DNA from: Acidiphilium sp. 37-60-79
GTDB taxonomy: Bacteria > Pseudomonadota > Alphaproteobacteria > Acetobacterales > Acetobacteraceae
Direction: 5' to 3'
Assembly (NCBI GenBank): GCA_002279355.1
Contig: NCBV01000006.1
Span: 1 to 64,000, forward strand
Length of the DNA stretch: 64,000 bases
Below the pieces are notes generated by a model. The model saw only the letters and a program-made list of their open reading frames with translations. It ran no database searches and had not been told where the DNA came from. Position 1 is the stretch's first letter. The number at the start of each line of letters is the position of its first letter. Shown in pieces: positions 1 to 64,000 of this stretch. The translations under genes and the position numbers were made by a program.

Positions 1-1681
1 GCGTTGATTTTTTCGTTGCGGGTGTCGCTGATGACTGAGAGGCCGGCTGCTTTGAGGGTGGCGGCGACGTGTTCGGCGTAGTCATTCGCGTCGGTGACGA
101 TGCTGGCGACGGCGACTTGGGTGGGGGCGAGCCAGAGTGGGAAGCGGCCGGCGTAATGCTCGATCAAGATGCCGATGAAGCGTTCGAAGCTGCCGACGAT
201 GGCGCGGTGGAGCATGACCGGCCGCGCACGGCTGCTATCGGCGGTGATGTAGCTGGCATCGAGGCTTTCGGGGAGCACGAAATCGACTTGCAGGGTGCCG
301 CATTGCCAATCGCGACCGATGGCGTCGCGGAGTACAAATTCGAGTTTGGGGCCGTAGAAGGCGCCCTCGCCGGGGTTGAGGGTGTAGCTGACGCCGGCTT
401 GGGCGCAGGCGAGTTTGAGGGCGGCTTCGGCGCGGTCCCACACATCATCGGTGCCGGCGCGTGGGGTTGGCCGGTAAATTGGACGGTTTCGGCGGCGATT
501 TGATCTTCGGTGCAGAAAATATGCGCGTCATCTTGGGTGAAGGCGCGCACGCGCATGATGCCGTGCAGGGCGCCGGAGGGTTCGTAGCGGTGGCAGGCGC
601 CGAATTCGGCCATGCGGAGCGGGAGTTCGCGGTAGCTGCGCAGGCCGTGATTGAAGATTTGCACATGGCACGGGCAGTTCATTGGCTTGACCGCTAACAC
701 CTTGTCTTCATCTTCGATGGTGGCGATGAACATATGGCTGCGGTAATTGGCCCAATGGCCGGATTGTTCCCATAAGGTGCGATCCAGCAATTGCGGGGTT
801 TTGACTTCGTGATAGCCGAACGCGTCCTGCTTGCGGCGCATATAGGCTTCGACCGTGCGGTAGAGCCGCCAGCCTTTTTCGTGCCAGAACACGCTGCCGA
901 CCGCTTCGTCTTGCATATGGAACAAATCCATTTGCCGGCCGAGCTTGCGGTGATCGCGGCGTTCCGCTTCTTCGAGTTGGTGGAGATGCGCGTCCAGTTC
1001 CTTTTGGTCGCGCCAGGCGGTGCCGTAGATGCGCGAGAGCATGGGGTTGCGGTGATCGCCGCGCCAATAGGCCCCGGCGACTTTGGTGAGTTTGAAGGCG
1101 GTGCCGATATCGCCGGTGCTGCGCAGATGCGGGCCGCGACAAAGATCGAGCCAGTCGCCTTGGCGATAAATCGAGATGATTTCATTCGGCGGCAGGTCGC
1201 GGATCAGCTCGGCCTTGAAACGTTCGCCACGGGCTTCGAAAAAGGCGATGGCGTCATCGCGCGGCCATTCTTCGCGGGTGAAGGGCGCGTTGGCGGCGAT
1301 GATGTCGCGCATTTTGGTTTCGATCGCGGGGAGATCATCCGGCGTGAACGGATCTTTGCGAAAAAAATCGTAATAGAAGCCGCCCTCGATGGCGGGGCCG
1401 ATGGTGACCTGGGTGCCGGGATAGAGGGCTTGCACGGCTTCGGCCATCACGTGGGCGGCGTCGTGGCGGATCATGGGCAGGGCGTCGGCGTCTTTGCGGG
1501 TGATGAAGCGGATTTCGGCGTCGGCGGTGATTTCGTGCGCCATATCGACGAGTTTGCCGTTAAGCGCCATCGCCACGGCGGCTTTGGCGAGGCCGGGGCC
1601 GATGGCGGCCGCGATCGCGGTGCCGGTCACGGCGCCCGGATAGTCGCGGACGGACCCGTCTGGCAGAGTGATCGCAGGCAT
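1..1681 (-). CDS. thrS: threonyl-tRNA synthetase, frameshifted, 3' end outside window
   Basis: Charges tRNA-Thr with threonine in the cytoplasm. The reading frame from 1681 shows an N-terminal TGS domain, the editing domain ([11 protein letters not shown], ending near FYYDF), then the class II catalytic core with MNCPCH and DDAHIFC (the Zn-binding Cys and His). At about 470-500 the frame breaks after AAETVQF. In another frame the protein resumes as [18 protein letters not shown] and continues with [12 protein letters not shown], the third Zn-ligand region (VMLHRA), and the anticodon-binding domain up to LRNEKI-like DTRNEKIN at the window edge. Compared with E. coli ThrRS about 20 residues are also missing at the junction, so this is a small out-of-frame deletion rather than one lost base. 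A good Shine-Dalgarno (AAGGAG) precedes the ATG. It lies 11 bp after the GT9 gene, apparently as the last gene of that operon. The gene is normally essential, so the break may be a sequence error. Confidence 0.93.
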
Positions 1682-1692
1682 TTTTCGCTCCT

Positions 1693-2619
1693 TTAGAAGG
1701 TTAATGTCGGGTAGTTATGCCGGTCTGCCAGGGCGCAAGCAACCCGGTACACGGGCAGATCCGCTAGGTTGGGGGCGCGCAACACGCTCGGCCATGCGCC
1801 ATCCGGGTAGCGCGGGGCGGTCAATGCGGGGTCGCTCGCGCTGGCGAACAGCACCAAGGCGGGGATGCCGAGGGCGGTGGCGAAATGCATGGGGCCGGTA
1901 TCATTGCCGACGGCCTGGGTGGCGCGGGCGAGCACGCTGGCGAGGGCGCGCAGATCGGTGCGTCCGGTGAGATCGAGTGACGCGGGGGCGATGCGTTGGA
2001 TTTCGGCGGCGAGTGGCCGCTCCGCCATGGTGCCGAGGATGACCACCGGGCCGGGCAGGCTGGCGGCGAGGGCGCCGAATTTTTCGGCGGGCCAGCGTTT
2101 TTCGGGTCGGTGCGGGGCGGCGCCGGGGATCAGGGCGGTGAAATGATTGGGCAGGGTGGGCGGAGGGGAAGCGCGCAGCCAGGTGAGATCAGGCGCGGGG
2201 AGGTGCGATATGCCCGCTTGGGCGAGCTGTTCGGCGAGACGTTCGCGCGTGTGCAGGGCGTTGCGGGCGGGATTGGCGTGCGGGGCGCTGCAGCCGGGCG
2301 CGATGCCCGACCAAGGCGGGCGGCCGGCCAAGCGGAAATAGCGTGAGGAGCGCTGCGAGGTTTGCAAATCATAGACGAAATCGAAGCCGGTCAGGGTGCC
2401 GTGCAGGCGCCAGAGGCCGGGCAAGTCGTAGGGGGCGGGTTTCGGGTCGATCTGCACATGGTCGAACCAGGGCGAGCCCGCCAGAAAATCGGCGAACGGC
2501 GCGGTGGTGAGGAGCGAAATCGCGGCGGATGGGTGATGCGCACGAATGGCCGCAAAAGCGGGGAAGCTGAGGATGACATCACCGAGCGCACCGTGGCGGA
2601 TGACGAGAATGCGGTTCAC
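1693..2619 (-). CDS. glycosyltransferase family 9 protein (heptosyltransferase-like)
   Basis: A 308-residue GT9-family protein, the fold of the ADP-heptose:LPS heptosyltransferases that extend the lipopolysaccharide core on the cytoplasmic face. The N-terminus [19 protein letters not shown] is the typical GT9 opening. The middle has the nucleotide-binding half ([15 protein letters not shown]) and the C-terminal half has the conserved [16 protein letters not shown] loop. The start codon is GTG. The gene sits 10 bp after a GT4 gene and 11 bp before thrS on the same strand, so the three are probably co-transcribed. The true sugar donor and acceptor cannot be read from the sequence, but envelope polysaccharide synthesis is the likely role. 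Confidence 0.9.
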
Positions 2620-2629
2620 CGGCGCACCG

Positions 2630-3772
2630 TCATCCGAGGAGTTCGTGATAGGCGGCGAGATTGCCGGCTTGCATGGCGGCGATGGAGTAATGAGTGGCGA
2701 CGAAATCGCGGGCGGCGGCGCCCATCGCCATGCGGGCGGGGATGTCCATATCCAGCGCGCGATCGATGGTGGCGGCGAGGTCTTCGGCGTCGCCGGGTTT
2801 GGTGCGCCAGCCGGTTTCGCCTTCGCGGATGGTTTCGCGCGCGGCGCCGTGATCGGTGGCGATGACCAGGCGGCGCATGGCTTGGGCTTCGACGATGGTG
2901 CGGCCGAAGGCTTCCGGGTCGGTCGAGGCGTTCACCACCACATCGGCCAATTTATAGGCGGCGGGCATGTCGGTGCAGTCACCGATCATGCGGATGCGAT
3001 GAGCGACGCCTGCGCGGTCGGCGGCTTGCCAGAGGCTGCGGACATAATCGGTGCGGCCTTGCGCGCCGCCGACCAGGAGCAATAGCGCATCGCGGTGGCG
3101 CAGCTTGGCCAGGGCGTCGATCATCACCCCCTGCCCTTTCCAGGCGGTGAGGCGAGCGGGCAGCATGATGGTGGGGGCGCCATCGATCAGGCGCCATTCC
3201 TGCGCGAAGCGGATCATGCGGGTTTCGTGGATGGCTTCCGGATCGAAGCGGGCGGGATCGACGCCGCCGGGCACCACGCGCAGACGGTCAGGCCCGACAT
3301 CGTGGCGTTCGCGCACCAAGCCCGCAATATACTCGGACACCGCTAACACACGCTGACCGGATGCCATGACGCTATTATAGGCGCGTTTGAGTTTGCCCGA
3401 TTCGCTATAGGCGCCGTGATAGGTGGTAACGAAGGGGATGCCGCAGGCGGCGGCGGCTTCGCGGGCGGCGAAGGCCGGGGCGCGGGAATGGGCGTGGATG
3501 AGCGATATCCGCTCCGCCTTGATCAGTTTGATCAGGCGGCTGGTGTTTGCGCGGCGCGAGAGCGGATTGCGGGTGTCGAGCGGGAGGGCACGGAAATGAC
3601 CGCCGGCGCGTTCGACCTGGGTGACGAGGCGGCCCGGGGCAGCGGCGACCAAGGCGCGGGCGCCGGTGCGGGCAACAGCTTCGGTAAGCTCGACCACCAC
3701 CTGCTCGACCCCGCCGGTTTCCAGCCGCGGCAGAACCTGTAAAACCGCATAATCGCGCGCGCTGCCCATCAT
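2630..3772 (-). CDS. glycosyltransferase family 4 protein
   Basis: A 380-residue GT-B fold enzyme of the GT4 family. The N-terminal half carries the glycine-rich RLETGGVEQVVVEL acceptor-side loop and HAHSRAPAFAAREAA. The C-terminal half carries the donor-side region PGGVDPARFDP, PARLTAWKGQGVMIDAL and the DPEAFGRTIVEAQAM stretch with the EX7E-type glutamates. It is the first gene of a minus-strand group with GT9 and thrS. Two adjacent ATGs (3772 and 3769) follow an AGGCAGG ribosome site; either could be the start. Probable role is transfer of a nucleotide-activated sugar during LPS or capsule assembly; the substrate is not identifiable. Confidence 0.9.
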   Translation of the reverse strand: MMGSARDYAVLQVLPRLETGGVEQVVVELTEAVARTGARALVAAAPGRLVTQVERAGGHFRALPLDTRNPLSRRANTSRLIKLIKAERISLIHAHSRAPAFAAREAAAACGIPFVTTYHGAYSESGKLKRAYNSVMASGQRVLAVSEYIAGLVRERHDVGPDRLRVVPGGVDPARFDPEAIHETRMIRFAQEWRLIDGAPTIMLPARLTAWKGQGVMIDALAKLRHRDALLLLVGGAQGRTDYVRSLWQAADRAGVAHRIRMIGDCTDMPAAYKLADVVVNASTDPEAFGRTIVEAQAMRRLVIATDHGAARETIREGETGWRTKPGDAEDLAATIDRALDMDIPARMAMGAAARDFVATHYSIAAMQAGNLAAYHELLG

Positions 3773-3824
3773 CCTGCCTTTCGGTGTGGGCGGTTAGCAC
3801 AACCGGCTGGGAAGGGGAATCGGC

Positions 3825-4580
3825 GTGACCATTCAACGCATCGCACATCAGGGGATTGAGCTTGCCTATCAGCTCCATGCGGGTATGGACCCGGTTTTGG
3901 TGTTTCTGCCGGGCTTTGGCTCGGACATGGCGGGGACCAAGGCATTGTTTTTGCGGGATCATTGCGAGGCGCGTGGGCAGGCGATGTTGCGCTTCGATTA
4001 TTCGGGGCATGGGGTGTCCGGCGGGGAATTTACCGAGGGATGCATTGGGCGCTGGGCAGGGGATGCGGCAGCGGTGATTGAAGCTGCGGTGCCAAAGCGG
4101 CGGCTGATGCTGGTGGGTTCCTCGATGGGCGGGTGGATTGCGGCGATATTGGCGCGTGATTTGGCGGCTCAGACAGATGGATTTGTCGGTATTGCGGTGG
4201 CGCCGGATTTCACCGAGGATTTGATCCGCCCGGCGCTGGACGCGGCTTTGATGCAGGCGCTGGCCCGCGATGGGATAATCATGATTCCCAACGCCTATGG
4301 GCCGCCGACGCCGATTACCCGGCGGCTGTTGGAGGACGGCGCACAGCAATTAGTGTTGCGCGCTCCTTTGGCGATTGAGGCGCCGGTGCGGCTGATCCAT
4401 GGGATGCGTGATGCGGAAGTGCCGTTTCAGACCAGCTTGCGACTGGCGGAGCGGATTACCGGCGCGAATGTGCGGATTACGCTGGTGAAGGATGGCGAGC
4501 ATCGGTTATCGCGGGCGGCGGATTTGGCGTTATTGGCGCAGACATGCTGGCCGACGGTGGGTGAGGCTGTCACCGATTGA
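3825..4580 (+). CDS. alpha/beta hydrolase
   Basis: A 251-residue single-domain alpha/beta hydrolase. The nucleophile elbow GSSMGG puts the catalytic serine at residue 100. The oxyanion strand is FLPGFGSDMAGTKA, and FDYSGHGVSGG is typical of this fold. The acid is probably in GMRDAEVPF and the histidine in DGEHRLSRA near the C-terminus. There is no signal peptide, so it is cytoplasmic. The start is GTG with a GGGGAA ribosome site. It is divergent from the GT4 gene with about 50 bp between. Related annotations include serine peptidases of the dienelactone/S9 kind and carboxylesterases; substrate unknown. Confidence 0.88.
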   Translation: MTIQRIAHQGIELAYQLHAGMDPVLVFLPGFGSDMAGTKALFLRDHCEARGQAMLRFDYSGHGVSGGEFTEGCIGRWAGDAAAVIEAAVPKRRLMLVGSSMGGWIAAILARDLAAQTDGFVGIAVAPDFTEDLIRPALDAALMQALARDGIIMIPNAYGPPTPITRRLLEDGAQQLVLRAPLAIEAPVRLIHGMRDAEVPFQTSLRLAERITGANVRITLVKDGEHRLSRAADLALLAQTCWPTVGEAVTD

Positions 4581-4666
4581 TACGTGCGTGAGGCTCGGCG
4601 GTTACAATCAGGGGCGATATGGGCGCTACCGGAACATCAACCCATCCGGCCCTGATGGAGATCAGC

Positions 4667-5326
4667 ATGACCAATCGTAAAATTTTTCTGCTTGCCGCTA
4701 GCTTGCTTGCCGGCCTGACCGGCGTGGCCGCGGCGCAACCGGCTCATGGGCTGGTGACGGCGCACGGCACGGTGAGCCATTTCACCCTGACGCCGTTTGG
4801 CAGCATTGTCGGCTTGCAGTTGAGCAACGGCGCGCAGGTGCTGGCACCGCCGTTCATGTCCACCCAGATTGCCTATGCGGTGAAGCTCGGCGATCAGGTC
4901 ACGGTGCAGGGGGTGAGCATGGGCCCGGTGCTGCGCGCGGTGCAGATTAGCGATGCGACCAGCCATCAAACCGTGACGCTGCCGCGCAAACCCTTTCATC
5001 ATCATCATGGCGCTGGGGCGAGCGTGACGGGAACGGTGGCCAGCGTCATTAACGGTCCGCGTGATCGGCATTTCGGCGTGATGCTGACCAATGGCACCGA
5101 GCTTGCGCTGCCGCCGACGGCTTTTAGCGTAGCGGCGGTGGCCAGCGTGGTGAAACCCGGCGCGCGCGTGCTGGCGCGCGGCGCGGAAACCGCCAGCGCG
5201 CTGGGTACGGTGCTGAAAGTCAGAGAGATTGGGGCGGATTCCAGCCATTTGACCATTGTGACGTGGCCGCATTGGCGTCATTGGCATCATCCGAAACCCG
5301 GCGCGAAGCCGACCGCCGCGCAATAA
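4667..5326 (+). CDS. secreted protein with two internal repeats, function unknown
   Basis: A 219-residue protein with a clear Sec signal peptide (KIFLLAASLLAGLTGVAAA, cleavage near AAAQP). The start at 4667 is preferred because a GGAG site lies seven bases upstream; an in-frame ATG at 4619 would put extra residues before the signal peptide. The mature part has two similar halves (from about residue 30 and residue 120), each with a GTV...GV.L.NG..L..PP pattern followed by a GD/GA turn and a beta strand, suggesting two small beta-barrel (OB-like) domains. A run of four histidines divides them, and the C-terminal tail is rich in His and Trp. I do not recognise the family. The His clusters could bind metal, which is speculation. 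Confidence 0.75.
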   Translation: MTNRKIFLLAASLLAGLTGVAAAQPAHGLVTAHGTVSHFTLTPFGSIVGLQLSNGAQVLAPPFMSTQIAYAVKLGDQVTVQGVSMGPVLRAVQISDATSHQTVTLPRKPFHHHHGAGASVTGTVASVINGPRDRHFGVMLTNGTELALPPTAFSVAAVASVVKPGARVLARGAETASALGTVLKVREIGADSSHLTIVTWPHWRHWHHPKPGAKPTAAQ

Positions 5327-5361
5327 CCGACTTATTTTCTCACTGGCTCGTGTAATTTTTT

Positions 5362-5389
5362 CATCACCCGGCCCTTGCGCCGGGTGATG
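5362..5389 (+). terminator. hairpin after the secreted-protein gene
   Basis: A perfect 10-bp stem (CATCACCCGG pairing with CCGGGTGATG) with an 8-base loop, 36 bp past the stop at 5326. The T-tract after it (GCGTTTGTT) is poor, so it is only a moderate rho-independent terminator candidate. It separates the upstream gene from the liv promoter. Confidence 0.45.
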
Positions 5390-5407
5390 GCGTTTGTTAC
5401 ACAGACT

Positions 5408-5436
5408 TTGCACTGAGTCGGGTTAATTTGTAAAAT
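5408..5436 (+). promoter_or_regulatory. probable housekeeping promoter of the liv operon
   Basis: A -35-like TTGCAC (5408-5413) and a -10-like TAAAAT (5431-5436) are separated by exactly 17 bp in a locally AT-rich stretch, about 150 bp upstream of the livJ start at 5584. The same TTGCAC hexamer serves the sRNA promoter at 56.1 kb. Called by pattern only. Confidence 0.55.
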
Positions 5437-5583
5437 ATTTACGGATTGATCTGAGCTGGAGCCAAACATTTTTGTGATCCCTGCTCGCCGGGATGGCGAG
5501 TGGCGATTATGTGTATGTTTGCGGTAATAGTGGCTTATTCAGCGACGTGGAATATTTCTGCGTTGGCTCTGGGGAGAGAAGTC

Positions 5584-6837
5584 ATGAGTCGAGTATCATC
5601 CGTAACCGGCTTGGCGGCAACGATTGGGCTGGGTCTGGCCGTGGCAGCAACGGCGGTGGCCGGTGTTGCGCAGGCGGCGACAGCGCCGGCGCAAATCAAG
5701 ATTGGCACGCTCTATGCGAGCAGCGGCGCGTTCGCGGTGGCATCGCAGGGCCAGTATAAGGGCCTGCAATTCTGGGCCGATGCGGTCAATAAGAGCGGCG
5801 GTTTGTTCGTTAAAGCGTTCAATAAGAAAATTCCGGTGAAGATTGTCGCTTATGACGATCAAAGCTCCACCGCGACCGCGACGACATTGTATAATCAGCT
5901 GATCACCCAGGATAAGGTGAATTTGCTGGTCGCCGATTTCGGTTCGGTGCTGACCTCGGTTGCCGTGCCGATTGCGGCCGAACATCATATGCTGTTGATC
6001 GACCCGACCGGGTCGGGGGCGAATTTCTTTACCAAGAAAACCCCGTATTTGGCGGACGTATCGATCCCATCTTCGACGGTTTGGCCGCTGCCGCTGGGGC
6101 ATTATTTGTTGCAGCAAAAAATCAAGCGGGTCGCGGTGGTGTATGGCTCGAATGATTTCGATGCATCGCAGGCGACGACGCTGAAGGATGTGTTGGCGAA
6201 AGGCGGGGTGAAGCCGGTTTATTTCCATGCGGTGCCGACTACCGAATCCAACTATACGGTGCTGTTGCACACGATTGCGGCGCGTCATCCGGATGCGGTG
6301 ATCGAGATGGGTTATCCGCCGAATGACATTGCGTTCCTGCGCGCTTTGAAATCGAGCGGGCTGCATTTCAACATGACCTTCACGATTTTCCCGGGTCAAT
6401 TGATTGATCTGATCACCAAGAATGTCGGCGCCAAAGGGTTGGCCTACACCTATACTTACCCGACGCCGCCGCTGGTGAAGTTCAAGAAAGTCACCGATGG
6501 GATGAACACCGCGCAGTTCGTGCAGGCTTTCACCGCAGCCGATAAAGCAGCGCCGAACTTCCTGGATGCGGCTGGCTATAATACCGGCATCATCATGCAA
6601 AAAATGGTGGCGACCGCACCGCAATTTACCCAAGCGGCGTTTGACCAAGCGTTGCTCGACATGTCCGGCAAGACCAAGACGGTGCTGGGCAAGTTCGTGA
6701 TGACTGATCATGGTGCGCAGCTCGGCGAGTTGCTGCCGGTGGCGCAGCTGGTGCCGGCGGGGGCCGCAAATAAAATTGTCGTGGTGTATCCTGCGAAAAA
6801 AGCGACGGGCAAGGCGGTTTATCCGGCGCCGAAATAA
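5584..6837 (+). CDS. livJ: branched-chain amino-acid-type ABC transporter substrate-binding protein
   Basis: A 417-residue type I periplasmic binding protein (Peripla_BP_6), the ligand-capturing part of the importer encoded by the next four genes. The signal peptide spans about residues 1-31 (ATIGLGLAVAATAVAG, cleavage near AQA). The mature start KIGTLYASSGAFAVASQGQYKGLQFW is the standard first lobe of Liv-type proteins. The start at 5584 is chosen because GGGGAGAG precedes it and it begins the signal peptide; an upstream in-frame ATG at 5500 adds an implausible leader. The ligand could be Leu/Ile/Val, an amide, or another small acid; symbol by similarity to the Liv system only. Confidence 0.9.
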   Translation: MSRVSSVTGLAATIGLGLAVAATAVAGVAQAATAPAQIKIGTLYASSGAFAVASQGQYKGLQFWADAVNKSGGLFVKAFNKKIPVKIVAYDDQSSTATATTLYNQLITQDKVNLLVADFGSVLTSVAVPIAAEHHMLLIDPTGSGANFFTKKTPYLADVSIPSSTVWPLPLGHYLLQQKIKRVAVVYGSNDFDASQATTLKDVLAKGGVKPVYFHAVPTTESNYTVLLHTIAARHPDAVIEMGYPPNDIAFLRALKSSGLHFNMTFTIFPGQLIDLITKNVGAKGLAYTYTYPTPPLVKFKKVTDGMNTAQFVQAFTAADKAAPNFLDAAGYNTGIIMQKMVATAPQFTQAAFDQALLDMSGKTKTVLGKFVMTDHGAQLGELLPVAQLVPAGAANKIVVVYPAKKATGKAVYPAPK

Positions 6838-6920
6838 TATTACGATCGTTCGCTCCACCGGGTTCAGGGCTCGCTCTGGACCCGGTTTTCATCACGACCG
6901 GCTCAACCAAGGCATGATTG

Positions 6921-7805
6921 ATGCTTGATTTGATCGAATACGCCGTGGTCGGCGGCATCCTGTATGGGGTGTTTTTTAGCTTGATCGGTATTGGCCTGAA
7001 CCTGGTGTTCGGGGTGATGCGGATTATCAATTTGGCGCATGGCCAGTTCATTATGTTGGGCGGGTTTGGCGCGTTTATGATGGTGCATTATTTGCACCTT
7101 AACCCGCTGGCCGGGATTCCGCTGGCAATTATCGGGGCTGTGGTGATTGGGTGGCCGCTTTATTATGCGGTGGTGCCGCGTTTGCAGGCGAGCCGCGATC
7201 CTGAGATGCTGTCGTTTATTCTGTTTTTCGGTATTGCCCAGATGATTGAGGCGATCACCGGTTTGGCGTTTGGCGCTAATCAGCGTTCCCTGCCCAGCTC
7301 GGCGCTGGGGGGTGGCAATTTGGCGGTGCTGGGGCAGAGCTTTCCCGATAGCTGGTGGGTGGCTGATTTGGTGAGTGTGCTCGCGATTGTCGGGCTATAT
7401 TTGTATTTCTCCCGCACCAAGCTGGGCTATGCGACGCGCGCGATCATGGCGAACCGGGAAGAGGCGCGGGCGACCGGCATTGATGTGGACCGGGTTTCGG
7501 TGATTGCCTTTGTGATGGGCCTCGCGCTCGCGGGAATTGCCGGGGTGTTCGTGCCTTATTTGCTGGGGTCGGTTTCGCCCGATATTGGCGATACGCTGAC
7601 CACGACCTCGTTTGCGATTGTGATTATCGGCTCGCTTGGCAATCCGCTTGGCACGGTGATTGGTGGCTTGGTGTTTGGCTTGGGCACGATGATGATGCAG
7701 ACTTTTTATTCGTCCTGGTCCAATTTGGTGCCTTATGCGTTGTTGATGGTGATTGTGCTGATCCGCCCGTCCGGGTTGCTCGGCAAGGCGGCCCGCGTTG
7801 CGTGA
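6921..7805 (+). CDS. livH: ABC transporter permease, LivH type
   Basis: A 294-residue integral-membrane permease with eight or so hydrophobic segments, starting YAVVGGILYGVFFSLIGIGL and containing the LivH signature GVMRIINLAHGQFIMLGG. The cytoplasmic coupling region lies around ATRAIMANREEARATGID. TTG at 6918 could extend it by one codon; ATG at 6921 is preferred. It is 83 bp after livJ, and its stop overlaps the proposed livM start. It forms half of the membrane channel of the importer. Confidence 0.92.
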   Translation: MLDLIEYAVVGGILYGVFFSLIGIGLNLVFGVMRIINLAHGQFIMLGGFGAFMMVHYLHLNPLAGIPLAIIGAVVIGWPLYYAVVPRLQASRDPEMLSFILFFGIAQMIEAITGLAFGANQRSLPSSALGGGNLAVLGQSFPDSWWVADLVSVLAIVGLYLYFSRTKLGYATRAIMANREEARATGIDVDRVSVIAFVMGLALAGIAGVFVPYLLGSVSPDIGDTLTTTSFAIVIIGSLGNPLGTVIGGLVFGLGTMMMQTFYSSWSNLVPYALLMVIVLIRPSGLLGKAARVA

Positions 7806-8763
7806 TTCGAGCACTGCGATGAAGTCTTCTGCGCCTGAGAACGGGTTGCGCCGGTTTGTGCCGGGTGCTGGGCTGTTGGTGATTTTGCTGGCCGCGTCGG
7901 CCGTATTGCCGCATGTGATTGGCAACCAATCGCTGCTGTTTACGCTGGTGACCTATATGGTGTTGGCCCAAGGGCTGAACCTGCTTTATGGCTTCACCGG
8001 CTATTTGCCGTTTGGCTATGTCGGGTTTTTTGGCTGTGGCGGCTACGCGACGGCGCTGCTGGTGCTGCATACCCATTTGCCGGTGCTGTTTTGTGTGCTG
8101 GGCGGCGGGGTTGCGGCGGTGGCAATGGCGGTTCTGCTCGCACCGTTGTTGCGGCTGTCGGGGGCTTATTTCTCGATCGCGAATCTGGCGGCTTCGCAGA
8201 TTTTATATTTCGTGGTGGCCAATCCGCATTTGAAAGACATCACGGGCGGGCCGTACGGGCTGAAAATCGAGCGGGTTTATGACCCGGCGGCGAGCTATGC
8301 GACGATGGTGGCGGTGCTGCTATTCGCGACCGCTGTGGGGATTTATTTCCGCAATTCTCGGTTTGGCTTGTCGTTACGGGCGATGACGCAGGATGCGGTG
8401 AGTGCCTCGATGGCGGGGCTGGATGTGGTGCGCGCGCGGGTGATTGTTTGGCTGATTTCAGCGCTGGTGGCTGGGCTTGCGGGCGGTGCCTATGCGTGGA
8501 ATCTTTCGGTGTTTTACCCGGACGCGCTGTTTACCTTGCAAATTTCCGTGTTTGCCATCGTGTTTGCGCTGTTTGGCGGGGTGGGCACGGTGGTCGGGCC
8601 GCTGCTGGGTGCTGCGATTTTGTATAGTTTTTATGCGGTGATTGGGATTTCGACGCCGCAATATTTCGAGCTGATCTATGGGTTGTTGATTGTGTTGCTG
8701 GTGCTGTTTTTGCCCAACGGGGTGATGTCGCTGCTGGCGCGTTGGAGGAAAAATGGCGTCTGA
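7798..8763 (+). CDS. livM: ABC transporter permease, LivM type
   Basis: The second membrane subunit, up to 321 residues. LivM landmarks are QGLNLLYGFTGYLPFGYVGFFGCGGYATALL near residues 60-90, GGPYGLKIERV, and FGGVGTVVGPLLGA near the C-terminus. The open frame begins with TTG at 7798 inside the end of livH; ATG at 7819 is an equally likely start, since neither has a convincing ribosome site and translational coupling is probable. The 3' end overlaps livG by 11 bp. Confidence 0.91.
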   Translation: MRDSSTAMKSSAPENGLRRFVPGAGLLVILLAASAVLPHVIGNQSLLFTLVTYMVLAQGLNLLYGFTGYLPFGYVGFFGCGGYATALLVLHTHLPVLFCVLGGGVAAVAMAVLLAPLLRLSGAYFSIANLAASQILYFVVANPHLKDITGGPYGLKIERVYDPAASYATMVAVLLFATAVGIYFRNSRFGLSLRAMTQDAVSASMAGLDVVRARVIVWLISALVAGLAGGAYAWNLSVFYPDALFTLQISVFAIVFALFGGVGTVVGPLLGAAILYSFYAVIGISTPQYFELIYGLLIVLLVLFLPNGVMSLLARWRKNGV

Positions 8764-9460
8764 ACCGCTGTTGCGCCTGGAGGGCGTGGGCAAGAAATTC
8801 GGGCTGCTCACCGTGTTGAATGAGGTGAGTTTTAGCGTGCAGCCGGGCGAGATTGTTGGGCTGGTGGGGCCGAACGGTTCGGGCAAAACGACTACGATCA
8901 ACGTGATTTCTGGCGTGCATCAGGCTGATTCGGGGCAGATTTTGTTCGAGGGGCAGCCGGTGCAGCGCCTGCCGATTTTCAAGCTGGCGCGGCTCGGGAT
9001 CAATCGGAGTTTTCAGGTGCCCAAGACCTTTCATGAGCTGACGGTGCGCGAGAATATTGAGGTGGCGGCGGCGATTGGCCGGGCGCGCGGGGCTGATCCG
9101 GCGGCGATTTTGGCGGAAATTGGCTTAGCCGAGCAGGCGGGCACGCTGGCGGGATCGCTCACGGTTAATCAGCAAAAAATGCTTGATTTGGGTCGTGCTT
9201 TGGCGACGGGGCCGAAATTATTGCTGGTCGATGAAATTGGCGCGGGGCTTAATCCGGCGGAATTGGGCGGGATTGCGCAATTATTGACCGGGCTGGCGGC
9301 ACGCGGGATCGCGCTGATTGTGGTTGAGCATTTGCTTGATTTCCTTGGCAAAATTACCGAACGGGTGATTGTGCTAGGGGCTGGGAAAATGCTGTTTGAA
9401 GGCTCGTTACAAAACGCGTCACGCGACCCGGATGTGGTCGCTGCGTTTATCGGAGGCTGA
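8753..9460 (+). CDS. livG: ABC transporter ATP-binding protein, LivG type
   Basis: A 235-residue cytoplasmic ATPase. Walker A GPNGSGKTT (about residue 39), the Liv-specific INRSFQVPKTF Q-loop, and the Walker B region LLLVDEIGAGLNPAE are visible. The signature motif before it reads SLTVNQQKMLDLGRA; the usual LSGGQ is replaced by LTVNQQ, an unusual feature worth noting. The ATG has a strong GGAGG site inside the end of livM, so the genes are translationally coupled. It pairs with LivF to power the importer. Confidence 0.9.
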   Translation: MASEPLLRLEGVGKKFGLLTVLNEVSFSVQPGEIVGLVGPNGSGKTTTINVISGVHQADSGQILFEGQPVQRLPIFKLARLGINRSFQVPKTFHELTVRENIEVAAAIGRARGADPAAILAEIGLAEQAGTLAGSLTVNQQKMLDLGRALATGPKLLLVDEIGAGLNPAELGGIAQLLTGLAARGIALIVVEHLLDFLGKITERVIVLGAGKMLFEGSLQNASRDPDVVAAFIGG

Positions 9461-9462
9461 GG

Positions 9463-10164
9463 ATGAGCCTGCTTTCACTGCGCAATGTGACGTCCGGCTA
9501 TGGGCGGATGCAGATTTTATGGGGCATTGATTTGGATGTCGCGCCGGGCGAAACGGTGCTGCTGCTGGGTGCCAACAGCGCGGGCAAGACGACCTTGTTG
9601 CGCAGTATCATTGGCATTTTGCCGTGCTGGGATGGTTCAATTACGTTTGATGGGGTGGCGATTGGCGGCGAAAAGCCGGATCAGCGGATCAGGCGGGGCA
9701 TTGCCTTCATGTCCGAGTTGGGGGTGTTTCCCTCGCTATCGATTGAGGAGAATATTCGGCTGGGCGGGTATTTTCTCTCCGGTGCGGAGGTGAAGCGGCG
9801 GAGTGAGCGGCTGTTTGAGCTGTTTCCGGCTTTGGCTGGCAAACGAAGGGATGCGGCGGGGACGTTATCGGGCGGGCAGCGGAAAATGCTTGGGATCGCT
9901 AAGGTGCTGATTTCCGAGCCGAAATTATTGTTAATGGATGAGCCGTCGTCGGGTTTGGCACCGGTGTTTGTTAAGCAGGTGATCGAGGTGTTGAAATCCA
10001 CCATTGGTGGCGGCACGGCGCTCTTGATTGCCGAGCAGAATGTTGCGTTTTTGGCGCTGGCCGATCGGGGCTATTTGATTGATCACGGGCAGGTGAAGCT
10101 TTCAGGCACGCGCGCAGCGCTTGAGGCGGATGATGCGGTGCGGGCGGCTTATTTCGGTCTATAG
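9463..10164 (+). CDS. livF: ABC transporter ATP-binding protein, LivF type
   Basis: A 233-residue ATPase, the second nucleotide-binding subunit of the importer. It has Walker A GANSAGKTT, LivF-type FMSELGVFPSLSIEENI, a standard signature LSGGQRKMLGIAK and Walker B LLLMDEPSSGLAP followed by the H-loop region. Only two bases separate it from livG, and GGAGG-like sequence precedes its ATG. It is the last gene of the five-gene transport operon; the terminator just beyond belongs mainly to the opposite strand. Confidence 0.92.
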   Translation: MSLLSLRNVTSGYGRMQILWGIDLDVAPGETVLLLGANSAGKTTLLRSIIGILPCWDGSITFDGVAIGGEKPDQRIRRGIAFMSELGVFPSLSIEENIRLGGYFLSGAEVKRRSERLFELFPALAGKRRDAAGTLSGGQRKMLGIAKVLISEPKLLLMDEPSSGLAPVFVKQVIEVLKSTIGGGTALLIAEQNVAFLALADRGYLIDHGQVKLSGTRAALEADDAVRAAYFGL

Positions 10165-10181
10165 CTAACGCTTCGCGTGAC

Positions 10182-10210
10182 AAAAAAACCCCGGACCTTG
10201 CGGTCCGGGG
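10182..10210 (-). terminator. rho-independent terminator of the RTX-like gene
   Basis: On the minus strand a perfect 9-bp stem, CCCCGGACC with GGTCCGGGG (10189-10210), is followed directly by seven T. This is a textbook intrinsic terminator, 25 bp after the stop of the gene at 10235. It may also slow readthrough from livF on the plus strand, where only a weak T-rich run follows. Confidence 0.85.
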
Positions 10211-10234
10211 TTCAATTTGGAGGTTCCTAGTCGA

Positions 10235-11479
10235 TTAGACGAACGAGCCGCCTGAATAGACCGAGGCTTGCGCCACGGTAAGGCCCTGCATGGTGATTTG
10301 CGTGCCATCCGAGAGGCTGACCAACACGCCAGGGGTACCACCGACATTCGAGCCGGTGATTGAGGTGATGTTGGTGCCATCGATAGCAAACAATTTGTCG
10401 GTGCTGAGGTTGAAGTTGGTGATCACGTCATTGCCGCCGGTCGCGGTCGGCGTGCCGAAGAAGTACACGTTCACCGCGTTCCCGGCCGTCGATCCGGTCA
10501 TGGTCGCGCTGCCGGAGTTCCCGAAGAAGAATTGATTGCCCGAACCGGCGGTGGAGATCACATCCGCGCCGACGCCTGCCTGGAACAGGTTGGTGCCTGT
10601 CGAAGAACTGGCCAGCAAGGTCTCGTTACCCACGCCGGCGAACAGATAATTTTTGCCGGTGACCGGCGTGATGGTCGGTGTAACGCCGTCAGCATTAAAG
10701 CCAGCCGCAAGAAGATCGTTGTTGCCGCCACCGACCAATTCAGCGCCCCCCGTACCCGCGATGAGCACGTTGTTGCCGGATGTGCCGCCCGAAAAAGTGC
10801 CGCCGCCGACGCCGCCGAACACCGTGACCGTACCCGAACCGCCAGCGACTTTTGCCGCAGCCGTGCTGTTATTCACGAAGTCCATCGTGCCAGCATACCC
10901 TTTGACCACCGAGGCGAACACCGAAGCGCTGCCGGTTGCCGCAACGGTGGCATTGCCGAAATAGGATTTCACGCGAGAGTTGCCGGCAGAAAGAACGGCG
11001 GATTGCGAACCCTGAAGGTTCAGCGTGTCATTACCGCCCGCCGCGATGACCGATCCGGTGCCGGTGCCGGTGAACAAATCGACATTGCTGTTCGCGCCGA
11101 GGACGAAGGATTGACCATTATTGTTTGACGCCGTCACCGTCTCGGTGCCCGGCGCTTCCACGACGACCGTGCTAAAGGTGCTGGAAACCGCAAAGTTCGT
11201 AACGGGCGAACCGCCAGTGCCGGTTGCGCCAAAAACCTGATTGCTAATCACGAACAAACCGCCTGAGGCGGACGTGCCAACCGTTGATGTAATCTGACCC
11301 GTTTGCGCGTCGGCATTCTCGAAGGACACGGCGCCGGATGTGACAGCGGTACCGATCGCGTTGAGCGAGGCCTGTAAAGCGGCCACAACTCCAGATGCCA
11401 CCCCGTTCAGCGGCGTTGTGATCAGGCCATTTAGCGAATTGCCATTTACACCGCCAATAACTGTTACCGAAGAACTCAT
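10235..11479 (-). CDS. RTX-like beta-repeat protein, probably secreted
   Basis: A 414-residue protein poor in charge, rich in Gly, Ser, Thr, Asn and Val, with almost no Lys or Arg. It has no signal peptide. From about residue 140 it contains repeated degenerate RTX-like nonapeptides (GGNDTLNLQ, GGGNNDLLA, GVGNETLLA, GVGADVIST, GGNDVITNF), and it ends with the FNLSTDKLFAIDG pattern often found after RTX repeats. These features are typical of calcium-binding proteins exported by type I secretion, with the signal at the C-terminus; no type I exporter is in the window. It has a strong GGAGG site and its own terminator, so it is a monocistronic, possibly well-expressed gene. Its upstream region carries a 95-bp exact copy of part of another gene. 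Could also be an adhesin or S-layer-like protein. Confidence 0.75.
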   Translation of the reverse strand: MSSSVTVIGGVNGNSLNGLITTPLNGVASGVVAALQASLNAIGTAVTSGAVSFENADAQTGQITSTVGTSASGGLFVISNQVFGATGTGGSPVTNFAVSSTFSTVVVEAPGTETVTASNNNGQSFVLGANSNVDLFTGTGTGSVIAAGGNDTLNLQGSQSAVLSAGNSRVKSYFGNATVAATGSASVFASVVKGYAGTMDFVNNSTAAAKVAGGSGTVTVFGGVGGGTFSGGTSGNNVLIAGTGGAELVGGGNNDLLAAGFNADGVTPTITPVTGKNYLFAGVGNETLLASSSTGTNLFQAGVGADVISTAGSGNQFFFGNSGSATMTGSTAGNAVNVYFFGTPTATGGNDVITNFNLSTDKLFAIDGTNITSITGSNVGGTPGVLVSLSDGTQITMQGLTVAQASVYSGGSFV

Positions 11480-11505
11480 TAGGGAACCTCCAAAAGACTT
11501 AATTT

Positions 11506-11600
11506 ATCCTAAATTCGGCAGTTTGAAGCTTGCGAATCGGGGCAAATCTGACGGAAATTGGTGTAATGGAAACGATAAATGGGGAAATTTTGGCTCACCC
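11506..11600. repeat. 95-bp exact direct repeat, copy 1 (upstream of RTX-like gene)
   Basis: Identical base for base to 52446-52540, in the same orientation. It starts with ATCCTAAATTCGG and ends with TTTTGGCTCACCC; bases immediately outside differ on both sides. This copy is non-coding and begins 26 bp upstream of the RTX-like start codon, so it would form its 5' leader or promoter. G+C is 42 of 95, well below the window. The two copies have no visible target duplication. Confidence 0.97.
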
Positions 11601-11743
11601 AGTACTATATTTTGATCATTTGATATTTTTTATGAAGAATATGACGGTTTTAAGTCACTATCGTTGAGTTTAAATCTGTTCACGCCATGCGGCGATGATT
11701 AACATTTTAATCTTCTATGAACAGTATTTTCGGGATAATTTTT
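11601..11743. other. AT-rich intergenic stretch
   Basis: About 140 bp between the 95-bp repeat and the inverted repeat after the oxidoreductase gene. It is strongly AT-rich compared with its surroundings and contains no plausible reading frame. It probably holds the minus-strand promoter of the RTX-like gene, but I cannot place hexamers with confidence. Confidence 0.5.
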
Positions 11744-11788
11744 GCGCCAGCCTAACACACGCGTCGCTGGCGCGTGTTAGGCTGGCGC
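11744..11788. repeat. 15-bp perfect inverted repeat
   Basis: GCGCCAGCCTAACAC (11744-11758) pairs with GTGTTAGGCTGGCGC (11774-11788) around a 15-base loop that itself contains GCGTCGCTGGCGC. It begins five bases after the stop of the quinone oxidoreductase on the minus strand. No T-tract follows on either strand (A-tract on the minus side), so it is not a standard terminator; it may be a 3'-end stabiliser or a REP-like unit. Confidence 0.8.
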
Positions 11789-11793
11789 GCGGG

Positions 11794-12822
11794 TCATCCG
11801 GCGCGGAAATCGAGGACGATTTTGCCGATATGCGCGCTCGATTCCATCAATCGGTGCGCCGTGGCCGCGGCGGCCACGGGCACCACATCATGCAGCACGG
11901 GTTTAACCCGGCCTTGCTCCAGCCAAGGCCACACGGTCCGGTGCAGGGCTTGGGCAATCGCGCCTTTTTCGGCGGTGCTGCGCGGGCGCATGGTGGAGCC
12001 GGTGATGCTCAGGCGCTTCAGCATGATCGGGAGTAAATCAAGCTTTTCCGCTACATTGCCTTGCATGAAGGCGATTTGCACCAGCCGACCGTCACGTTTG
12101 AGGAGCTGCAAATTGCGCGCGGTATAGGGGGCGCCCACCATGTCCAGCACCACATCGACGCCGGCGCGATCGGTCAGGCGGTGGAGTGCCTCGAGGAAAT
12201 CTTCATCGTGATAATTGATCGCGCCGGTGGCACCGAGCGCCATGCAGGCGGCGCATTTCTCGGCCGAACCGGCGGTGACGTAGATGGTGGCGCCGAATGC
12301 CGCGCCGAGTTGGATGGCGGTGACGCCGATACCAGAACTGCCGCCATGGACCAACACCGATTCGCCCGGCGCCAAACGGCCCAGATCGAACAGGTTGGCC
12401 CAGACGGTGAAATAGGTTTCGGGCAAAGAAGCGGCTTCGATCAGGCTGAGGCCGCGCGGCACGGGCAGACATTGGGCGGCTGGCACCGCCACATAATCGG
12501 CATACGCACCGCCATTGCACAGCGCGGTGACCGCATCGCCGTGTGACCAGCCTGTTACGTTTTTGCCGAGCGCGACCACGTGGCCTGCCGCTTCGAGCCC
12601 AAGAATCGTGCTCGCGCCGGGCGGCGGCGGGTAGGCACCCTTGCGTTGCTGGATGTCTGGCCGGTTGACCCCGGCGGCGGCGACCGCGATCAGAAGCTCA
12701 TCATCGCGCAGCACCGGCAGGTCGGTTTCGCCCAAAGCCAGCATTTCCGGGCCACCCGGTGCCGTCATGGCGACGAAGCGCATGCGCGCGGGAAGGTCGG
12801 GGGCTGCGGACGGGTTGGCCAT
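11794..12822 (-). CDS. NAD(P)H:quinone oxidoreductase, zinc-type alcohol dehydrogenase superfamily
   Basis: A 342-residue medium-chain dehydrogenase/reductase of the Qor/PIG3 group. The N-terminal GroES-like domain has AAAGVNRPDIQQRKGAYPPP and LGLEAAGHVVALG. The Rossmann domain has VHGGSSGIGVTAIQLG as its NADP-binding loop. Catalytic zinc ligands of true alcohol dehydrogenases are absent, as expected for quinone reductases. The start at 12822 is preferred because AAGGAGCG lies just upstream; the frame runs open to 12846. Probable role is one- or two-electron reduction of quinones or enones with NADPH in the cytoplasm. Confidence 0.9.
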   Translation of the reverse strand: MANPSAAPDLPARMRFVAMTAPGGPEMLALGETDLPVLRDDELLIAVAAAGVNRPDIQQRKGAYPPPPGASTILGLEAAGHVVALGKNVTGWSHGDAVTALCNGGAYADYVAVPAAQCLPVPRGLSLIEAASLPETYFTVWANLFDLGRLAPGESVLVHGGSSGIGVTAIQLGAAFGATIYVTAGSAEKCAACMALGATGAINYHDEDFLEALHRLTDRAGVDVVLDMVGAPYTARNLQLLKRDGRLVQIAFMQGNVAEKLDLLPIMLKRLSITGSTMRPRSTAEKGAIAQALHRTVWPWLEQGRVKPVLHDVVPVAAAATAHRLMESSAHIGKIVLDFRAG

Positions 12823-12878
12823 TTTTTCGCTCCTTGGGGTTGGCACGGCTCATATAGAGTGCAAGACGGAGCAAAACC

Positions 12879-14072
12879 ATGCCAAACCCCTTATCGCGTC
12901 GTTTGTTTTCGCTCGGCTCGGCCAGCCTTGGTGCGGCGGCGAGCGGCATTGCCCAGGCGGCGGCGCCGCGCGCCCCGGCGGGACCGGCGCTGATTGGCGT
13001 TATTGTGCCGACCAATGGCCGATTGGGCTTGGTGGGTGACGAGGCGTGGCGCGGTATTGCGCTGGCTTATGCCGCATTGCCGCCAGGGCAGCGGCCTGCT
13101 TTGCTGCGCGTGACCGCCGAGACCACTCGCGATGCGCAGCACGCGGTTGGGATGTTACACGGCAAGGGCGCTGCGTTGATCTTGGGCACGGCGTCATCCA
13201 CCCTGTCCTTCGCCGCGACCGAATCCGCCGAATTGGCCAATATTGCGTATTTGGAGCTGGATGCCCCAGCGGATGGGATTACCAAGCGGGGATTTCGCAG
13301 CTTGCATCGGTTTGGCACGACCAGCAGCGATGCGGCGGCGGCGGTGCGCGCCGCGATTACCGGCGTGATTGCTCCGGGCTGGCATGTGGCGCCGCAAAAG
13401 CTGCGCATTGGTCTGCTCTTTGACATCGGGGCGACGGATGGTGCGTTCGCGGCGGCGATGCTGGGTGCGCTGGCGGATGCGAAGATCACGCCGGTCTTGC
13501 CGATTGCCACGGCGACGGGCCGATATGATCTTGATGAGCCGGTGCGGCGGATGCAGCGGGCGACGCTTGATGTGGTGATCCATGCTGGACAGCCGGGCGG
13601 CGCGGCGTTGTTTTATCAGGCGATGGCGCGGGCGCGGTGGCGGCCGCGCATGGTGATCGGCACCGGCGCTGGCTATGCACTGGATACGCTGACCGCGCTG
13701 ATTGGTGCGGGGTTTGACCGCACGATGGTGGTGGCCAGCCCGAATTACGGCCCCGCGTCGGCCGCGATTGCGCGGGCTTATGATCAGCGATACGCGATCA
13801 AGCCGCGCGGGGCGGCGAGTTTGCAGAGTTATCTCGGCGCGGGGATCGCGTTTCAGGCGATAGCCAACAGCACGGCCAAAATCGGCCTCGCGGCCAGTTT
13901 GGCCGCGACATCGATTCCAGCGGGGACGCTTGCGAACGGGTGGGGTGTGCAATTTGACCATGACGGCCAAAATCAGCGCAGCTTTAACCTGTTGCAACAA
14001 TGGCAGAGCGGGGTTTTGCGCCCGATTGAGCCGGGTCAACCGGGCGCGGTGGCTCCTATCCTGGCGTTTTAG
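12879..14072 (+). CDS. solitary type I periplasmic binding protein
   Basis: A 397-residue protein with the Peripla_BP_6 (Liv/LpoA-like) fold: IGVIVPTNGRLGLVGDEAWRG opens lobe one and RIGLLFDIGATDGAFAAAML opens lobe two. The leader SRRLFSLGSASLGAAA has twin arginines, so Tat export is possible; cleavage near AQA. No permease or ATPase adjoins it; the neighbours are divergent oxidoreductase and convergent cytochrome c (3' ends overlap by 17 bp). It may serve a remote transporter or a non-transport role such as LpoA-like binding; no way to tell here. Confidence 0.8.
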   Translation: MPNPLSRRLFSLGSASLGAAASGIAQAAAPRAPAGPALIGVIVPTNGRLGLVGDEAWRGIALAYAALPPGQRPALLRVTAETTRDAQHAVGMLHGKGAALILGTASSTLSFAATESAELANIAYLELDAPADGITKRGFRSLHRFGTTSSDAAAAVRAAITGVIAPGWHVAPQKLRIGLLFDIGATDGAFAAAMLGALADAKITPVLPIATATGRYDLDEPVRRMQRATLDVVIHAGQPGGAALFYQAMARARWRPRMVIGTGAGYALDTLTALIGAGFDRTMVVASPNYGPASAAIARAYDQRYAIKPRGAASLQSYLGAGIAFQAIANSTAKIGLAASLAATSIPAGTLANGWGVQFDHDGQNQRSFNLLQQWQSGVLRPIEPGQPGAVAPILAF

Positions 14073-14730
14073 CGCTGGCCTTGGTGCTCGCGGCGGGCGC
14101 GCCGGGGGCGGGGTTCGGCGAAAGCGCGGCGTAATAGGCCGCAACCGCCGTTATGTCGGCAGGGCTGAGTTTGCGGGCGATATGGCGCATCAAATGGGTC
14201 GGGGTTTCGCCGCGGGTGCCTTTTTGCCAGGCGACCAGCTGGGCGGCGAGATAGGCTTGCGGCTGGCCGGCCAGACGCGGGAAACGCCCCTGCCCTAGCC
14301 CGCCAGTTCCGTGACACGACGCACAGGCCGGAACCGCGTTGGTGGTGCCGGTGTTGAGCCCTTGCATCGCGATTTGCGCGCCCAACCCACCCGGCGCGGG
14401 GTTGGGTTCGGCCATCGGTGTGACCGGCAAGCTGGCATAATAGGCCGCGATTTTGCTGCGGGTTGCGGCGGTGAGGGCAGCGGCCATGGCGTTCATCATC
14501 GCGTTGGCGCGGCTGCCATGTTTGAAGGCGTAGAGCTGCTGATTGAGATAACCGGCATGCAAGCCCGCGAGGGCCGGAAAATTCGCGGCTGCATTGCCCA
14601 TGCCATTGGCGCCGTGACACCCCGCGCATGAGGCGGTTTCCGGCGGGGCGGCGGCGATGCCGACCCCGGCCGACGCCGCGAGGGCGACGGCGAAACCCGT
14701 TGCTGCAACAAATCCGCGAAACTGTTTCAT
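14056..14730 (-). CDS. dihaem cytochrome c
   Basis: A 224-residue periplasmic protein with two class I cytochrome c domains. The haem-binding motifs are CAGCHG early in the mature protein and CASCHG in the second half; each domain has a downstream Met (axial ligand candidates near KHGSRANAMMN and THLMRHIA). The signal peptide runs from MKQFRGFVAATGFAVALAA to about GIAAA. The start at 14730 is chosen since it begins the signal peptide; three further in-frame ATGs upstream fall in a 15-bp tandem repeat. Resembles cytochrome c4, a small electron carrier to terminal oxidases. Confidence 0.9.
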   Translation of the reverse strand: MKQFRGFVAATGFAVALAASAGVGIAAAPPETASCAGCHGANGMGNAAANFPALAGLHAGYLNQQLYAFKHGSRANAMMNAMAAALTAATRSKIAAYYASLPVTPMAEPNPAPGGLGAQIAMQGLNTGTTNAVPACASCHGTGGLGQGRFPRLAGQPQAYLAAQLVAWQKGTRGETPTHLMRHIARKLSPADITAVAAYYAALSPNPAPGAPAASTKASAKTPG

Positions 14731-14735
14731 CTGAA

Positions 14736-14780
14736 CCTGCCTTGTCATTGCGTGCCTTGTCATTGCCTGCGTTGTCATTG
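14736..14780. repeat. three tandem 15-bp repeats upstream of cytochrome c
   Basis: Three adjacent 15-bp units of the form CSTGCSTTGTCATTG, differing only at two positions, directly upstream of the cytochrome start. On the coding strand each unit offers an in-frame ATG, so unit number could add or remove five-residue steps to the N-terminus without changing frame. Confidence 0.85.
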
Positions 14781-14809
14781 AACGCCTCGGTCGATGTTGA
14801 AAACGGGGA

Positions 14810-15466
14810 TCAAATCAGCCCTGAGGCGATATTGATCGTCAGCGCCAAAATAACAGTGTTGAACACATAGCCGATCAACCCTTGCACCGTCGCGGTGCGC
14901 CGCATGGTGCGCGCGGTGATTTCGACATCCGAGACCTGGAACGTCATGCCGATCACGAAGGCGAAATAGATGAAATCGAGATAGTCCGGGCGCTCTTCCT
15001 CGGGGAAGCGCAACCCGCCAGCGATCGCGCCGCCGGGCCGCGCCTCATAATATTCATGGGCGTAGCGATAGGCAAAGGTGACGTTGGTCATCAGCCAGGA
15101 TGCCACCAAGGTCATGGAGACGAGGCCGAGATAGAGCCCATCATGGCCCTTTTTCACATTGAGGCCGGAGAAAATGACGATCACCACAAAGCTCATGAAC
15201 GCGCCGAACAAGGTAATGGCGAACAGGGTCCATTCGCCTTCTTCCTGGCGGGCGGCATCTTCCTGGATGTCGCTATGATCGGCGCCGATGAAGTGAAACA
15301 CCACCAGCACCAGATAGGCGGCGACCATGGCATCCCAGCTCAACGCAAGCCGCGTCATCGCGGGGAGTGCTGCCGGCAGGAGCGGGAATGCGGCGAGGCC
15401 GCATAATAAGCCTGCGAACAAGCGCGGGCGACCGCGAATGATTTTATAGAGCAGCCAATTCCTCAT
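14810..15466 (-). CDS. DUF1345 membrane protein
   Basis: A 218-residue inner-membrane protein with about five hydrophobic helices. The C-terminal stretch PDYLDFIYFAFVIGMTFQVSDV is the DUF1345 hallmark, and AYLVLVVFHFIGADHSDIQEDA fits the family's first conserved block. Function of the family is not established. It lies between the cytochrome c gene and the divergent MalK-type ATPase; no operon partner is evident. Confidence 0.88.
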   Translation of the reverse strand: MRNWLLYKIIRGRPRLFAGLLCGLAAFPLLPAALPAMTRLALSWDAMVAAYLVLVVFHFIGADHSDIQEDAARQEEGEWTLFAITLFGAFMSFVVIVIFSGLNVKKGHDGLYLGLVSMTLVASWLMTNVTFAYRYAHEYYEARPGGAIAGGLRFPEEERPDYLDFIYFAFVIGMTFQVSDVEITARTMRRTATVQGLIGYVFNTVILALTINIASGLI

Positions 15467-15531
15467 TCGCCTCTGATAGCGGAGGATGCGCGAGCCTGGA
15501 AGCCATCGGCGGAATCATATAGGAGCGGGGG

Positions 15532-16605
15532 ATGGCGCGGATTTCGCTCTCCAATGTTTCCCAGCGTGTTGGCACCACCGAACGGCTCCGCGATATTTCG
15601 CTCGACATTGCGGATCGGGAGTTTTTGGTGGTGGTTGGGCCATCGGGCTGTGGCAAGACCAGCTTGCTGCGGCTGATTGCTGGGCTTGATCCGGTGACCC
15701 ACGGCACGATCAGCATTGATGGTGAGCCTGCCAACGCGATTCCGGCGGAGCAGCGCGGGCTCGCGATGGTGTTTCAGAGTCACGCGCTCTATCCGCATTT
15801 GACTGTGGCGGCGAATATTGGATTTGCGCTGCGCATGGGCGGCGCGGGGCGGCCAAGCATTAACGACGCGGTGAGCCGGGCGGCGGCGCTGCTGGGGCTT
15901 GAACCGTTGCTGGCGCGCAAACCCCACGAATTGTCGGCTGGTGAGCGCCAGCGCGTGGCGATCGGTCGGGCGATTGCGGCTCAGCCACGCGGCTATTTGT
16001 TCGACGAGGCGCTGGCGAATTTGGACGCGGTGCTGCGGGCGCAATTGCGCACCGATTTGGTGCGGCTCAATCGGGCTTTGCAGACCACGATGATTTACGT
16101 GACCCACGATCAGACCGAGGCGATGATTATGGCGGATCGGATTGTGGTGCTGAATGAAGGGCGGATTGAGCAGATTGGCACGCCACGCGGCCTGCATGAT
16201 CAGCCGGTTAATCGGTTCGTTGCCGGGTTCATCGGCACGCCGGGCATGAATTTTTGTCGGGCGGTTGTGACCGAGACTGGGTTTTTGCTGGAAGGTGGCG
16301 TGCGCTTTGACGATCCGGCCGGATTGGCGGGGGGGCTGGCGGCGGGGCAAATGGTTACGCTGGGGATCCGGCCCGAACATGTGCGGATTGCGCCGGATGG
16401 CCCGTTACACGGGCGGGTTGAGCGGATTGAGCATATCGGGTTCGAGGCGCATATTCATGTGCAGACTGACGATTCGGCGCTGATCGTGCGGGCGGGGCCA
16501 AATATTGCGCTGCATGCGGGGGAGCGGGTGAAGATTGCGTTTGATCTGGCGCGGCTGCATATTTTTGGACCAGACGGCGCGGCGCTACGCCGCGAGTTCG
16601 ACTAA
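15532..16605 (+). CDS. orphan ABC transporter ATPase, MalK/UgpC type
   Basis: A 357-residue ATPase of sugar or glycerol-phosphate importers. Walker A GPSGCGKTS is near residue 39, the Q-loop FQSHALYPHLTVAANI follows, the signature is LSAGERQRVAIGRA and Walker B reads FDEALANLDAVLR. The C-terminal third is the regulatory TOBE/OB domain (GIRPEHVRI). The usual DEPLSNLD is DEALANLD here. No permease or binding protein is nearby, so it probably serves a transporter encoded elsewhere. Its 3' end overlaps the end of pyruvate carboxylase by 21 bp on the opposite strand. Confidence 0.9.
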   Translation: MARISLSNVSQRVGTTERLRDISLDIADREFLVVVGPSGCGKTSLLRLIAGLDPVTHGTISIDGEPANAIPAEQRGLAMVFQSHALYPHLTVAANIGFALRMGGAGRPSINDAVSRAAALLGLEPLLARKPHELSAGERQRVAIGRAIAAQPRGYLFDEALANLDAVLRAQLRTDLVRLNRALQTTMIYVTHDQTEAMIMADRIVVLNEGRIEQIGTPRGLHDQPVNRFVAGFIGTPGMNFCRAVVTETGFLLEGGVRFDDPAGLAGGLAAGQMVTLGIRPEHVRIAPDGPLHGRVERIEHIGFEAHIHVQTDDSALIVRAGPNIALHAGERVKIAFDLARLHIFGPDGAALRREFD

Positions 16606-19600
16606 CAAATCCTTCGCCTCCACGGCATCGCCCGGTCGCACATGCAAGGCACCGACGGTGCCGGACATCGGCGCATTGATGCGGGTTTGCATTTTCATGG
16701 CCTCAATCGCGATTAAGGGCTCGCCGGCGGCGATGGTTTGTCCTTCGCGCACCAGCACGGCGGCGATGGTGCCGGGCATCGGCGCGCCGATTTCATGCGC
16801 GTGTTGCTCATCGGCCTTGCGGCGCGCCGGGCGGGCGGGGGTGGCTGAGCGGTTCGGCACTTTGACCACGCGGGGTTGGCCGTTAAGCTCGAAAAACGCC
16901 CGGACATTGCCCTCGTCATCGGTTTCGCCCAAAATTTGCAGACGCACATTGAGTGTTTTGCCGGGCTCCAGACTGATTGCGATTTCATCGCCGGGTTGCA
17001 TGCCGTAAAAATAAACCGGGGTGGGCAGGGCCGCGACGGGACCATAGGCTTCGCCGGTGGCGCGGAACGCAGCATAAACATCGGGATACATGGCAAAGGC
17101 GGCTAACGCATCATCATCAATCGGTCCGACGCAACGCGCCTGCGCGTCGGCGCGCAGGCTGGCGAGATTAGCAGGGGCGAGCAATGATCCGGGGCGCACC
17201 ACGTAGGGCGCTTGATCCTTGAGCACTTTACGGCTGAGGGCTTCGGGCCAACCGCCGGGCGGCTGGCCGAGATCGCCGCGCAGCATGTCCACCACCGATT
17301 GTGGAAACGCAACTTCTCTGGTGGGATCGACCAAGTCTGCGGTAGTGAGGTCTTGCGCGACCATCATCAAGGCAAGGTCGCCAACGACTTTGGAGGAGGG
17401 GGTGACCTTGACGATGTCGCCCAGCACCATATTGGCGTCGCGATAGGCCCGGGCGATTTCGTGCCAGCGTGTTTCCAGGCCTAACGACCGGGCCTGCTCG
17501 CGCAGATTGGTGAATTGGCCGCCGGGCATTTCGTGCAAATAGACTTCGGAAGCCCCCGCCTGCAAATCGCTCTCGAAGGCGGCGTATTGGTTGCGCACGG
17601 CTTCCCAATAAAAGCTCATTTGCCGGATCGATTCCGGATCGATCCCGCTATCGGCGTCGCTGTGACGCCACGCTTCGACCAGCGAGCCAAGGCAGGGCTG
17701 GGATGTTAGTCCTGAGAGCGCATCCATCGCCGCATCGATTGCATCGGCCCCGGCGGCGACCGCTGCTAACACCGTGGCGCCGCCAATGCCGGAGGTGTCA
17801 TGAGTGTGCAAATGGATCGGCAGGCCGATTTCGCCTTTGAGCGCGGTGACCAGCACCCGTGCGGCGTTGGGTTTGAGCACGCCCGCCATGTCTTTGATCG
17901 CCAGGATATGGCAGCCTGCGGCCTCGAGCTGTTTGGCGAGATCGATGTAATAACGCAGCGCGTATTTGGCGCGATCCGGATCGAGAATATCGCCGGTATA
18001 ACAAATGGCGCCTTCAGCGAGTTTGCCTTCGGCGCACACCGCATCGATGGCGACGCGCATGTTTTCGACCCAGTTCAGGCAGTCAAAAATTCGGAATAAA
18101 TCGATCCCGCCAGCGGCAGCGCGGCGGACAAAGAACTGCACGATATTGTCGGGATAGTTCGTGTAGCCAACACCATTGGCGCCGCGCAGTAACATTTGCA
18201 GCAAAATATTGGGCACGGCGGCACGGATGGCGGCGAGGCGCTCCCACGGATCTTCGGCGAGAAAGCGCATGGCAACATCGAAGGTGGCGCCACCCCAGCA
18301 TTCCAGCGAAAACAAAGCCGGCAGGCCGGTTGTGTAAGCGGGGGCGGCGGCCAGAATATCGGCGCTGCGCATGCGGGTGGCTAACAATGATTGATGCGCA
18401 TCGCGCATGGTAGTGTCGGTGATTAGCACCGATTTACAATCGTGCATCCAGGCCGCGAAGGGTGCTGGTCCTAGACGATCCAGCTTTTGGCGCGTGCCTT
18501 CGACAGGCGGGGCAGACAGGATGGGGGCGAGCGGCACACGGCTACCGGCGGCGGGCATGCGTTTGCCACGCGTTTCAGGATGCCCATTGACGCTCACATC
18601 GGCGATATAGCGGAGCAGTTTGGTGGCGCGGTCTTGCCGGCGCGGCAGGCTGAGTAATTCGGGTGTTTGGTCGATGAAGCGGGTGGTGTAATCGCCGGAT
18701 TGAAAGGCCGGGTGGGTGAGAAGGGCTTCGAGAAAGGCGAGATTGGTGGTCACGCCGCGAATCCGATATTCGCGCAAGGCGCGCACCATGCGCGCGATGG
18801 TTTCCTGCGGTGTTGGCGCCCAGGCAGTGACTTTTTCCAACAACGCGTCATAAAACCGGGTGACCACCGCGCCGGAATAGGCGGTGCCGCCATCGAGACG
18901 GATGCCAAAGCCGAAGGCGCCGCGATAGGCTGAGATGCGCCCATAATCGGGGATGAAATTATTCTCCGGGTTTTCGGTGGTGATCCGACATTGCAAGGCA
19001 TGGCCATCAAGGCGGATGGCGGCTTGCGCCGGGACGCCGGTGGCCGCGAGATCGCCGATGGCGCCACCCGCCGCGATGCGGATTTGGGCTTTGACGATAT
19101 CGATGCCGGTGACCATTTCGGTTACGGTATGTTCAACTTGAATCCGCGGATTGACCTCGATGAAATAGAAATCGCCGGTTGCCTCATCGAGCAGGAATTC
19201 GACCGTGCCCGCGTTTTGATAGGCGGTGGCGTGGCCGATGCGCAAAGCCGCCTCGCACAAGGCGGCGCGGGTTGCTGGGTTAATGAAGGGCGCTGGGGCA
19301 CGCTCAACAATTTTTTGATGGCGGCGCTGGATTGAGCAATCGCGCTCATAGAGATGCACGAGATTGCCATGGGCATCGCCGAGCAATTGCACCTCGATAT
19401 GCTGAGCGCGGCGCACCAGTTTTTCGAGATAGACCTCATCATTGCCGAAGGCCGCGAGGGCTTCACGCCGGGCGGATGCGATTTCATCGAGCAGGCTGTC
19501 GGCTTGCTCGATCGGGCGCATACCACGTCCACCGCCGCCCCAGGAGGCTTTGAGCATCACCGGGTAGCCGATTTCAGCGGCGATGCGCTGGTTTTCGGCA

Positions 19601-20061
19601 GGATCATCGCCAAGCGGCGCGCTGGCCGGCATGACCGGCACATTAACCGATACTGCTAGATTGCGGGCCGCCACCTTATTGCCGAGACGCCGCATGGTGT
19701 CGGGCTGCGGGCCAATGAAAATAATCCCGGCAGCGGCGCAGGCTTCGGCGAAGTCAGGATTCTCCGATAGGAAACCATAGCCTGGATGAATCGCGTCCGC
19801 ACCGGCTTCGCGGGCGACCCTCAGGATCTCGTTGATCGACAAATAGGCTTCGATGGGGCCGAGCGGCTTTTGGCCGGGTTGCCGACCGATCAGGTAGGCT
19901 TCATCGGATTTGAAGCGGTGCAGCGACAATTTATCTTCTTCGGCGTAGACTGCGATGGTGGCGATACCGAGTTCGGAGGCGGCGCGGAACACCCTGATGG
20001 CGATTTCAGAGCGGTTAGCGACGAGAAGCCGTTTGATCTGCTGGGTCACGCGATTATCCAT
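16585..20061 (-). CDS. pyc: pyruvate carboxylase
   Basis: A 1158-residue single-chain enzyme that carboxylates pyruvate to oxaloacetate with ATP, bicarbonate and biotin, feeding the TCA cycle. Order of domains: biotin carboxylase (KRLLVANRSEIAIRVFRA at the start, ATP-grasp SWGGGGRGM near residue 180, FIEVNPRIQVEHTVTE near 300), carboxyltransferase of the HMG-CoA-lyase type (ITDTTMRDAHQSLLATR near 550, HTHDTSGIG near 750), the PC tetramerisation region, and a biotin carrier domain with EAMKMQ, in which Lys1123 is the biotin site. Length matches the alpha-4 single-chain class. It is monocistronic with tRNA-Arg upstream on the other strand. Confidence 0.97.
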   Translation of the reverse strand: MDNRVTQQIKRLLVANRSEIAIRVFRAASELGIATIAVYAEEDKLSLHRFKSDEAYLIGRQPGQKPLGPIEAYLSINEILRVAREAGADAIHPGYGFLSENPDFAEACAAAGIIFIGPQPDTMRRLGNKVAARNLAVSVNVPVMPASAPLGDDPAENQRIAAEIGYPVMLKASWGGGGRGMRPIEQADSLLDEIASARREALAAFGNDEVYLEKLVRRAQHIEVQLLGDAHGNLVHLYERDCSIQRRHQKIVERAPAPFINPATRAALCEAALRIGHATAYQNAGTVEFLLDEATGDFYFIEVNPRIQVEHTVTEMVTGIDIVKAQIRIAAGGAIGDLAATGVPAQAAIRLDGHALQCRITTENPENNFIPDYGRISAYRGAFGFGIRLDGGTAYSGAVVTRFYDALLEKVTAWAPTPQETIARMVRALREYRIRGVTTNLAFLEALLTHPAFQSGDYTTRFIDQTPELLSLPRRQDRATKLLRYIADVSVNGHPETRGKRMPAAGSRVPLAPILSAPPVEGTRQKLDRLGPAPFAAWMHDCKSVLITDTTMRDAHQSLLATRMRSADILAAAPAYTTGLPALFSLECWGGATFDVAMRFLAEDPWERLAAIRAAVPNILLQMLLRGANGVGYTNYPDNIVQFFVRRAAAGGIDLFRIFDCLNWVENMRVAIDAVCAEGKLAEGAICYTGDILDPDRAKYALRYYIDLAKQLEAAGCHILAIKDMAGVLKPNAARVLVTALKGEIGLPIHLHTHDTSGIGGATVLAAVAAGADAIDAAMDALSGLTSQPCLGSLVEAWRHSDADSGIDPESIRQMSFYWEAVRNQYAAFESDLQAGASEVYLHEMPGGQFTNLREQARSLGLETRWHEIARAYRDANMVLGDIVKVTPSSKVVGDLALMMVAQDLTTADLVDPTREVAFPQSVVDMLRGDLGQPPGGWPEALSRKVLKDQAPYVVRPGSLLAPANLASLRADAQARCVGPIDDDALAAFAMYPDVYAAFRATGEAYGPVAALPTPVYFYGMQPGDEIAISLEPGKTLNVRLQILGETDDEGNVRAFFELNGQPRVVKVPNRSATPARPARRKADEQHAHEIGAPMPGTIAAVLVREGQTIAAGEPLIAIEAMKMQTRINAPMSGTVGALHVRPGDAVEAKDLLVELAA

Positions 20062-20171
20062 CTGAGGTGCCGATGGCAGGATGGCGGGCGGGGGGTGCGG
20101 AAGTCAAGAAAAACTGTGCGGTGCAGCATCGGTCTGGTCTGCCAGCGCGTTTTGCGGCATATTCCTCGGCG

Positions 20172-20248
20172 GGCCCCGTAGCTCAACCGGATAGAGCACC
20201 TGCCTTCTAAGCAGGTTGTTGCGTGTTCGAGTCACGCCGGGGTCGCCA
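20172..20248 (+). tRNA. tRNA-Arg (anticodon TCT)
   Basis: Cloverleaf reads cleanly: acceptor GGCCCCG with CGGGGTC (one G-T pair), D-arm GTAGCTCAACCGGATAGAGC, anticodon stem CCTGC/GCAGG around loop CTTCTAA with anticodon TCT at 20206-20208, T-arm GTTCGAGTC, and an encoded CCA end. It would decode AGA (and AGG by wobble), rare codons in a GC-rich genome. Confidence 0.95.
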
Positions 20249-20395
20249 TTTGCGTCGATTCGTGGCTTGCTTGTCACGTGCAAGCACTATTCTGCCGATG
20301 GCGATGATTTATCTCTTCACGGGGGCCACTGAATTTGCCACAGTGTTTCGGTTACTTCGCTTAAATCAAAATCGACGAAGGGGAGATCCACCAAC

Positions 20396-20926
20396 ATGAT
20401 TAAATTGACTCGCTATGGCGCTTTTGCCGGTATTCTCGCTCTGGCTGGTTGCTCAACAATGGCGCAGGCGCCTGCGACCAGCAATGTTTCACCGCAAGAT
20501 TTGGCCTTCATCACGACGGCCTATCAGCTGGTCCATTTTGACTTGGCGGCGTGCGCCTATGTGCAGAAAGGTGGTTTGACCCCCACAGTTGTGCCGGTTG
20601 CCAACAAGATTTGCGCCGATGCGGCAACCTATGCGCCCCAGATTCAGGAGCAGGCAAAGGCGAACGGTGTGACCTTGCCGAGCGCTTTGCCGCTCGAGCT
20701 GAAATCGCAACTGGTCGCGTTGTCCTATCACCCGTCGCCGAACCTGTCGGTGGCGTTCCTGCGTGACGAAATTTCGAGCCATGAAAGCGCGCTCGCGGTG
20801 TTCCAGGACGAAGCCCGCAACGGCACCGCGCCGCAGTTCAAGCAGGTCGCGATCCAGACCAAGCCGTTGGTTGAGCAGAATTTGGAGCTGCTGCGTAAGG
20901 CGATGCCCGAAGGCATGGGCGAGTAA
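20396..20926 (+). CDS. small lipoprotein of unknown function
   Basis: A 176-residue protein with a lipoprotein signal peptide; the lipobox LAGC places the lipidated cysteine at about residue 19. The mature part is alpha-helical and soluble, with no recognised domain. A GGGGAG ribosome site precedes the ATG, and two hairpins follow the stop, so the gene is probably monocistronic. I do not recognise the family; the acylated N-terminus suggests membrane anchoring facing the periplasm. Confidence 0.75.
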   Translation: MIKLTRYGAFAGILALAGCSTMAQAPATSNVSPQDLAFITTAYQLVHFDLAACAYVQKGGLTPTVVPVANKICADAATYAPQIQEQAKANGVTLPSALPLELKSQLVALSYHPSPNLSVAFLRDEISSHESALAVFQDEARNGTAPQFKQVAIQTKPLVEQNLELLRKAMPEGMGE

Positions 20927-20942
20927 TTTTGCAGATTAAAAA

Positions 20943-20974
20943 GCCGCCGGGCGGTCAAACCCGGCGGCGTTCTT
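20943..20974 (+). terminator. rho-independent terminator after lipoprotein gene
   Basis: A 9-bp stem GCCGCCGGG/CCCGGCGGC with an eight-base loop, followed by GTTCTTTT, 17 bp past the stop. Confidence 0.8.
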
Positions 20975-21003
20975 TTGGGTGAACGCGGTTGTGAAAACCG
21001 GCG

Positions 21004-21047
21004 TTAGAGCGCGATCGTTTTACAACGACGCGCTCTAAGTTTTTTTT
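21004..21047 (+). terminator. second strong hairpin with T-tract (REP-like)
   Basis: TTAGAGCGCG pairs with CGCGCTCTAA, continued inward by TCGTT/AACGA across one bulged A, giving about 15 bp; a G and eight T follow. It looks like a terminator on the plus strand. The AGAGCGCG...CGCGCTCT core resembles dispersed palindromes seen in other alphaproteobacteria, so it may be a REP-type unit used as a terminator. Confidence 0.75.
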
Positions 21048-21062
21048 CGATAAATTTCATAA

Positions 21063-21094
21063 CTTTAGGTCGGGCCGGGTGACCCAACCTAAAG
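21063..21094. repeat. inverted repeat at the 3' end of the MaoC gene
   Basis: CTTTAGGT (21063-21070) pairs with ACCTAAAG (21087-21094), with an inner GGG/CCC. It is the third hairpin in 150 bp between convergent genes. No T-tract follows on the minus strand, so termination for the MaoC gene is uncertain. Confidence 0.6.
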
Positions 21095-21104
21095 CTATAT
21101 TGAA

Positions 21105-21587
21105 CTACAGCGTGCCCGGCCCTGGCACCAGCAATGAAAGCCAAGTAGCGCTGATGGCAGGTTTGGTTTCACCGTCAATTTCTACCGTGACATCCTGGCG
21201 CATTTGCAACCGGCCTGAGGCTTGAACCTCCAGCTGTTCCAGCTTGAATACGCCGCGAATACGAGCCCCTGAGCGCACCGGTGCCACGAAACGCACGCGA
21301 TCAAACCCGTAATTGATGCTCATGACGAGGCCTTCCAAGCGAGGCAAAACCTGCTGGGCGAAATGGCTGAGCAGTGAGAGGGTTAAGAATCCGTGGGCGA
21401 TCGTGCCGCCAAACGGCGTTGCGGCAGCACGCGCCGGATCGATATGAATGAATTGCCGATCCTGGGTGACGCCAGCGAACCGGTCGATCATTGATTGATC
21501 GACCGTCAGCCATGAAGAGGCGCCGAGTTCTTGCCCAACCTTCGCGCGCAAATCGGCGAGGGTGATCGTGTTTACTGGCTGATCCAT
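21105..21587 (-). CDS. MaoC-family (hot-dog) enoyl-CoA hydratase
   Basis: A 160-residue single hot-dog domain of the NodN/MaoC group. The catalytic Asp/His stretch is DRQFIHIDPARAAATPFGGTIAHGFLTLSL, residues about 46-75, matching R-specific hydratases. INYGFDRVRFVAPVRSGARI completes the fold. It would add water to a trans-2-enoyl-CoA or similar thioester. Three bases separate it from the MFS gene upstream, so they form an operon, which suggests the transported acid is handled as a CoA ester. Confidence 0.9.
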   Translation of the reverse strand: MDQPVNTITLADLRAKVGQELGASSWLTVDQSMIDRFAGVTQDRQFIHIDPARAAATPFGGTIAHGFLTLSLLSHFAQQVLPRLEGLVMSINYGFDRVRFVAPVRSGARIRGVFKLEQLEVQASGRLQMRQDVTVEIDGETKPAISATWLSLLVPGPGTL

Positions 21588-21590
21588 CAG

Positions 21591-23096
21591 TTATTCTGCG
21601 GCCTGACCCGCTTGCAGCTGGGCGAGCTCCTGACGCACCATGGCGTCATGCGCCTGCTCGTCCGCCAAGGCTGCCGCCGGACTCCACCGTCCGCGCATCA
21701 GGAAGACGGTGAGCAAAAACACCACGATGCCGCCTTCGCAGATCAAATACCAGTGCTTCCACTGGATCGGCGCGGCGGCGGCGGCGGCCTTGATGGCGCC
21801 GAGGGCTGCGAGCAATTGCGGCGGCGGTGCCACATGGGCGGACAGCGCATGCTTATAGGCGGCAATGACATAAGGTGCCGCAAGCAAGGTGTTGACCGAG
21901 CGGACCACCAGCGGGAAGCCGAGGAAACACACAGTGACGACCACGCGCAACATCCAGCCCCAGATAGCCAGACCGGTGGCGGTTAGGGCGGGATTGCGCG
22001 CTTCGACCGTTTCGGTGAAGCTCGCCATCCAGGTGACGTAGGCGAAGCCGATGAAGAAGGATTGGGCAGCGACCAGCATTGTTAGCACGGAGAATGGCGC
22101 GTGGGTGCCCGCAAGGCGGAGGAAAAAGAAGTTTAACACGAGGCCACCGATGCCGCCGAAAATCATGAACGGTTTGCGCACGCGCAATTTATCCGACAGG
22201 ATGCCAGCGATGATGAGGGCTACGGCATTGGTGCCCCAGTTCCAATTCGCGAGGATATTGGCTTGCTGGACTGAATAGCCGAACACGGTGACGAAATAAA
22301 TCAACCCGAACGCGACGGCTGTATAGTAAAATAGCAGCATCACCGACACGCCGAAAGCGGAGGCCAGAATATCGACATGGAGCATTTGGCTCCAGGGATT
22401 GCGCAAGCTCGCTTCGATATCGAGCCCTTTGGCTTTAAGTTCGATCAAGGTTCGATCACGCATATTAACCATCATCTGATCGCGCAGCGATGGGGCGAGC
22501 TCCTTGAGGAACAGAAAGGCGAGCACGAACACGGCGAGGACCGCATAGCCGCAAATCTCATAGGCGCTCTGCCAGATTTTGAAAATGGGCAAGGTCAGGG
22601 TGGTGACGACGCTCACTGTGAGGCTGCCGAGCACGGGGCCGATGGTCCAGAATCCCATGGCGGTAGCGCGACCGACTTGCGGCGAAAAATCACGAATTAA
22701 GGCCGGGGTGGCGACCAGAATGATGCCCTCGACAAAGGACACTACGAAGAAGGTGATCCCCCATTCGCGGGCCGTCGTGACGTTGGGCATAACGAAGGCG
22801 ATCAGCAGACCGACGACCAAGAGGCCATAGACGACGAGGTTGGCGCGCCCGAACCGATCAGCCAGCCCCGCGAGCAACGAGGCGAAGGCACCGATTAGAT
22901 TGCCGAACGCCAGAATATAGACGAAATCACTAAAGGGGAGTTTTAGCCCTGCCAGCAGCAACGGCGCGACACCACCACCCGCATAGAGCGCGTAATAAAG
23001 CGCAATGGTGATGAGAACGACCAAAAGCAGATAAAGTTTACGCGGTCCCTGATCGGGATAATGCACGAGACTGCGTTGCATGGGTGAAAACGCCAT
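21591..23096 (-). CDS. MFS transporter
   Basis: A 501-residue major facilitator with about twelve transmembrane helices and a long central cytoplasmic loop (near residues 200-260). A loop 2-3 motif reads AGLADRFGRANLVVYG, a good match to the MFS G-x-x-x-D-R-x-G-R pattern. It is co-transcribed with the MaoC hydratase. The substrate is unknown; given the hydratase and the SphA-type outer-membrane protein next door, an aromatic or aliphatic carboxylate is plausible. Confidence 0.9.
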   Translation of the reverse strand: MAFSPMQRSLVHYPDQGPRKLYLLLVVLITIALYYALYAGGGVAPLLLAGLKLPFSDFVYILAFGNLIGAFASLLAGLADRFGRANLVVYGLLVVGLLIAFVMPNVTTAREWGITFFVVSFVEGIILVATPALIRDFSPQVGRATAMGFWTIGPVLGSLTVSVVTTLTLPIFKIWQSAYEICGYAVLAVFVLAFLFLKELAPSLRDQMMVNMRDRTLIELKAKGLDIEASLRNPWSQMLHVDILASAFGVSVMLLFYYTAVAFGLIYFVTVFGYSVQQANILANWNWGTNAVALIIAGILSDKLRVRKPFMIFGGIGGLVLNFFFLRLAGTHAPFSVLTMLVAAQSFFIGFAYVTWMASFTETVEARNPALTATGLAIWGWMLRVVVTVCFLGFPLVVRSVNTLLAAPYVIAAYKHALSAHVAPPPQLLAALGAIKAAAAAAPIQWKHWYLICEGGIVVFLLTVFLMRGRWSPAAALADEQAHDAMVRQELAQLQAGQAAE

Positions 23097-23149
23097 GGAC
23101 GAACCCCTTGATGTGATTGTTATGCGATTTTTTATTCACTCGCTTGCAG

Positions 23150-23184
23150 AAGAAAAGTCCGGCGGCCCTGGCTGGGGCCGCCGG
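23150..23184 (-). terminator. rho-independent terminator of the SphA-type gene
   Basis: CCGGCGGCCC (23159-23168) pairs with GGGCCGCCGG (23175-23184); on the minus strand the hairpin is followed by ACTTTTCTTCT. It lies 17 bp after the stop of the gene at 23202. Confidence 0.75.
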
Positions 23185-23201
23185 CTGATCGGCGCGAAAA
23201 A

Positions 23202-24185
23202 TTAGAAAACCTTGGCGACTTGCACGAGGAAGAACACATCGTTCTTCACGCCACCGCGTGTGCGAACGTCAGTGGCCAATTCGGTTTGTAGCGCGACGGT
23301 GGGTGATACGAAGGAGCCCGCGACGATGCCGACTTGGGTGAGATTGTTGCGGTTACCGGTGTCGATTTTATCGGGGAAGCTGAACCCGCTTGGTAGTGTG
23401 ACATTGCCGGTTAGATATTGCTTGCCACCGAAGGTCTGCTCAAACGACAGACCGACATAAGCACCGGTTTGCGGATGGAAGTAGTAAGGCAGATAAGCCA
23501 GGATCTGCTCAGCCGGTTGGGTATGTTCGGCGCCGTGGAAGACACCCGAGGTGAAGTTATTATTGTTGCTGTAGATGTAGGAATCCAGCGCAATATCAAA
23601 ATCCAAGTGCGGCGTTTTCGGCGTGCCGGTGATGATATGGCTATACAGGACTTCGAAGTTGTTCACGTAGTTATTGGTGCCTGCATTCAGCGTGTAGTTC
23701 GGATTATACGCGCCTGTCGGCGGACTGAAGAAGTAAGCGAGCGTAACAACTTGGTCATCAGCCGGATCGTTATAGACTTTTAAGAAACCGGAGAGCAACG
23801 GCTCGGCAAAGCCGCTATTGCGGGTGAGTGAATTGCCACCAACCTCGGTATTGCCCAGAAACGCCACGTAGGGCGCGATCACCTGCACGCCGGGAATCAT
23901 CCCATCAATGGGCGAGAACGTGTGGACCAAGCGAATGATCGGCACGTCGGTCGCGACATGGGTATTGCCGACTTCCGTGCCATTCGCCGTGTAGAGACTG
24001 CTACCACTTGAGAATTGATTGTAGAACTGCGCCACGGTGATGTTGGGCGGCGGCGTCGGGAAGTCGAACGGCAGCGGTGCACCGGCTTGAGCGACGCCCG
24101 CAAGGCCGAAACAGGCGAGACCGGCACCAACGGCAAGGGCGAGACGGGCGACAAAAGAACGTTTGGACTTGGTATTTTTCGACAT
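23202..24185 (-). CDS. SphA/MetA-type outer-membrane protein
   Basis: A 327-residue beta-barrel candidate with a signal peptide (VARLALAVGAGLACFGLAGVAQA). The mature sequence alternates polar and aromatic residues and ends in VAKVF, a C-terminal aromatic typical of outer-membrane barrels. The pattern matches the Phenol_MetA_deg family (SphA/MetA), whose members are found in phenol and other aromatic degradation clusters and are thought to help substrate entry. ATG at 24185 follows a GGGGAG site; a TTG one codon upstream is not needed. Flanked by MFS and a Liv importer on the same strand. Confidence 0.8.
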   Translation of the reverse strand: MSKNTKSKRSFVARLALAVGAGLACFGLAGVAQAGAPLPFDFPTPPPNITVAQFYNQFSSGSSLYTANGTEVGNTHVATDVPIIRLVHTFSPIDGMIPGVQVIAPYVAFLGNTEVGGNSLTRNSGFAEPLLSGFLKVYNDPADDQVVTLAYFFSPPTGAYNPNYTLNAGTNNYVNNFEVLYSHIITGTPKTPHLDFDIALDSYIYSNNNNFTSGVFHGAEHTQPAEQILAYLPYYFHPQTGAYVGLSFEQTFGGKQYLTGNVTLPSGFSFPDKIDTGNRNNLTQVGIVAGSFVSPTVALQTELATDVRTRGGVKNDVFFLVQVAKVF

Positions 24186-24326
24186 CAATCAATCTCCCCT
24201 GGGATTTTATTTATGAACCAACGATTACACGAGTTATCATAACGTTCAAGCATGAACGTGCAGTATCTCGCACCGAGACGCAAAATTCAGACATTGGCGT
24301 TGCTTCAACGACACAGACCAACCTGA

Positions 24327-25799
24327 TCATAGGTAGTTTTTTCCTGCTTCATCGGCGAATCGGGCCGGTGTGCCTTGCCAAACCAATCGTCCGTGCTCGA
24401 TCAAATAAACGCGATCGGCGTGGGGCAGTGCAAAGGTTATATTCTGCTCACCCAAGAGCAGCGTGATATCGGTTGTTTCGCGCAGCACCCGCAACGCATC
24501 GGACAATTGAGCCAAAATCACTGGCGCCAAGCCCAATGTTGGCTCATCGAGGATGAGCAAGCGCGGCTTCATCATCAGCGCCCGGGCGATGGCCAGCATT
24601 TGCTGCTCGCCGCCCGAGAGGGTGCGTGCCTGTTGCTCGCGCCGCGATTGGAGAATCGGGAATAACCCAAACAGCCAATCTTGCCGCGATTTTTGCTCGG
24701 CCGGAGCGAGGCGTTGTGCCGCCAGATCGAGATTATCTGCAACACTCATGGTGCCAAGCAATTCGCGCGTTTCGGCGCATTGCACCAGCCCGGCGCGGGC
24801 GATGGCGGCGGGGTCGTGTTTACGGCGCATTTCACCGTCCCAGCTGATGGTGCCTTGGTACGGGATTAGGCCGGACATGGCGTTGAACAGGGACGTTTTG
24901 CCGGCGCCGTTGAGGCCGACGACCGAGACGAATTCGCCTTGATGCACCCGGATCGACACGTCATCGAGCGCTTGCGCTTTGCCGTAGAACACGCTCAACC
25001 CGGCGACATCGAGCAGGATTTGATGGGCGTTGATCTCGGCTTCCGGGCGTTCATGGGTTTCGATGGTGCCGCCGATATAGACGCGGCGGACGGTTTCATC
25101 GCGCATGACGTGGTCCGGCGTGCCTTCCGCAATTTTTTCACCGAGATAGAGGGCCGACACGCGGTCCGCGAGGGCTGCAATGCTTTTCACATTGTGGTCC
25201 ACCAGCATCACGGCTCGACCTTGATCGCGAAACGCCTTGATCAGATTGGCGAAATCTTCAACCTCATCGCGCGCGAGGCCAGCGAAGGGTTCATCGACCA
25301 GGACCACGCGCGGATCACGCGCCATCACCTTGGCCATTTCCATGCGGCGCAAATCCGCAAACGGCAGGCTCGCGGGCGTGCGGTCTAACACTTTGTCGAG
25401 GCCGCACAAGGCTGCGATTTCGCGCGCCCGATCTAGCGCACCGGGAGGCGGGCGCAGATGGGTGAGACTATCGGGCAAAAGACCGAGCAGAATATTTTGG
25501 AGGACGGTTTGCAGGCGGAGCGGCCGTGCATGTTGGAACACCAGGCCGATTCCGGCGCGGGCGATCCGGTGCGTGGGTCGTCCGGCCAAATCAACCCCAT
25601 CGAGCAGAATGCGTCCGGCGGTGGGTTTGACCACGCCCATGACCATTTGCATGGCGGTGGATTTGCCCGAGCCGTTAGGCCCGATTAGCCCGAGAATTTC
25701 GCCGCCATAGAGTGAAAAATCGAGCGATTTGACCGCCACGAGCCCGCCAAACCGCTTGGACAGCCCTTCGACCACCAACCGTGGTGTGGCTTCCCTCAT
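24327..25799 (-). CDS. fused LivG-LivF ABC ATPase
   Basis: A 490-residue protein that joins two complete nucleotide-binding domains. The first (residues about 7-245) is LivG-type: Walker A GPNGSGKST, IGLVFQHARPL, Walker B VVLVDEPFAGLA, YLGEKIAEGTPD. The second (about 260-490) is LivF-type: GLNGAGKTS, LVQCAETRELLGTMSVADNL, signature LSGGEQQMLAIARA, LLILDEPTLGLAP. The first domain's signature is degraded (SLPFADLRRMEMAKV), like the LivG of the other operon. The start overlaps the end of livM by four bases. The fusion enforces one-to-one pairing of the two ATPases. Confidence 0.92.
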   Translation of the reverse strand: MREATPRLVVEGLSKRFGGLVAVKSLDFSLYGGEILGLIGPNGSGKSTAMQMVMGVVKPTAGRILLDGVDLAGRPTHRIARAGIGLVFQHARPLRLQTVLQNILLGLLPDSLTHLRPPPGALDRAREIAALCGLDKVLDRTPASLPFADLRRMEMAKVMARDPRVVLVDEPFAGLARDEVEDFANLIKAFRDQGRAVMLVDHNVKSIAALADRVSALYLGEKIAEGTPDHVMRDETVRRVYIGGTIETHERPEAEINAHQILLDVAGLSVFYGKAQALDDVSIRVHQGEFVSVVGLNGAGKTSLFNAMSGLIPYQGTISWDGEMRRKHDPAAIARAGLVQCAETRELLGTMSVADNLDLAAQRLAPAEQKSRQDWLFGLFPILQSRREQQARTLSGGEQQMLAIARALMMKPRLLILDEPTLGLAPVILAQLSDALRVLRETTDITLLLGEQNITFALPHADRVYLIEHGRLVWQGTPARFADEAGKNYL

Positions 25800-26716
25800 G
25801 AACGCCGCCGCGCGGCAATCATGCCCAGCAAACCATCGGGGAAAAACATAATCACGCCCAGCGCCAAGACGGCGACCACGAACGAGGAAAGTTGTCCAAG
25901 GGGGCGGAGGATTTCGGCGGCAACAATCAAGAAGATCGCGCCGATGGCTCCGCCGATGATGGTGCGCCGCCCCCCCATGACAGCCGCGATGATGACCCGG
26001 ATGCCGATGGCTAAATCGACCACCGCATTGACCGAGGCAGTGCCGAGATAAAACACTAACAACGCACCGGCGAGGCCGGAGAAAAAGGCTGATACGGCGA
26101 AGGCCAAAATTTTATGCCGGGTGACGTCGAACCCCAACGACGCGGCGGCGACGCGGTCTTGCCCAGCAGCCTGCAAAATCATGCCCAGCGAGGAGCGGGC
26201 GATGGTGAGCAGAATTGCCCCGCTGACCACCATGAAGACCAGCGCATAGGCGTAATTGATTTTGCTGCTAATCGAGAGCACGGACGGCACGGACAAGCCG
26301 ATTTCGCCGCCGGAAACGCCCGCAAAAATGACGATCGCTTGTTGCAGGAGCAAAACGGCGACCAGGGTGATCAAGCCGAGATACGGGCCGCTGAGTTTCA
26401 GGGCGGGTATCGCGAGCGCGACCCCGCCAATGACGGCGGACGCTGTGCCGAACAGGACCGCGACTGGCAAGGGCATGCCGAGCAATGCATTGCCAATACC
26501 CGCGCCATAAGCCCCCAAGCCGATGAGGAAGGTTGGCCCGAAATTAACCTCACCGGCATAGCCAAACAGCAAATCCCACGACATGGCGAAGACGGCGAAA
26601 TAAAACGCGGTGGTGAGCACGCCCAGCACATAGCTTCCGGCACCGAACGGTAAGATCACCAGGATTGCCAGAACCGCCGCGAGGAGCAGGATGTTTTGGG
26701 TTCGGAACGCCTGCAT
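25796..26716 (-). CDS. livM: ABC transporter permease, LivM type
   Basis: A 306-residue membrane permease with landmarks SWDLLFGYAGEVNFGPTFLIGLGAY (residues about 45-70) and GGRRTIIGGAIGAIFL near the end. It sits between livH and the fused ATPase with overlapping stop and start codons on both sides, so all are translated from one transcript. It is the second membrane subunit of the importer. Confidence 0.92.
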   Translation of the reverse strand: MQAFRTQNILLLAAVLAILVILPFGAGSYVLGVLTTAFYFAVFAMSWDLLFGYAGEVNFGPTFLIGLGAYGAGIGNALLGMPLPVAVLFGTASAVIGGVALAIPALKLSGPYLGLITLVAVLLLQQAIVIFAGVSGGEIGLSVPSVLSISSKINYAYALVFMVVSGAILLTIARSSLGMILQAAGQDRVAAASLGFDVTRHKILAFAVSAFFSGLAGALLVFYLGTASVNAVVDLAIGIRVIIAAVMGGRRTIIGGAIGAIFLIVAAEILRPLGQLSSFVVAVLALGVIMFFPDGLLGMIAARRRS

Positions 26717-27591
26717 CAGCGTTTACCCAACAAGCCCTGCGGGCGGACATACATCACCGCGATCAGCAACAATAAAGCGGGCACTTCGCGCAACGCCGGA
26801 GACACGAGATAGGCTGTTAATGTTTCAATATAGCCGACGATATAGGCAGCAATTAAGGTGCCTGAAACCGACCCGAGGCCGCCGAGCACCACGATGGTGA
26901 AGGCACTGCCGGTAAGGCCGGCGATGTAGCTTGAGCCCGAACCCAGGAAGCTGCCGATGAGCACCCCGGCAATGCCGGCGAGCAGGCCATAAATGAGCCA
27001 AGCGACCAGATAGATACGCTCGAGATCAAAGCCAAGGAGTGTGAGGGCGCGCGGATTAATGGCGGTAGCGCGGAGCCTTTTGCCAATATCAGTGCGATTG
27101 ACCAACAGCCAGAGCAGACCCATCACCGCCCAAGCGATGGCGGCGGTGAGAAATTCATTGATCGGCGTGCGCACGCCGAGGAAGTTTACCGTGCCGGAGA
27201 GCAAGGGCTTGACCGCTACTGGCGTGTCGGAAAACCAGTAATCGAGCAACTCTTGCAGCATAACGCCCCAGAGCAAGGTTGCGGTAAGCACGAAGAGTTC
27301 GCGCTCGGCGCCGGGAATTGCCCGCGAGCGCTGCACCGGACGCACCACCGCGCCATAGGTGACCAAAGTTACCGCGAGACCGGCCGCAATGCCCGCAGCC
27401 GCACTCACCCAAGCGTCGGCGCCGAGTGCCGTGCCGACATACCAAGCGACCATGGCGGAGACGACCAGCAACCCGCCATGGGCAAGATTGAGTACACCGG
27501 ACACCCCAAAAATCAAGGTGAAGCCGAGGGCGCCCAAAGCATAGAGTGTGCTGATCGCGAAACCATCGATAAGAATCTGTAGCGCCTGCAA
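26716..27591 (-). CDS. livH: ABC transporter permease, LivH type
   Basis: A 291-residue permease starting with STLYALGALGFTLIFGVSGVLNLAHGGLLV, the LivH hallmark. The first codon is TTG with AGGAGCG upstream; the frame offers no closer ATG that keeps the first helix. The TGATG overlap with livM indicates coupling. It lies 74 bp after the substrate-binding protein gene. Confidence 0.92.
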   Translation of the reverse strand: MQALQILIDGFAISTLYALGALGFTLIFGVSGVLNLAHGGLLVVSAMVAWYVGTALGADAWVSAAAGIAAGLAVTLVTYGAVVRPVQRSRAIPGAERELFVLTATLLWGVMLQELLDYWFSDTPVAVKPLLSGTVNFLGVRTPINEFLTAAIAWAVMGLLWLLVNRTDIGKRLRATAINPRALTLLGFDLERIYLVAWLIYGLLAGIAGVLIGSFLGSGSSYIAGLTGSAFTIVVLGGLGSVSGTLIAAYIVGYIETLTAYLVSPALREVPALLLLIAVMYVRPQGLLGKR

Positions 27592-27665
27592 AAATTTTCG
27601 CTCCTAACGGAACGTTAAAGAAATTCGGCCGGGCGCGCAAACGCCCGGCCGACACAAGCAAGTGA

Positions 27666-28907
27666 TTATTTCGATGCGGTTACGAAGGAGGGGAACACCA
27701 CCTTCGCATTGGCTAATTTCAACGGCCATACGCATTTTTGCACGCCGTTTTGCCACTGAATTGCAACGCCGGTGATAAATCCAGGGCCATAGCGCAGCGC
27801 ATGGGTGAATTTGGCGGACTTGCCTTGGAATTCCAGCCGCCCTTGCGTGCCGACCATGTCGGTTTTTTCCAACCCGGCCACGATGGCGTTTGGCTTGGTT
27901 GATTTTTCCCGCTTGATCGCAGCCGCGAGTGCATACATCGCATCATAGGTCGAGTAGGCCGAATAGGCCGGGTCCGAGCCGAATGCTTTGTTATAGGCGT
28001 CGGTGAACGGGATCGTTTTCGGGGTGATTGCGACACCGGGGGCCGAGGTGTTGCCGGTGAGCACACCCTCGGTTGCGCCGTTGGTGGCTTTCCAGAACAG
28101 CGAGGAGCCCGCTTGCGCGTTGATGCCGACCAAGGCCACCGGCACTTTTTGTTCGGCCCATTGAACGGTGGGTTGCACACCGACATGCGCCCAGCCTGCC
28201 ATGATCATGGACGGATGCATCGCCTCGATTTTTTGATAAATCGGGGTGAAGTCGGTGGTGTTGGGGTCAAAGCGGATATTGCCCAATACTTTGACGCCGA
28301 CTTTGGGCAAGCAATTATCATATCCGGCATCGAGCGGCTTGGTCCATGCTGCATCCTCGCTCAGCACCACGGCGGTGGTCATATGCATCGGGACCAGCAA
28401 ATCCTTGGTGGAATCGCAAACCGCTTGCGCCAGATAGGCTGCGGGCAGATAGGCATGGAAAATATATTTGCGCTGTGCGTAATCAGCATGGACATATTCG
28501 GCGAGCTTGTTGGACGCGGCGCCGGTGATCAGGAATGGCTCATGCAGGCGGGCCGACCACGGTTCCACCGCCAGCGCGACCTCGCTGGTGAAAGCACCCA
28601 GGATCGCGACCGCGTGATCCTGGCGGGTCATGCGCTGGAATGAGCGGATCGCATCGGTGGTGGAAATATGGTTGTCTTCGATGATCAATTTGATCGGCCG
28701 GCCATTGATGCCGCCCGCCGCGTTGATTTGCTGAACGGCCAGCGTCGCGCCATTGGCGATGGCCTTGCCGGGAATGGTTGCCATTTCGGCGGTGACGCCG
28801 ATGACGATGGGTTTCTGGGCGGCCTGAACGGCTACCGTGGAAACCCCAGCCGCCAAAATCGCTGCAAGTGCGATACCCGCACCCCGTTTGATGTTGGGTT
28901 TGGACAT
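27666..28907 (-). CDS. Liv-type ABC substrate-binding protein
   Basis: A 413-residue periplasmic binding protein; signal peptide through VSTVAVQAA, then KPIVIGVTAEMATIPGKAIANGATLAVQQINAAGGING, typical of Peripla_BP_6. GGGGAG precedes its ATG. It heads the second importer operon (binding protein, livH, livM, fused livGF). Given the neighbouring SphA-type porin, MaoC and PaaI genes, the ligand may be an aromatic acid rather than an amino acid; this is inference. Confidence 0.9.
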   Translation of the reverse strand: MSKPNIKRGAGIALAAILAAGVSTVAVQAAQKPIVIGVTAEMATIPGKAIANGATLAVQQINAAGGINGRPIKLIIEDNHISTTDAIRSFQRMTRQDHAVAILGAFTSEVALAVEPWSARLHEPFLITGAASNKLAEYVHADYAQRKYIFHAYLPAAYLAQAVCDSTKDLLVPMHMTTAVVLSEDAAWTKPLDAGYDNCLPKVGVKVLGNIRFDPNTTDFTPIYQKIEAMHPSMIMAGWAHVGVQPTVQWAEQKVPVALVGINAQAGSSLFWKATNGATEGVLTGNTSAPGVAITPKTIPFTDAYNKAFGSDPAYSAYSTYDAMYALAAAIKREKSTKPNAIVAGLEKTDMVGTQGRLEFQGKSAKFTHALRYGPGFITGVAIQWQNGVQKCVWPLKLANAKVVFPSFVTASK

Positions 28908-29030
28908 TTTTATCTCCCCTTAATACTGTGCGCGCGTCGCGCAGGGTCTTGTTTGGCCCCAGCACAATAATGCCACAAGCTACGTAAACGGCAAGGGGCT
29001 GCGTCAACCTATTTGCATAAGGATTGATAT

Positions 29031-29498
29031 ATGCATGAAACTCTAATTATTGCAGCGCAGCAACGGGCCGAGGCCCGAGCGGCCCGGATGCTTGCGGCGG
29101 ACGCGGCGACCATCGGCCTGGGGATGAGGGTGCAGGCCATTGCGCCGGGGGCGGCGACGCTGTGCATGACGATAACTGGCGCGATGGTGAACGGCCATGG
29201 CACCTGTCATGGCGGGTTTATTTTCGCGCTGGCCGATAGCGCCTTTGCGTTTGCCTGCAATTCCCACGGCGCTGATGCGGTGGCAGCGCATTGCGCCATT
29301 ACTTATTTGGCGCCCGCCCGCATGGGCGATGTGCTGGAGGCCCGTGCCACCGAACTTGAACGATTTGGCCGCAACGGGATGTATGACGTGGTGGTGACGG
29401 CTGAGGCGCAAGGCGTGCGCCGGACCATTGCGCAGTTTCGCGGCCATTCGCGAGTGATTGGAGCGGCTCAGGACGAGGCCGGGGGGGCCAGCGCGTAA
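29031..29498 (+). CDS. paaI: PaaI-family hydroxyphenylacetyl-CoA thioesterase
   Basis: A 155-residue hot-dog thioesterase. VNGHGTCHGGFIFALADSAFAFACN (about residues 45-72) is the PaaI active-site helix with its Asp, and AAHCAITYLAPA is the following strand. PaaI hydrolyses stalled aryl-CoA esters and frees CoA during phenylacetate breakdown; the other paa genes are not here. It is divergent from the second Liv operon, with about 120 bp of shared promoter space. Its 3' end overlaps thpR. Confidence 0.9.
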   Translation: MHETLIIAAQQRAEARAARMLAADAATIGLGMRVQAIAPGAATLCMTITGAMVNGHGTCHGGFIFALADSAFAFACNSHGADAVAAHCAITYLAPARMGDVLEARATELERFGRNGMYDVVVTAEAQGVRRTIAQFRGHSRVIGAAQDEAGGASA

Positions 29499-30016
29499 TC
29501 CATTTCGGCGGTATAATCGGGCACGTCGCCGCCCAAATGCGAGCTGAACAAGGTGACATGCTCGATCAAAATCGGTGGCGACCGATAGAGGTTACGGGCC
29601 TGCACGAATTCCACGACGCGCGGGGTGACCGGCTGATCCATGCGCGCCAGCGTCACGTGCGGAAAAAACCGTCGTCGCTCAGCACTGAAACCCGCCCGGC
29701 GGAGGGCGGTTTCGATTTTTGTTTGCACATGCAACAGCGCCTCGTTGCGCGCCACGCCGATATAGAGCGTATTGGCACGCCCGGCTTTTTCGAACCAACC
29801 CGCACCGGCGAGTGTGAGTTCAAAGCTGCGGGCACGCACGGCGCCCAAAGCGTGATCGATCTCTTCGGCTTGCAACCGGTTGGCTTCGCCGATGAAGCGG
29901 AGCGTGAGATGCATGTTTTGGGCGGGCACCCAGCGCGCACCGCTCAAATTGATCGCGAGCGACGCCAGCGCCTGCTTGAGCTCCCACGGTAAGTCCAAGG
30001 CGACGAATAATCGCAT
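29468..30016 (-). CDS. thpR: RNA 2',3'-cyclic phosphodiesterase
   Basis: A 182-residue 2H phosphoesterase (formerly 2'-5' RNA ligase). The paired catalytic motifs HLTLRFIG and HVTLARM are about 80 residues apart, as the family needs. The start at 30016 (MRLFVALDL) matches the conserved N-terminus; the frame stays open six codons further. It overlaps paaI at the 3' end by 31 bp on the opposite strand. It hydrolyses 2',3'-cyclic phosphate RNA ends to 2'-phosphates. Confidence 0.92.
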   Translation of the reverse strand: MRLFVALDLPWELKQALASLAINLSGARWVPAQNMHLTLRFIGEANRLQAEEIDHALGAVRARSFELTLAGAGWFEKAGRANTLYIGVARNEALLHVQTKIETALRRAGFSAERRRFFPHVTLARMDQPVTPRVVEFVQARNLYRSPPILIEHVTLFSSHLGGDVPDYTAEMDYALAPPASS

Positions 30017-30102
30017 AGCCTGATGTTGCCGCAATGCAGCGCGCTTGCCAATCCGCAGGGCGGCGCGGCGGGTGCCGAGAGCGACACGCGAATGGATGTT
30101 GC

Positions 30103-30223
30103 GCTAGTGTCCCAATGCTGAAATCCGTTGGATTTCGGAATCAGAGCGGACACCACAAAATTCAATGATTTAGTGTCCTGCCCCTGAAATTCATCTCATG
30201 AATTTCAGGGGCAGGACGCTAGC
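30103..30223. repeat. 121-bp MITE/REP-like palindromic element
   Basis: The ends are imperfect terminal inverted repeats, GCTAGTGTCC (30103-30112) and GGACGCTAGC (30214-30223), with one mismatch. Inside are two hairpins: one with CTGAAATCC/GGATTTCGG arms closed by GTGTCC...GGACAC, and one perfect 20-bp stem (30175-30194 with 30198-30217) with a 3-base loop. AGTGTCC recurs at 30106 and 30172. There is no coding capacity. The right end supplies the stop codon of pepP. Looks like a small non-autonomous element or a dimeric REP; copy number elsewhere is unknown. Confidence 0.75.
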
Positions 30224-31928
30224 CGATCAAGGCCCGCACCTGCGCCTGATAATCGGCCAGCCACGCCTGCGACGGCCGATCCAGCAGCGAAACATCGATC
30301 AGCCGATCATCATAAGGAACCAAAGTGAGGGTTTCGAAATTGAGGAACCGGCGCGGGGTGGAAAATTTGTCGCAACGCCGGACCAGCAGCAAATTCTCGA
30401 TGCGAATTCCATACGCGCCTTCCTGATAAAAGCCCGGCTCATCGGAGAGGATCATGCCGGGTTGCAACGGCACCGGCTTGCCGGCGCGGCTGATGCCGGC
30501 AGGGCCTTCATGCACCGAGAGAAACGAGCCGACGCCGTGGCCGGTGCCATGATCGAAATCCAGCCCGACCTCCCAAAGGCGCGCGCGCGCCAGGGCATCG
30601 AGCTGCGGCCCGGTGGTGCCTTCGGGGAAAATAGCGCGGGCGAGCGCGATATGCCCGGCTAGAACCCGGGTGTAACGCTCGATAATTTCCGCTGGCGGCG
30701 CGTCCGGCCCGGTCCAGAGGGTGCGGGTGATGTCGGTCGTGCCATCCGGATATTGGCCGCCGCTATCGATCAAATAGAGCTCGTTGGGCTTGATCGGCCG
30801 ATTGCTGGCGGGCGTAGCGCTATAATGGATCACCGCGCCATGTTCGCCGGCGCCGGAGATGGGCGAGAAACTCTCGGCGCGAAATTCTGGTGCCTGTGCG
30901 CGAAACTCCCGTAATTTCGCCGCAGCCGATAATTCATCGAGATCGCCACGCGGCGCTTCGCGGGTGAACCACGCGATGAAGCGCGTCATTGCCAGCGCAT
31001 CGCGCCGATGGGCGGCCCGAGCGCCATCTTGCTCGACTGGGTTTTTCAGGGCGCGGGGGAGCACGCAGGGATCATCGCCGGACACGGTAATGGCGCCCAT
31101 ATCGCCGAGCATTTGGGTGTAGCGGATGGGCGCGGTTGCCGGATCGAGCACGACGCGTTTACCCCGTAAGGTGCCGAGCGCCTGCGCCATGGCGTTGCGC
31201 GGCACCACCGCCACCGCCGCACCCAGATGGGCAGCGACTTCCGCATCGATCTTTTCCGGCTCGATGAAAAGCAGCACGCTGCCATCGCGCCGGAGCAAGG
31301 CGGTTGCCAAGGCCAGCGGCGTATGCGGCAAATCACCGCCGCGTAAATTCAGCAGCCAGGCCACCGCGTGCGGATCGGTCAGCAGGGCGGCATCGGCGCC
31401 GCCTGCGGCGATGGTGGCGGCGATGCGGGTGCGTTTTTCGGCGGCGGATTCGCCCGCATACTGGATTGGATGCGGCTGCGCTTTGGCCAGCGGCGGGGCC
31501 GGGCGGTTTTGCCAGAATGCATCGATCGGGTTGTCGCTCGGCACCATCACCACCCCGGCGTCGCTGAAGGCGGCGACCGCATTGGCGCTCATCAGCCACG
31601 GATCGTAGCCGATGCGCGCCCCTTGCGGCACTTGGGCGGCGAGCCAGGCTTCCGGTTTGGTTTCGATCATGTGCAAACGCTGCCAAATCGCCGGATCGGT
31701 CTGCTCGGCCAATTGAATGGTGTAGCGGCCATCAGAAAACACCGCTGCTTGGTCGGCGAGCACGATGGCGAGACCGGCGCTGCCGGTGAAGCCGGTCAGC
31801 CAAGCCAATCGGGCTTCTGATTCCGGCACATATTCGCCCAAAAACTCGTCATTGCGCGGCTGGATGAAGCCCGCCAAACCGCGTTCGTGCAGCCAATGGC
31901 GAATTTCCTTGACATGATCTGAGCGCAT
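30219..31928 (-). CDS. pepP: Xaa-Pro aminopeptidase (M24 family)
   Basis: A 569-residue cytoplasmic metallopeptidase of the long aminopeptidase P type. Two creatinase-like N-terminal domains (GFIQPRNDEFLGEY, GFTGSAGLAIVL) precede the pita-bread catalytic domain. Metal ligands are visible in LYLIDSGGQYPDGTTDITRT (two Asp), HGTGHGVGSFLSVHEGP (His) and DEPGFYQEGAYGIRIEN (two Glu). It removes N-terminal residues before proline. Its stop codon lies within the right end of the palindromic element. Symbol by activity; the sequence is nearer to the eukaryotic-like long form than E. coli PepP. Confidence 0.93.
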   Translation of the reverse strand: MRSDHVKEIRHWLHERGLAGFIQPRNDEFLGEYVPESEARLAWLTGFTGSAGLAIVLADQAAVFSDGRYTIQLAEQTDPAIWQRLHMIETKPEAWLAAQVPQGARIGYDPWLMSANAVAAFSDAGVVMVPSDNPIDAFWQNRPAPPLAKAQPHPIQYAGESAAEKRTRIAATIAAGGADAALLTDPHAVAWLLNLRGGDLPHTPLALATALLRRDGSVLLFIEPEKIDAEVAAHLGAAVAVVPRNAMAQALGTLRGKRVVLDPATAPIRYTQMLGDMGAITVSGDDPCVLPRALKNPVEQDGARAAHRRDALAMTRFIAWFTREAPRGDLDELSAAAKLREFRAQAPEFRAESFSPISGAGEHGAVIHYSATPASNRPIKPNELYLIDSGGQYPDGTTDITRTLWTGPDAPPAEIIERYTRVLAGHIALARAIFPEGTTGPQLDALARARLWEVGLDFDHGTGHGVGSFLSVHEGPAGISRAGKPVPLQPGMILSDEPGFYQEGAYGIRIENLLLVRRCDKFSTPRRFLNFETLTLVPYDDRLIDVSLLDRPSQAWLADYQAQVRALIG

Positions 31929-32074
31929 GCACTTTACCTCATTCTATGCGTTTAACACATGGCTGGGCGCGAAAGAATCCGGCTACTGTCGTGCCCACAA
32001 CACGCTATCTTCAAGTCCATAACACAAGCCGATCAAACTTGATCGGTCAAACAGCTCCCCAAACGAGGTTTCCT

Positions 32075-32353
32075 ATGTCGACCACCCTGAACAACCGGCG
32101 CCGTGACGTCGGTGCCGCCATCACCAGCGCCGTTGCGACGCAAGACGAAGCGATTGCTGCGGCGTTTCGCGAAAACGCCCATCAAGCGGCCAATTTGTTT
32201 GAGCGCGGCCGCAATTTGCTGGCTCAATTTCGGGCTCGCCGCAGCGTGATGCTGGAATTGAGCCAGTTGAACGACCGCGAACTGGCCGATATTGGCTTGA
32301 CCCGTGGCGATATCCCGGGCGTCGCTAGCGACGATTTCGGTCGCCGCCTGTAA
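32075..32353 (+). CDS. DUF1127 protein
   Basis: A 92-residue protein whose C-terminal third, ELSQLNDRELADIGLTRGDI, is the DUF1127 motif common in alphaproteobacteria. The start at 32075 is preferred over the upstream ATG at 31946 because GAGG lies six bases before it and the N-terminal extension has no conservation expected. Other members of the family act in phosphate, carbon or stress-related regulation and can bind RNA; nothing specific can be said here. It is divergent from pepP and convergent with prmA. Confidence 0.88.
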   Translation: MSTTLNNRRRDVGAAITSAVATQDEAIAAAFRENAHQAANLFERGRNLLAQFRARRSVMLELSQLNDRELADIGLTRGDIPGVASDDFGRRL

Positions 32354-32355
32354 CA

Positions 32356-33261
32356 TTATCGGCTGATCACGGGCCGCCGATCCGGTTTGCGGAGCACAAG
32401 GCTGCTCCACGCGCCGGATCGGATACGTGATTGCAACATTAGGCCGTGGCGCCGATGGGCGGTAAGCACCCAGCGTTCCTGCACGGTGAGCAAGCCGGCC
32501 AGGATAGCCGTGCCGCCCGGTGCTAAATTGGCGGCCAGCGTGCCGGCCATCGCCGCCAACGGGCGGGCCAGAATATTCGCCAAAATTAGGTCAAACGGAG
32601 CAGCGCGCTTGAGCGTTGCACTTTGCCAGCCATCGGCTTTGATCGCCATGATCGACGCCCCGACGCCATTGCGCTGGGCGTTTTCGCGCGCGACCCGCAC
32701 GGAGCGGGCATCGATATCGGTGGCCAACAGGCGCTGATGCCAGAGTTTGGCGCAGGCGATGGCGAGCACGCCTGAGCCGGTGCCCAAATCGAGCATGCGC
32801 AGTGGCCGACGCCGACGATAGCGTTGTTCGAGCGCGAGCAGGCAGCCACGGGTTGATTGATGTTCGCCAGAGCCAAAAGCGAGCCCGGCATCAAGGGTGA
32901 TGGTGATGCGCCCAGGCGCCGGGGGCTCGTTGATATGGCTGCCGCGAATGGCGAAGCGGGCGCCAATTTGTTGCTCGGGAAACCCGGCATAGGAGCGGGC
33001 GAGCCAGCCGCCAGCGGGCACCTGATCACGCTGGATTTGCGCGGCGACCCCGGTGATCGCCTCGGCAATCAGCAAACTATTGTCCAGGCCGGTGAGCGTG
33101 CCTGGCTCGGCATAGCCTTCGATGACCCAGATATTACGCGCTTCATCGAGAGTAAAACTTACCGCCAGACAATGCGCGGCGATGGCTGATTCGTAGGCCT
33201 CCAACGCATCGGGCGAGACGGTTGCGACCACCCGATCCAGCAATTCCACGCGCACCATCAT
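32356..33261 (-). CDS. prmA: ribosomal protein L11 methyltransferase
   Basis: A 301-residue SAM-dependent methyltransferase that trimethylates ribosomal protein L11. Features: N-terminal substrate-recognition domain, ITLDAGLAFGSGEHQST (the PrmA-specific GxGxHxTT-like motif), SAM motif LDLGTGSGVLAIA and catalytic LILANILARPL. ATG overlaps the end of the helicase gene by four bases, so it is the last gene of a metF-uvrD-prmA unit. The usual T-T after HQ/HP is changed to HQST, a conservative variation. Confidence 0.9.
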   Translation of the reverse strand: MMVRVELLDRVVATVSPDALEAYESAIAAHCLAVSFTLDEARNIWVIEGYAEPGTLTGLDNSLLIAEAITGVAAQIQRDQVPAGGWLARSYAGFPEQQIGARFAIRGSHINEPPAPGRITITLDAGLAFGSGEHQSTRGCLLALEQRYRRRRPLRMLDLGTGSGVLAIACAKLWHQRLLATDIDARSVRVARENAQRNGVGASIMAIKADGWQSATLKRAAPFDLILANILARPLAAMAGTLAANLAPGGTAILAGLLTVQERWVLTAHRRHGLMLQSRIRSGAWSSLVLRKPDRRPVISR

Positions 33262-35429
33262 ACCGGCTCCACGAAACGATCCAGCACGCGTTTTTCTCCC
33301 GCTTGGTCAAACTCGATATCCAGCCGATCCTCCTCGGCATCGCGCACGGTGCCATAGCCGAATTTTTGATGAAACACCCGGCTACCCACGGCAATCCGCG
33401 TCGCTCGTGCAGGCCGTGCGGCAGTTGACCAATCATCCGGGCGGAGTGCCAACACCGGGCGGGCGGTGTGAAAAACCGGCTGGGCTGGGCGCGAGCGCTC
33501 CAGCGCCGCTGAGCCGGTCATTGTGATCGTCTCAGCGGGCAATTCCTCGATGAAGCGCGAGGGAATACTGGTTTGCCAATTGGCAAAAATCCGCCGGTTG
33601 GCGCAATGCGAAATAATGGCCCGGTGGCGGGCGCGGGTGATGCCGACATAGGCCAATCGCCGCTCTTCTTCGAGCGATTTGGTGCCACCTTCATCGAGCG
33701 CGCGCTGATTGGGAAATACGCCCTCCTCCCAGCCGGGGAGAAACACCGTGTCGAATTCCAATCCCTTCGCGGCATGCAGCGTCATCAGGAACACCTTATC
33801 ATCATCCGGCGCGTCATCGTTATCCATGACCAGCGAGACGTGATCGAGAAAGCCTTCGATCGTGTCGAAATCGGCCAAAGCGCGGACGAGTTCTTTGAGG
33901 TTCTCCAAGCGTCCTGGGGCGTCGGGGGTTTTTTGCTCCTGCCACATCGCGGTATAGCCGCTATCATCGAGCAGATGGGCGAGACTGTTCACATGCCCCT
34001 CGCGCGGGAGGGCGCTGCGCCAGCGCTCAAAGCCGGCCAACAGCCCGCGCAAACCCTCACGCGCTTTACCACGCAGGGTTGCGTCCGCATCGATCCGCTG
34101 AGCGGCGGCAAAGAGCGGCACTTGATCGGCCCGGGCGCGCTCATGCAGGGTGCGCAAGGCGGTATCACCCAGGCCGCGCTTGGGCACGTTGATGATGCGC
34201 TCGAAGGCCAAATCATCCGCAGGGCGCACCAACACCCGCAAATAGGCGATGGCGTCGCGGATTTCGGCGCGCTCGTAAAAGCGCAAGCCCCCGATGATCC
34301 GGTAGGGCACGCCGATCGCGATAAAACGCTCTTCGAACGCTCGGGTTTGGAACCCGGCGCGCACCAAGACCGCGCATTCGGCGAGGCGATGGCCGGACTG
34401 GCGGAGCGATTCGATCCGTTGGGCCACGGCGCGGGATTCTTCGTCGGAATCCCAAAATCCGTGCACCTCGACCGGCTCGCCCGCCGCATCTGCTCGCCCC
34501 GGATAGAGGGTTTTGCCAAGGCGCCCTTCATTATGGGCGATCAGGCCGGAGGCGGCGGCCAAAATGGGCGCGCTGGAGCGGTAATTGGCCTCTAGCCGGA
34601 TGATTTTGGCGCCGGGAAAATCATGCTCGAAGCGGAGAATATTTTCAATTTCAGCGCCACGCCACGAGTAAATACTTTGGTCATCATCGCCAACGCAGCA
34701 AATATTTTTCTCCGCCTGAGCTAACAGCCGCAGCCAATAATATTGGACCAAATTGGTGTCCTGATATTCATCGACCAAAATATAGCGAAAGCGCCGATGG
34801 TAATGCGCCAAAACCTCGGGGTCGCGCTTCAGCAAATCCATCGATAAGAGCAACAGGTCGCCAAAATCCATGGCATTCAGGGCGCGCAATCGGTCTTGAT
34901 AGAGCGCATAGAGGCTGCGGGCGGCATGAATGCCGAATTCCTGATCCTGCTCGGCGGGCACATCATCGGGCAGCAATCCACGATCTTTCCAGCGCTGGAT
35001 GACGCTCATGAGCGATTGTGGGGTAAAGCGCTTCACATCGATGCGTTGGGCCTCCATCACCTGTTTGAGAGTGCGCAACTGATCGTCAGGATCGAGGATG
35101 GAAAAATTCGCGGTGCGATCGACCCGCTCGGCGTAGCGGCGCAGCATGCGGGCCGCGAGCGCGTGAAAGGTGCCGAGCCAGAGGCCTTCGGCCGGCTGAT
35201 CGAGCAGGGCGGCGACGCGTTCGCGCATTTCGCGGGCGGCTTTGTTGGTGAAGGTGACCGCGAGAATTTGGTTCGGGAAGGCGCGGCGCGAGAGCAGGAT
35301 ATGGGCAAAGCGCGTGGTGAGCACCCGGGTTTTGCCGGTGCCAGCCCCGGCGAGCACCAGCACCGGGCCATCGATGGCCTCCACCGCCTCGCGCTGGGCC
35401 GTATTGAGGCGGGTGAGATAATCGCTCAC
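33258..35429 (-). CDS. uvrD: UvrD/PcrA-type DNA helicase
   Basis: A 723-residue superfamily 1A 3'-5' helicase of nucleotide-excision and mismatch repair. Motifs in order: Q-motif LNTAQREAV, Walker A AGAGTGKTRVL, Ia VTFTNKAAREM, II DEYQDTN, III DDDQSIYSWRGA, IV ANYRS, V LMTLHAAKGLEFDTVFLPGWEEG, VI RRLAYVGITRARHRA. The C-terminal tail forms the small Tudor-like domain (GSRVFHQKFGYGTV). It overlaps metF and prmA by four bases each. Confidence 0.96.
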   Translation of the reverse strand: MSDYLTRLNTAQREAVEAIDGPVLVLAGAGTGKTRVLTTRFAHILLSRRAFPNQILAVTFTNKAAREMRERVAALLDQPAEGLWLGTFHALAARMLRRYAERVDRTANFSILDPDDQLRTLKQVMEAQRIDVKRFTPQSLMSVIQRWKDRGLLPDDVPAEQDQEFGIHAARSLYALYQDRLRALNAMDFGDLLLLSMDLLKRDPEVLAHYHRRFRYILVDEYQDTNLVQYYWLRLLAQAEKNICCVGDDDQSIYSWRGAEIENILRFEHDFPGAKIIRLEANYRSSAPILAAASGLIAHNEGRLGKTLYPGRADAAGEPVEVHGFWDSDEESRAVAQRIESLRQSGHRLAECAVLVRAGFQTRAFEERFIAIGVPYRIIGGLRFYERAEIRDAIAYLRVLVRPADDLAFERIINVPKRGLGDTALRTLHERARADQVPLFAAAQRIDADATLRGKAREGLRGLLAGFERWRSALPREGHVNSLAHLLDDSGYTAMWQEQKTPDAPGRLENLKELVRALADFDTIEGFLDHVSLVMDNDDAPDDDKVFLMTLHAAKGLEFDTVFLPGWEEGVFPNQRALDEGGTKSLEEERRLAYVGITRARHRAIISHCANRRIFANWQTSIPSRFIEELPAETITMTGSAALERSRPAQPVFHTARPVLALRPDDWSTAARPARATRIAVGSRVFHQKFGYGTVRDAEEDRLDIEFDQAGEKRVLDRFVEPV

Positions 35430-36292
35430 GCGTGCGGTTTCACGCCGAGAATGCGGGCGATGGCATAGGTCAGGTCTGCGCGGTTGAGCGTGTAGAAATG
35501 GAATTCAGTGACGCCGTTTGCTTGCAAGGTGCGGACCTGTTCGGCGGCGATGCTGGCGGCCACCAATTGCCGTGTGTCGGGCTCGTCATCGAGCCCGTCG
35601 AACATATCGGCCATCCAAGCGGGCACGCTGGTGCCCCCCATGGCGCCGATGCGCTGGGCTTGGGCGAAATTGGACACCGGCATAATACCCGGGATGATCG
35701 GCGCGGTGATGCCTGCGGCGCGGGCGCGATTGAGAAAATCGAGATATTTATGGGTGTCGAAAAACACCTGGGTGATGGCGTTGGCTGCCCCGGCATCGAG
35801 CTTGCGCTTCAGATTATCCAAATCGGCATCGGGGCTGGAGGCTTGTGGGTGGGTTTCGGGGTAGGCGGCGACGGAGATTTCAAAATCGCCGATGCGCTTG
35901 AGCCCGGCGACCAAATCAACCGCGAAATCATAGCCATGCGGATGCGGCTGGTAGGCAGCACCGCTCGGCGGATCGCCGCGAAGTGCGACGATATGGCGCA
36001 CCCCGACGGCCCAATAGCGGCGTGCCACAGCATCGACCTCATCGCGCGACGCGCCGACACAGGTAAGATGTGCCGCAGGGATCAGGCTCGTTTCGGCGAG
36101 CAGGCGGGTGATGGTGGCGTGGGTGCGTTCCTGGGTGGAACCGCCTGCACCGTAAGTGACGGAAACGAAACGTGGTTTGAGTGGCTCGAGCCTGCGAATG
36201 CAGGACCAGAGCTGGGTTTCCAAGGCTTCGGTTTTAGGGGGGAAAAACTCGAACGAGATTGCGGGCGGGGCGAACAGGCGGTGCGGTTGCAT
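35426..36292 (-). CDS. metF: 5,10-methylenetetrahydrofolate reductase
   Basis: A 288-residue flavoprotein that reduces methylene-THF to methyl-THF for methionine synthesis. FEFFPPKTEALE at the N-terminus holds the catalytic Glu; FVSVTYGAGGSTQERT, HLTCVGASRDEVD, LRGDPP and GIMPVSNFAQ are conserved MetF blocks. The start at 36292 (MQPHRLF) gives the normal family length; an in-frame ATG at 36388 would add 32 unrelated residues. It is the first gene of the metF-uvrD-prmA operon. Confidence 0.94.
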   Translation of the reverse strand: MQPHRLFAPPAISFEFFPPKTEALETQLWSCIRRLEPLKPRFVSVTYGAGGSTQERTHATITRLLAETSLIPAAHLTCVGASRDEVDAVARRYWAVGVRHIVALRGDPPSGAAYQPHPHGYDFAVDLVAGLKRIGDFEISVAAYPETHPQASSPDADLDNLKRKLDAGAANAITQVFFDTHKYLDFLNRARAAGITAPIIPGIMPVSNFAQAQRIGAMGGTSVPAWMADMFDGLDDEPDTRQLVAASIAAEQVRTLQANGVTEFHFYTLNRADLTYAIARILGVKPHA

Positions 36293-36435
36293 GGAGGATT
36301 CGTGGCAGGAACCTCGCGGCGGTTCAAGGGTGCGGCGGGGTAAAAATTTGCGCGCAAGGATGTGAGGCGTTGACGCACGAGCAATCATTCTGCTTGGTTA
36401 GTGGCGTAACGAGGCCGGGATTTGGAGCATTTTTA

Positions 36436-37293
36436 ATGGTGAATTTGATCGACGTTATTGAATTGAAAAAGAATTATGGACCACGAGCGGCTTTGGCTGG
36501 TGTGTCGTTTTCGCTTGGCGCTGGCGAAATTGTTGGTTTACTCGGCCCGAATGGTGCTGGGAAAACAACGCTCATTGGCTGCGTACTCGGGTTTTTATTG
36601 CCGAGTGACGGCATGGTGCGTTTGTTTGGCGAGGAGACTGCGCAATTATCGGCCGCGGCGCGGGGGCGCGTTGGGTTTGTGCCGCAAACCATGACCGGGT
36701 TTAGCTGGTTCAAGGTAGGTGAGCTGATTGATTATCTTAGTAAATTTTATGTGTCAGCGCCGGGGGCGGTGCCGCGATGGTTATTGGACTGGGCGGGGCT
36801 CGATATGAAGGCGCGGGTTAAGGCGCTCTCCGGCGGGCAGAAGCAGCGGCTCGCGATTTTGCTGGCGATGCGCCATGAGCCGGATTTGCTGGTGTTGGAT
36901 GAACCGGTGGCGAGCCTTGATCCGCAGGCGCGGCTTGATTTTACTGCGTTGATCGCCCGGTTTTGTCAGGATACTGGGCGCAGCGCGCTGATTTCATCGC
37001 ATATTTTGTCGGATCTGGAAAAAATCGCAACGCGGGCGATTTTCATGCGGCGAGGGGTGATCGTTCATGATACGCCGATGGCCCGGTTTCGCACCGCGAT
37101 GCGCTGGGTTGACGCTGAACGGTCGGCGCTACCGGCGGGGGTCGCCGTGCTTGCGGAAGATCGGGCGACCAAGGCGTTGTTGGTCGATGGGTGGGACGAT
37201 GCGATGATGGATGCGTTAAAATCACAACTGGGCCGCCCAGTGGCGGTGCGCAACCCGGATTTGGAGACCGCCTTTTTGGAGATAACCCGATGA
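36436..37293 (+). CDS. ABC transporter ATPase of an unassigned exporter-type system
   Basis: A 285-residue ATPase: ELKKNYGPRAALAGVSFSLGAGEIVGLLGPNGAGKTTL gives the A-loop and Walker A; the signature is LSGGQKQRLAILLAMRHEPDLLVLDEPVASLDP; the H-loop is LISSHILSDLEKIATR. About 70 C-terminal residues after the core are variable. The start at 36436 has GGAG upstream and begins the domain exactly. It resembles ABC-2 type exporter ATPases. The next gene overlaps it by ATGA, forming an operon with the membrane protein and an unknown protein. Confidence 0.9.
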   Translation: MVNLIDVIELKKNYGPRAALAGVSFSLGAGEIVGLLGPNGAGKTTLIGCVLGFLLPSDGMVRLFGEETAQLSAAARGRVGFVPQTMTGFSWFKVGELIDYLSKFYVSAPGAVPRWLLDWAGLDMKARVKALSGGQKQRLAILLAMRHEPDLLVLDEPVASLDPQARLDFTALIARFCQDTGRSALISSHILSDLEKIATRAIFMRRGVIVHDTPMARFRTAMRWVDAERSALPAGVAVLAEDRATKALLVDGWDDAMMDALKSQLGRPVAVRNPDLETAFLEITR

Positions 37294-38711
37294 AGCCGCG
37301 CTTGGTTGGGGTCGCGTTGCGTAATTATTGGCGCCCCGTATTTGTGCGCGAAAATCCGCTGCTGTTCTCAGCGTTGATGTTTCTGGCGGGATGCGCGGTG
37401 AGCTATCATGGTGGGCTGGTGACAGTGCAGGAGCACGGTGTGCGCGCCCTGTTTCATCAAAGATCAGCCTTCATCATGTTCTGGTGGTTCCTGACGTTTA
37501 TGCTCACCGGCTGTTATGCGAGGCAATATTGGCGCCAGATTACCGCGGGTCTTGCCGCCATTGTGCCGGGGTTCCTGGCTGCTGAATATGGGGCGATCTT
37601 GCTGATGTTTGCGTTGGTGCTGCTTGTTCTTGCAACACCATTCTGGGGTCTCGGGGCGCCGGTGTTAGGGAGTTTGGCGCTGGCCTCTATTGGGATGGTG
37701 GTTGGCGGCACGGCGGGCACCTCGGCGCCCACCGGGCAATCTCGCCCGATCCGTGCGCTGATCGGGTTAGCAATATTGCCTTTCATGGTGCTCGCCTATA
37801 TGCCCCGCGTTTTTCTTGTCGTGATATTTGCCCCGCAATTGATGGTGGCGTTGATACTGCTTGTCGCGATAGGAATAATCGTAGTGGGATTGCGCTATTT
37901 CCCAGCACAGGCGCTCCTGCAGACCGATGCGCTTGAGGTGACGCTGGATCGGCGCGCAACCCGCGCAGCGCCGGTCAGCGTGCTGAGCGCGATTTTCGCG
38001 GCGGTAGGGCAGTTGATACGCTGGCAGCCCAGATTCATGAAAACCGATCCGCTTCCCGAGACCTTGCAAATGCAAGTAGGGCCCTTGGGATCGCTCATGG
38101 GGCAAATGCTGCTCACCAGCTTAATGCTCGGTTTCGACGCCCTATTCGGTTCGATCAGCGACACTACCGAGCGTCATTTTCTCCTCGGCGTCTTGCCGCA
38201 ATCCTTGGTGTTCGGACTAATGGCATCGGGGCGCTGGCTGCTCAATCGGAGCGAGTGGCCCTTGTTGTTTATGGGCGGACGCTATGGCGGGCGGCTTGGC
38301 TTTGCGCGGGCCATGTTTCGGGCCCATCGTCGTAACGCTACTCAGATGGCAACGAGTGCTGGCTTGGTCGGCATGGCCATGCTGTTGCTCCTGACACGGA
38401 TGGAGTGGGCGTGGTCAATTTTGGGTGGTTTAGTGATTGCCGGGCTATTATTCGGGCTGAGTTATGCGACGGCGATCCCGTTATTCTGGCGTGAATTTGG
38501 CGGCAAAGGGATCTCGGTCTTTTTTCAGGTGGCAAGCTTTGCGGCAGGGACGTTCTCGCTTGAGTTCGGTATTTTTATTCATGGGTTGCAATTGGTGGTT
38601 TTGCCGCTGGCGGTGCTGGTTGTGGTGTTAGGGCTGGCGATGGAACGGATTGGTGCGCGACGGCTTGCCGCGATGGATTGGCCTTTGGAGACCGACGCTG
38701 GGATGGTGTGA
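37290..38711 (+). CDS. polytopic membrane protein, partner of the ABC ATPase
   Basis: A 473-residue protein with about ten to twelve hydrophobic helices, grouped as residues 20-200 and 270-460, separated by a loop with charged residues (LDRRATRAAPVS). ATG overlaps the ATPase stop, with GGAG upstream, so it is almost certainly the membrane subunit. I do not recognise a standard ABC-2 signature, and the two-half layout could be a single-chain permease dimer. Substrate unknown. Confidence 0.8.
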   Translation: MKPRLVGVALRNYWRPVFVRENPLLFSALMFLAGCAVSYHGGLVTVQEHGVRALFHQRSAFIMFWWFLTFMLTGCYARQYWRQITAGLAAIVPGFLAAEYGAILLMFALVLLVLATPFWGLGAPVLGSLALASIGMVVGGTAGTSAPTGQSRPIRALIGLAILPFMVLAYMPRVFLVVIFAPQLMVALILLVAIGIIVVGLRYFPAQALLQTDALEVTLDRRATRAAPVSVLSAIFAAVGQLIRWQPRFMKTDPLPETLQMQVGPLGSLMGQMLLTSLMLGFDALFGSISDTTERHFLLGVLPQSLVFGLMASGRWLLNRSEWPLLFMGGRYGGRLGFARAMFRAHRRNATQMATSAGLVGMAMLLLLTRMEWAWSILGGLVIAGLLFGLSYATAIPLFWREFGGKGISVFFQVASFAAGTFSLEFGIFIHGLQLVVLPLAVLVVVLGLAMERIGARRLAAMDWPLETDAGMV

Positions 38712-39475
38712 TGATGATGGAGAACGGCGCCACGCGGCATTTTGTGATTGATCGGGCGCGGATGTTTGATTTGGCGGCGACATCCGAAGTCGTGCGGTTG
38801 TTGGGCGAACGGGCGTTCGGGGCCCGGGATGCGGGTTGGCATTTGGCGTTTCGGCAGCGGCTTTGGTGGGCTTCGGTGGTATTTCCGGCTGCGGGTGAAG
38901 TGCCGTTTGCCGATGGGCCGGACTTCATGCCGTATTTTCGGGCGGCCATTCCGGCGCCGAATACGCGGTTCGAGGCGCAATCGATTGGAAATGCCCTGCC
39001 GCTTTGCTTCAAGCATGCGACCGGGATTGCCCTGTTACCAAACCCCTCGGCCGGGATGGCGGAGGCTTCCTACGTGCTGAGCTTTGGCGATTTGGACAAT
39101 TTATGGCGGTTCGATGGGCTGGCGGAGCGGCCGGTGGCCGATATTCCGTTTTCGGAGAATAGTGACATTCTCGTTGGCTCACCGAATGCAGAATTCTTGC
39201 CGCCCCATTTGGCGAGCGCGTTGCTGTTTCATATTCGCACGGGCTGGAAAATTGCTGAGCCTCGCGTGGCGCTGGCGCTGAAGCCTGGTTATACGCCGAC
39301 CTTGGTGCTCGATGTGGTGCCGGATGATCTGACCGGCGTGGAAGAGCGGTTTCGCCCGACGGCATATAATCGGCTCGCCTGGTATTTGCCGCCGAACATG
39401 CCGATGTTTGGTAGCAAATCGGCCTCATTCGCGCGATCGATGGTGCCGCTATCGAGTTTTGTGATGGAAAACTGA
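38711..39475 (+). CDS. conserved-looking protein of unknown function, third gene of the ABC operon
   Basis: A 254-residue soluble protein with no signal peptide or membrane segment; rich in Phe, Pro and Ala. TGATG overlap joins it to the membrane-protein gene; three consecutive ATGs start it. It has short recognisable textures only (WHLAFRQRLWW, LPLCFKHATGIALLPNP, PDDLTGVEERFRPTAYNRLAWYLPPNMPMFGS). No family assigned. Operon position makes it a likely partner or regulator of the transporter. Confidence 0.75.
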   Translation: MMMENGATRHFVIDRARMFDLAATSEVVRLLGERAFGARDAGWHLAFRQRLWWASVVFPAAGEVPFADGPDFMPYFRAAIPAPNTRFEAQSIGNALPLCFKHATGIALLPNPSAGMAEASYVLSFGDLDNLWRFDGLAERPVADIPFSENSDILVGSPNAEFLPPHLASALLFHIRTGWKIAEPRVALALKPGYTPTLVLDVVPDDLTGVEERFRPTAYNRLAWYLPPNMPMFGSKSASFARSMVPLSSFVMEN

Positions 39476-39546
39476 AGCGAAGCAATAATCGGGCCAAATT
39501 GGGGTTTTAGCCTAGCGCCCAGGCAATAATTTAGTATAGTGGCGGC

Positions 39547-40998
39547 ATGTCGATCGGACCCCGCCTTGATGTCAGGCAGTCGCAGAGCCTGGTGATGACG
39601 CCGCAATTGCGGCAGGCGATCCAGTTGCTGCAATTCACCAATGTCGAGGCGGCGCAGTTTTTAGAAGAAGAGATGCTGCGCAATCCGCTGCTGGTGCGCG
39701 AGGGGCCAGCTTCGGTGGCGCCAAGCGAGGTGGCGAGCGGGGTGGATCGTGATGTCGGCCCCCCTCCGGCCGACGCGGAATCAGTGTTGGTGCCGACGGT
39801 GCCGTTAGATACGGATTTTTCCAATGTGTATGATCCTGGGCTGGGCTCGGATCAGGCGGGCGGGCAGAACCGGTTTGAGGAGGAGGATGAGGACGCGATT
39901 GGCTGGATTGCTGAGCGTCCGGCGAGTTTGCGTGAACATGTCGAGCAGCAGGCGCGGCTTGCCTTTCGCGATCAGGCGGATTGGCGGATTGCGCTTGCGT
40001 TGATTGCCGCATTGGAGCCGAGTGGCTGGCTGGCAGAGCCGCCGGAGGCGATCGCGGCCAGCTTGGGCGTTGCGTTGGAGACGCTCGAAGTGGTGCGGTG
40101 CAAAATGCTGCGCTTTGACCCAACGGGCGTGTTTGCGCGGAATTTAGCGGAGTGCCTCTCGGTGCAACTGATGGAGCAAAACCGGTTTGATCCGGCGATG
40201 GCGGCGCTGGTCGGGCATTTGGAGCTGTTGGCGCGGCGCGATTATCGGGCGTTGCTTGCGATTTGCGGGGTGGATGAGGCGGATTTGCGCGATATGATTG
40301 CGGAAATCCGGCGCCTAGACCCAAAGCCGGGGGCGCGGTTCGAGTCAGAGCCGGTGCGGGCACTGATCCCGGATGTGATTATCCGGCTTGGGCCGGACGG
40401 GACATATATCGTGGAATTAAACCCGGAGACGATGCCGCGGGTGCTAATTCGACGCGGCTTTCATGCAAGGATGGCGGTGGGGGCGGCACGCGAAACCAAG
40501 CAGTTTTTGAGTGAGAATTTGCAGGCGGCGAGTTTTCTGGTGCGGGCCCTGGAGGCGCGGGCGCAGACGATTTTGCGCGTGGCGAGCACGATTGTGCAAT
40601 TGCAGGAAGGGTTATTCCGCGCTGGCATTGCGCAGTTACGGCCGTTGACGTTGCGCGATATTGCCGAGGCGCTGGAGCTGCACGAAAGCACGATCAGTCG
40701 GGTAACGGCGAATAAATCGATGGCGACGCCGCGCGGCATTTTCGAAATGAAGTTCTTTTTCACCGCATCGTTGGGTGGGGCGGATGGCGAGAGCCATAGC
40801 GCATCATCGGTGCGGCACCGGATTGCGGCGCTGATCGAGGGGGAGCCGCCGGGTGCAGTATTATCCGATGAGGCGCTGGCCAAAATATTACAAAAGGAAG
40901 GCATAGACATTGCCCGCCGAACTGTGGCCAAATACCGCGAGGCGATGCGCATCCCTGGTTCGGCGCAGCGCCGGCGGGATAAGGGATTGATGGGGTAA
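39547..40998 (+). CDS. rpoN: RNA polymerase sigma-54 factor
   Basis: A 483-residue sigma factor for nitrogen-related and other -24/-12 promoters. Region I is Gln/Leu-rich (SLVMTPQLRQAIQLLQF); an acidic region II spans about residues 60-125; region III contains the core-binding part and the helix-turn-helix (LTLRDIAEALELHESTISRVTANK), and the RpoN box is ARRTVAKYRE near the C-terminus. It is followed by hpf, the common order in alphaproteobacteria. The upstream 70 bp are AT-rich but I cannot fix a promoter. Confidence 0.96.
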   Translation: MSIGPRLDVRQSQSLVMTPQLRQAIQLLQFTNVEAAQFLEEEMLRNPLLVREGPASVAPSEVASGVDRDVGPPPADAESVLVPTVPLDTDFSNVYDPGLGSDQAGGQNRFEEEDEDAIGWIAERPASLREHVEQQARLAFRDQADWRIALALIAALEPSGWLAEPPEAIAASLGVALETLEVVRCKMLRFDPTGVFARNLAECLSVQLMEQNRFDPAMAALVGHLELLARRDYRALLAICGVDEADLRDMIAEIRRLDPKPGARFESEPVRALIPDVIIRLGPDGTYIVELNPETMPRVLIRRGFHARMAVGAARETKQFLSENLQAASFLVRALEARAQTILRVASTIVQLQEGLFRAGIAQLRPLTLRDIAEALELHESTISRVTANKSMATPRGIFEMKFFFTASLGGADGESHSASSVRHRIAALIEGEPPGAVLSDEALAKILQKEGIDIARRTVAKYREAMRIPGSAQRRRDKGLMG

Positions 40999-41060
40999 CC
41001 CATGCGCTGACCCGTTCAAGATTCGAACCGGTACCAATCGCTTCGCAAAGGATAGTCGCG

Positions 41061-41672
41061 ATGCAACTTACAGTCTCTGGCAAGCAAATTGACCTCTCGG
41101 ACGCGCTGCGCGTGCATGTTTCACGCCAGCTCGAGACCATTACCGGCAAGTATTTCGACCATGCGCTGGAAGCGCATGTGACGTTTAGCCGGGCGCGTAG
41201 TTTTTTCACCTGCGATATCAACGTTCATGCAGCGCGTGGGCTTATTTTGCGCGGCGAGGGCGAGGCGGGGGATGCGCATGCGGCGTTTGATGATGCGGCC
41301 GAGCATATTGCCAAGCGACTGCGACGCTATCGGCGACGGGTGAATGAGCATGCGCGCGAAGTGACGGGCAAGGCGCTGCCGGAAATGGCGCGACAATTCG
41401 TGCTGCGCGAGGTGTATGACCGCGATGATGGGGTTGAGGAGGTTGCCGAGCCGAAGGTTAATGGCGCAGGTCCGGAAGTGGGGCCGCATGCGGCGGTGAT
41501 TGCCGAGGTGCAGACCGAGGTGGAGACGCTGAGCGTGAGTGAGGCGGTGATGCGGATGGATTTAACCGATCAGCCGGTTTTGCTGTTTCGCAATGCGGGG
41601 AATCAGGCGCTGAATGTCGTGTATCGCCGAGGCGATCAACATATTGGGTGGATTGATACCAAGAGCGCCTGA
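41061..41672 (+). CDS. hpf: long-form ribosome hibernation promoting factor
   Basis: A 203-residue protein with the N-terminal S30AE/YfiA domain (QLTVSGKQIDLSDALRVHV, HVTFSRARSFFTCDINVHA) and a C-terminal dimerisation domain (VSEAVMRMDLTDQPVLLFRNA...LNVVYRRGDQHIGWID). The long form alone makes 100S ribosome dimers during stationary phase. Family length is normal. It is 62 bp after rpoN, with AAGGA upstream of its ATG. Confidence 0.95.
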   Translation: MQLTVSGKQIDLSDALRVHVSRQLETITGKYFDHALEAHVTFSRARSFFTCDINVHAARGLILRGEGEAGDAHAAFDDAAEHIAKRLRRYRRRVNEHAREVTGKALPEMARQFVLREVYDRDDGVEEVAEPKVNGAGPEVGPHAAVIAEVQTEVETLSVSEAVMRMDLTDQPVLLFRNAGNQALNVVYRRGDQHIGWIDTKSA

Positions 41673-41701
41673 GGGCCGAGCCTAGGGACGCGCCGGAAGG
41701 G

Positions 41702-41788
41702 TGGTGCGGGCGGTCGGAATCGAACCGACACTCTGTCACCAGAACCGGATTTTGAGTCCGGCGCGTCTACCAGTTCCACCACGCCCGC
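41702..41788 (-). tRNA. tRNA-Leu (anticodon CAA)
   Basis: On the minus strand: acceptor GCGGGCG with CGCCCGC, discriminator A and encoded CCA. Anticodon stem CCGGA/TCCGG surrounds CTCAAAA, so the anticodon is CAA. A long variable arm and GGTTCGATTCC T-arm are present, as required for class II Leu tRNAs. Length 87 with CCA. It decodes TTG. Confidence 0.95.
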
Positions 41789-41846
41789 AGCGTTACCGTT
41801 TTAGGTCAGAGACGCCCCGCGCTTTTGCACGGTTGGCGGCGATTGA

Positions 41847-42692
41847 TCAAGAGTGGGGTGCTGGATTGACCGCTGGTGCCGGGAGCGGGGTTGCGGTTGG
41901 CGTTGAAATTGGCGCCGCGACTGGGGCCATGGCTGGTTGTTGGCTGGTGGCGATTTGGGCCGCCATGGTTTGGAATTGAGTAATCAAAGCCTGCGCGGCT
42001 GCGGGCGACATGTCTTCGGTTAGCACGGATTGGGCTTGATTGAGATTACCGCCAATGGCCAAGGCTGCGGCATAATCCTGGCGGATGCGCGGTGTTGCGT
42101 TGGGTGCCATTGCAAGAGGGCCAAGGATTGCCTGGGCTTTTTGCGGCTGGCCGCCGAGGGCGAGGGAGAAGCCATAATTGACTTTGGCAGCCCGCATGGT
42201 GGGATCGATCGCGAGGGCCTGCCGGAACGCCTGGTTGGCTGAGGGGATTTCGCCAATCTCGTCGTTCGCGATTCCGAGATCGTTGAAGGCTTTGGCGTCG
42301 CGCGGATTATCGCGGGCGGCGGCGGCGAAGGCGGCCACGGCTCCTTTGGGATTACTATTCATCAAGCAGCGGCCCAGGCCGATTTGTGCACCGGCGGCGT
42401 GCGGGTTAATGCTCAAGGCGGTGTTGTAGGCAGGGACGGCTTTTTCGCAGATATGCATTTGGTAATAGGCGTCCCCCTGATCGACCAGCGCGTCGACATT
42501 GCGGGGATGGTCTTTCAACACGGCACTGGTGACGTTGAGCGCCATTTGTGGGTCGCCACCGGCGAGGGCGGTGGTGGCGACGTTGAGCGTGCTGGCGCCA
42601 ATTTTAATTTGCTTCGGGGGTTTACCAGAGCAACCCGCAAGGAGCGACAAGCTCAGGAGCAGAATGGCGCTGGCGCGGTAGCGTTGGGTCAT
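41847..42692 (-). CDS. tadD: TadD-like TPR lipoprotein of the Flp pilus system
   Basis: A 281-residue lipoprotein: signal peptide ending in the lipobox LLAGC, then tetratricopeptide repeats from about residue 45 to 210 (AVPAYNTALSINPHAAGAQIGLGR; AFRQALAIDPTMRAAKVNYGF). The last 50 residues are a Pro/Ala tail. It is the last gene of the tad/cpa cluster. TadD is a pilotin-like or scaffold lipoprotein in this pathway. ATG at 42692 is preferred over TTG at 42695. Confidence 0.88.
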   Translation of the reverse strand: MTQRYRASAILLLSLSLLAGCSGKPPKQIKIGASTLNVATTALAGGDPQMALNVTSAVLKDHPRNVDALVDQGDAYYQMHICEKAVPAYNTALSINPHAAGAQIGLGRCLMNSNPKGAVAAFAAAARDNPRDAKAFNDLGIANDEIGEIPSANQAFRQALAIDPTMRAAKVNYGFSLALGGQPQKAQAILGPLAMAPNATPRIRQDYAAALAIGGNLNQAQSVLTEDMSPAAAQALITQFQTMAAQIATSQQPAMAPVAAPISTPTATPLPAPAVNPAPHS

Positions 42693-42778
42693 CAATGGCT
42701 TCCTCTGATCGGCGGCGCGAGGGTATTAGGTAGATCGGACGTCCTCTGAATTGGGCGCGCCGTCAATGGTGATGCGGG

Positions 42779-43691
42779 TTAATGGCCGCCGAAATGCTTC
42801 AGATCGTTCATAACATTATGTGCTGCGGGGCCTGCAATCACGGCGAACAGGCTTGGCAGGATGAAGAGGATCATCGGCACGGTAAGCTTGACCGGAAGGC
42901 TCGCGGCTTTTTCTTCGAAGCGAACGAGGGCAAGCTGCGGTGAGCGGTGTTCCGTAGCTCAACGCTTGGATCAGCGTGCCGCAGAGGCGTTTAAACGCCT
43001 CGATTCCCGTGCGATCGCGCAGATTTGTCAGAGCGGTTTCGACGGTTGCGCCAATCTGCAATTCGCGCACCGTGAGCAGGAGCTCTTGAGAAAACTCCGC
43101 GTGGAGATTGCGCATTTCATCGGCCACGCGCTGAAGCGCCGACTGCAGGCCCAGGCCAGAATCGACGCAGATAACCAGCATGTCTAGCCCGTCAGCTGCG
43201 CCACCTTCAACTTTGCGAAGATAGCTTTGCCGAATTCGTTGCAGAACCATTTCTGGCGCGAGCATGCCGATGATTAGCGATCCAGCGGCCGCAACCAAAA
43301 CATAAATGGGTCGCTTGCCCAGCGAGAAACCTATCGCCAGCGTTATCAAAGGTAGGATAAGCATGAGCAGGATCTTGGTGCCGAGAAACATGCCGAACGC
43401 AGAACGGCTGCGCATGCCGGCGCTGTCCAACACGCGCTGGAGCTCGGTCACGGTTTTTTTCGACAGCATCCCGCGATTGGCGACAGCCAGCCCAATCGCA
43501 CTGATTTTGTCAGCAAGCGCGGCACCGCTGGCGCGCTGCCGCATTTGGGGCACGCCCCCAGAATCGATAGCAATCGAAATCCGTCGGCTCAGCACTTCAC
43601 GCTGATTGACATCGCGCATCAGCGCCAAAGCACTCGCAATGACCACGAGAAGCAAGCCGATAATGATCATGATCGTTACGGGAATAGTCAT
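42779..43691 (-). CDS. tadC: TadC-like pilus assembly protein, frameshifted near the 3' end
   Basis: Type II secretion F-domain membrane protein, the partner of TadB in the inner-membrane platform. The frame is normal from MTIPVTIMIIIGLL through DMLVICVDSGLGLQSALQR and LCGTLIQALSYGTPLTAA, then at about 42930-42955 turns into an Arg/Ser-rich nonsense tail. In another frame the expected end is present: LALVRFEEKAASLPVKL, TVPMILFILPSLFAV and a stop at 42779. Family comparison suggests about a dozen residues are missing too, so this is a small out-of-frame deletion. Three bases separate it from tadB. If real, pilus biogenesis should fail. Confidence 0.87.
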
Positions 43692-43694
43692 GGG

Positions 43695-44678
43695 CTAGCG
43701 AACCGAATTCAATGTGCCACGGATCATCCATCGCATCACAGCCTGCCCGACCACCAGCAAAATCAACGCGATGGCTAGTGATCGGTGGCCATAATCGGTG
43801 AAAAACAGTTTTTTCGCGTAGGCAGGGCTCAAGAACAACAAACCGACTGTGGCAAGAACTGGCAGCAAGGTGAGCACCGTTGCGCTGGTGCGAGCCTCTG
43901 ATGTCAGTGCAAAGCCCCGCTGGCGGATGGCCACGCGGCGACGAATCACTGAGGATAAGGTATCTAACGTAGTGGCGATGCTACCGCCTGATTTGGCCTG
44001 GAGCGCGATGGCGGCCGCAAAAAATCCATATTCGGCGATTTTATTGTCGTTAGCGATTTGGCGAATGGCTTCGTCCATCGGCACACCGACGGCGAGAAGG
44101 TCCGCGAGGCGGGCAAACTCGGTTCGTGTCGGCTCATGTGTGTCACGCACGACCACCCGCAACGCTTCGACCACGGGGATACCCACCCGGACCGAGCGTA
44201 CCACCGCATCGATCGTGTCGGGGAATTGTTCGAATAATTTGCCACGACGCGACTGATTCATTACACCAAATACCGTCCGGCACATCAGCAAAAACATGAG
44301 CGGCCCGCCAACTGCGGTGAGAATCAAGCGGTGGCCAAACAAGATAATGGCAAAATAGACAACGACGACCGTGACGATTAACAGCAAAATAACGGTCAGC
44401 AACCAATTCAACTGATAATATCGGCTCTGATAAGGATCGATTTGCAGGAATTTTTCGCCGAGATCGCGAAAATATTTAGTTTTGTCGACTTTGCGCTGCA
44501 GTGAAACGTCATCGGCATCGATGACGTTTGCGGTTTCCGTAATGTCGGTCGCGGCACGAATGCGGCTTTGGAAATGATGATCGTGATCGAATTGCTTAAC
44601 CGTCCATCGCCCGGCAATCAGGATGAACAGCACCAGCGGGATCACCAATGCCACGAAAATTTCGGCTTGGTGACTCAT
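43695..44678 (-). CDS. tadB: TadB-like pilus assembly protein
   Basis: A 327-residue inner-membrane protein of the GspF type. Hydrophobic helices at about 10-25, 95-135 and 275-325 flank the cytoplasmic F domain (FPDTIDAVVRSVRVGIPVVEALR; ALQAKSGGSIATTLDTLSSVIRRR). ATG overlaps the tadA stop by four bases. With TadC it forms the platform driven by the TadA ATPase. Confidence 0.93.
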   Translation of the reverse strand: MSHQAEIFVALVIPLVLFILIAGRWTVKQFDHDHHFQSRIRAATDITETANVIDADDVSLQRKVDKTKYFRDLGEKFLQIDPYQSRYYQLNWLLTVILLLIVTVVVVYFAIILFGHRLILTAVGGPLMFLLMCRTVFGVMNQSRRGKLFEQFPDTIDAVVRSVRVGIPVVEALRVVVRDTHEPTRTEFARLADLLAVGVPMDEAIRQIANDNKIAEYGFFAAAIALQAKSGGSIATTLDTLSSVIRRRVAIRQRGFALTSEARTSATVLTLLPVLATVGLLFLSPAYAKKLFFTDYGHRSLAIALILLVVGQAVMRWMIRGTLNSVR

Positions 44679-46147
44679 CCGGCTGCTTCTTCGAGGGCCG
44701 CATGCCAGAGCCGGTCAAGCCGGTAATAGCTGAGTTTGTCGAGGAAGGCCGAGCGAACTGGCATAACTTTGTAGGCGCCGAATAACTTACCGTCCGTTGT
44801 TTCGCCTTGGACTTCGTATTTAAAAATAGTGTTCAGCAAGGGTGTCTCGTCTTCGGCACCGGCTATCTCCGCAAGCTGCACCAGACGGCGACTACCATCG
44901 CGCTGGCGCTCGACCTGGATGATCATGTGGACGGCAGAAACGATCTGCGCACGGACGGCTCGGAGCGTGAGGCCGACATTGGCCATTTGCACCATGTTTT
45001 CGATGCGGGCGATGGCATCACGCGGTGTGTTGGCGTGGACGGTGGACATTGAGCCATCATGGCCGGTGTTCATGGCCTGCAACATATCGAAGGCTTCGGG
45101 CCCGCGAACTTCGCCGACGATAATGCGATCAGGACGCATACGCAGCGCGTTACGCACCAAATCACGCTGATTGATTTCGCCCTTCCCTTCGAGGCTAGGC
45201 GGCCGCGTTTCAAGACGGACCACATGCGGCTGCAACAATTGCAGTTCAGCGGCGTCCTCGATCGTGACGACACGTTCGGTTGCATCAATGAAGCGGCTCA
45301 TAGCGTTGAGCATGGTGGTTTTGCCGGAGCCGGTGCCACCTGAGATGATGATATTAAGTCGGCAACGAGACGCGATTTGCAGGATTTTGGCAATTGGCTC
45401 GCTCATGGCGCCAAATTTGACGAGATCTTCGAGTTCGATCGAGCGTTTGGCAAATTTGCGAATTGACATACTTGCCCCATCGATGGCGAGCGGGGGCAGC
45501 ACGATATTGACGCGCGAGCCATCCTTCAGTCGCGCATCGACCATCGGGCTAGATTCATCGACGCGACGACCCACGGAGGCCGCGATGCGCTGACAGATAT
45601 TGGTTAGATGGGCGGAATCGCGAAACCGGACGGTGGTTTGCGCGAGTTGACCTTTGCGTTCGACAAACACCCGGTTGGGTCCATTTACCATGATGTCACT
45701 GATGGTCTCATCGTCCAACAAAGGCTGCAGCGGGCCAAGCCCGGTCATGTCATCGACCAGTTCGGAGGCCAACTGGGTTTGCTCGCGCGCATTGAGCTGG
45801 ATACGATTTTCGGTTGCTAGATCCGCGATCAGTTTTTCGATTTCTGGGCGCAGCCGCTGTGAGGATAACAAAGCGACCGCAGCGGCATCCATGCGGGCAA
45901 GACACAGATTGCGCAGTTCCGCAATTTCCGCGCGGGCGTCTTCATCGGCCTTGCGCGGTGCGGAAAACGCGGCCTGCGCCTCGGCGAAACCGCGAGCGGA
46001 TCCAACCGGCGCGGTTTGCTCGACTTCGGGCTGCGCCTCTTGAATTGGCCGCGGCGAGACCGGCTGCACCCCCGGTGCGACGGGATTGGTTGGCGCACTG
46101 CCAGGCGCGCGGCGACCAAAGCGCGGCGTGAGGATATCGCCGCTCAT
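44675..46147 (-). CDS. cpaF: pilus assembly ATPase TadA/CpaF
   Basis: A 490-residue hexameric secretion ATPase. Walker A ISGGTGSGKTTMLNAM, the Asp box ERVVTIEDAAEL, Walker B IIVGEVRGPEAFDM and the His box STVHANTPRDAIARIENM are all present. N-terminal 60 residues are Pro-rich and variable. It overlaps cpaE and tadB by four bases. TadA energises both extension and retraction of Flp pili in this family. Confidence 0.95.
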   Translation of the reverse strand: MSGDILTPRFGRRAPGSAPTNPVAPGVQPVSPRPIQEAQPEVEQTAPVGSARGFAEAQAAFSAPRKADEDARAEIAELRNLCLARMDAAAVALLSSQRLRPEIEKLIADLATENRIQLNAREQTQLASELVDDMTGLGPLQPLLDDETISDIMVNGPNRVFVERKGQLAQTTVRFRDSAHLTNICQRIAASVGRRVDESSPMVDARLKDGSRVNIVLPPLAIDGASMSIRKFAKRSIELEDLVKFGAMSEPIAKILQIASRCRLNIIISGGTGSGKTTMLNAMSRFIDATERVVTIEDAAELQLLQPHVVRLETRPPSLEGKGEINQRDLVRNALRMRPDRIIVGEVRGPEAFDMLQAMNTGHDGSMSTVHANTPRDAIARIENMVQMANVGLTLRAVRAQIVSAVHMIIQVERQRDGSRRLVQLAEIAGAEDETPLLNTIFKYEVQGETTDGKLFGAYKVMPVRSAFLDKLSYYRLDRLWHAALEEAAG

Positions 46148-47415
46148 GTTGCTGGGCTGGTCGAACGCCCGAGCAAGCGCAGGCCGGGCAAGGCAAAGCG
46201 CGGGCGGGCCGGTTGACTGATATCGGTTCGACTGACGCCCCCCAAGCCAACTTCGTGCGAAAGATCCAGGATGGCTTGGCGGAACGGCTTGAATTTCTCC
46301 ACCGCCGGTTTACCCATATTGCCGTGCTGGGTAAATTGCGGGCCGAATTCCTGGATGGTAATATCAACAGTAATACCCGCCTCAGCCTCGATCCGTTGCG
46401 GCGTAAGACCGACTTTGGGATCGAAACGATTGAGCACCATGGTCGGGCGTTGGGTTTGGAAAGGACCATTTGGGATGGAGACGACCCGCATCGCATCCCG
46501 CAGACCAGACAGGCTAGGATCGAACACCACCACCCGATGATGAGCGAGATCGAGCATGTCGAAATGGTTGAATAGGGCGACCGGCGGAATGTCAATGATC
46601 ACGAAATTATAGCGAAGGCGCAAGGTCTCAATCAGCCGTTGCGCAGCACCTGGGGCAGGTTCTGTGCGCACACCGAACTTTTCTTCGCTGGCCAGTAAGT
46701 GCAGGCGCCCGGATACCGCTTGGGCGGACCGCTCGATAAACAGGCTATCGATGCGATCCGGACGTTCGAGCGCCATTTTCAGACCTGAACCAACGGTGGT
46801 GCCAAGCATCATCGCCGCCGCGGCACCACGATGAAGGTCTGCTTCAATGAACACGGTGTGCCGGTTTGCGGAAACACCAAATTGCCATGCAAGATTGGCG
46901 GCAATGGTCGTGGCGCCGACCCCACCGCGCGCACCGACCACCGCGATTACCCGCCCTCCACGATCCGCCTCGACCGGGGCCGCCTGGCGCGAGATTAACG
47001 GACCAAAATAGCGACCAACCATTTCACGCGAGATTGGCTTGAAAATATATTCGGCGACACCGAGCCCTCGCGTGACTTGACGGTAGAAATCGACATCGAC
47101 AGCGTCGCCAATAACCAACACTTGAATGCCGGGTTCAACGACGTCGGCGAGGTGCGACAAAGCTTGCATCGGGGTCGGAACATCGGAAATATCGACGATC
47201 AACACGTCCGGCGATTCGGTTTGCGCCATGACCTCAGTTGCCGTGCGCACATCACCACGACGTAAATCAACCGATTCGTTGGAATACGCACTGAGAGCAT
47301 CACGCAGAACGGCGATTGATTGCGCATCGTTAGCGAAGCCGATAACGGACGCTCGCTTGCGCCGACCGAGCGGTTGATCCGCGATCATTGGACCACTTGC
47401 TGCATTGATACCCAT
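46144..47415 (-). CDS. cpaE: CpaE/TadZ pilus localisation ATPase
   Basis: A 423-residue protein with an N-terminal receiver-like domain (about 25-140; no complete phosphoacceptor set obvious) and a C-terminal MinD/ParA-type ATPase domain. The P-loop reads GARGGVGATTIAANLAW: the lysines of a true deviant Walker A are replaced, as usual for CpaE/TadZ, so ATP turnover may be low. It directs the pilus machine to its site. Frame starts at 47421, but the second ATG at 47415 has the proper spacing to GAGG. Confidence 0.92.
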   Translation of the reverse strand: MGINAASGPMIADQPLGRRKRASVIGFANDAQSIAVLRDALSAYSNESVDLRRGDVRTATEVMAQTESPDVLIVDISDVPTPMQALSHLADVVEPGIQVLVIGDAVDVDFYRQVTRGLGVAEYIFKPISREMVGRYFGPLISRQAAPVEADRGGRVIAVVGARGGVGATTIAANLAWQFGVSANRHTVFIEADLHRGAAAAMMLGTTVGSGLKMALERPDRIDSLFIERSAQAVSGRLHLLASEEKFGVRTEPAPGAAQRLIETLRLRYNFVIIDIPPVALFNHFDMLDLAHHRVVVFDPSLSGLRDAMRVVSIPNGPFQTQRPTMVLNRFDPKVGLTPQRIEAEAGITVDITIQEFGPQFTQHGNMGKPAVEKFKPFRQAILDLSHEVGLGGVSRTDISQPARPRFALPGLRLLGRSTSPAT

Positions 47416-47523
47416 CGTCATGTTCCTCTTCAGAGCAACTTATAGCATATCCTAGCCAAACCAGTATCTGTCATTTTAAGCGCCATGTCTTGTTTTTTTG
47501 TTGATATCTTATCCGCGAACACC

Positions 47524-47934
47524 CTAGTAGCCGGAACCACCGCCGGCACCACCAGAACCGCCAGATGTGCCGCCCATACCACCACCGGCACCACCACCCG
47601 CACCACCAGCGGTACCACCGCCAGCACCACCAGCACCTCCACCACCGGCAGAACCACCTCCGCCGCCGGAGCCTGAGTCTTTTTCGATTTTTGAGATCGC
47701 CCCGACAGCTATTGTGCCTGTCAGTGTTGGCGAACTTTGCCCGGAAACCATGTCAGACGGATTTTGCAACTCGACCGCGATATTGTGGTTGATGGCGTTA
47801 TTTTCATGCCATGTGCCAGTCCGCTGATACGGATCGAACTGCGAGCAACCGGCCAACGCCACGGTAGCGCCGAGCAAGGCCGCTATGATCGAAGCCGCAC
47901 GAAACGGGCGGGAGAACTTCATGTTGGATTTCAT
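47524..47934 (-). CDS. CpaD-like lipoprotein with polyglycine tail
   Basis: A 136-residue lipoprotein: signal peptide ending in ALAGC, then GTWHENNAINHNIAVELQNPSDMVSGQ, which resembles the conserved part of CpaD (W...N..N...V..P.D...G). After about residue 87 the protein is a low-complexity Gly/Ala/Ser tail and lacks the rest of CpaD (normally around 200 residues). Located at the normal cpaD position between secretin and cpaE, starting in the ATGA overlap of cpaC. It may be a shortened CpaD or a diverged replacement. Confidence 0.7.
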   Translation of the reverse strand: MKSNMKFSRPFRAASIIAALLGATVALAGCSQFDPYQRTGTWHENNAINHNIAVELQNPSDMVSGQSSPTLTGTIAVGAISKIEKDSGSGGGGGSAGGGGAGGAGGGTAGGAGGGAGGGMGGTSGGSGGAGGGSGY

Positions 47935-49718
47935 CGCACCATAAACCCTGCTTGACCGGGAATCGTCGCGTGAACGGCCGTAGACCCGTTATTTTGCAGC
48001 AGCAGAAAGCGCTGCAACTGATTGGGGTTCCGAAAGCCGTCATTCGGCGTGGCAAGCTGGCCGGAATTATTCACCGGCTTGACCACGTATGGCGTTACCA
48101 AAATGACCAGCTCCTCCTGCTGCCGACTATAGTTATCCGTGCGGAAGGCTCCGCCTAACACGGGGATTTGGCCAAGACCAGGCACGGAAGTGTCCGTCTG
48201 ATTACTGGTGTTATACAATAAGCCTGCAATCGCAAACGTTTGCCCGCTCCCGAGCACGACCGTCGTTGACGCCGATTGTTCAGTAAGGGAGGGAACAACC
48301 AGCGATTCGCCTGCGACCGCGATCTGGAATGCATTTTGGGTGCTTGGGGAACTGACGGTTGGATTCACTGTCAGAACGATACTGCCATTGTTCAGCACCA
48401 CCGGCTTGAACGATAGCTGCACCCCGTAATTTTGGTATTGCACTGAGATTTGGCCGTTTTGACCCGGAACAGGGACCGGAAACGAACCACCATCGATGAA
48501 GCTGGCGGTTTGACCGGACAAGGCCGTGAGGGTCGGCTCGGCAAGAATATGCGCCAGATTATCCGTGTTCAGCGCGTTCAATACGGCATCGATCGGGACT
48601 GTGCCGGATGGAAATTCTAAATTATAGGCCCCAGCGGCTGGGGCCGCACCCGCCGTTGAACTGATCAGATTGCCGACGGTAGAGAAGCCAAACAGAAATT
48701 TACCGATCGCCACACCGCTTCCAAGACTCTGCCAATTAATGCCAAGCTGTTGCGTGATTGTGCGCGACATCGACGCGATACGCACCTTCACCAACACTTG
48801 CTGTGGCTGATTGACGTTAGTGAGGTTCAGCACCTTACCTTTTTTGCCCGCAACAAGCTGCGCGTGCTTCATGATGGCGAAGTCTTGAGCCGGTGTATTG
48901 ACGTTCCCAGACACCACCACACCGCCCTTTTCGGTGGTGATATGCACATCGCTGCTCGGCGCTTCCTGGCGAGCGGCGGATTTGATGCGGACAGCCGGAT
49001 AGGGTGACGGTGTCACGCTGACTTGATAATGGGCGATTAAATTTCCGTGCGCATCGGTCGCCACCATGGTGGTTAGACCGGCGGACTTGCCAAAAATGAA
49101 TAATTTAGTCGGGCTGGCCGGACGCACCGCGATGATTTTTGGGTCTGCAACAAAGACGTTTGCCACTGAGGCAGGAACGATGATCAGCCGACCATTGCCC
49201 GTTGTCAGGCCAATGCTGCCGATCGTCGGGTGGGGTGGTTTGACATTTTTCTGATGGAGCGCGGCCCCAGAACCGGATTCAGCCGGCGCAACATAGTTCG
49301 GTGAAAGCGATCCCGATGAGGGATTTGACGCGGGACCCGACGCAGGGCCCGCTCCTGGCGAGTTCGGCACGTGCGGCAGCAGAGGCTGAGGTTGGGACGC
49401 AGCAAGATGAACCGGTGGCGCGGCTGGAGCCAGCGGCGCAATTGGCATTCGGTTGACGGGAATGACACCATCGACGGGATCAGGCGTCGGCGCAACAGGC
49501 TGAACATATTGGGCAATCTGTGGCTTGGCATATTGCGCCATCAACACATGAGCGGGGGCGGAGAGCGGCACATTGGCGATCTGAGGGCCATTGGCCGCTT
49601 GGATGGCAGAACCAGGCGGTGGCGGCGCGGGCGCGTTGACCGAGAGGGTTTCGGGAGGCGCAACAGCGAGCACCAGAGCCAGAGCGCTCACGGAACGCAG
49701 GAGGGTTATCGGGCGCAT
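47931..49718 (-). CDS. cpaC: pilus secretin CpaC/RcpA
   Basis: A 595-residue outer-membrane secretin. A signal peptide (LLRSVSALALVLAVAPPE) is followed by a Pro-rich, low-complexity segment to about residue 160, then T2SS N/BON-like domains (LIIVPASVANVFVADPKIIAVRP; ARQEAPSSDVHITTEKGGVVVSG) and the secretin core (VLVKVRIASMSRTITQQLGINW ... VPGLGQIPVLGGAFRTDNYS, EELVILVTPYVV). The Pro-rich insert is longer than usual. It overlaps cpaB and the cpaD-like gene by start/stop overlaps. Confidence 0.93.
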   Translation of the reverse strand: MRPITLLRSVSALALVLAVAPPETLSVNAPAPPPPGSAIQAANGPQIANVPLSAPAHVLMAQYAKPQIAQYVQPVAPTPDPVDGVIPVNRMPIAPLAPAAPPVHLAASQPQPLLPHVPNSPGAGPASGPASNPSSGSLSPNYVAPAESGSGAALHQKNVKPPHPTIGSIGLTTGNGRLIIVPASVANVFVADPKIIAVRPASPTKLFIFGKSAGLTTMVATDAHGNLIAHYQVSVTPSPYPAVRIKSAARQEAPSSDVHITTEKGGVVVSGNVNTPAQDFAIMKHAQLVAGKKGKVLNLTNVNQPQQVLVKVRIASMSRTITQQLGINWQSLGSGVAIGKFLFGFSTVGNLISSTAGAAPAAGAYNLEFPSGTVPIDAVLNALNTDNLAHILAEPTLTALSGQTASFIDGGSFPVPVPGQNGQISVQYQNYGVQLSFKPVVLNNGSIVLTVNPTVSSPSTQNAFQIAVAGESLVVPSLTEQSASTTVVLGSGQTFAIAGLLYNTSNQTDTSVPGLGQIPVLGGAFRTDNYSRQQEELVILVTPYVVKPVNNSGQLATPNDGFRNPNQLQRFLLLQNNGSTAVHATIPGQAGFMVR

Positions 49719-50560
49719 CAGAATTTGAAATCCTGGCCGTTGGAACTTCCCTCGAACACTTTCATGGTGGTCACCCTGTTCTGATTTGGATTGGTATCAT
49801 TGAGCGCTGGCGAGACAGCATTGGCCCAGATAGGCTCAACAGGTTGCGATCCGGTTACTTTTTTCCCGGGCTCGGCAGAATGGACCAGCAAGGAGAGTGG
49901 GCCGAGTTTTTCGGCGATCGCGAGATGCTCGGCTTCAATCGACGACACTTCGAGGGTAACCGTTGTCGCTTGCAGATTTTGTTGCCCCGGCGCGGTTTGA
50001 ACGCCGCCTTGCACAATACGTTGTCCGGTAGCTATGACTTGCACATCGGAGAGCACGATTTCCGCCGCGAGTTGATGGCCCGCAGGCAATTGTGGGGCGT
50101 TGAGCGATTGGGTGAGAATAACATCAACATGATCACCGGGCCAGATCAGCCCAGCGGAATCGCTGATGGCGTCAACGCCGATGGTGATGGCGCGCATTCC
50201 CGGCTTTAACACAGCGGCAAGAAAGCCGTGATCGCCCGGGCGAATGACATTGCTGACATCAATCGGCGCGCCCGGAGCAATCGGGTGGCGCACCATGGCG
50301 CCGATCAGCGAAGCGCGGCCTTGCGGTGTGTCGAGAATTGCATCTTTCGGCAAGGTATTCTTGACGACCGGTTGTGCGCCGATCTCGCCGGGTTGGATCA
50401 GAGTGCCGGCCGGGAGAGCAGCCGCGGCGACCAAAACTTTTGTCGTGGGCTGCGCCGCCGCAACGGGCTTGGGGTGCGGCCGCAACAGGTCGATCCCCAG
50501 CAAAAGCAGGGCAATAACCGCAAGCCCCATGACGCCGAGGACAATGTAGCGATAAACCAT
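49718..50560 (-). CDS. cpaB: pilus assembly protein CpaB/RcpC
   Basis: A 280-residue protein with one N-terminal transmembrane helix (YIVLGVMGLAVIALLLLGIDLL) and an SAF domain from about residue 40 (VLVAAAALPAGTLIQPGEI). The start at 50560 has GGAG seven bases upstream and begins the helix directly; the frame runs open to 50596. One base separates it from the stop of cpaA. CpaB works with the secretin across the periplasm. Confidence 0.93.
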   Translation of the reverse strand: MVYRYIVLGVMGLAVIALLLLGIDLLRPHPKPVAAAQPTTKVLVAAAALPAGTLIQPGEIGAQPVVKNTLPKDAILDTPQGRASLIGAMVRHPIAPGAPIDVSNVIRPGDHGFLAAVLKPGMRAITIGVDAISDSAGLIWPGDHVDVILTQSLNAPQLPAGHQLAAEIVLSDVQVIATGQRIVQGGVQTAPGQQNLQATTVTLEVSSIEAEHLAIAEKLGPLSLLVHSAEPGKKVTGSQPVEPIWANAVSPALNDTNPNQNRVTTMKVFEGSSNGQDFKF

Positions 50561-50561
50561 T

Positions 50562-51110
50562 TTACACTCCGACGCGGTTGAGCATTGGCTCGGCAAGGAT
50601 CAGAAAGCCGCCTGCGGCAATGGCCATAGCGTATGGTAGAGGACCGCGATGCGAAATACGCCAAGCCTCGGCCCGCAACACCCGAACGGGCAAGGAACCT
50701 TGGCGGACGCCAGCAAAGGATGGTTGCGGAATGATCATACGCAATCCTAGGTAGACGATCGCGAGCAATCCGCCAAGTACGAAAACACTGAGAATAAAGC
50801 CAATTTGGTCCGGGACGGTGGGGGGCAACACGAGCGCCATGGCGGTCCAGAGCTTAACATCGCCGCCGCCAACCACGCCCAGCAGCCAGAGCGGCAGGAG
50901 ACACACAAAACTTGCCAATGCGATAGCGAAACCAACCAACATATTGTGTTCAATCGCGCGAATGCCGGCGCCAAGAAATAAAATTATAACCGAGACCATG
51001 TTGGGCACAGTGCGCGCAGCAAAATCATGCAAAGCTGCATAGACAAGCAGACCGATGACGATCAGGGTCAAGACATCGACCAGAAATGGTGCCGTCAGCA
51101 ACGTCGCCAC
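50562..51110 (-). CDS. cpaA: prepilin peptidase CpaA/TadV
   Basis: A 182-residue aspartic protease of the A24 family with about six helices. The first catalytic Asp lies in LHDFAARTVPNMV and the second in GGGDVKLWTAMAL (GxGD motif). It cleaves the leader of Flp pilins after Gly. It is separated from the pilin gene by 309 bp and starts the main biogenesis operon. Confidence 0.92.
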   Translation of the reverse strand: MATLLTAPFLVDVLTLIVIGLLVYAALHDFAARTVPNMVSVIILFLGAGIRAIEHNMLVGFAIALASFVCLLPLWLLGVVGGGDVKLWTAMALVLPPTVPDQIGFILSVFVLGGLLAIVYLGLRMIIPQPSFAGVRQGSLPVRVLRAEAWRISHRGPLPYAMAIAAGGFLILAEPMLNRVGV

Positions 51111-51419
51111 AGATTAAAGCTCCCAGACAGGCCGCGTCATTCGCGACCCCAATTTTTCAGACCACTGACTTATCACAGTTTTTTGTGAGTGTCGCGAATT
51201 TTTTTGATATGATTGCGATGGTTTTACGCAGACGATCCCATAAATGGGTCATCGAAAACTCGATACCGGTTTCATCAAGCGTATTTTTACTGATTAGAAA
51301 TGGCGCGGACCCTGACGCCTCCGCAATGGAAATTATAAATAAGCGCTCAAATATATTAGTGGCAGGGCAGAGCGATTCCCCTGCCCGGATTCCCGGACAA
51401 GGAGATCAATTTTTAGAGA
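51111..51419. other. AT-rich spacer between flp and cpaA
   Basis: No credible gene. GGCAGGG (51361-51367) pairs with CCCTGCC (51379-51385), a possible attenuating hairpin after the pilin gene. ATTCGCGAC (51138-51146) and GTCGCGAAT (51191-51199) form an inverted pair 44 bp apart, and TCACA-N6-TGTGA lies between them. This is probably the cpaA operon promoter and a regulator site, but the protein is unknown. Confidence 0.5.
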
Positions 51420-51581
51420 TTAGGCAGTGCCAAGTTGGGTATTAACAGCGCCGAACACGCCTTTCAGGCTACCACCAACGGCGGTCAAGATGCCGATGAT
51501 CGCAACAGCGATCAGGGCGGCGATGAGGCCGTATTCGATCGCGGTGACACCGCGCTGGTCGTTCCAAAGTTTGGTCAACAT
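51420..51581 (-). CDS. flp: Flp-type pilin
   Basis: A 53-residue class IVb pilin. The short leader ends in QRG, then VTAIEYGLIAALIAVAIIGI: Glu at +5 and Tyr at +6, as all Flp pilins have. Prepilin peptidase CpaA should cut after the Gly, leaving a 42-residue mature pilin. AAGGAA precedes the ATG. A promoter at 51743-51770 lies upstream, giving a leader of about 150 bases. Likely the main pilus subunit. Confidence 0.95.
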   Translation of the reverse strand: MLTKLWNDQRGVTAIEYGLIAALIAVAIIGILTAVGGSLKGVFGAVNTQLGTA

Positions 51582-51904
51582 ATCAATTCCTTTCGAGTAA
51601 GAGGGCGGCTTTAGCTGGGCCGGTTACGCTGAACGAGTGAGCTAGAACAAAGCGAATGCTCGCGAAAATTTGGAAATCGACGGATCATATTCCCTCGCCA
51701 AATTGCCAAATCTTCATGAACGCGCCACTGTCCATACAGGTTAATATACATGATCCTGAACAATCGTCAATGTTTAGTTGAAACGGCCCAACCGAAGCTC
51801 ACAAATTAAGGCAATCTCCGAAAAATGAGGATTTTTTCACAAATAGATTTTCCTCTACCGTGAGGGCGTGACACGAAAATCGGGCTGATAAGAATGTGAC
51901 TCGA
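51582..51904. other. non-coding region upstream of flp
   Basis: About 320 bp between the two pilin genes, AT-rich, with no credible frame. It contains the flp promoter (51743-51770) and a long 5' leader. Nothing else identified. Confidence 0.6.
51743..51770 (-). promoter_or_regulatory. probable sigma-70-type promoter of flp
   Basis: On the minus strand TTGACG (51765-51770) and TATATT (51743-51748) are 16 bp apart, the best promoter match around the locus. The predicted start is about 155 bases before the pilin ATG. Confidence 0.65.
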
Positions 51905-52111
51905 CTAAGATGCCGACGAAAACCCATTATTTACATGCGTGAATATCGTGGTGAGTTGGCCACCGACAGCGAAGACGGCTCCAACAATGGGTATGGCAAT
52001 CAGCAAAGCGATCAGCGCATATTCAATGGCGGTTACACCGCGATCCGAGTTTCGCAGAAGCTCGCTGATCCGCAGCCTAAATCGTGAGGCAACAAGGATA
52101 TATTTATACAT
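51905..52111 (-). CDS. second Flp-type pilin
   Basis: A 68-residue Flp-family pilin: longer leader (25 residues, basic) ending in NSDRG, then VTAIEYALIALLIAIPIVGAV, again with Glu +5. It differs from the pilin at 51420 in leader length and C-terminal tail, so it may be a minor subunit or a differently regulated copy. A 5' region of about 40 bp joins it to the GT-C-like gene upstream on the same strand. Confidence 0.9.
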   Translation of the reverse strand: MYKYILVASRFRLRISELLRNSDRGVTAIEYALIALLIAIPIVGAVFAVGGQLTTIFTHVNNGFSSAS

Positions 52112-52152
52112 GAACTTTAAGTAATAGATTTAGCACGAGTTGGCAAGGAAAA

Positions 52153-53862
52153 TCAGTTCGCTTTGATGGGCGCAATGACCGCATAGAGGCGAAATCCTTG
52201 CTCGGTGGTGCGTCCGATCTGCCGCAACCACACTGGTGGCCGTTTTTGGGCCAGACGTGGCCATAAAGCATCGTTTGCAATTGGCTTGCCAAGATAATCG
52301 AGAGCAGAAGTGTTACAAAACAACACAAATTGTGCCCCAGTGCGCAAAAACGCCGCCGATGGCGCCGAACCGACCGGGGTCCGCCACGCTGTTCGAGCCC
52401 GCAAATAGGCCCCAATACCATGCTGATATAATGAGCCGACCGTTAATCCTAAATTCGGCAGTTTGAAGCTTGCGAATCGGGGCAAATCTGACGGAAATTG
52501 GTGTAATGGAAACGATAAATGGGGAAATTTTGGCTCACCCGCATGCACCACGCCAGGCATGTAGGTGCCCAAAATGAACAGAGCGAAAATGCCGACACGT
52601 AACGCCGCGACGCGTATGGGGTGAACCCCGAATTGCCGCGTCACGTCGGTCAACATGATTGGCACCGAAGCAGCGGCGAAGCCCGCCGGTATTTGCTGAA
52701 AAATCAGGAACCGGGCGGTCAGTGCGACAGAAAGGATGATGGCCAAACTCAGCATAAACCACGCCGCACATGACGGCAGATGAGTGCGCGCACGCCAAGC
52801 GCAAAAAATGGCGTAAAGCGCCGCAATCATACCGGGCGCAAGAACTAAACTCACATGGACATAGCCCGTGACCGGTTGAACCTCGCTCATATGGCCGAAA
52901 AACAGCTTCATGTCGCGGGCCGGAATCAGGCCAAAGGGGCCAAGGGCCACGCGCGGAAACAAGGCGAGCCAAATCGCAAGGCAAAGAGCCGCACCGATCA
53001 TACCAAGGGTTGTGCGAGGGCGCGGGTGCAGATTTTGCCGATCAAGCAACGCAAACCACCCAAGCGAAACAGCGGTCGCCGCGGCAAGGGCGACATAGAT
53101 GATCGAGATACGATCGGTTTCGGCGATCAGCGGTCCGCCATGCGGTGGGTCGATCAAGGTGGCGAGGGTGGTGGTTACAAAAAAACCAGCACCGCACCGC
53201 GCGAGGCCCGCACCGATTGGGCGCGACAACCAAACCAAGCCGAGCGTGCCATAGCCAAGCATGATAAATGGCATGGTTTCGGGCATGATCCAGATTGCGA
53301 AACCACCAGAAATACCGGCATAGAGCATGGGCCGGACCGCACCGTCGCGCGCGCGCAGGCACCAGCCGAGGGTAAAGGCAATGCTGGCAAGCAGGATGAT
53401 ATGATAATGCACTTCTCCGAATGCCTCGAAGCCGCGAATACCAGGCAGCAACAAGGCAACGACGGGAGCAGCCCAAAGGAATTGGCGATCGGCAAGCGGG
53501 GCCACGGCAAAGGCGAGGCTGGCGCCAAGGGCACCAGCGAACAAAGGCTGCGTGGCAACGCCACCGATATAAAGGGCTCGATGCCAACCGAGAAATGGCG
53601 CCAAAGGTGCCGACAGAGCGAGAATGAATGCATCGACGAGGCGCGACCACTCAATAATCAGCGGTTTGCCGGAATCGTCACGATACACCAGATTAGAAAG
53701 ATGACCGCGACGAAGCCCCTGCTCAATTCGAAGCAGGCGCATATAACTGTCGGTATCGACGAGACGGCCATGAAAGACCGGCAGGATGGTGTGCGGACTC
53801 GCGGCAATTGCCAGCAGGGCGGAAGCGCAGAAAATGATGAAATAGTAACGCCGGTTGGTCAT
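52153..53862 (-). CDS. polytopic GT-C-like membrane protein
   Basis: A 569-residue protein with around eleven to twelve hydrophobic helices. Near the N-terminus, after the first helix, GRLVDTDSYMRLLRIEQGLRRG carries an acidic D-x-D-S-Y motif in the first extracytoplasmic loop, a feature of GT-C glycosyltransferases and oligosaccharyltransferases (STT3-like). The C-terminal part (after about 430) is soluble. The start at 53862 is preferred (MTNRRYYFIIF); the frame stays open to 54006. Residues 441-472 are encoded by the 95-bp repeat. It starts close to and divergent from the GT87-type gene. Possibly glycosylates pilin or lipid carriers; family not certain. Confidence 0.78.
   Translation of the reverse strand: MTNRRYYFIIFCASALLAIAASPHTILPVFHGRLVDTDSYMRLLRIEQGLRRGHLSNLVYRDDSGKPLIIEWSRLVDAFILALSAPLAPFLGWHRALYIGGVATQPLFAGALGASLAFAVAPLADRQFLWAAPVVALLLPGIRGFEAFGEVHYHIILLASIAFTLGWCLRARDGAVRPMLYAGISGGFAIWIMPETMPFIMLGYGTLGLVWLSRPIGAGLARCGAGFFVTTTLATLIDPPHGGPLIAETDRISIIYVALAAATAVSLGWFALLDRQNLHPRPRTTLGMIGAALCLAIWLALFPRVALGPFGLIPARDMKLFFGHMSEVQPVTGYVHVSLVLAPGMIAALYAIFCAWRARTHLPSCAAWFMLSLAIILSVALTARFLIFQQIPAGFAAASVPIMLTDVTRQFGVHPIRVAALRVGIFALFILGTYMPGVVHAGEPKFPHLSFPLHQFPSDLPRFASFKLPNLGLTVGSLYQHGIGAYLRARTAWRTPVGSAPSAAFLRTGAQFVLFCNTSALDYLGKPIANDALWPRLAQKRPPVWLRQIGRTTEQGFRLYAVIAPIKAN
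52446..52540. repeat. 95-bp exact direct repeat, copy 2 (inside GT-C-like gene)
   Basis: Same 95 bases as 11506-11600. Here they are read in frame as part of the periplasmic region of the GT-C-like protein (FPHLSFPLHQFPSDLPRF and on). G+C is 44%, lower than the gene around it. Confidence 0.97.
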
Positions 53863-53903
53863 TGGGCGAAATTGCACGGTGTTGTGGCGATGGCAACCGT
53901 GGC

Positions 53904-55121
53904 ATGCTGAGCCGCAAGCGCGCGTTTGGACTGATTGCCGCGATCGTGGTTGGGTTAATCGCGGAGGCGCTGATTGCACGCTCGACCTTATATGGCCATG
54001 GGACACTGACGTTGGGCCAAGGCATGATGGCGCGGGATTTCGGGGATTTTTGGAGCGCCGGCCATCTCGCTTGGGCGGGACGGGTGCGAATAATTTTTCA
54101 ACCGTCGCTGTTTCAGCATTGGTTAGAGGGGCGCTTCACATTTGTGCATGGTGCGCGGATGTGGAGCTATCCGCCAAGCATGGTGTTTCTGGTGCTGCCC
54201 GTGGGGCTTGTCGGGCCGGTGGCTGGGTTTGTGCTCTGGACGGCTTTGGGGATGGCAGCTTTAGCCGGGGCACTGGCGTTATTGGTGCCGCGCCGCGATT
54301 TTGGCCCGGCGGCGCTGCTGGTGTGCATGTTGCCGGTGGTGTGGGACAATATTTTAGCAGGGCAGAATGCCGCCTTTACCGGGGCCATGCTGATTGCTGG
54401 GTTTGTTTGGTTGGACCGACGCCCTGGATGGGCAGGGGTGGCGTTCGGACTGCTGACGATCAAGCCGCAACTGGGTTTGCTGGTGCCGCTGGCGCTGCTG
54501 GCGGCGGGGCGGTGGCGAGCGATTGGCATCGCTGCTTTGGTAGCGGTGGGGTTGGCGGGGCTAAGCGCATTGGTATTTCCGGGGTCATGGACGATGTTTT
54601 TTGCGCATGTGGCGACCGCAATGCAGCATCGGCTCTTGCGCCATTATCTGCCCACGCCAGGGCAGGCTTACATGTCGAGCGCATTTATTGCGGCGGAGGG
54701 CGCCAGATTTCCAATTTGGGCCGCTTGGGCGACGCAGGGTTTGGTGACCATGTTGGCATCCGTTGCGATGGTGCGACTCTGGCGGCGGACCCCCGCGTCC
54801 TCCACGGCCCGGCTATGGCGGATTGTGGCCTCGGTGGCCTTATGTTTAGCTGCTTCGCCTTATGGCTTGGATTATGACGCGGTCGGGGGTGGTTTGGCCT
54901 TGGCGGCGCTGATCGTCACCCAAGGACAATCGCTCCGGCGGGACCGGTTTGAGGTTGGCCTCGTGGCGATTGCGACACCGGGTTGGAGTTTAGTGCTGGC
55001 CGAGGTGTTTCACGTGCCGGTTTTTGCTTGGATACCCTGGTTGATTCTGGGGTGTTGGGAAGCTTTTGCTCCGGAGCAAAATCATCGGGCACCCGCGATC
55101 AGCACGGGGGAGGCGCGATAG
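53904..55121 (+). CDS. GT87/DUF2029-type polyprenyl-phosphate mannosyltransferase-like protein
   Basis: A 405-residue membrane protein with about ten helices. ARDFGDFWSAGHLAW in the first loop has the D-F-x-x-F/W-x-A pattern of the DUF2029 family, and FGLLTIKPQLGLLVPLALL is its KPQ block, both typical. The start at 53904 is favoured, giving a normal N-terminal helix. It uses a lipid-linked sugar donor by family analogy. Divergent from the GT-C-like protein; its 3' end overlaps the lytic transglycosylase gene by 40 bp on the opposite strand. Confidence 0.85.
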   Translation: MLSRKRAFGLIAAIVVGLIAEALIARSTLYGHGTLTLGQGMMARDFGDFWSAGHLAWAGRVRIIFQPSLFQHWLEGRFTFVHGARMWSYPPSMVFLVLPVGLVGPVAGFVLWTALGMAALAGALALLVPRRDFGPAALLVCMLPVVWDNILAGQNAAFTGAMLIAGFVWLDRRPGWAGVAFGLLTIKPQLGLLVPLALLAAGRWRAIGIAALVAVGLAGLSALVFPGSWTMFFAHVATAMQHRLLRHYLPTPGQAYMSSAFIAAEGARFPIWAAWATQGLVTMLASVAMVRLWRRTPASSTARLWRIVASVALCLAASPYGLDYDAVGGGLALAALIVTQGQSLRRDRFEVGLVAIATPGWSLVLAEVFHVPVFAWIPWLILGCWEAFAPEQNHRAPAISTGEAR

Positions 55122-56023
55122 GCGGCGAGGCTCATACCGCCCGCATGGGCTTGGATCATGCGCATCGGCGGTGCAACGAACTGAAAGCTGCCCGCGCCAA
55201 AGCCCGGCGGCGCGACAATGGCGCCGGGTGCGGGTTTTGGTTGCATCGGGCGGGTGGATTTGGCGGGTTTGGCCGCGGCCAAAATGAGTTTCGGCGGTGG
55301 GGCGAACGGTGCCGATGACGCGGCATGACGCTGCCAAACCGCCGCGACTTTTTGGTAATAGGGCGTCCCGAGGCTGGGGTTGAGCGAGTGATACCCACCG
55401 ATTGCGGCAGACCAGTGTCCGAGATCGGAATGGAGCGTCAGTAGAAAATGCGCGCCGTAGAGCGCGTTGGTCAGCGGATCGAACGCTTGGTGCAGGGTGG
55501 CGAAGGCGTCCGGATGGGCGGCAAGGTCGATTTGCAGGCATCCAACATCGATCGCTTGGATGCCTTGGGCCCGGAGTTGGCGGACGGCAGCGATGGCTTG
55601 GGATTCAGTGGCATAAAAATGACCGGCGCCATTCGCATCGATCGTCCAGGGCCAGGGGGCAACTTGGCCCGTGGCGGGGTTGCGACGGCCGGATTCGATC
55701 ATGGCGATTGAGCGCAGCAGGCCAGCGGGGGTGCCAGCCATCGACTGCGCTTGGTGGATCGCGGCGGCGCAGGTAGCGAACGGGTCCAAACCAGGGGATC
55801 GGTTTGTGCTGATTGCGGGGCGGGAAATCGGGTGCGTGTTGAGGATTGCGGTCGGACGCGGGGACAGCTTCTTCAGAGGCTGCGGCGGCGCGGATGCCCA
55901 AGAAAATTGTGGGAACAGGGATTGCGGCAGCACAATTCCGCTCGCCCTGGCATCCGGGGCGACTAAACAGGCAAGGAGCAATAGGCCCAAAAAGATGGGT
56001 TTGCGAAGCGATTGGACGACCAT
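55082..56023 (-). CDS. lytic transglycosylase domain protein
   Basis: A 313-residue exported protein; signal peptide IFLGLLLLACLVAPDARA. The SLT domain begins about residue 95: GLLRSIAMIESGRRNP holds the catalytic Glu in the standard E-S-G-R motif, and VGCLQIDLAAHPDAF, LTNALYGAHFLLTL, AIGGYHSLNP follow the lysozyme-like fold. The C-terminal 70 residues are Pro/Ala-rich. It cuts peptidoglycan; by position next to the tad locus it may open the wall for pilus assembly, though this is inference. Confidence 0.88.
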   Translation of the reverse strand: MVVQSLRKPIFLGLLLLACLVAPDARASGIVLPQSLFPQFSWASAPPQPLKKLSPRPTAILNTHPISRPAISTNRSPGLDPFATCAAAIHQAQSMAGTPAGLLRSIAMIESGRRNPATGQVAPWPWTIDANGAGHFYATESQAIAAVRQLRAQGIQAIDVGCLQIDLAAHPDAFATLHQAFDPLTNALYGAHFLLTLHSDLGHWSAAIGGYHSLNPSLGTPYYQKVAAVWQRHAASSAPFAPPPKLILAAAKPAKSTRPMQPKPAPGAIVAPPGFGAGSFQFVAPPMRMIQAHAGGMSLAAYRASPVLIAGAR

Positions 56024-56107
56024 GGAGCGGATTATTGGCGCGGAGAGTTAATTTGAAGTTGAGAAAATGATCGGATTTTAGTGCAATGCTGCGCTGCAAA
56101 ATTTATC

Positions 56108-56135
56108 TTGCACTGCACAATAGAATTCGCTAAAC
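56108..56135 (+). promoter_or_regulatory. promoter of the small RNA gene
   Basis: TTGCAC (56108-56113) and CTAAAC (56130-56135) with 16 bp between, in an AT-rich region. Predicted start is about 56142, two bases ahead of the RNA's first stem. Confidence 0.6.
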
Positions 56136-56141
56136 AAAATC

Positions 56142-56225
56142 ATGCAAACGCGACATTGTCGCTTGTTTGCTTTCTTGGACGTTTCCTCCCTAAACTTGGC
56201 GGCACTTCGGTGCCGCCTTTTTTTT
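56142..56225 (+). ncRNA. probable anti-Shine-Dalgarno small RNA
   Basis: A compact sRNA gene of about 84 bases. A 5' hairpin has arms GCAAAC-GCGAC (56144-56154) and GTCGC-TT-GTTTGC (56158-56170). A single-stranded middle (TTTCTTGGACG, then TTTCCTCCCTAAACTT at about 56182-56197) holds a CCUCCC sequence able to pair with ribosome-binding sites. A terminator hairpin with UUCG tetraloop and eight T closes it. A promoter at 56108-56135 fits the start. The architecture matches the anti-SD sRNAs of alphaproteobacteria (alpha-r15/ABCR and related CCUCCUCCC RNAs) by analogy, not by database match. Neither adjacent gene needs a plus-strand terminator here. Confidence 0.75.
56198..56225 (+). terminator. 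terminator of the small RNA
   Basis: GGCGGCAC-TTCG-GTGCCGCC, an 8-bp stem with a UUCG-type loop followed by eight T. Unmistakable intrinsic terminator on the plus strand. Confidence 0.95.
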
Positions 56226-56247
56226 GCCCGCCACGTTGGGTTTGTCG

Positions 56248-57129
56248 TCAGGGGACGGACAATAAATCTGCTGTGGTTGTCACGAGGCTGGTGAGTAGCC
56301 GGGTGATTGCCGATTGCACGCCATTAAACCCGGTGTTCCGCACCAAGCTTGTCTCGTCCATATAGAGCCCTCGGGCAATTTCGATTTGCAGCACATGCAC
56401 GTGGTGACGCGGCCGTCCGTAATGGCGGGTGACATAGCCGCCGGCATACGGGTCGTTCCGGCGAACCAAAAAGCCTTCATGGCGAAGCGCGATTTCGACA
56501 TGGGTTACGATATCACGATGACAGGCGGCACCGTGGGCATCGCCGAGGACGAGATCGGGCGGGCGGCTTGCTGGGGTGAGCGGCGTGGGCATCGAATGGG
56601 CATCGATCAGCAGGCAACAGCCGAATTGTGCAGTTGTGCGCTCAATCAGCGTTTGCAGCGCGTGGTGATAGGGCGTCCAGCAGGTGGCGATGCGGGTTTG
56701 CGCCTCGGCAAAGCGGAGTTTTTGCCGGTAAATTGGCTCACCCGAGCCCACCAGCTTGGCGATGGTGCCAAGACCAGCGGCGACGCGGGGGCTGGCATGG
56801 TTGATATGAGGTGGCAGCGCATCCTCGAACATCGCCGGATCGAGCTCCCAAGCCTCGCGGTTCACATCGCAAAAGGCGCGGGGAAAATTGGCTGTGAGCA
56901 GCGGGACACCAAGGCCGGGTGCTGCGGCGAACAGCTCATCAACGAAGCAATCTTCGGTTTTGCGCAGCGAAAAGGGCGTCAGGCGGGATGCGGCGAGGAA
57001 TTCGGCGGGATAATCACGCCCGGAATGCGGCGAGGCGACGATCAGCGGCGCGGCCTGAACGCTGGGCTGGTGCAGGGTAATGGCGCCAAGCACCTCGGCA
57101 CACCGCGCGGCTGTGGGGGTTAATTCCAT
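56248..57129 (-). CDS. N-formylglutamate amidohydrolase family protein
   Basis: A 293-residue cytoplasmic hydrolase. VASPHSGRDYPAEFL near residue 35, TEDCFVDELF, ANFPRAFCDVNREAWELDP, LLIDAHSMP and the late NDPYAGGYVTRHYG are the conserved blocks of the FGase family (HutG-type), which releases formate and glutamate in histidine breakdown or acts on related N-formyl amides. The start at 57129 gives the normal N-terminus (MELTPTAARC); the frame is open to 57177. No hut genes adjoin, so the specific role is unclear. Confidence 0.88.
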   Translation of the reverse strand: MELTPTAARCAEVLGAITLHQPSVQAAPLIVASPHSGRDYPAEFLAASRLTPFSLRKTEDCFVDELFAAAPGLGVPLLTANFPRAFCDVNREAWELDPAMFEDALPPHINHASPRVAAGLGTIAKLVGSGEPIYRQKLRFAEAQTRIATCWTPYHHALQTLIERTTAQFGCCLLIDAHSMPTPLTPASRPPDLVLGDAHGAACHRDIVTHVEIALRHEGFLVRRNDPYAGGYVTRHYGRPRHHVHVLQIEIARGLYMDETSLVRNTGFNGVQSAITRLLTSLVTTTADLLSVP

Positions 57130-57225
57130 GAAACGCCATCCATGCGGCAAAATTGACGGGAAAATAGCGCCGGTCAATGCTATATAAGGAAGATAGTTTT
57201 CATCGTTTAGCCGGAGGCGCTGTTA

Positions 57226-57324
57226 ATGACCCGATTATGGCGCCCTACCCTACCCACGCCGATGAGGTTCCCGAGCACCATCACGATCATGCTTCTTAAT
57301 GGACTCGCAGGCGGAATGCGCTGA
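57226..57324 (+). CDS. possible 32-residue upstream ORF coupled to glgB
   Basis: ATG with a good GGAGG site eight bases upstream; 32 codons, stop TGA overlapping the glgB ATG (TGATG). The peptide begins MTRLWRPTLP, is basic and Pro-rich, and is not in the glgB frame. No homologue known to me. It could act as a leader peptide that couples translation of glgB or be a remnant of a lost gene. The coding status is uncertain. Confidence 0.45.
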   Translation: MTRLWRPTLPTPMRFPSTITIMLLNGLAGGMR

Positions 57325-59483
57325 TGGTGCCCGATAAGGCGGCATTGGCTGCACTAATGGCGGGGCGGCATGGCGACCCGTTTGCGGTGTTGGGGCCGCA
57401 CCGCGACGGTAAGGCCACCGTGGTGCGGACTATCCAGCCAGGGGCTGATGCGGTCACGCTATTGGCTGACAACGGTGTTGAGACGCCGATGGTGCGCATT
57501 CAGCCCGGTGGGATTTTTCAGGGCACGATCGCCGAAGGGGCGGGCTATCGGCTGGTGGTGCGCTGGGGCGACACCGAGGTGATGCTTGAAGATCCGTATC
57601 GTTTCACGCCGATTTTGGGCGATGTTGATTTACATTTGATCGCTGAGGGGCGGCATTGGCAGCTCGCGGATCGGCTGGGCGCGCATCGGCGTGACCATCA
57701 AAACGTGGCGGGCGTGCATTTCGCGGTGTGGGCGCCGCAAGCGGCGCGGGTCTCGGTGATTGGGGTGTTTAATCGGTGGGATGGGCGGCGGCATCCGATG
57801 CGGCTTCATCCGGGCGCGGGGATTTGGGAAATTTTTATCCCCGGATTGGCGGCGGGCGATTTGTATAAATATGAAATTCTGACCGCTCAGGGTGCCATTT
57901 TCGGCAAGGCCGACCCGCTGGCGCAGCAAACCGAAGGGCCGCCGCGCACCGCCTCGATCGTGACGGACCCGGCCCCCTTGGTCTGGACCGATGATGAATG
58001 GTGCGCGAACCGCCGCAGCAAAGCCGATCGGGCGATGAGCATTTATGAGGTTCATGCCTCATCCTGGCGCAGGCATCCCGATGGCAGCCCCTATTTGTGG
58101 CGGGAATTGGCCGATACGCTGATCCCTTATGTGCGCGAGGCGGGATTCACCCATATCGAGTTGCTGCCGGTGATGGCGCATCCGTTCGGTGGTTCTTGGG
58201 GCTATCAGCCGACCGGGCTGTTTGCGCCGATGCCGCAACTGGGCACGCCAGCGGAGTTTGGCCTATTTGTCGATCGCTGCCACGCGGCGGGACTTGGGGT
58301 GATTTTGGATATCGTGCCGGGGCATTTTCCCACCGATGCGCACGGCTTGGCGCGGTTCGACGGTAGCGCGCTTTATGAATATGCCGATCCGCGCGAAGGA
58401 TTTCACCCGGACTGGAACACGCTGATTTATAATTTCGCCCGGCGGGAAGTGAGTAATTTCCTGATCGCCCACGCGCTATTCTGGGTCGAGCGGTTTCATA
58501 TCGATGGATTGCGCGTCGATGCTGTGGCCTCGATGTTATATCGTGATTATTCGCGACCGGCGGGGAACTGGATTGCCAATGCTTATGGCGGACGGGAAAA
58601 TTTGGAGGCGGTGGCGCTGCTGCGACTGCTGAATGAAACGCTGCGCGAGCGCGCACCCGATATTGCGGTGATGGCCGAGGAATCGACCTCCTGGCCCGGC
58701 GTGACGCGCGCAATAGGCGAAGGTGGCCTTGGTTTCAGCCATAAATGGAATTTGGGCTGGATGCATGATACGCTCGATTACATCGCGCAGGACCCGATTT
58801 ACCGGCGTTATCACCATAACAAAATGACGTTCGGGCTGACCTATGCGTTCAGCGAGCATTTCGTGCTGCCGATTTCGCATGATGAGGTGGTGCATGGAAA
58901 ATGCTCGCTCCTAGGCAAGATGCCAGGCGATGAGTGGCAGAAATTTGCCAATCTGCGGCTGTATTTGAGCTATATGTGGACGCAGCCGGGCAAAAAATTG
59001 CTGTTCATGGGGCAAGAATTCGGCCAGCGTTTCGAGTGGAACCATGACGCGCAATTGCCGTGGTGGGAGTTAGAGCAGATCCCGCATGCCGGCATTGCCG
59101 CTTTGGTCGGCGATTTGAACCGGCTTTATCGCGGTGAGCCCGCTTTATCGGACACCGATTTTGCGCCTGAAGGATTTCGCTGGATTATTGTGGATGATCG
59201 CGAGCAGAGCGTGTTTGCTTGGCAACGGCGCTGCGAAGGGGCAGCGACGATGGTGCTGGTCGCTAATTTTACCCCCGAACCACGTGCCGGATATCGGCTT
59301 GGTGTGCCGCAGGGCGGTGAATGGCGGGAGATTTTGAATAGTGATGCGACGCTGTATGGGGGCTCGGGGCTGGGCAATGGGGGCGCGGTGCAGGCCGAGA
59401 CCGTGCCCGCGCATGGGCATGGGTTTTCGGTCGTGCTGACCGTGCCGCCGCTGGCGTTGTTGGTTCTGCGCGGGGCCGCGTGA
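57324..59483 (+). CDS. glgB: 1,4-alpha-glucan branching enzyme
   Basis: A 719-residue GH13 enzyme that makes alpha-1,6 branches in glycogen. Order: N1 domain (DPFAVLGPHRDG), CBM48 (about 125-210), and the TIM barrel with GYQPTGLFAP, GLRVDAVASMLYRD (nucleophile Asp399), MAEESTSWPGV (acid/base Glu452) and ISHDEVVHGK (transition-state Asp). Length equals the long bacterial form. First gene of glgB-glgX-malQ; its stop overlaps glgX. Confidence 0.97.
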   Translation: MVPDKAALAALMAGRHGDPFAVLGPHRDGKATVVRTIQPGADAVTLLADNGVETPMVRIQPGGIFQGTIAEGAGYRLVVRWGDTEVMLEDPYRFTPILGDVDLHLIAEGRHWQLADRLGAHRRDHQNVAGVHFAVWAPQAARVSVIGVFNRWDGRRHPMRLHPGAGIWEIFIPGLAAGDLYKYEILTAQGAIFGKADPLAQQTEGPPRTASIVTDPAPLVWTDDEWCANRRSKADRAMSIYEVHASSWRRHPDGSPYLWRELADTLIPYVREAGFTHIELLPVMAHPFGGSWGYQPTGLFAPMPQLGTPAEFGLFVDRCHAAGLGVILDIVPGHFPTDAHGLARFDGSALYEYADPREGFHPDWNTLIYNFARREVSNFLIAHALFWVERFHIDGLRVDAVASMLYRDYSRPAGNWIANAYGGRENLEAVALLRLLNETLRERAPDIAVMAEESTSWPGVTRAIGEGGLGFSHKWNLGWMHDTLDYIAQDPIYRRYHHNKMTFGLTYAFSEHFVLPISHDEVVHGKCSLLGKMPGDEWQKFANLRLYLSYMWTQPGKKLLFMGQEFGQRFEWNHDAQLPWWELEQIPHAGIAALVGDLNRLYRGEPALSDTDFAPEGFRWIIVDDREQSVFAWQRRCEGAATMVLVANFTPEPRAGYRLGVPQGGEWREILNSDATLYGGSGLGNGGAVQAETVPAHGHGFSVVLTVPPLALLVLRGAA

Positions 59484-61591
59484 TGGAGAGTGGCGGCGCA
59501 AAGCTGCGCGCAGGGCAGCCCTATCCGCTCGGCGCGCATTGGGATGGAGTCGGCGTTAATTTCGCGGTGTTTTCCGCCCATGCCGAACGAATTGAGCTGT
59601 GTGTGTTTGACCCGCGTGGCCAGCGAGAGTTAGCGCGAATGACGCTCCCTGATTGCACCGATGAGGTGCATCATGGCTATCTGCCCGGTGCGGGGCCGGG
59701 TTTGGTTTACGGGTATCGGGCGCATGGACCCTACCGGCCGGAAGACGGACATCGCTTCAATGCGCATAAATTATTGCTCGATCCTTACGCCAAAGCGTTC
59801 GTCGGGCGGTTGCTGTGGTCAGACGCGCTTTATGGCTATCGCACCGGATCGGCGCAGGCGGATTTATCGTTTGATCGGCGAGATAGTGCATTTGCCATGC
59901 CCAAGGCGCTGGTGGTGGCGCCGGGGCCTGCTTGGGTTGGTGCGGCCGGTGCAAAGCCGCGCCACGCATGGGCGGATACCGTGCTGTATGAGGTGCATGT
60001 GCGCGGCATGACCAAATGCCGGAGCGATTTGCCGGTGCGATTGCGCGGAAGTTTTGCTGGCTTGGCGCAGCCTCCGGTGATTGCGCATTTGCGTGCCCTC
60101 GGCGTGACAGCGGTGGAATTATTGCCAGTGCAGGCGTTCGCCCAAGACCGGTTTTTGGTGGAGCGCGGGTTGCGCCAATATTGGGGCTATTCGACGCTGG
60201 GATTTTTTGCCCCCGAGCCGCATTATGCGGCGGACCCCGCACAGGCGAGCGCGGAATTTGCTGGTGCGGTGCGCGCTTTGCACGAAGGCGGCATCGAGGT
60301 GATTTTGGATGTGGTGTATAATCATACCTGCGAAGGCGATGAGCGCGGGCCGACATTATCATGGCGCGGTTTGGATAATGCCAGCTATTACCGGGCATCG
60401 GCGGAAACCGCCCGGTTTGGGGTGAATGATACGGGTTGCGGCAATATGCTGGATTTGCGGCATCCGCGCGTCGTGCAGATGGTGCTTGATAGTCTGCGTC
60501 ATTGGATTGAGGCTTATGGGGTGGACGGGTTCCGGTTTGATCTGGCGACATCGTTAGGACGGGAGACGGGCGGGTTTGATCCGGGGGCGGGGTTTTTTGA
60601 TGCGATCCGCCAAGATCCGTTCTTGGCGGGGACCAAATTGATCGCCGAGCCGTGGGATTTAGGGCCGGGTGGGTATCAGCTTGGTAATTTTCCGCCCGGT
60701 TTTGCTGAGTGGAATGCCGATTGCCGCGATACGCTACGGCGGTTTTGGCGCGGTGATTCCGGCCAGCGGCCGGAACTGGCCAAACGGTTGATGGGCTCGC
60801 CGGAATTATTTGATCACCGCACACGCAAGCCATGGGCATCGATTAACATTGTGACGGTTCATGATGGTTTTTCGCTGCGCGATTTGGTGAGTTATCAGCA
60901 GCGCCATAACGAGGCGAATGGCGAGGATAATCGTGATGGGGCGAGCGATAATTTGTCGCACCATTGGGGCGTTGAGGGCGAGACCGAGGACGCGGCGGTG
61001 CTGGCCGTGCGCCAGCGTGTGGCGCGGGCGATGCTGGCGACATTGTTTTTATGTTTGGGCACGCCGATGATTTTGGGTGGCGATGAGATCGGGCGCAGCC
61101 AGGGCGGCAATAATAACGGTTATTGCCAGGATAATGCGATATCTTGGTTCGCTTGGGACGCGGTGGCATCCGGTTGGGATTTTCGCCCCATGATCGCCCG
61201 GCTCGCCGAGATTAGGCGGGCGCATGTTAGTTTACGGGGCGACAAATTTTTGCACAGCGCTACCGAAAATGGCGGGCTGGCGGATACTGCCTGGTTTGAT
61301 GAGACCGGCGCCGCGCTGACGCCCGAAGCGTGGAGCGATGGGGCGGCGCAGCTTTTGATGTTGCGGCGGGCGGTGCTGGATGCCCCACGAAGTGCGGTCG
61401 ATGTGACATTGGTGCTGGTGAATGGCTCCGATGCCGACAGGGAGTTTGCACTGCCCGCGCTTACAGGCGGGTGGCGGTTTGAATTTGGCTCGGACGGTGC
61501 TGACGCGCGGGAGGTCGATGCGGCGCTGATGGTGCCATCGCGCAGCATCAGCTTGTTGGCCGGGTCATTGCCGGTGCACGCGGATGCGTGA
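59483..61591 (+). CDS. glgX: glycogen debranching enzyme GlgX
   Basis: A 702-residue isoamylase-type GH13 enzyme that removes short alpha-1,6 branches from phosphorylase-trimmed glycogen. CBM48-like N-terminus (PLGAHWDGVGVNFAVFSAHA), DVVYNHTCEG, GFRFDLATSL (Asp353), LIAEPWDLGPGGYQLG (Glu389) and VTVHDGFSL define the catalytic site. ATG at 59483 follows the glgB stop by overlap; a GTG one codon earlier is possible. Its end overlaps malQ by eight bases. Confidence 0.96.
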   Translation: MESGGAKLRAGQPYPLGAHWDGVGVNFAVFSAHAERIELCVFDPRGQRELARMTLPDCTDEVHHGYLPGAGPGLVYGYRAHGPYRPEDGHRFNAHKLLLDPYAKAFVGRLLWSDALYGYRTGSAQADLSFDRRDSAFAMPKALVVAPGPAWVGAAGAKPRHAWADTVLYEVHVRGMTKCRSDLPVRLRGSFAGLAQPPVIAHLRALGVTAVELLPVQAFAQDRFLVERGLRQYWGYSTLGFFAPEPHYAADPAQASAEFAGAVRALHEGGIEVILDVVYNHTCEGDERGPTLSWRGLDNASYYRASAETARFGVNDTGCGNMLDLRHPRVVQMVLDSLRHWIEAYGVDGFRFDLATSLGRETGGFDPGAGFFDAIRQDPFLAGTKLIAEPWDLGPGGYQLGNFPPGFAEWNADCRDTLRRFWRGDSGQRPELAKRLMGSPELFDHRTRKPWASINIVTVHDGFSLRDLVSYQQRHNEANGEDNRDGASDNLSHHWGVEGETEDAAVLAVRQRVARAMLATLFLCLGTPMILGGDEIGRSQGGNNNGYCQDNAISWFAWDAVASGWDFRPMIARLAEIRRAHVSLRGDKFLHSATENGGLADTAWFDETGAALTPEAWSDGAAQLLMLRRAVLDAPRSAVDVTLVLVNGSDADREFALPALTGGWRFEFGSDGADAREVDAALMVPSRSISLLAGSLPVHADA

Positions 61592-63521
61592 TGCGCCATT
61601 GGACGCGCTGGCGGATGCGGCGGGGATTGCCACGCATTGGCGCGATGCATTTGGGGTTACCCATGAGGTCGGCGAAGACACGCTGCGCGCGGTGCTTGCG
61701 GCGATCGGGCTTACGGCGGCGAGCGAGACTCAGTGCCGTAATGCGCTATCGTTTGTAAGGGCCGAGCGCAATCTGGTGCCCCCGCTGGTCACCGGCGATG
61801 AGGGGGTCCCGGTGGAATTGCCGGGTGTGCCCGGACGATATCGGATTATCGCTGCGGATGGCTCGGTGGTTGAAGGGATTGCCGAGGCGGCGGGTGACGG
61901 GCGGGTGATGCTCGCCCCAGTGCAGCGGCCGGGGGATTATCGGCTGGAACTGGGCGAACGGCTGGTGGATTTGGCGATCGCGCCCGCGCGCGCTTTCACC
62001 GTGGGCGATGCCGGGACGACGCGACCTTGGGGACTCTCGGTGCAGGTTTATAGTGCGCGGCGAGCGGGGGCGCGGATCGGGGATTTTGTAGCCCTCGCAG
62101 ATTTGGCGCGCAGTGCGGCACGGCATGGCGCGGATGTATTGGCGATCAGCCCAGTACATGCGCCGTTCGCGGCCGCTCCGGAGCGTTTCAGCCCGTATGC
62201 GCCGTCGAGCCGGATCGCGTTGAACCCGCTTTATGTGGATGCCAGCGGTGGGCCCGCCCCTGAGCATTTAATCGATTGGCCGCAGGCGCATCGGGCGGGG
62301 TATCAGGCATTGCGGGCGGCGTTTGCGAGCGGCACGGACTCGGCGGGGTTCGCAGCGTTTGAACGCTATGCGCCCGAACGGGTGCGCCGCCATGCATCAC
62401 TCGATTTTCGCGTTTGGCCGGCGGCGTTGCGCGACCCCGCAGATGCGGCGGTGGCCGAGGCGGCGATGCGGCTGGCCGGGTCGGTGCGGTTTCATCTCTA
62501 TGCGCAATATCGCGCGCAAGCTGGTTTGGCGGCGGCGCAGCAGGCGGCATGCGCGGCGGGCATGGCGATTGGGCTGGTGACCGATTTGGCGGTGGGGACG
62601 GATCCGTCGGGCAGTGATTCCTGGGGGCAGCGTGATGCGATGCTGCACGGGTTGAGCATTGGTGCGCCGCCGGATGCGTTAAGCCGTGAGGGGCAGGGTT
62701 GGGGCCTGACCAGCTTTGCGCCGAACGGGCTTATTCGCGACGGGTTCGCCGGGTTTCGGGCAATGCTGCGTGCGCAAATGGCGCCGGCGGGTGGGATGCG
62801 GATTGATCATGCGATGGGGTTTACCCGGCTCTGGGTGATCCCCGAGGGCGCCGCGCCGACCGCGGGCTGCTATTTGGCGATGCCTTTTGCCGATATGATG
62901 CGGGTGACGGTGCTGGAATCATGGCAAAATCGGGCGATTGTGTTGGCCGAGGATTTGGGCACCGTGCCGGAGGGGTTTCGGGCGACGCTGGCCTCACGCG
63001 GGTTATTGGGGATGAGCGTGCTCTGGTTTGAGCGGCGCGGCGAAGGGTTCATGCCCCCGGCGCTGTGGCGGCGCGAGAGTGCTGGCATGACCTCGACCCA
63101 TGACGTGCCGACCGTTGCCGGCTGGTGGCGCGGCACCGATATCGGTTGGCGTGAGCATATCGGGCTGGCGGGCGATGATTGGGCGACGCGAGTGGATCAA
63201 CGGGCGCATTTATGGTGGGTGGTGCAGGATTCCGGCTCGGCAAGCGGGGCGATGCCGCCGCCAGAGGATGCCGAGACGATTGCCGATGCGCTCGCAGCGC
63301 ATTTGGGCAGCACGCAGGCAGAAATGGCGCTGTTGCCGATGGAGGATGCGCTGGCGTTGGATCAGCAGCCCAACCTTCCCGGAACAACCGATGAGCATCC
63401 GAATTGGCGACGCGTGTTACCGGGTGAGGCCGCGACCATGCTCGGTGACGAGGCCGTTGCAGCGCGGCTTGCGCGGCTCCATCACCGCCGGAGTGCGTTG
63501 GCGCTCCGGCGGAATGAATAA
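61584..63521 (+). CDS. malQ: 4-alpha-glucanotransferase
   Basis: A 645-residue GH77 amylomaltase. Recognised blocks: LSVQVYSARRAGARIGDFVALADL, VLAISPVHAPF, FSPYAPSSRIALNPLYVD, MRIDHAMGFTRLWVIP (nucleophile Asp), LAEDLGTVP (acid/base Glu) and STHDVPTVAGWW (Asp). It disproportionates maltodextrins, recycling the products of GlgX. The N-terminal 140 residues are a MalQ-specific extension. Last gene of the glycogen operon; convergent with ftsH. Confidence 0.95.
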   Translation: MRDAPLDALADAAGIATHWRDAFGVTHEVGEDTLRAVLAAIGLTAASETQCRNALSFVRAERNLVPPLVTGDEGVPVELPGVPGRYRIIAADGSVVEGIAEAAGDGRVMLAPVQRPGDYRLELGERLVDLAIAPARAFTVGDAGTTRPWGLSVQVYSARRAGARIGDFVALADLARSAARHGADVLAISPVHAPFAAAPERFSPYAPSSRIALNPLYVDASGGPAPEHLIDWPQAHRAGYQALRAAFASGTDSAGFAAFERYAPERVRRHASLDFRVWPAALRDPADAAVAEAAMRLAGSVRFHLYAQYRAQAGLAAAQQAACAAGMAIGLVTDLAVGTDPSGSDSWGQRDAMLHGLSIGAPPDALSREGQGWGLTSFAPNGLIRDGFAGFRAMLRAQMAPAGGMRIDHAMGFTRLWVIPEGAAPTAGCYLAMPFADMMRVTVLESWQNRAIVLAEDLGTVPEGFRATLASRGLLGMSVLWFERRGEGFMPPALWRRESAGMTSTHDVPTVAGWWRGTDIGWREHIGLAGDDWATRVDQRAHLWWVVQDSGSASGAMPPPEDAETIADALAAHLGSTQAEMALLPMEDALALDQQPNLPGTTDEHPNWRRVLPGEAATMLGDEAVAARLARLHHRRSALALRRNE

Positions 63522-63528
63522 GCGAGTA

Positions 63529-64000
63529 TTAGCCGGGCGCAGGCAGCGGGCCGAGACCGCCTGATTTGGGCATGTCCGGCTTTTGCGACAACGGAACCGA
63601 GCCACGACGTTGATCCGGCGCGGGCTCGTCCACTACTTTGCGGACCAGTTTCTCGCCGCGAATAACGGCGCGAATATCCTCGCCGGACAGGGTTTCATAT
63701 TCCAGCAACCCATTGGCCAACGCGTGCAGATCATCGAGCCGTTCAGTCAGGATGCGCTTGGCCTCGCTGTAAGCATGGCCGATGATGCGCTTCACTTCGG
63801 CGTCGATCTCTTGGGCGGTGGCTTCGGAGACGCTCTTATGTTGCTGGATCGATTGGCCAAGGAACAGATCCTGACCATTATCGCCATAAGCGACCATGCC
63901 GAGCGTGTCGCTCATGCCCCATTCGGTGACCATGCGGCGGGTAATGTCGGTCGCTTGCTTGATATCGCCCGACGCCCCGTTGGAAACGTTATCGGCCCCG
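63529..64000 (-). CDS. ftsH: ATP-dependent zinc metalloprotease FtsH, C-terminal part
   Basis: The 3' end of ftsH; the rest lies beyond the window. Reading back from the edge, GADNVSNGASGDIKQATDI, RMVTEWGMSDTLGMVAYGD and EIDAEVKRIIGHAYSEAKRIL are the M41 protease-domain C-terminus, followed by a Pro-rich tail. The AAA+ and Zn-binding motifs fall outside. FtsH is membrane-anchored and degrades misassembled membrane proteins and regulators. Confidence 0.96.
   Translation of the reverse strand, partial: GADNVSNGASGDIKQATDITRRMVTEWGMSDTLGMVAYGDNGQDLFLGQSIQQHKSVSEATAQEIDAEVKRIIGHAYSEAKRILTERLDDLHALANGLLEYETLSGEDIRAVIRGEKLVRKVVDEPAPDQRRGSVPLSQKPDMPKSGGLGPLPAPG

Follow-up and report, generated by a model that had tools for sequence, protein, structure and literature searches.

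Does the short intergenic stretch at 56108-56225 of this Acetobacteraceae genome contain a regulatory RNA gene and, if so, which regulator and which mRNAs is it connected to? A preliminary description of the window (the whole 64-kb stretch of DNA that was analysed) had proposed a compact small RNA (sRNA) gene, and the promoter, 5′ hairpin, CCUCCC stretch and UUCG terminator that it listed are all found there (Table 1). No gene ends on the plus strand within these 118 bp, as had been stated, both flanking genes being on the minus strand. Because a terminator-like site alone is common in the region (two terminators versus 0.9 ± 1.0 expected, which is within chance), the weight of the RNA-gene call lies on comparative evidence; the family match and the conserved position are beyond chance. 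The covariance search of the 64 kb with Rfam that had been suggested returned RF00519 (suhB/MmgR, alpha-r8; full Rfam name “Makes More Granules Regulator RNA”) at 56162-56232(+), with 54 bits against a curated cut-off of 41 (E = 2.5e-8). This is the sole non-tRNA Rfam family across the whole window; further weak matches in Rfam, SorY and RyhB among them, were far under their respective cut-offs and were rejected. As a member of RF00519, the locus is tied to the alphaproteobacterial anti-Shine-Dalgarno (anti-SD) RNAs by homology, where only an analogy had been drawn before.

We are highly confident that 56142-56225 represents a genuine alpha-r8 member, which would act in the anti-SD mode. Judged by its sequence, it is an alpha-r8 sRNA linked to the N-formylglutamate amidohydrolase (FGase) gene of an Acetobacteraceae bacterium and a relative of Sinorhizobium meliloti MmgR and Caulobacter SisA. 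The RNA gene proposed earlier is real, but not over the full 118 bp: the transcript probably starts near 56142, leaving 56108-56141 as promoter. The analysis thereby identifies an intergenic segment as a well-defined gene for a regulatory RNA. The locus is wholly within known biology, as a genuine member of a known family at the site typical for it, and the additions to the known picture are conserved PhaR-type operators and a candidate bipartite target. The preliminary description mentions neither the synteny with FGase nor the PhaR sites.

Table 1. Positions of the sRNA gene, its elements, its neighbours and the candidate target in the window.
Feature	Position	Strand	Basis
Left neighbour gene	55082-56023	-	Points away from the sRNA
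Distal PhaR/AniA-like palindrome TGCGCTGCA	56090-56098		YGCRNYGCR consensus (PMC12542648)
Promoter TTGCAC-17-TAAACA	56108-56136	+	Read directly: -35 TTGCAC 56108-56113, 17-nt spacer, -10 TAAACA 56131-56136; -35 position conserved in relatives
Second PhaR/AniA-like palindrome TGCACTGCA, overlapping the -35	56109-56117		YGCRNYGCR consensus
Alpha-r8/MmgR-family sRNA, ~84 nt	56142-56225	+	RF00519 match and relatives; 5′ end predicted
5′ hairpin	56144-56170	+	Sequence varies, pairing kept
Invariant core UUCUUGGACGUUUCCUCCCUAAA	56173-56195	+	Invariant columns of a 22-sequence alignment; invariance continues to 56197
Family 10-mer UUUCCUCCCU, anti-SD seed	56182-56191	+	Read directly; equals the 10-mer of PMC12559287
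Rho-independent terminator, UUCG loop, T8	56198-56225	+	Stem-loop 56198-56217, then T8
FGase, convergent neighbour	56248-57135	-	PF05013, E = 4.1e-73
Candidate target: periplasmic solute-binding protein, Liv-type ABC operon	27666-28907	-	PF13458, E = 1.4e-40

The published hallmarks of alpha-r8 are a single-stranded 10-mer, a terminator and location next to an FGase gene, and the FGase adjacency of the window copy matches this published neighbour (PMC12559287). For a non-circular sample, loci were picked within the same family by the FGase protein alone and scanned up to 800 bp beyond the FGase 3′ end. The sequence GTTTCCTCCCT occurred in the alpha-r8 setting at 23 of these 30 loci, compared to about 0.006 expected by chance (our own estimate from 4^11), which bears out the conservation of CCTCCC that the preliminary description had proposed to check. 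A second sample, made up of named genomes ranging from Acidocella to Caulobacter, had it at 16 of 28 FGase loci. An alignment of 22 relatives shows no variation over some 25 nt (UUCUUGGACGUUUCCUCCCUAAACU), whereas the terminator and the 5′ hairpin differ in sequence through substitutions that compensate one another; therefore, the core is probably the functional part, with the hairpins kept as shapes.

The 118-nt stretch folds more stably than its shuffles (z -3.0). The stem of the 5′ hairpin (GCAAAC-GCGAC / GTCGC-TT-GTTTGC) has a z-score of -3.4 in the window copy and a mean of -2.0 over 46 copies, and columns 14-20 of the 22-sequence alignment form a covarying pair. In the terminator, both sides of the pairs 66-77 and 67-76 are changed in 10 of the 22 sequences. 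The short weak hairpin that the Rfam model places before the 10-mer is absent from the RNAalifold consensus of the Acetobacteraceae RNAs; a longer hairpin does form at 56144-56170. The stretch described earlier as single-stranded, TTTCCTCCCT as read directly from the window, is otherwise as claimed but open for the most part rather than throughout (in the window copy, unpaired with a mean probability of 0.71), since weak GGA/UCC pairing lowers its openness.

The closest known systems differ from the locus in some details. S. meliloti MmgR shares with the window copy the Rfam family, the 10-mer, the type of terminator and a PhaR/AniA operator in the promoter region, whereas the window copy has a longer, variable 5′ hairpin and lacks a predicted counterpart of the model's short hairpin. 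Caulobacter crescentus SisA-D are, like the window copy, several siblings in one genome with one FGase-linked member (SisA). SisA uses the same 10-mer to pair with a TonB receptor mRNA in its 5′ UTR and, together with Hfq, to repress it; for SisA-D, Hfq-dependent base pairing to targets (the TonB receptor and others) is proven. AbcR1 and AbcR2 of S. meliloti are likewise anti-SD sRNAs, and the genes they repress, livK among them, encode solute-binding proteins of ABC transporters, as does the candidate target at 27666; they belong to a different family, and no AbcR model of Rfam matches at the locus.

The layout of both palindromes upstream of the window copy recurs in an Acidocella sp. locus (L121). 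We counted YGCRNYGCR sites from -130 to -20 of the core in 46 non-identical copies, using dinucleotide shuffles as control. The copies contain 69 sites compared to 11.4 ± 3.1 in the shuffles (maximum 20), and 43 of the 46 have at least one box, where about 10 (9.7) were expected and the shuffles reached 16 at most. All 23 FGase-selected copies carry a box. The boxes are mostly located directly 5′ of the -35 or, in the arrangement known from S. meliloti, close to where transcription presumably starts; the S. meliloti mmgR operator site is CAATTGTGCACCGCAGCATTA (PMC12542648). Around the start site, TTGTGCACCGCAGCA or a similar sequence is found in many of the Acetobacteraceae copies; the window copy differs from MmgR in that it has no operator there, its two boxes being the one across the -35 and the distal one. 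No site in the window matches the 21-nt PhaR consensus exactly over its full length, and only the 9-nt palindromic cores fit. The genome encodes one PhaR (PF07879, E = 2.7e-30), two PHA synthase matches, two phasins and Hfq, and one of its phasin promoter regions (L038, 1072-1140) contains two PhaR-type boxes, TGATTGTGCGCTGCACAAAAA and TTTTGCTGCACCGCACCATGA, as do S. meliloti phaP1/phaP2, providing an internal positive control. In S. meliloti, PhaR binds the mmgR promoter directly and represses mmgR (PMC12542648). The conserved boxes, the PhaR, PHA synthase, phasin and Hfq genes and the phasin-promoter boxes together make PhaR control of the sRNA gene a well-supported prediction, which we consider likely to be correct. 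The retention of these operators in Acetobacteraceae suggests that the connection from PhaR to alpha-r8, demonstrated in S. meliloti, is old and widespread.

To which mRNAs the open core could pair was assessed for the gene starts of the 64-kb window, using 28 nt of the core, automatically chosen start codons and simple duplex energies. The start of 27666-28907 ranks first of 54 with -21.1 kcal/mol, in a measure that ignores target accessibility; of all ATGs in the window, 0.8% attain this value. The pairing would be bipartite, with the Shine-Dalgarno (SD) sequence AGGGGAG opposite CUCCCU and AAAAUGUCCAA opposite UUGGACGUUU, so that the SD and AUGUCCAAA of the mRNA engage both halves of the invariant core. 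The Liv genes had been named as possible targets in general, and 27666 had been proposed for target prediction; the suggestion suits the top-ranked 27666 but not the permeases at 25796 (-8.0 kcal/mol) and 26716 (-11.5 kcal/mol), both poor candidates. Near the Liv-type operon, 23202-24188(-) (PF13557) has a start, AGGGGAG..ATGTCGAAA, that resembles the 27666 site (-16.5 kcal/mol).

GGGAG and AUGUCCA are kept in all seven closest orthologues from a protein search (73-100% identity, the window's own gene counted), although only 7% of residues 4-33 of the binding protein are invariant across the seven. Two of nine orthologues (64-66% identity) are without AUGUCCA and keep only GGGGAG. Conservation of the SD is expected from the ribosome anyway. 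One codon is kept in all seven orthologues for 23% of the invariant degenerate residues; codon conservation is hence only suggestive, and that of the target site, taken by itself, would arise by chance roughly once in every four or five cases. In a genus-wide pattern search, 8 of 13 genomes had the site in the binding-protein gene, and for no other gene was the number as high. On these sequence data, 27666-28907 is the best local candidate and a plausible rather than an established target, with somewhat less than an even chance of being a true one. It offers a concrete candidate with a conserved pairing site, direct alpha-r8 targets having been proven only in Caulobacter in the literature searched.

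Two wider searches for targets were abandoned. Genome-wide, GGGAG-N-ATGTCCA is without enrichment relative to related second codons, making up 33 of the roughly 327 matches to an eight-codon pattern; as TCC shows no excess as second codon and matches outside the binding-protein gene recur in at most two genomes, no regulon was derived from it. The genome has three perfect complements of the 10-mer (AGGGAGGAAA), two of them the antisense of alpha-r8 copies and the third inside a coding frame (integrase-like by eye), away from a start site.

The strongest alternative is that the RNA acts mainly via phasins and PHB storage and that the binding-protein match reflects coincidental SD complementarity, which we give a nearly even chance. 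MmgR limits the phasins PhaP1 and PhaP2 and PHB in S. meliloti, PhaR boxes are present at the locus, anti-SD RNAs inherently match many SDs, and the missing enrichment of the seed pattern fits this explanation as well. The genome's own two phasin starts pair worse than the binding protein, however (-12.5 and -16.1 versus -21.1 kcal/mol), and were rejected as strong pairing targets; the maintenance of the site in the seven close orthologues, given how few of the nearby residues are invariant, also argues for the binding protein.

On the favoured explanation, the following sequence of events can be envisaged. An RNA of about 84 nt would be made from its own promoter and bound by Hfq at its 3′ end. 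The 10-mer, sometimes extended by UUGGACGU, would mask the ribosome-binding sites and start codons of mRNAs for nutrient uptake and metabolism and, by homology to SisA, most likely block translation of several of them. With no PHB stored, PhaR would repress the sRNA gene; PHB granules would titrate PhaR and release the gene, and under carbon surplus the sRNA would restrain further uptake or storage. A more specific, genus-level proposal, in which PhaR titrated by PHB frees the sRNA and two half-sites, maintained by selection, clamp the ribosome site and AUGUCCA of the binding-protein mRNA, is tentative and rather unlikely to hold in full. If true, an alpha-r8 RNA couples the PHB gauge PhaR to nutrient uptake in an Acetobacteraceae genus; a connection of PhaR through an alpha-r8 RNA to Liv-type uptake is not reported in the literature searched.

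The promoter bears on a second alternative, namely that the window copy is degenerate or silent and a functional sibling resides elsewhere. A strict sigma-70 scan of the region found no promoter, and the -10 element is weak; CTTGC, by comparison, stands at the -35 place in 36 of 46 relatives versus about one in shuffles. The genome contains three further RF00519 matches, all weaker than the window copy. One, on contig 66 (18718-18797, minus strand of the extracted locus), is a second alpha-r8-like gene with an intact 10-mer and could be such a sibling, but at 35.9 bits it is under the Rfam cut-off and far below the 54 bits of the window copy, which also has the usual FGase place and an intact core, terminator and operators. 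A silent window copy is therefore very improbable. The contig 66 sibling has one marginal YGCRNYGCR box upstream (CGCGCTGCG). Contig 6 (6939-7016) carries a weaker relative that has AAGCCTCCCTGTTGACTT as well as a terminator and may be a diverged sibling whose seed has changed; the weak match on contig 18 was set aside as coding sequence by eye.

That the locus is just a bidirectional terminator or the FGase 3′ end, as the convergent gene next door and the strong terminator at its end might suggest, is extremely improbable given the family match, the invariant single-stranded core, the conserved promoter opposite the FGase strand and the copies that occur apart from FGase and on plasmids.

Among the plasmid copies, that of the Acidiphilium cryptum conjugative plasmid pACRY03 (L149, 2994-3063; 50 bits) lies between mobF relaxase and RecD-like helicase genes and has a PhaR-like box upstream. 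An identical 241-nt sequence is present on a plasmid assigned to Acidithiobacillus ferrooxidans (L148, 2994-3063), a non-alphaproteobacterium, pointing to either transfer or contamination by co-culture. In BLAST searches, plasmids of Roseomonas and one of Methylobacterium also match.
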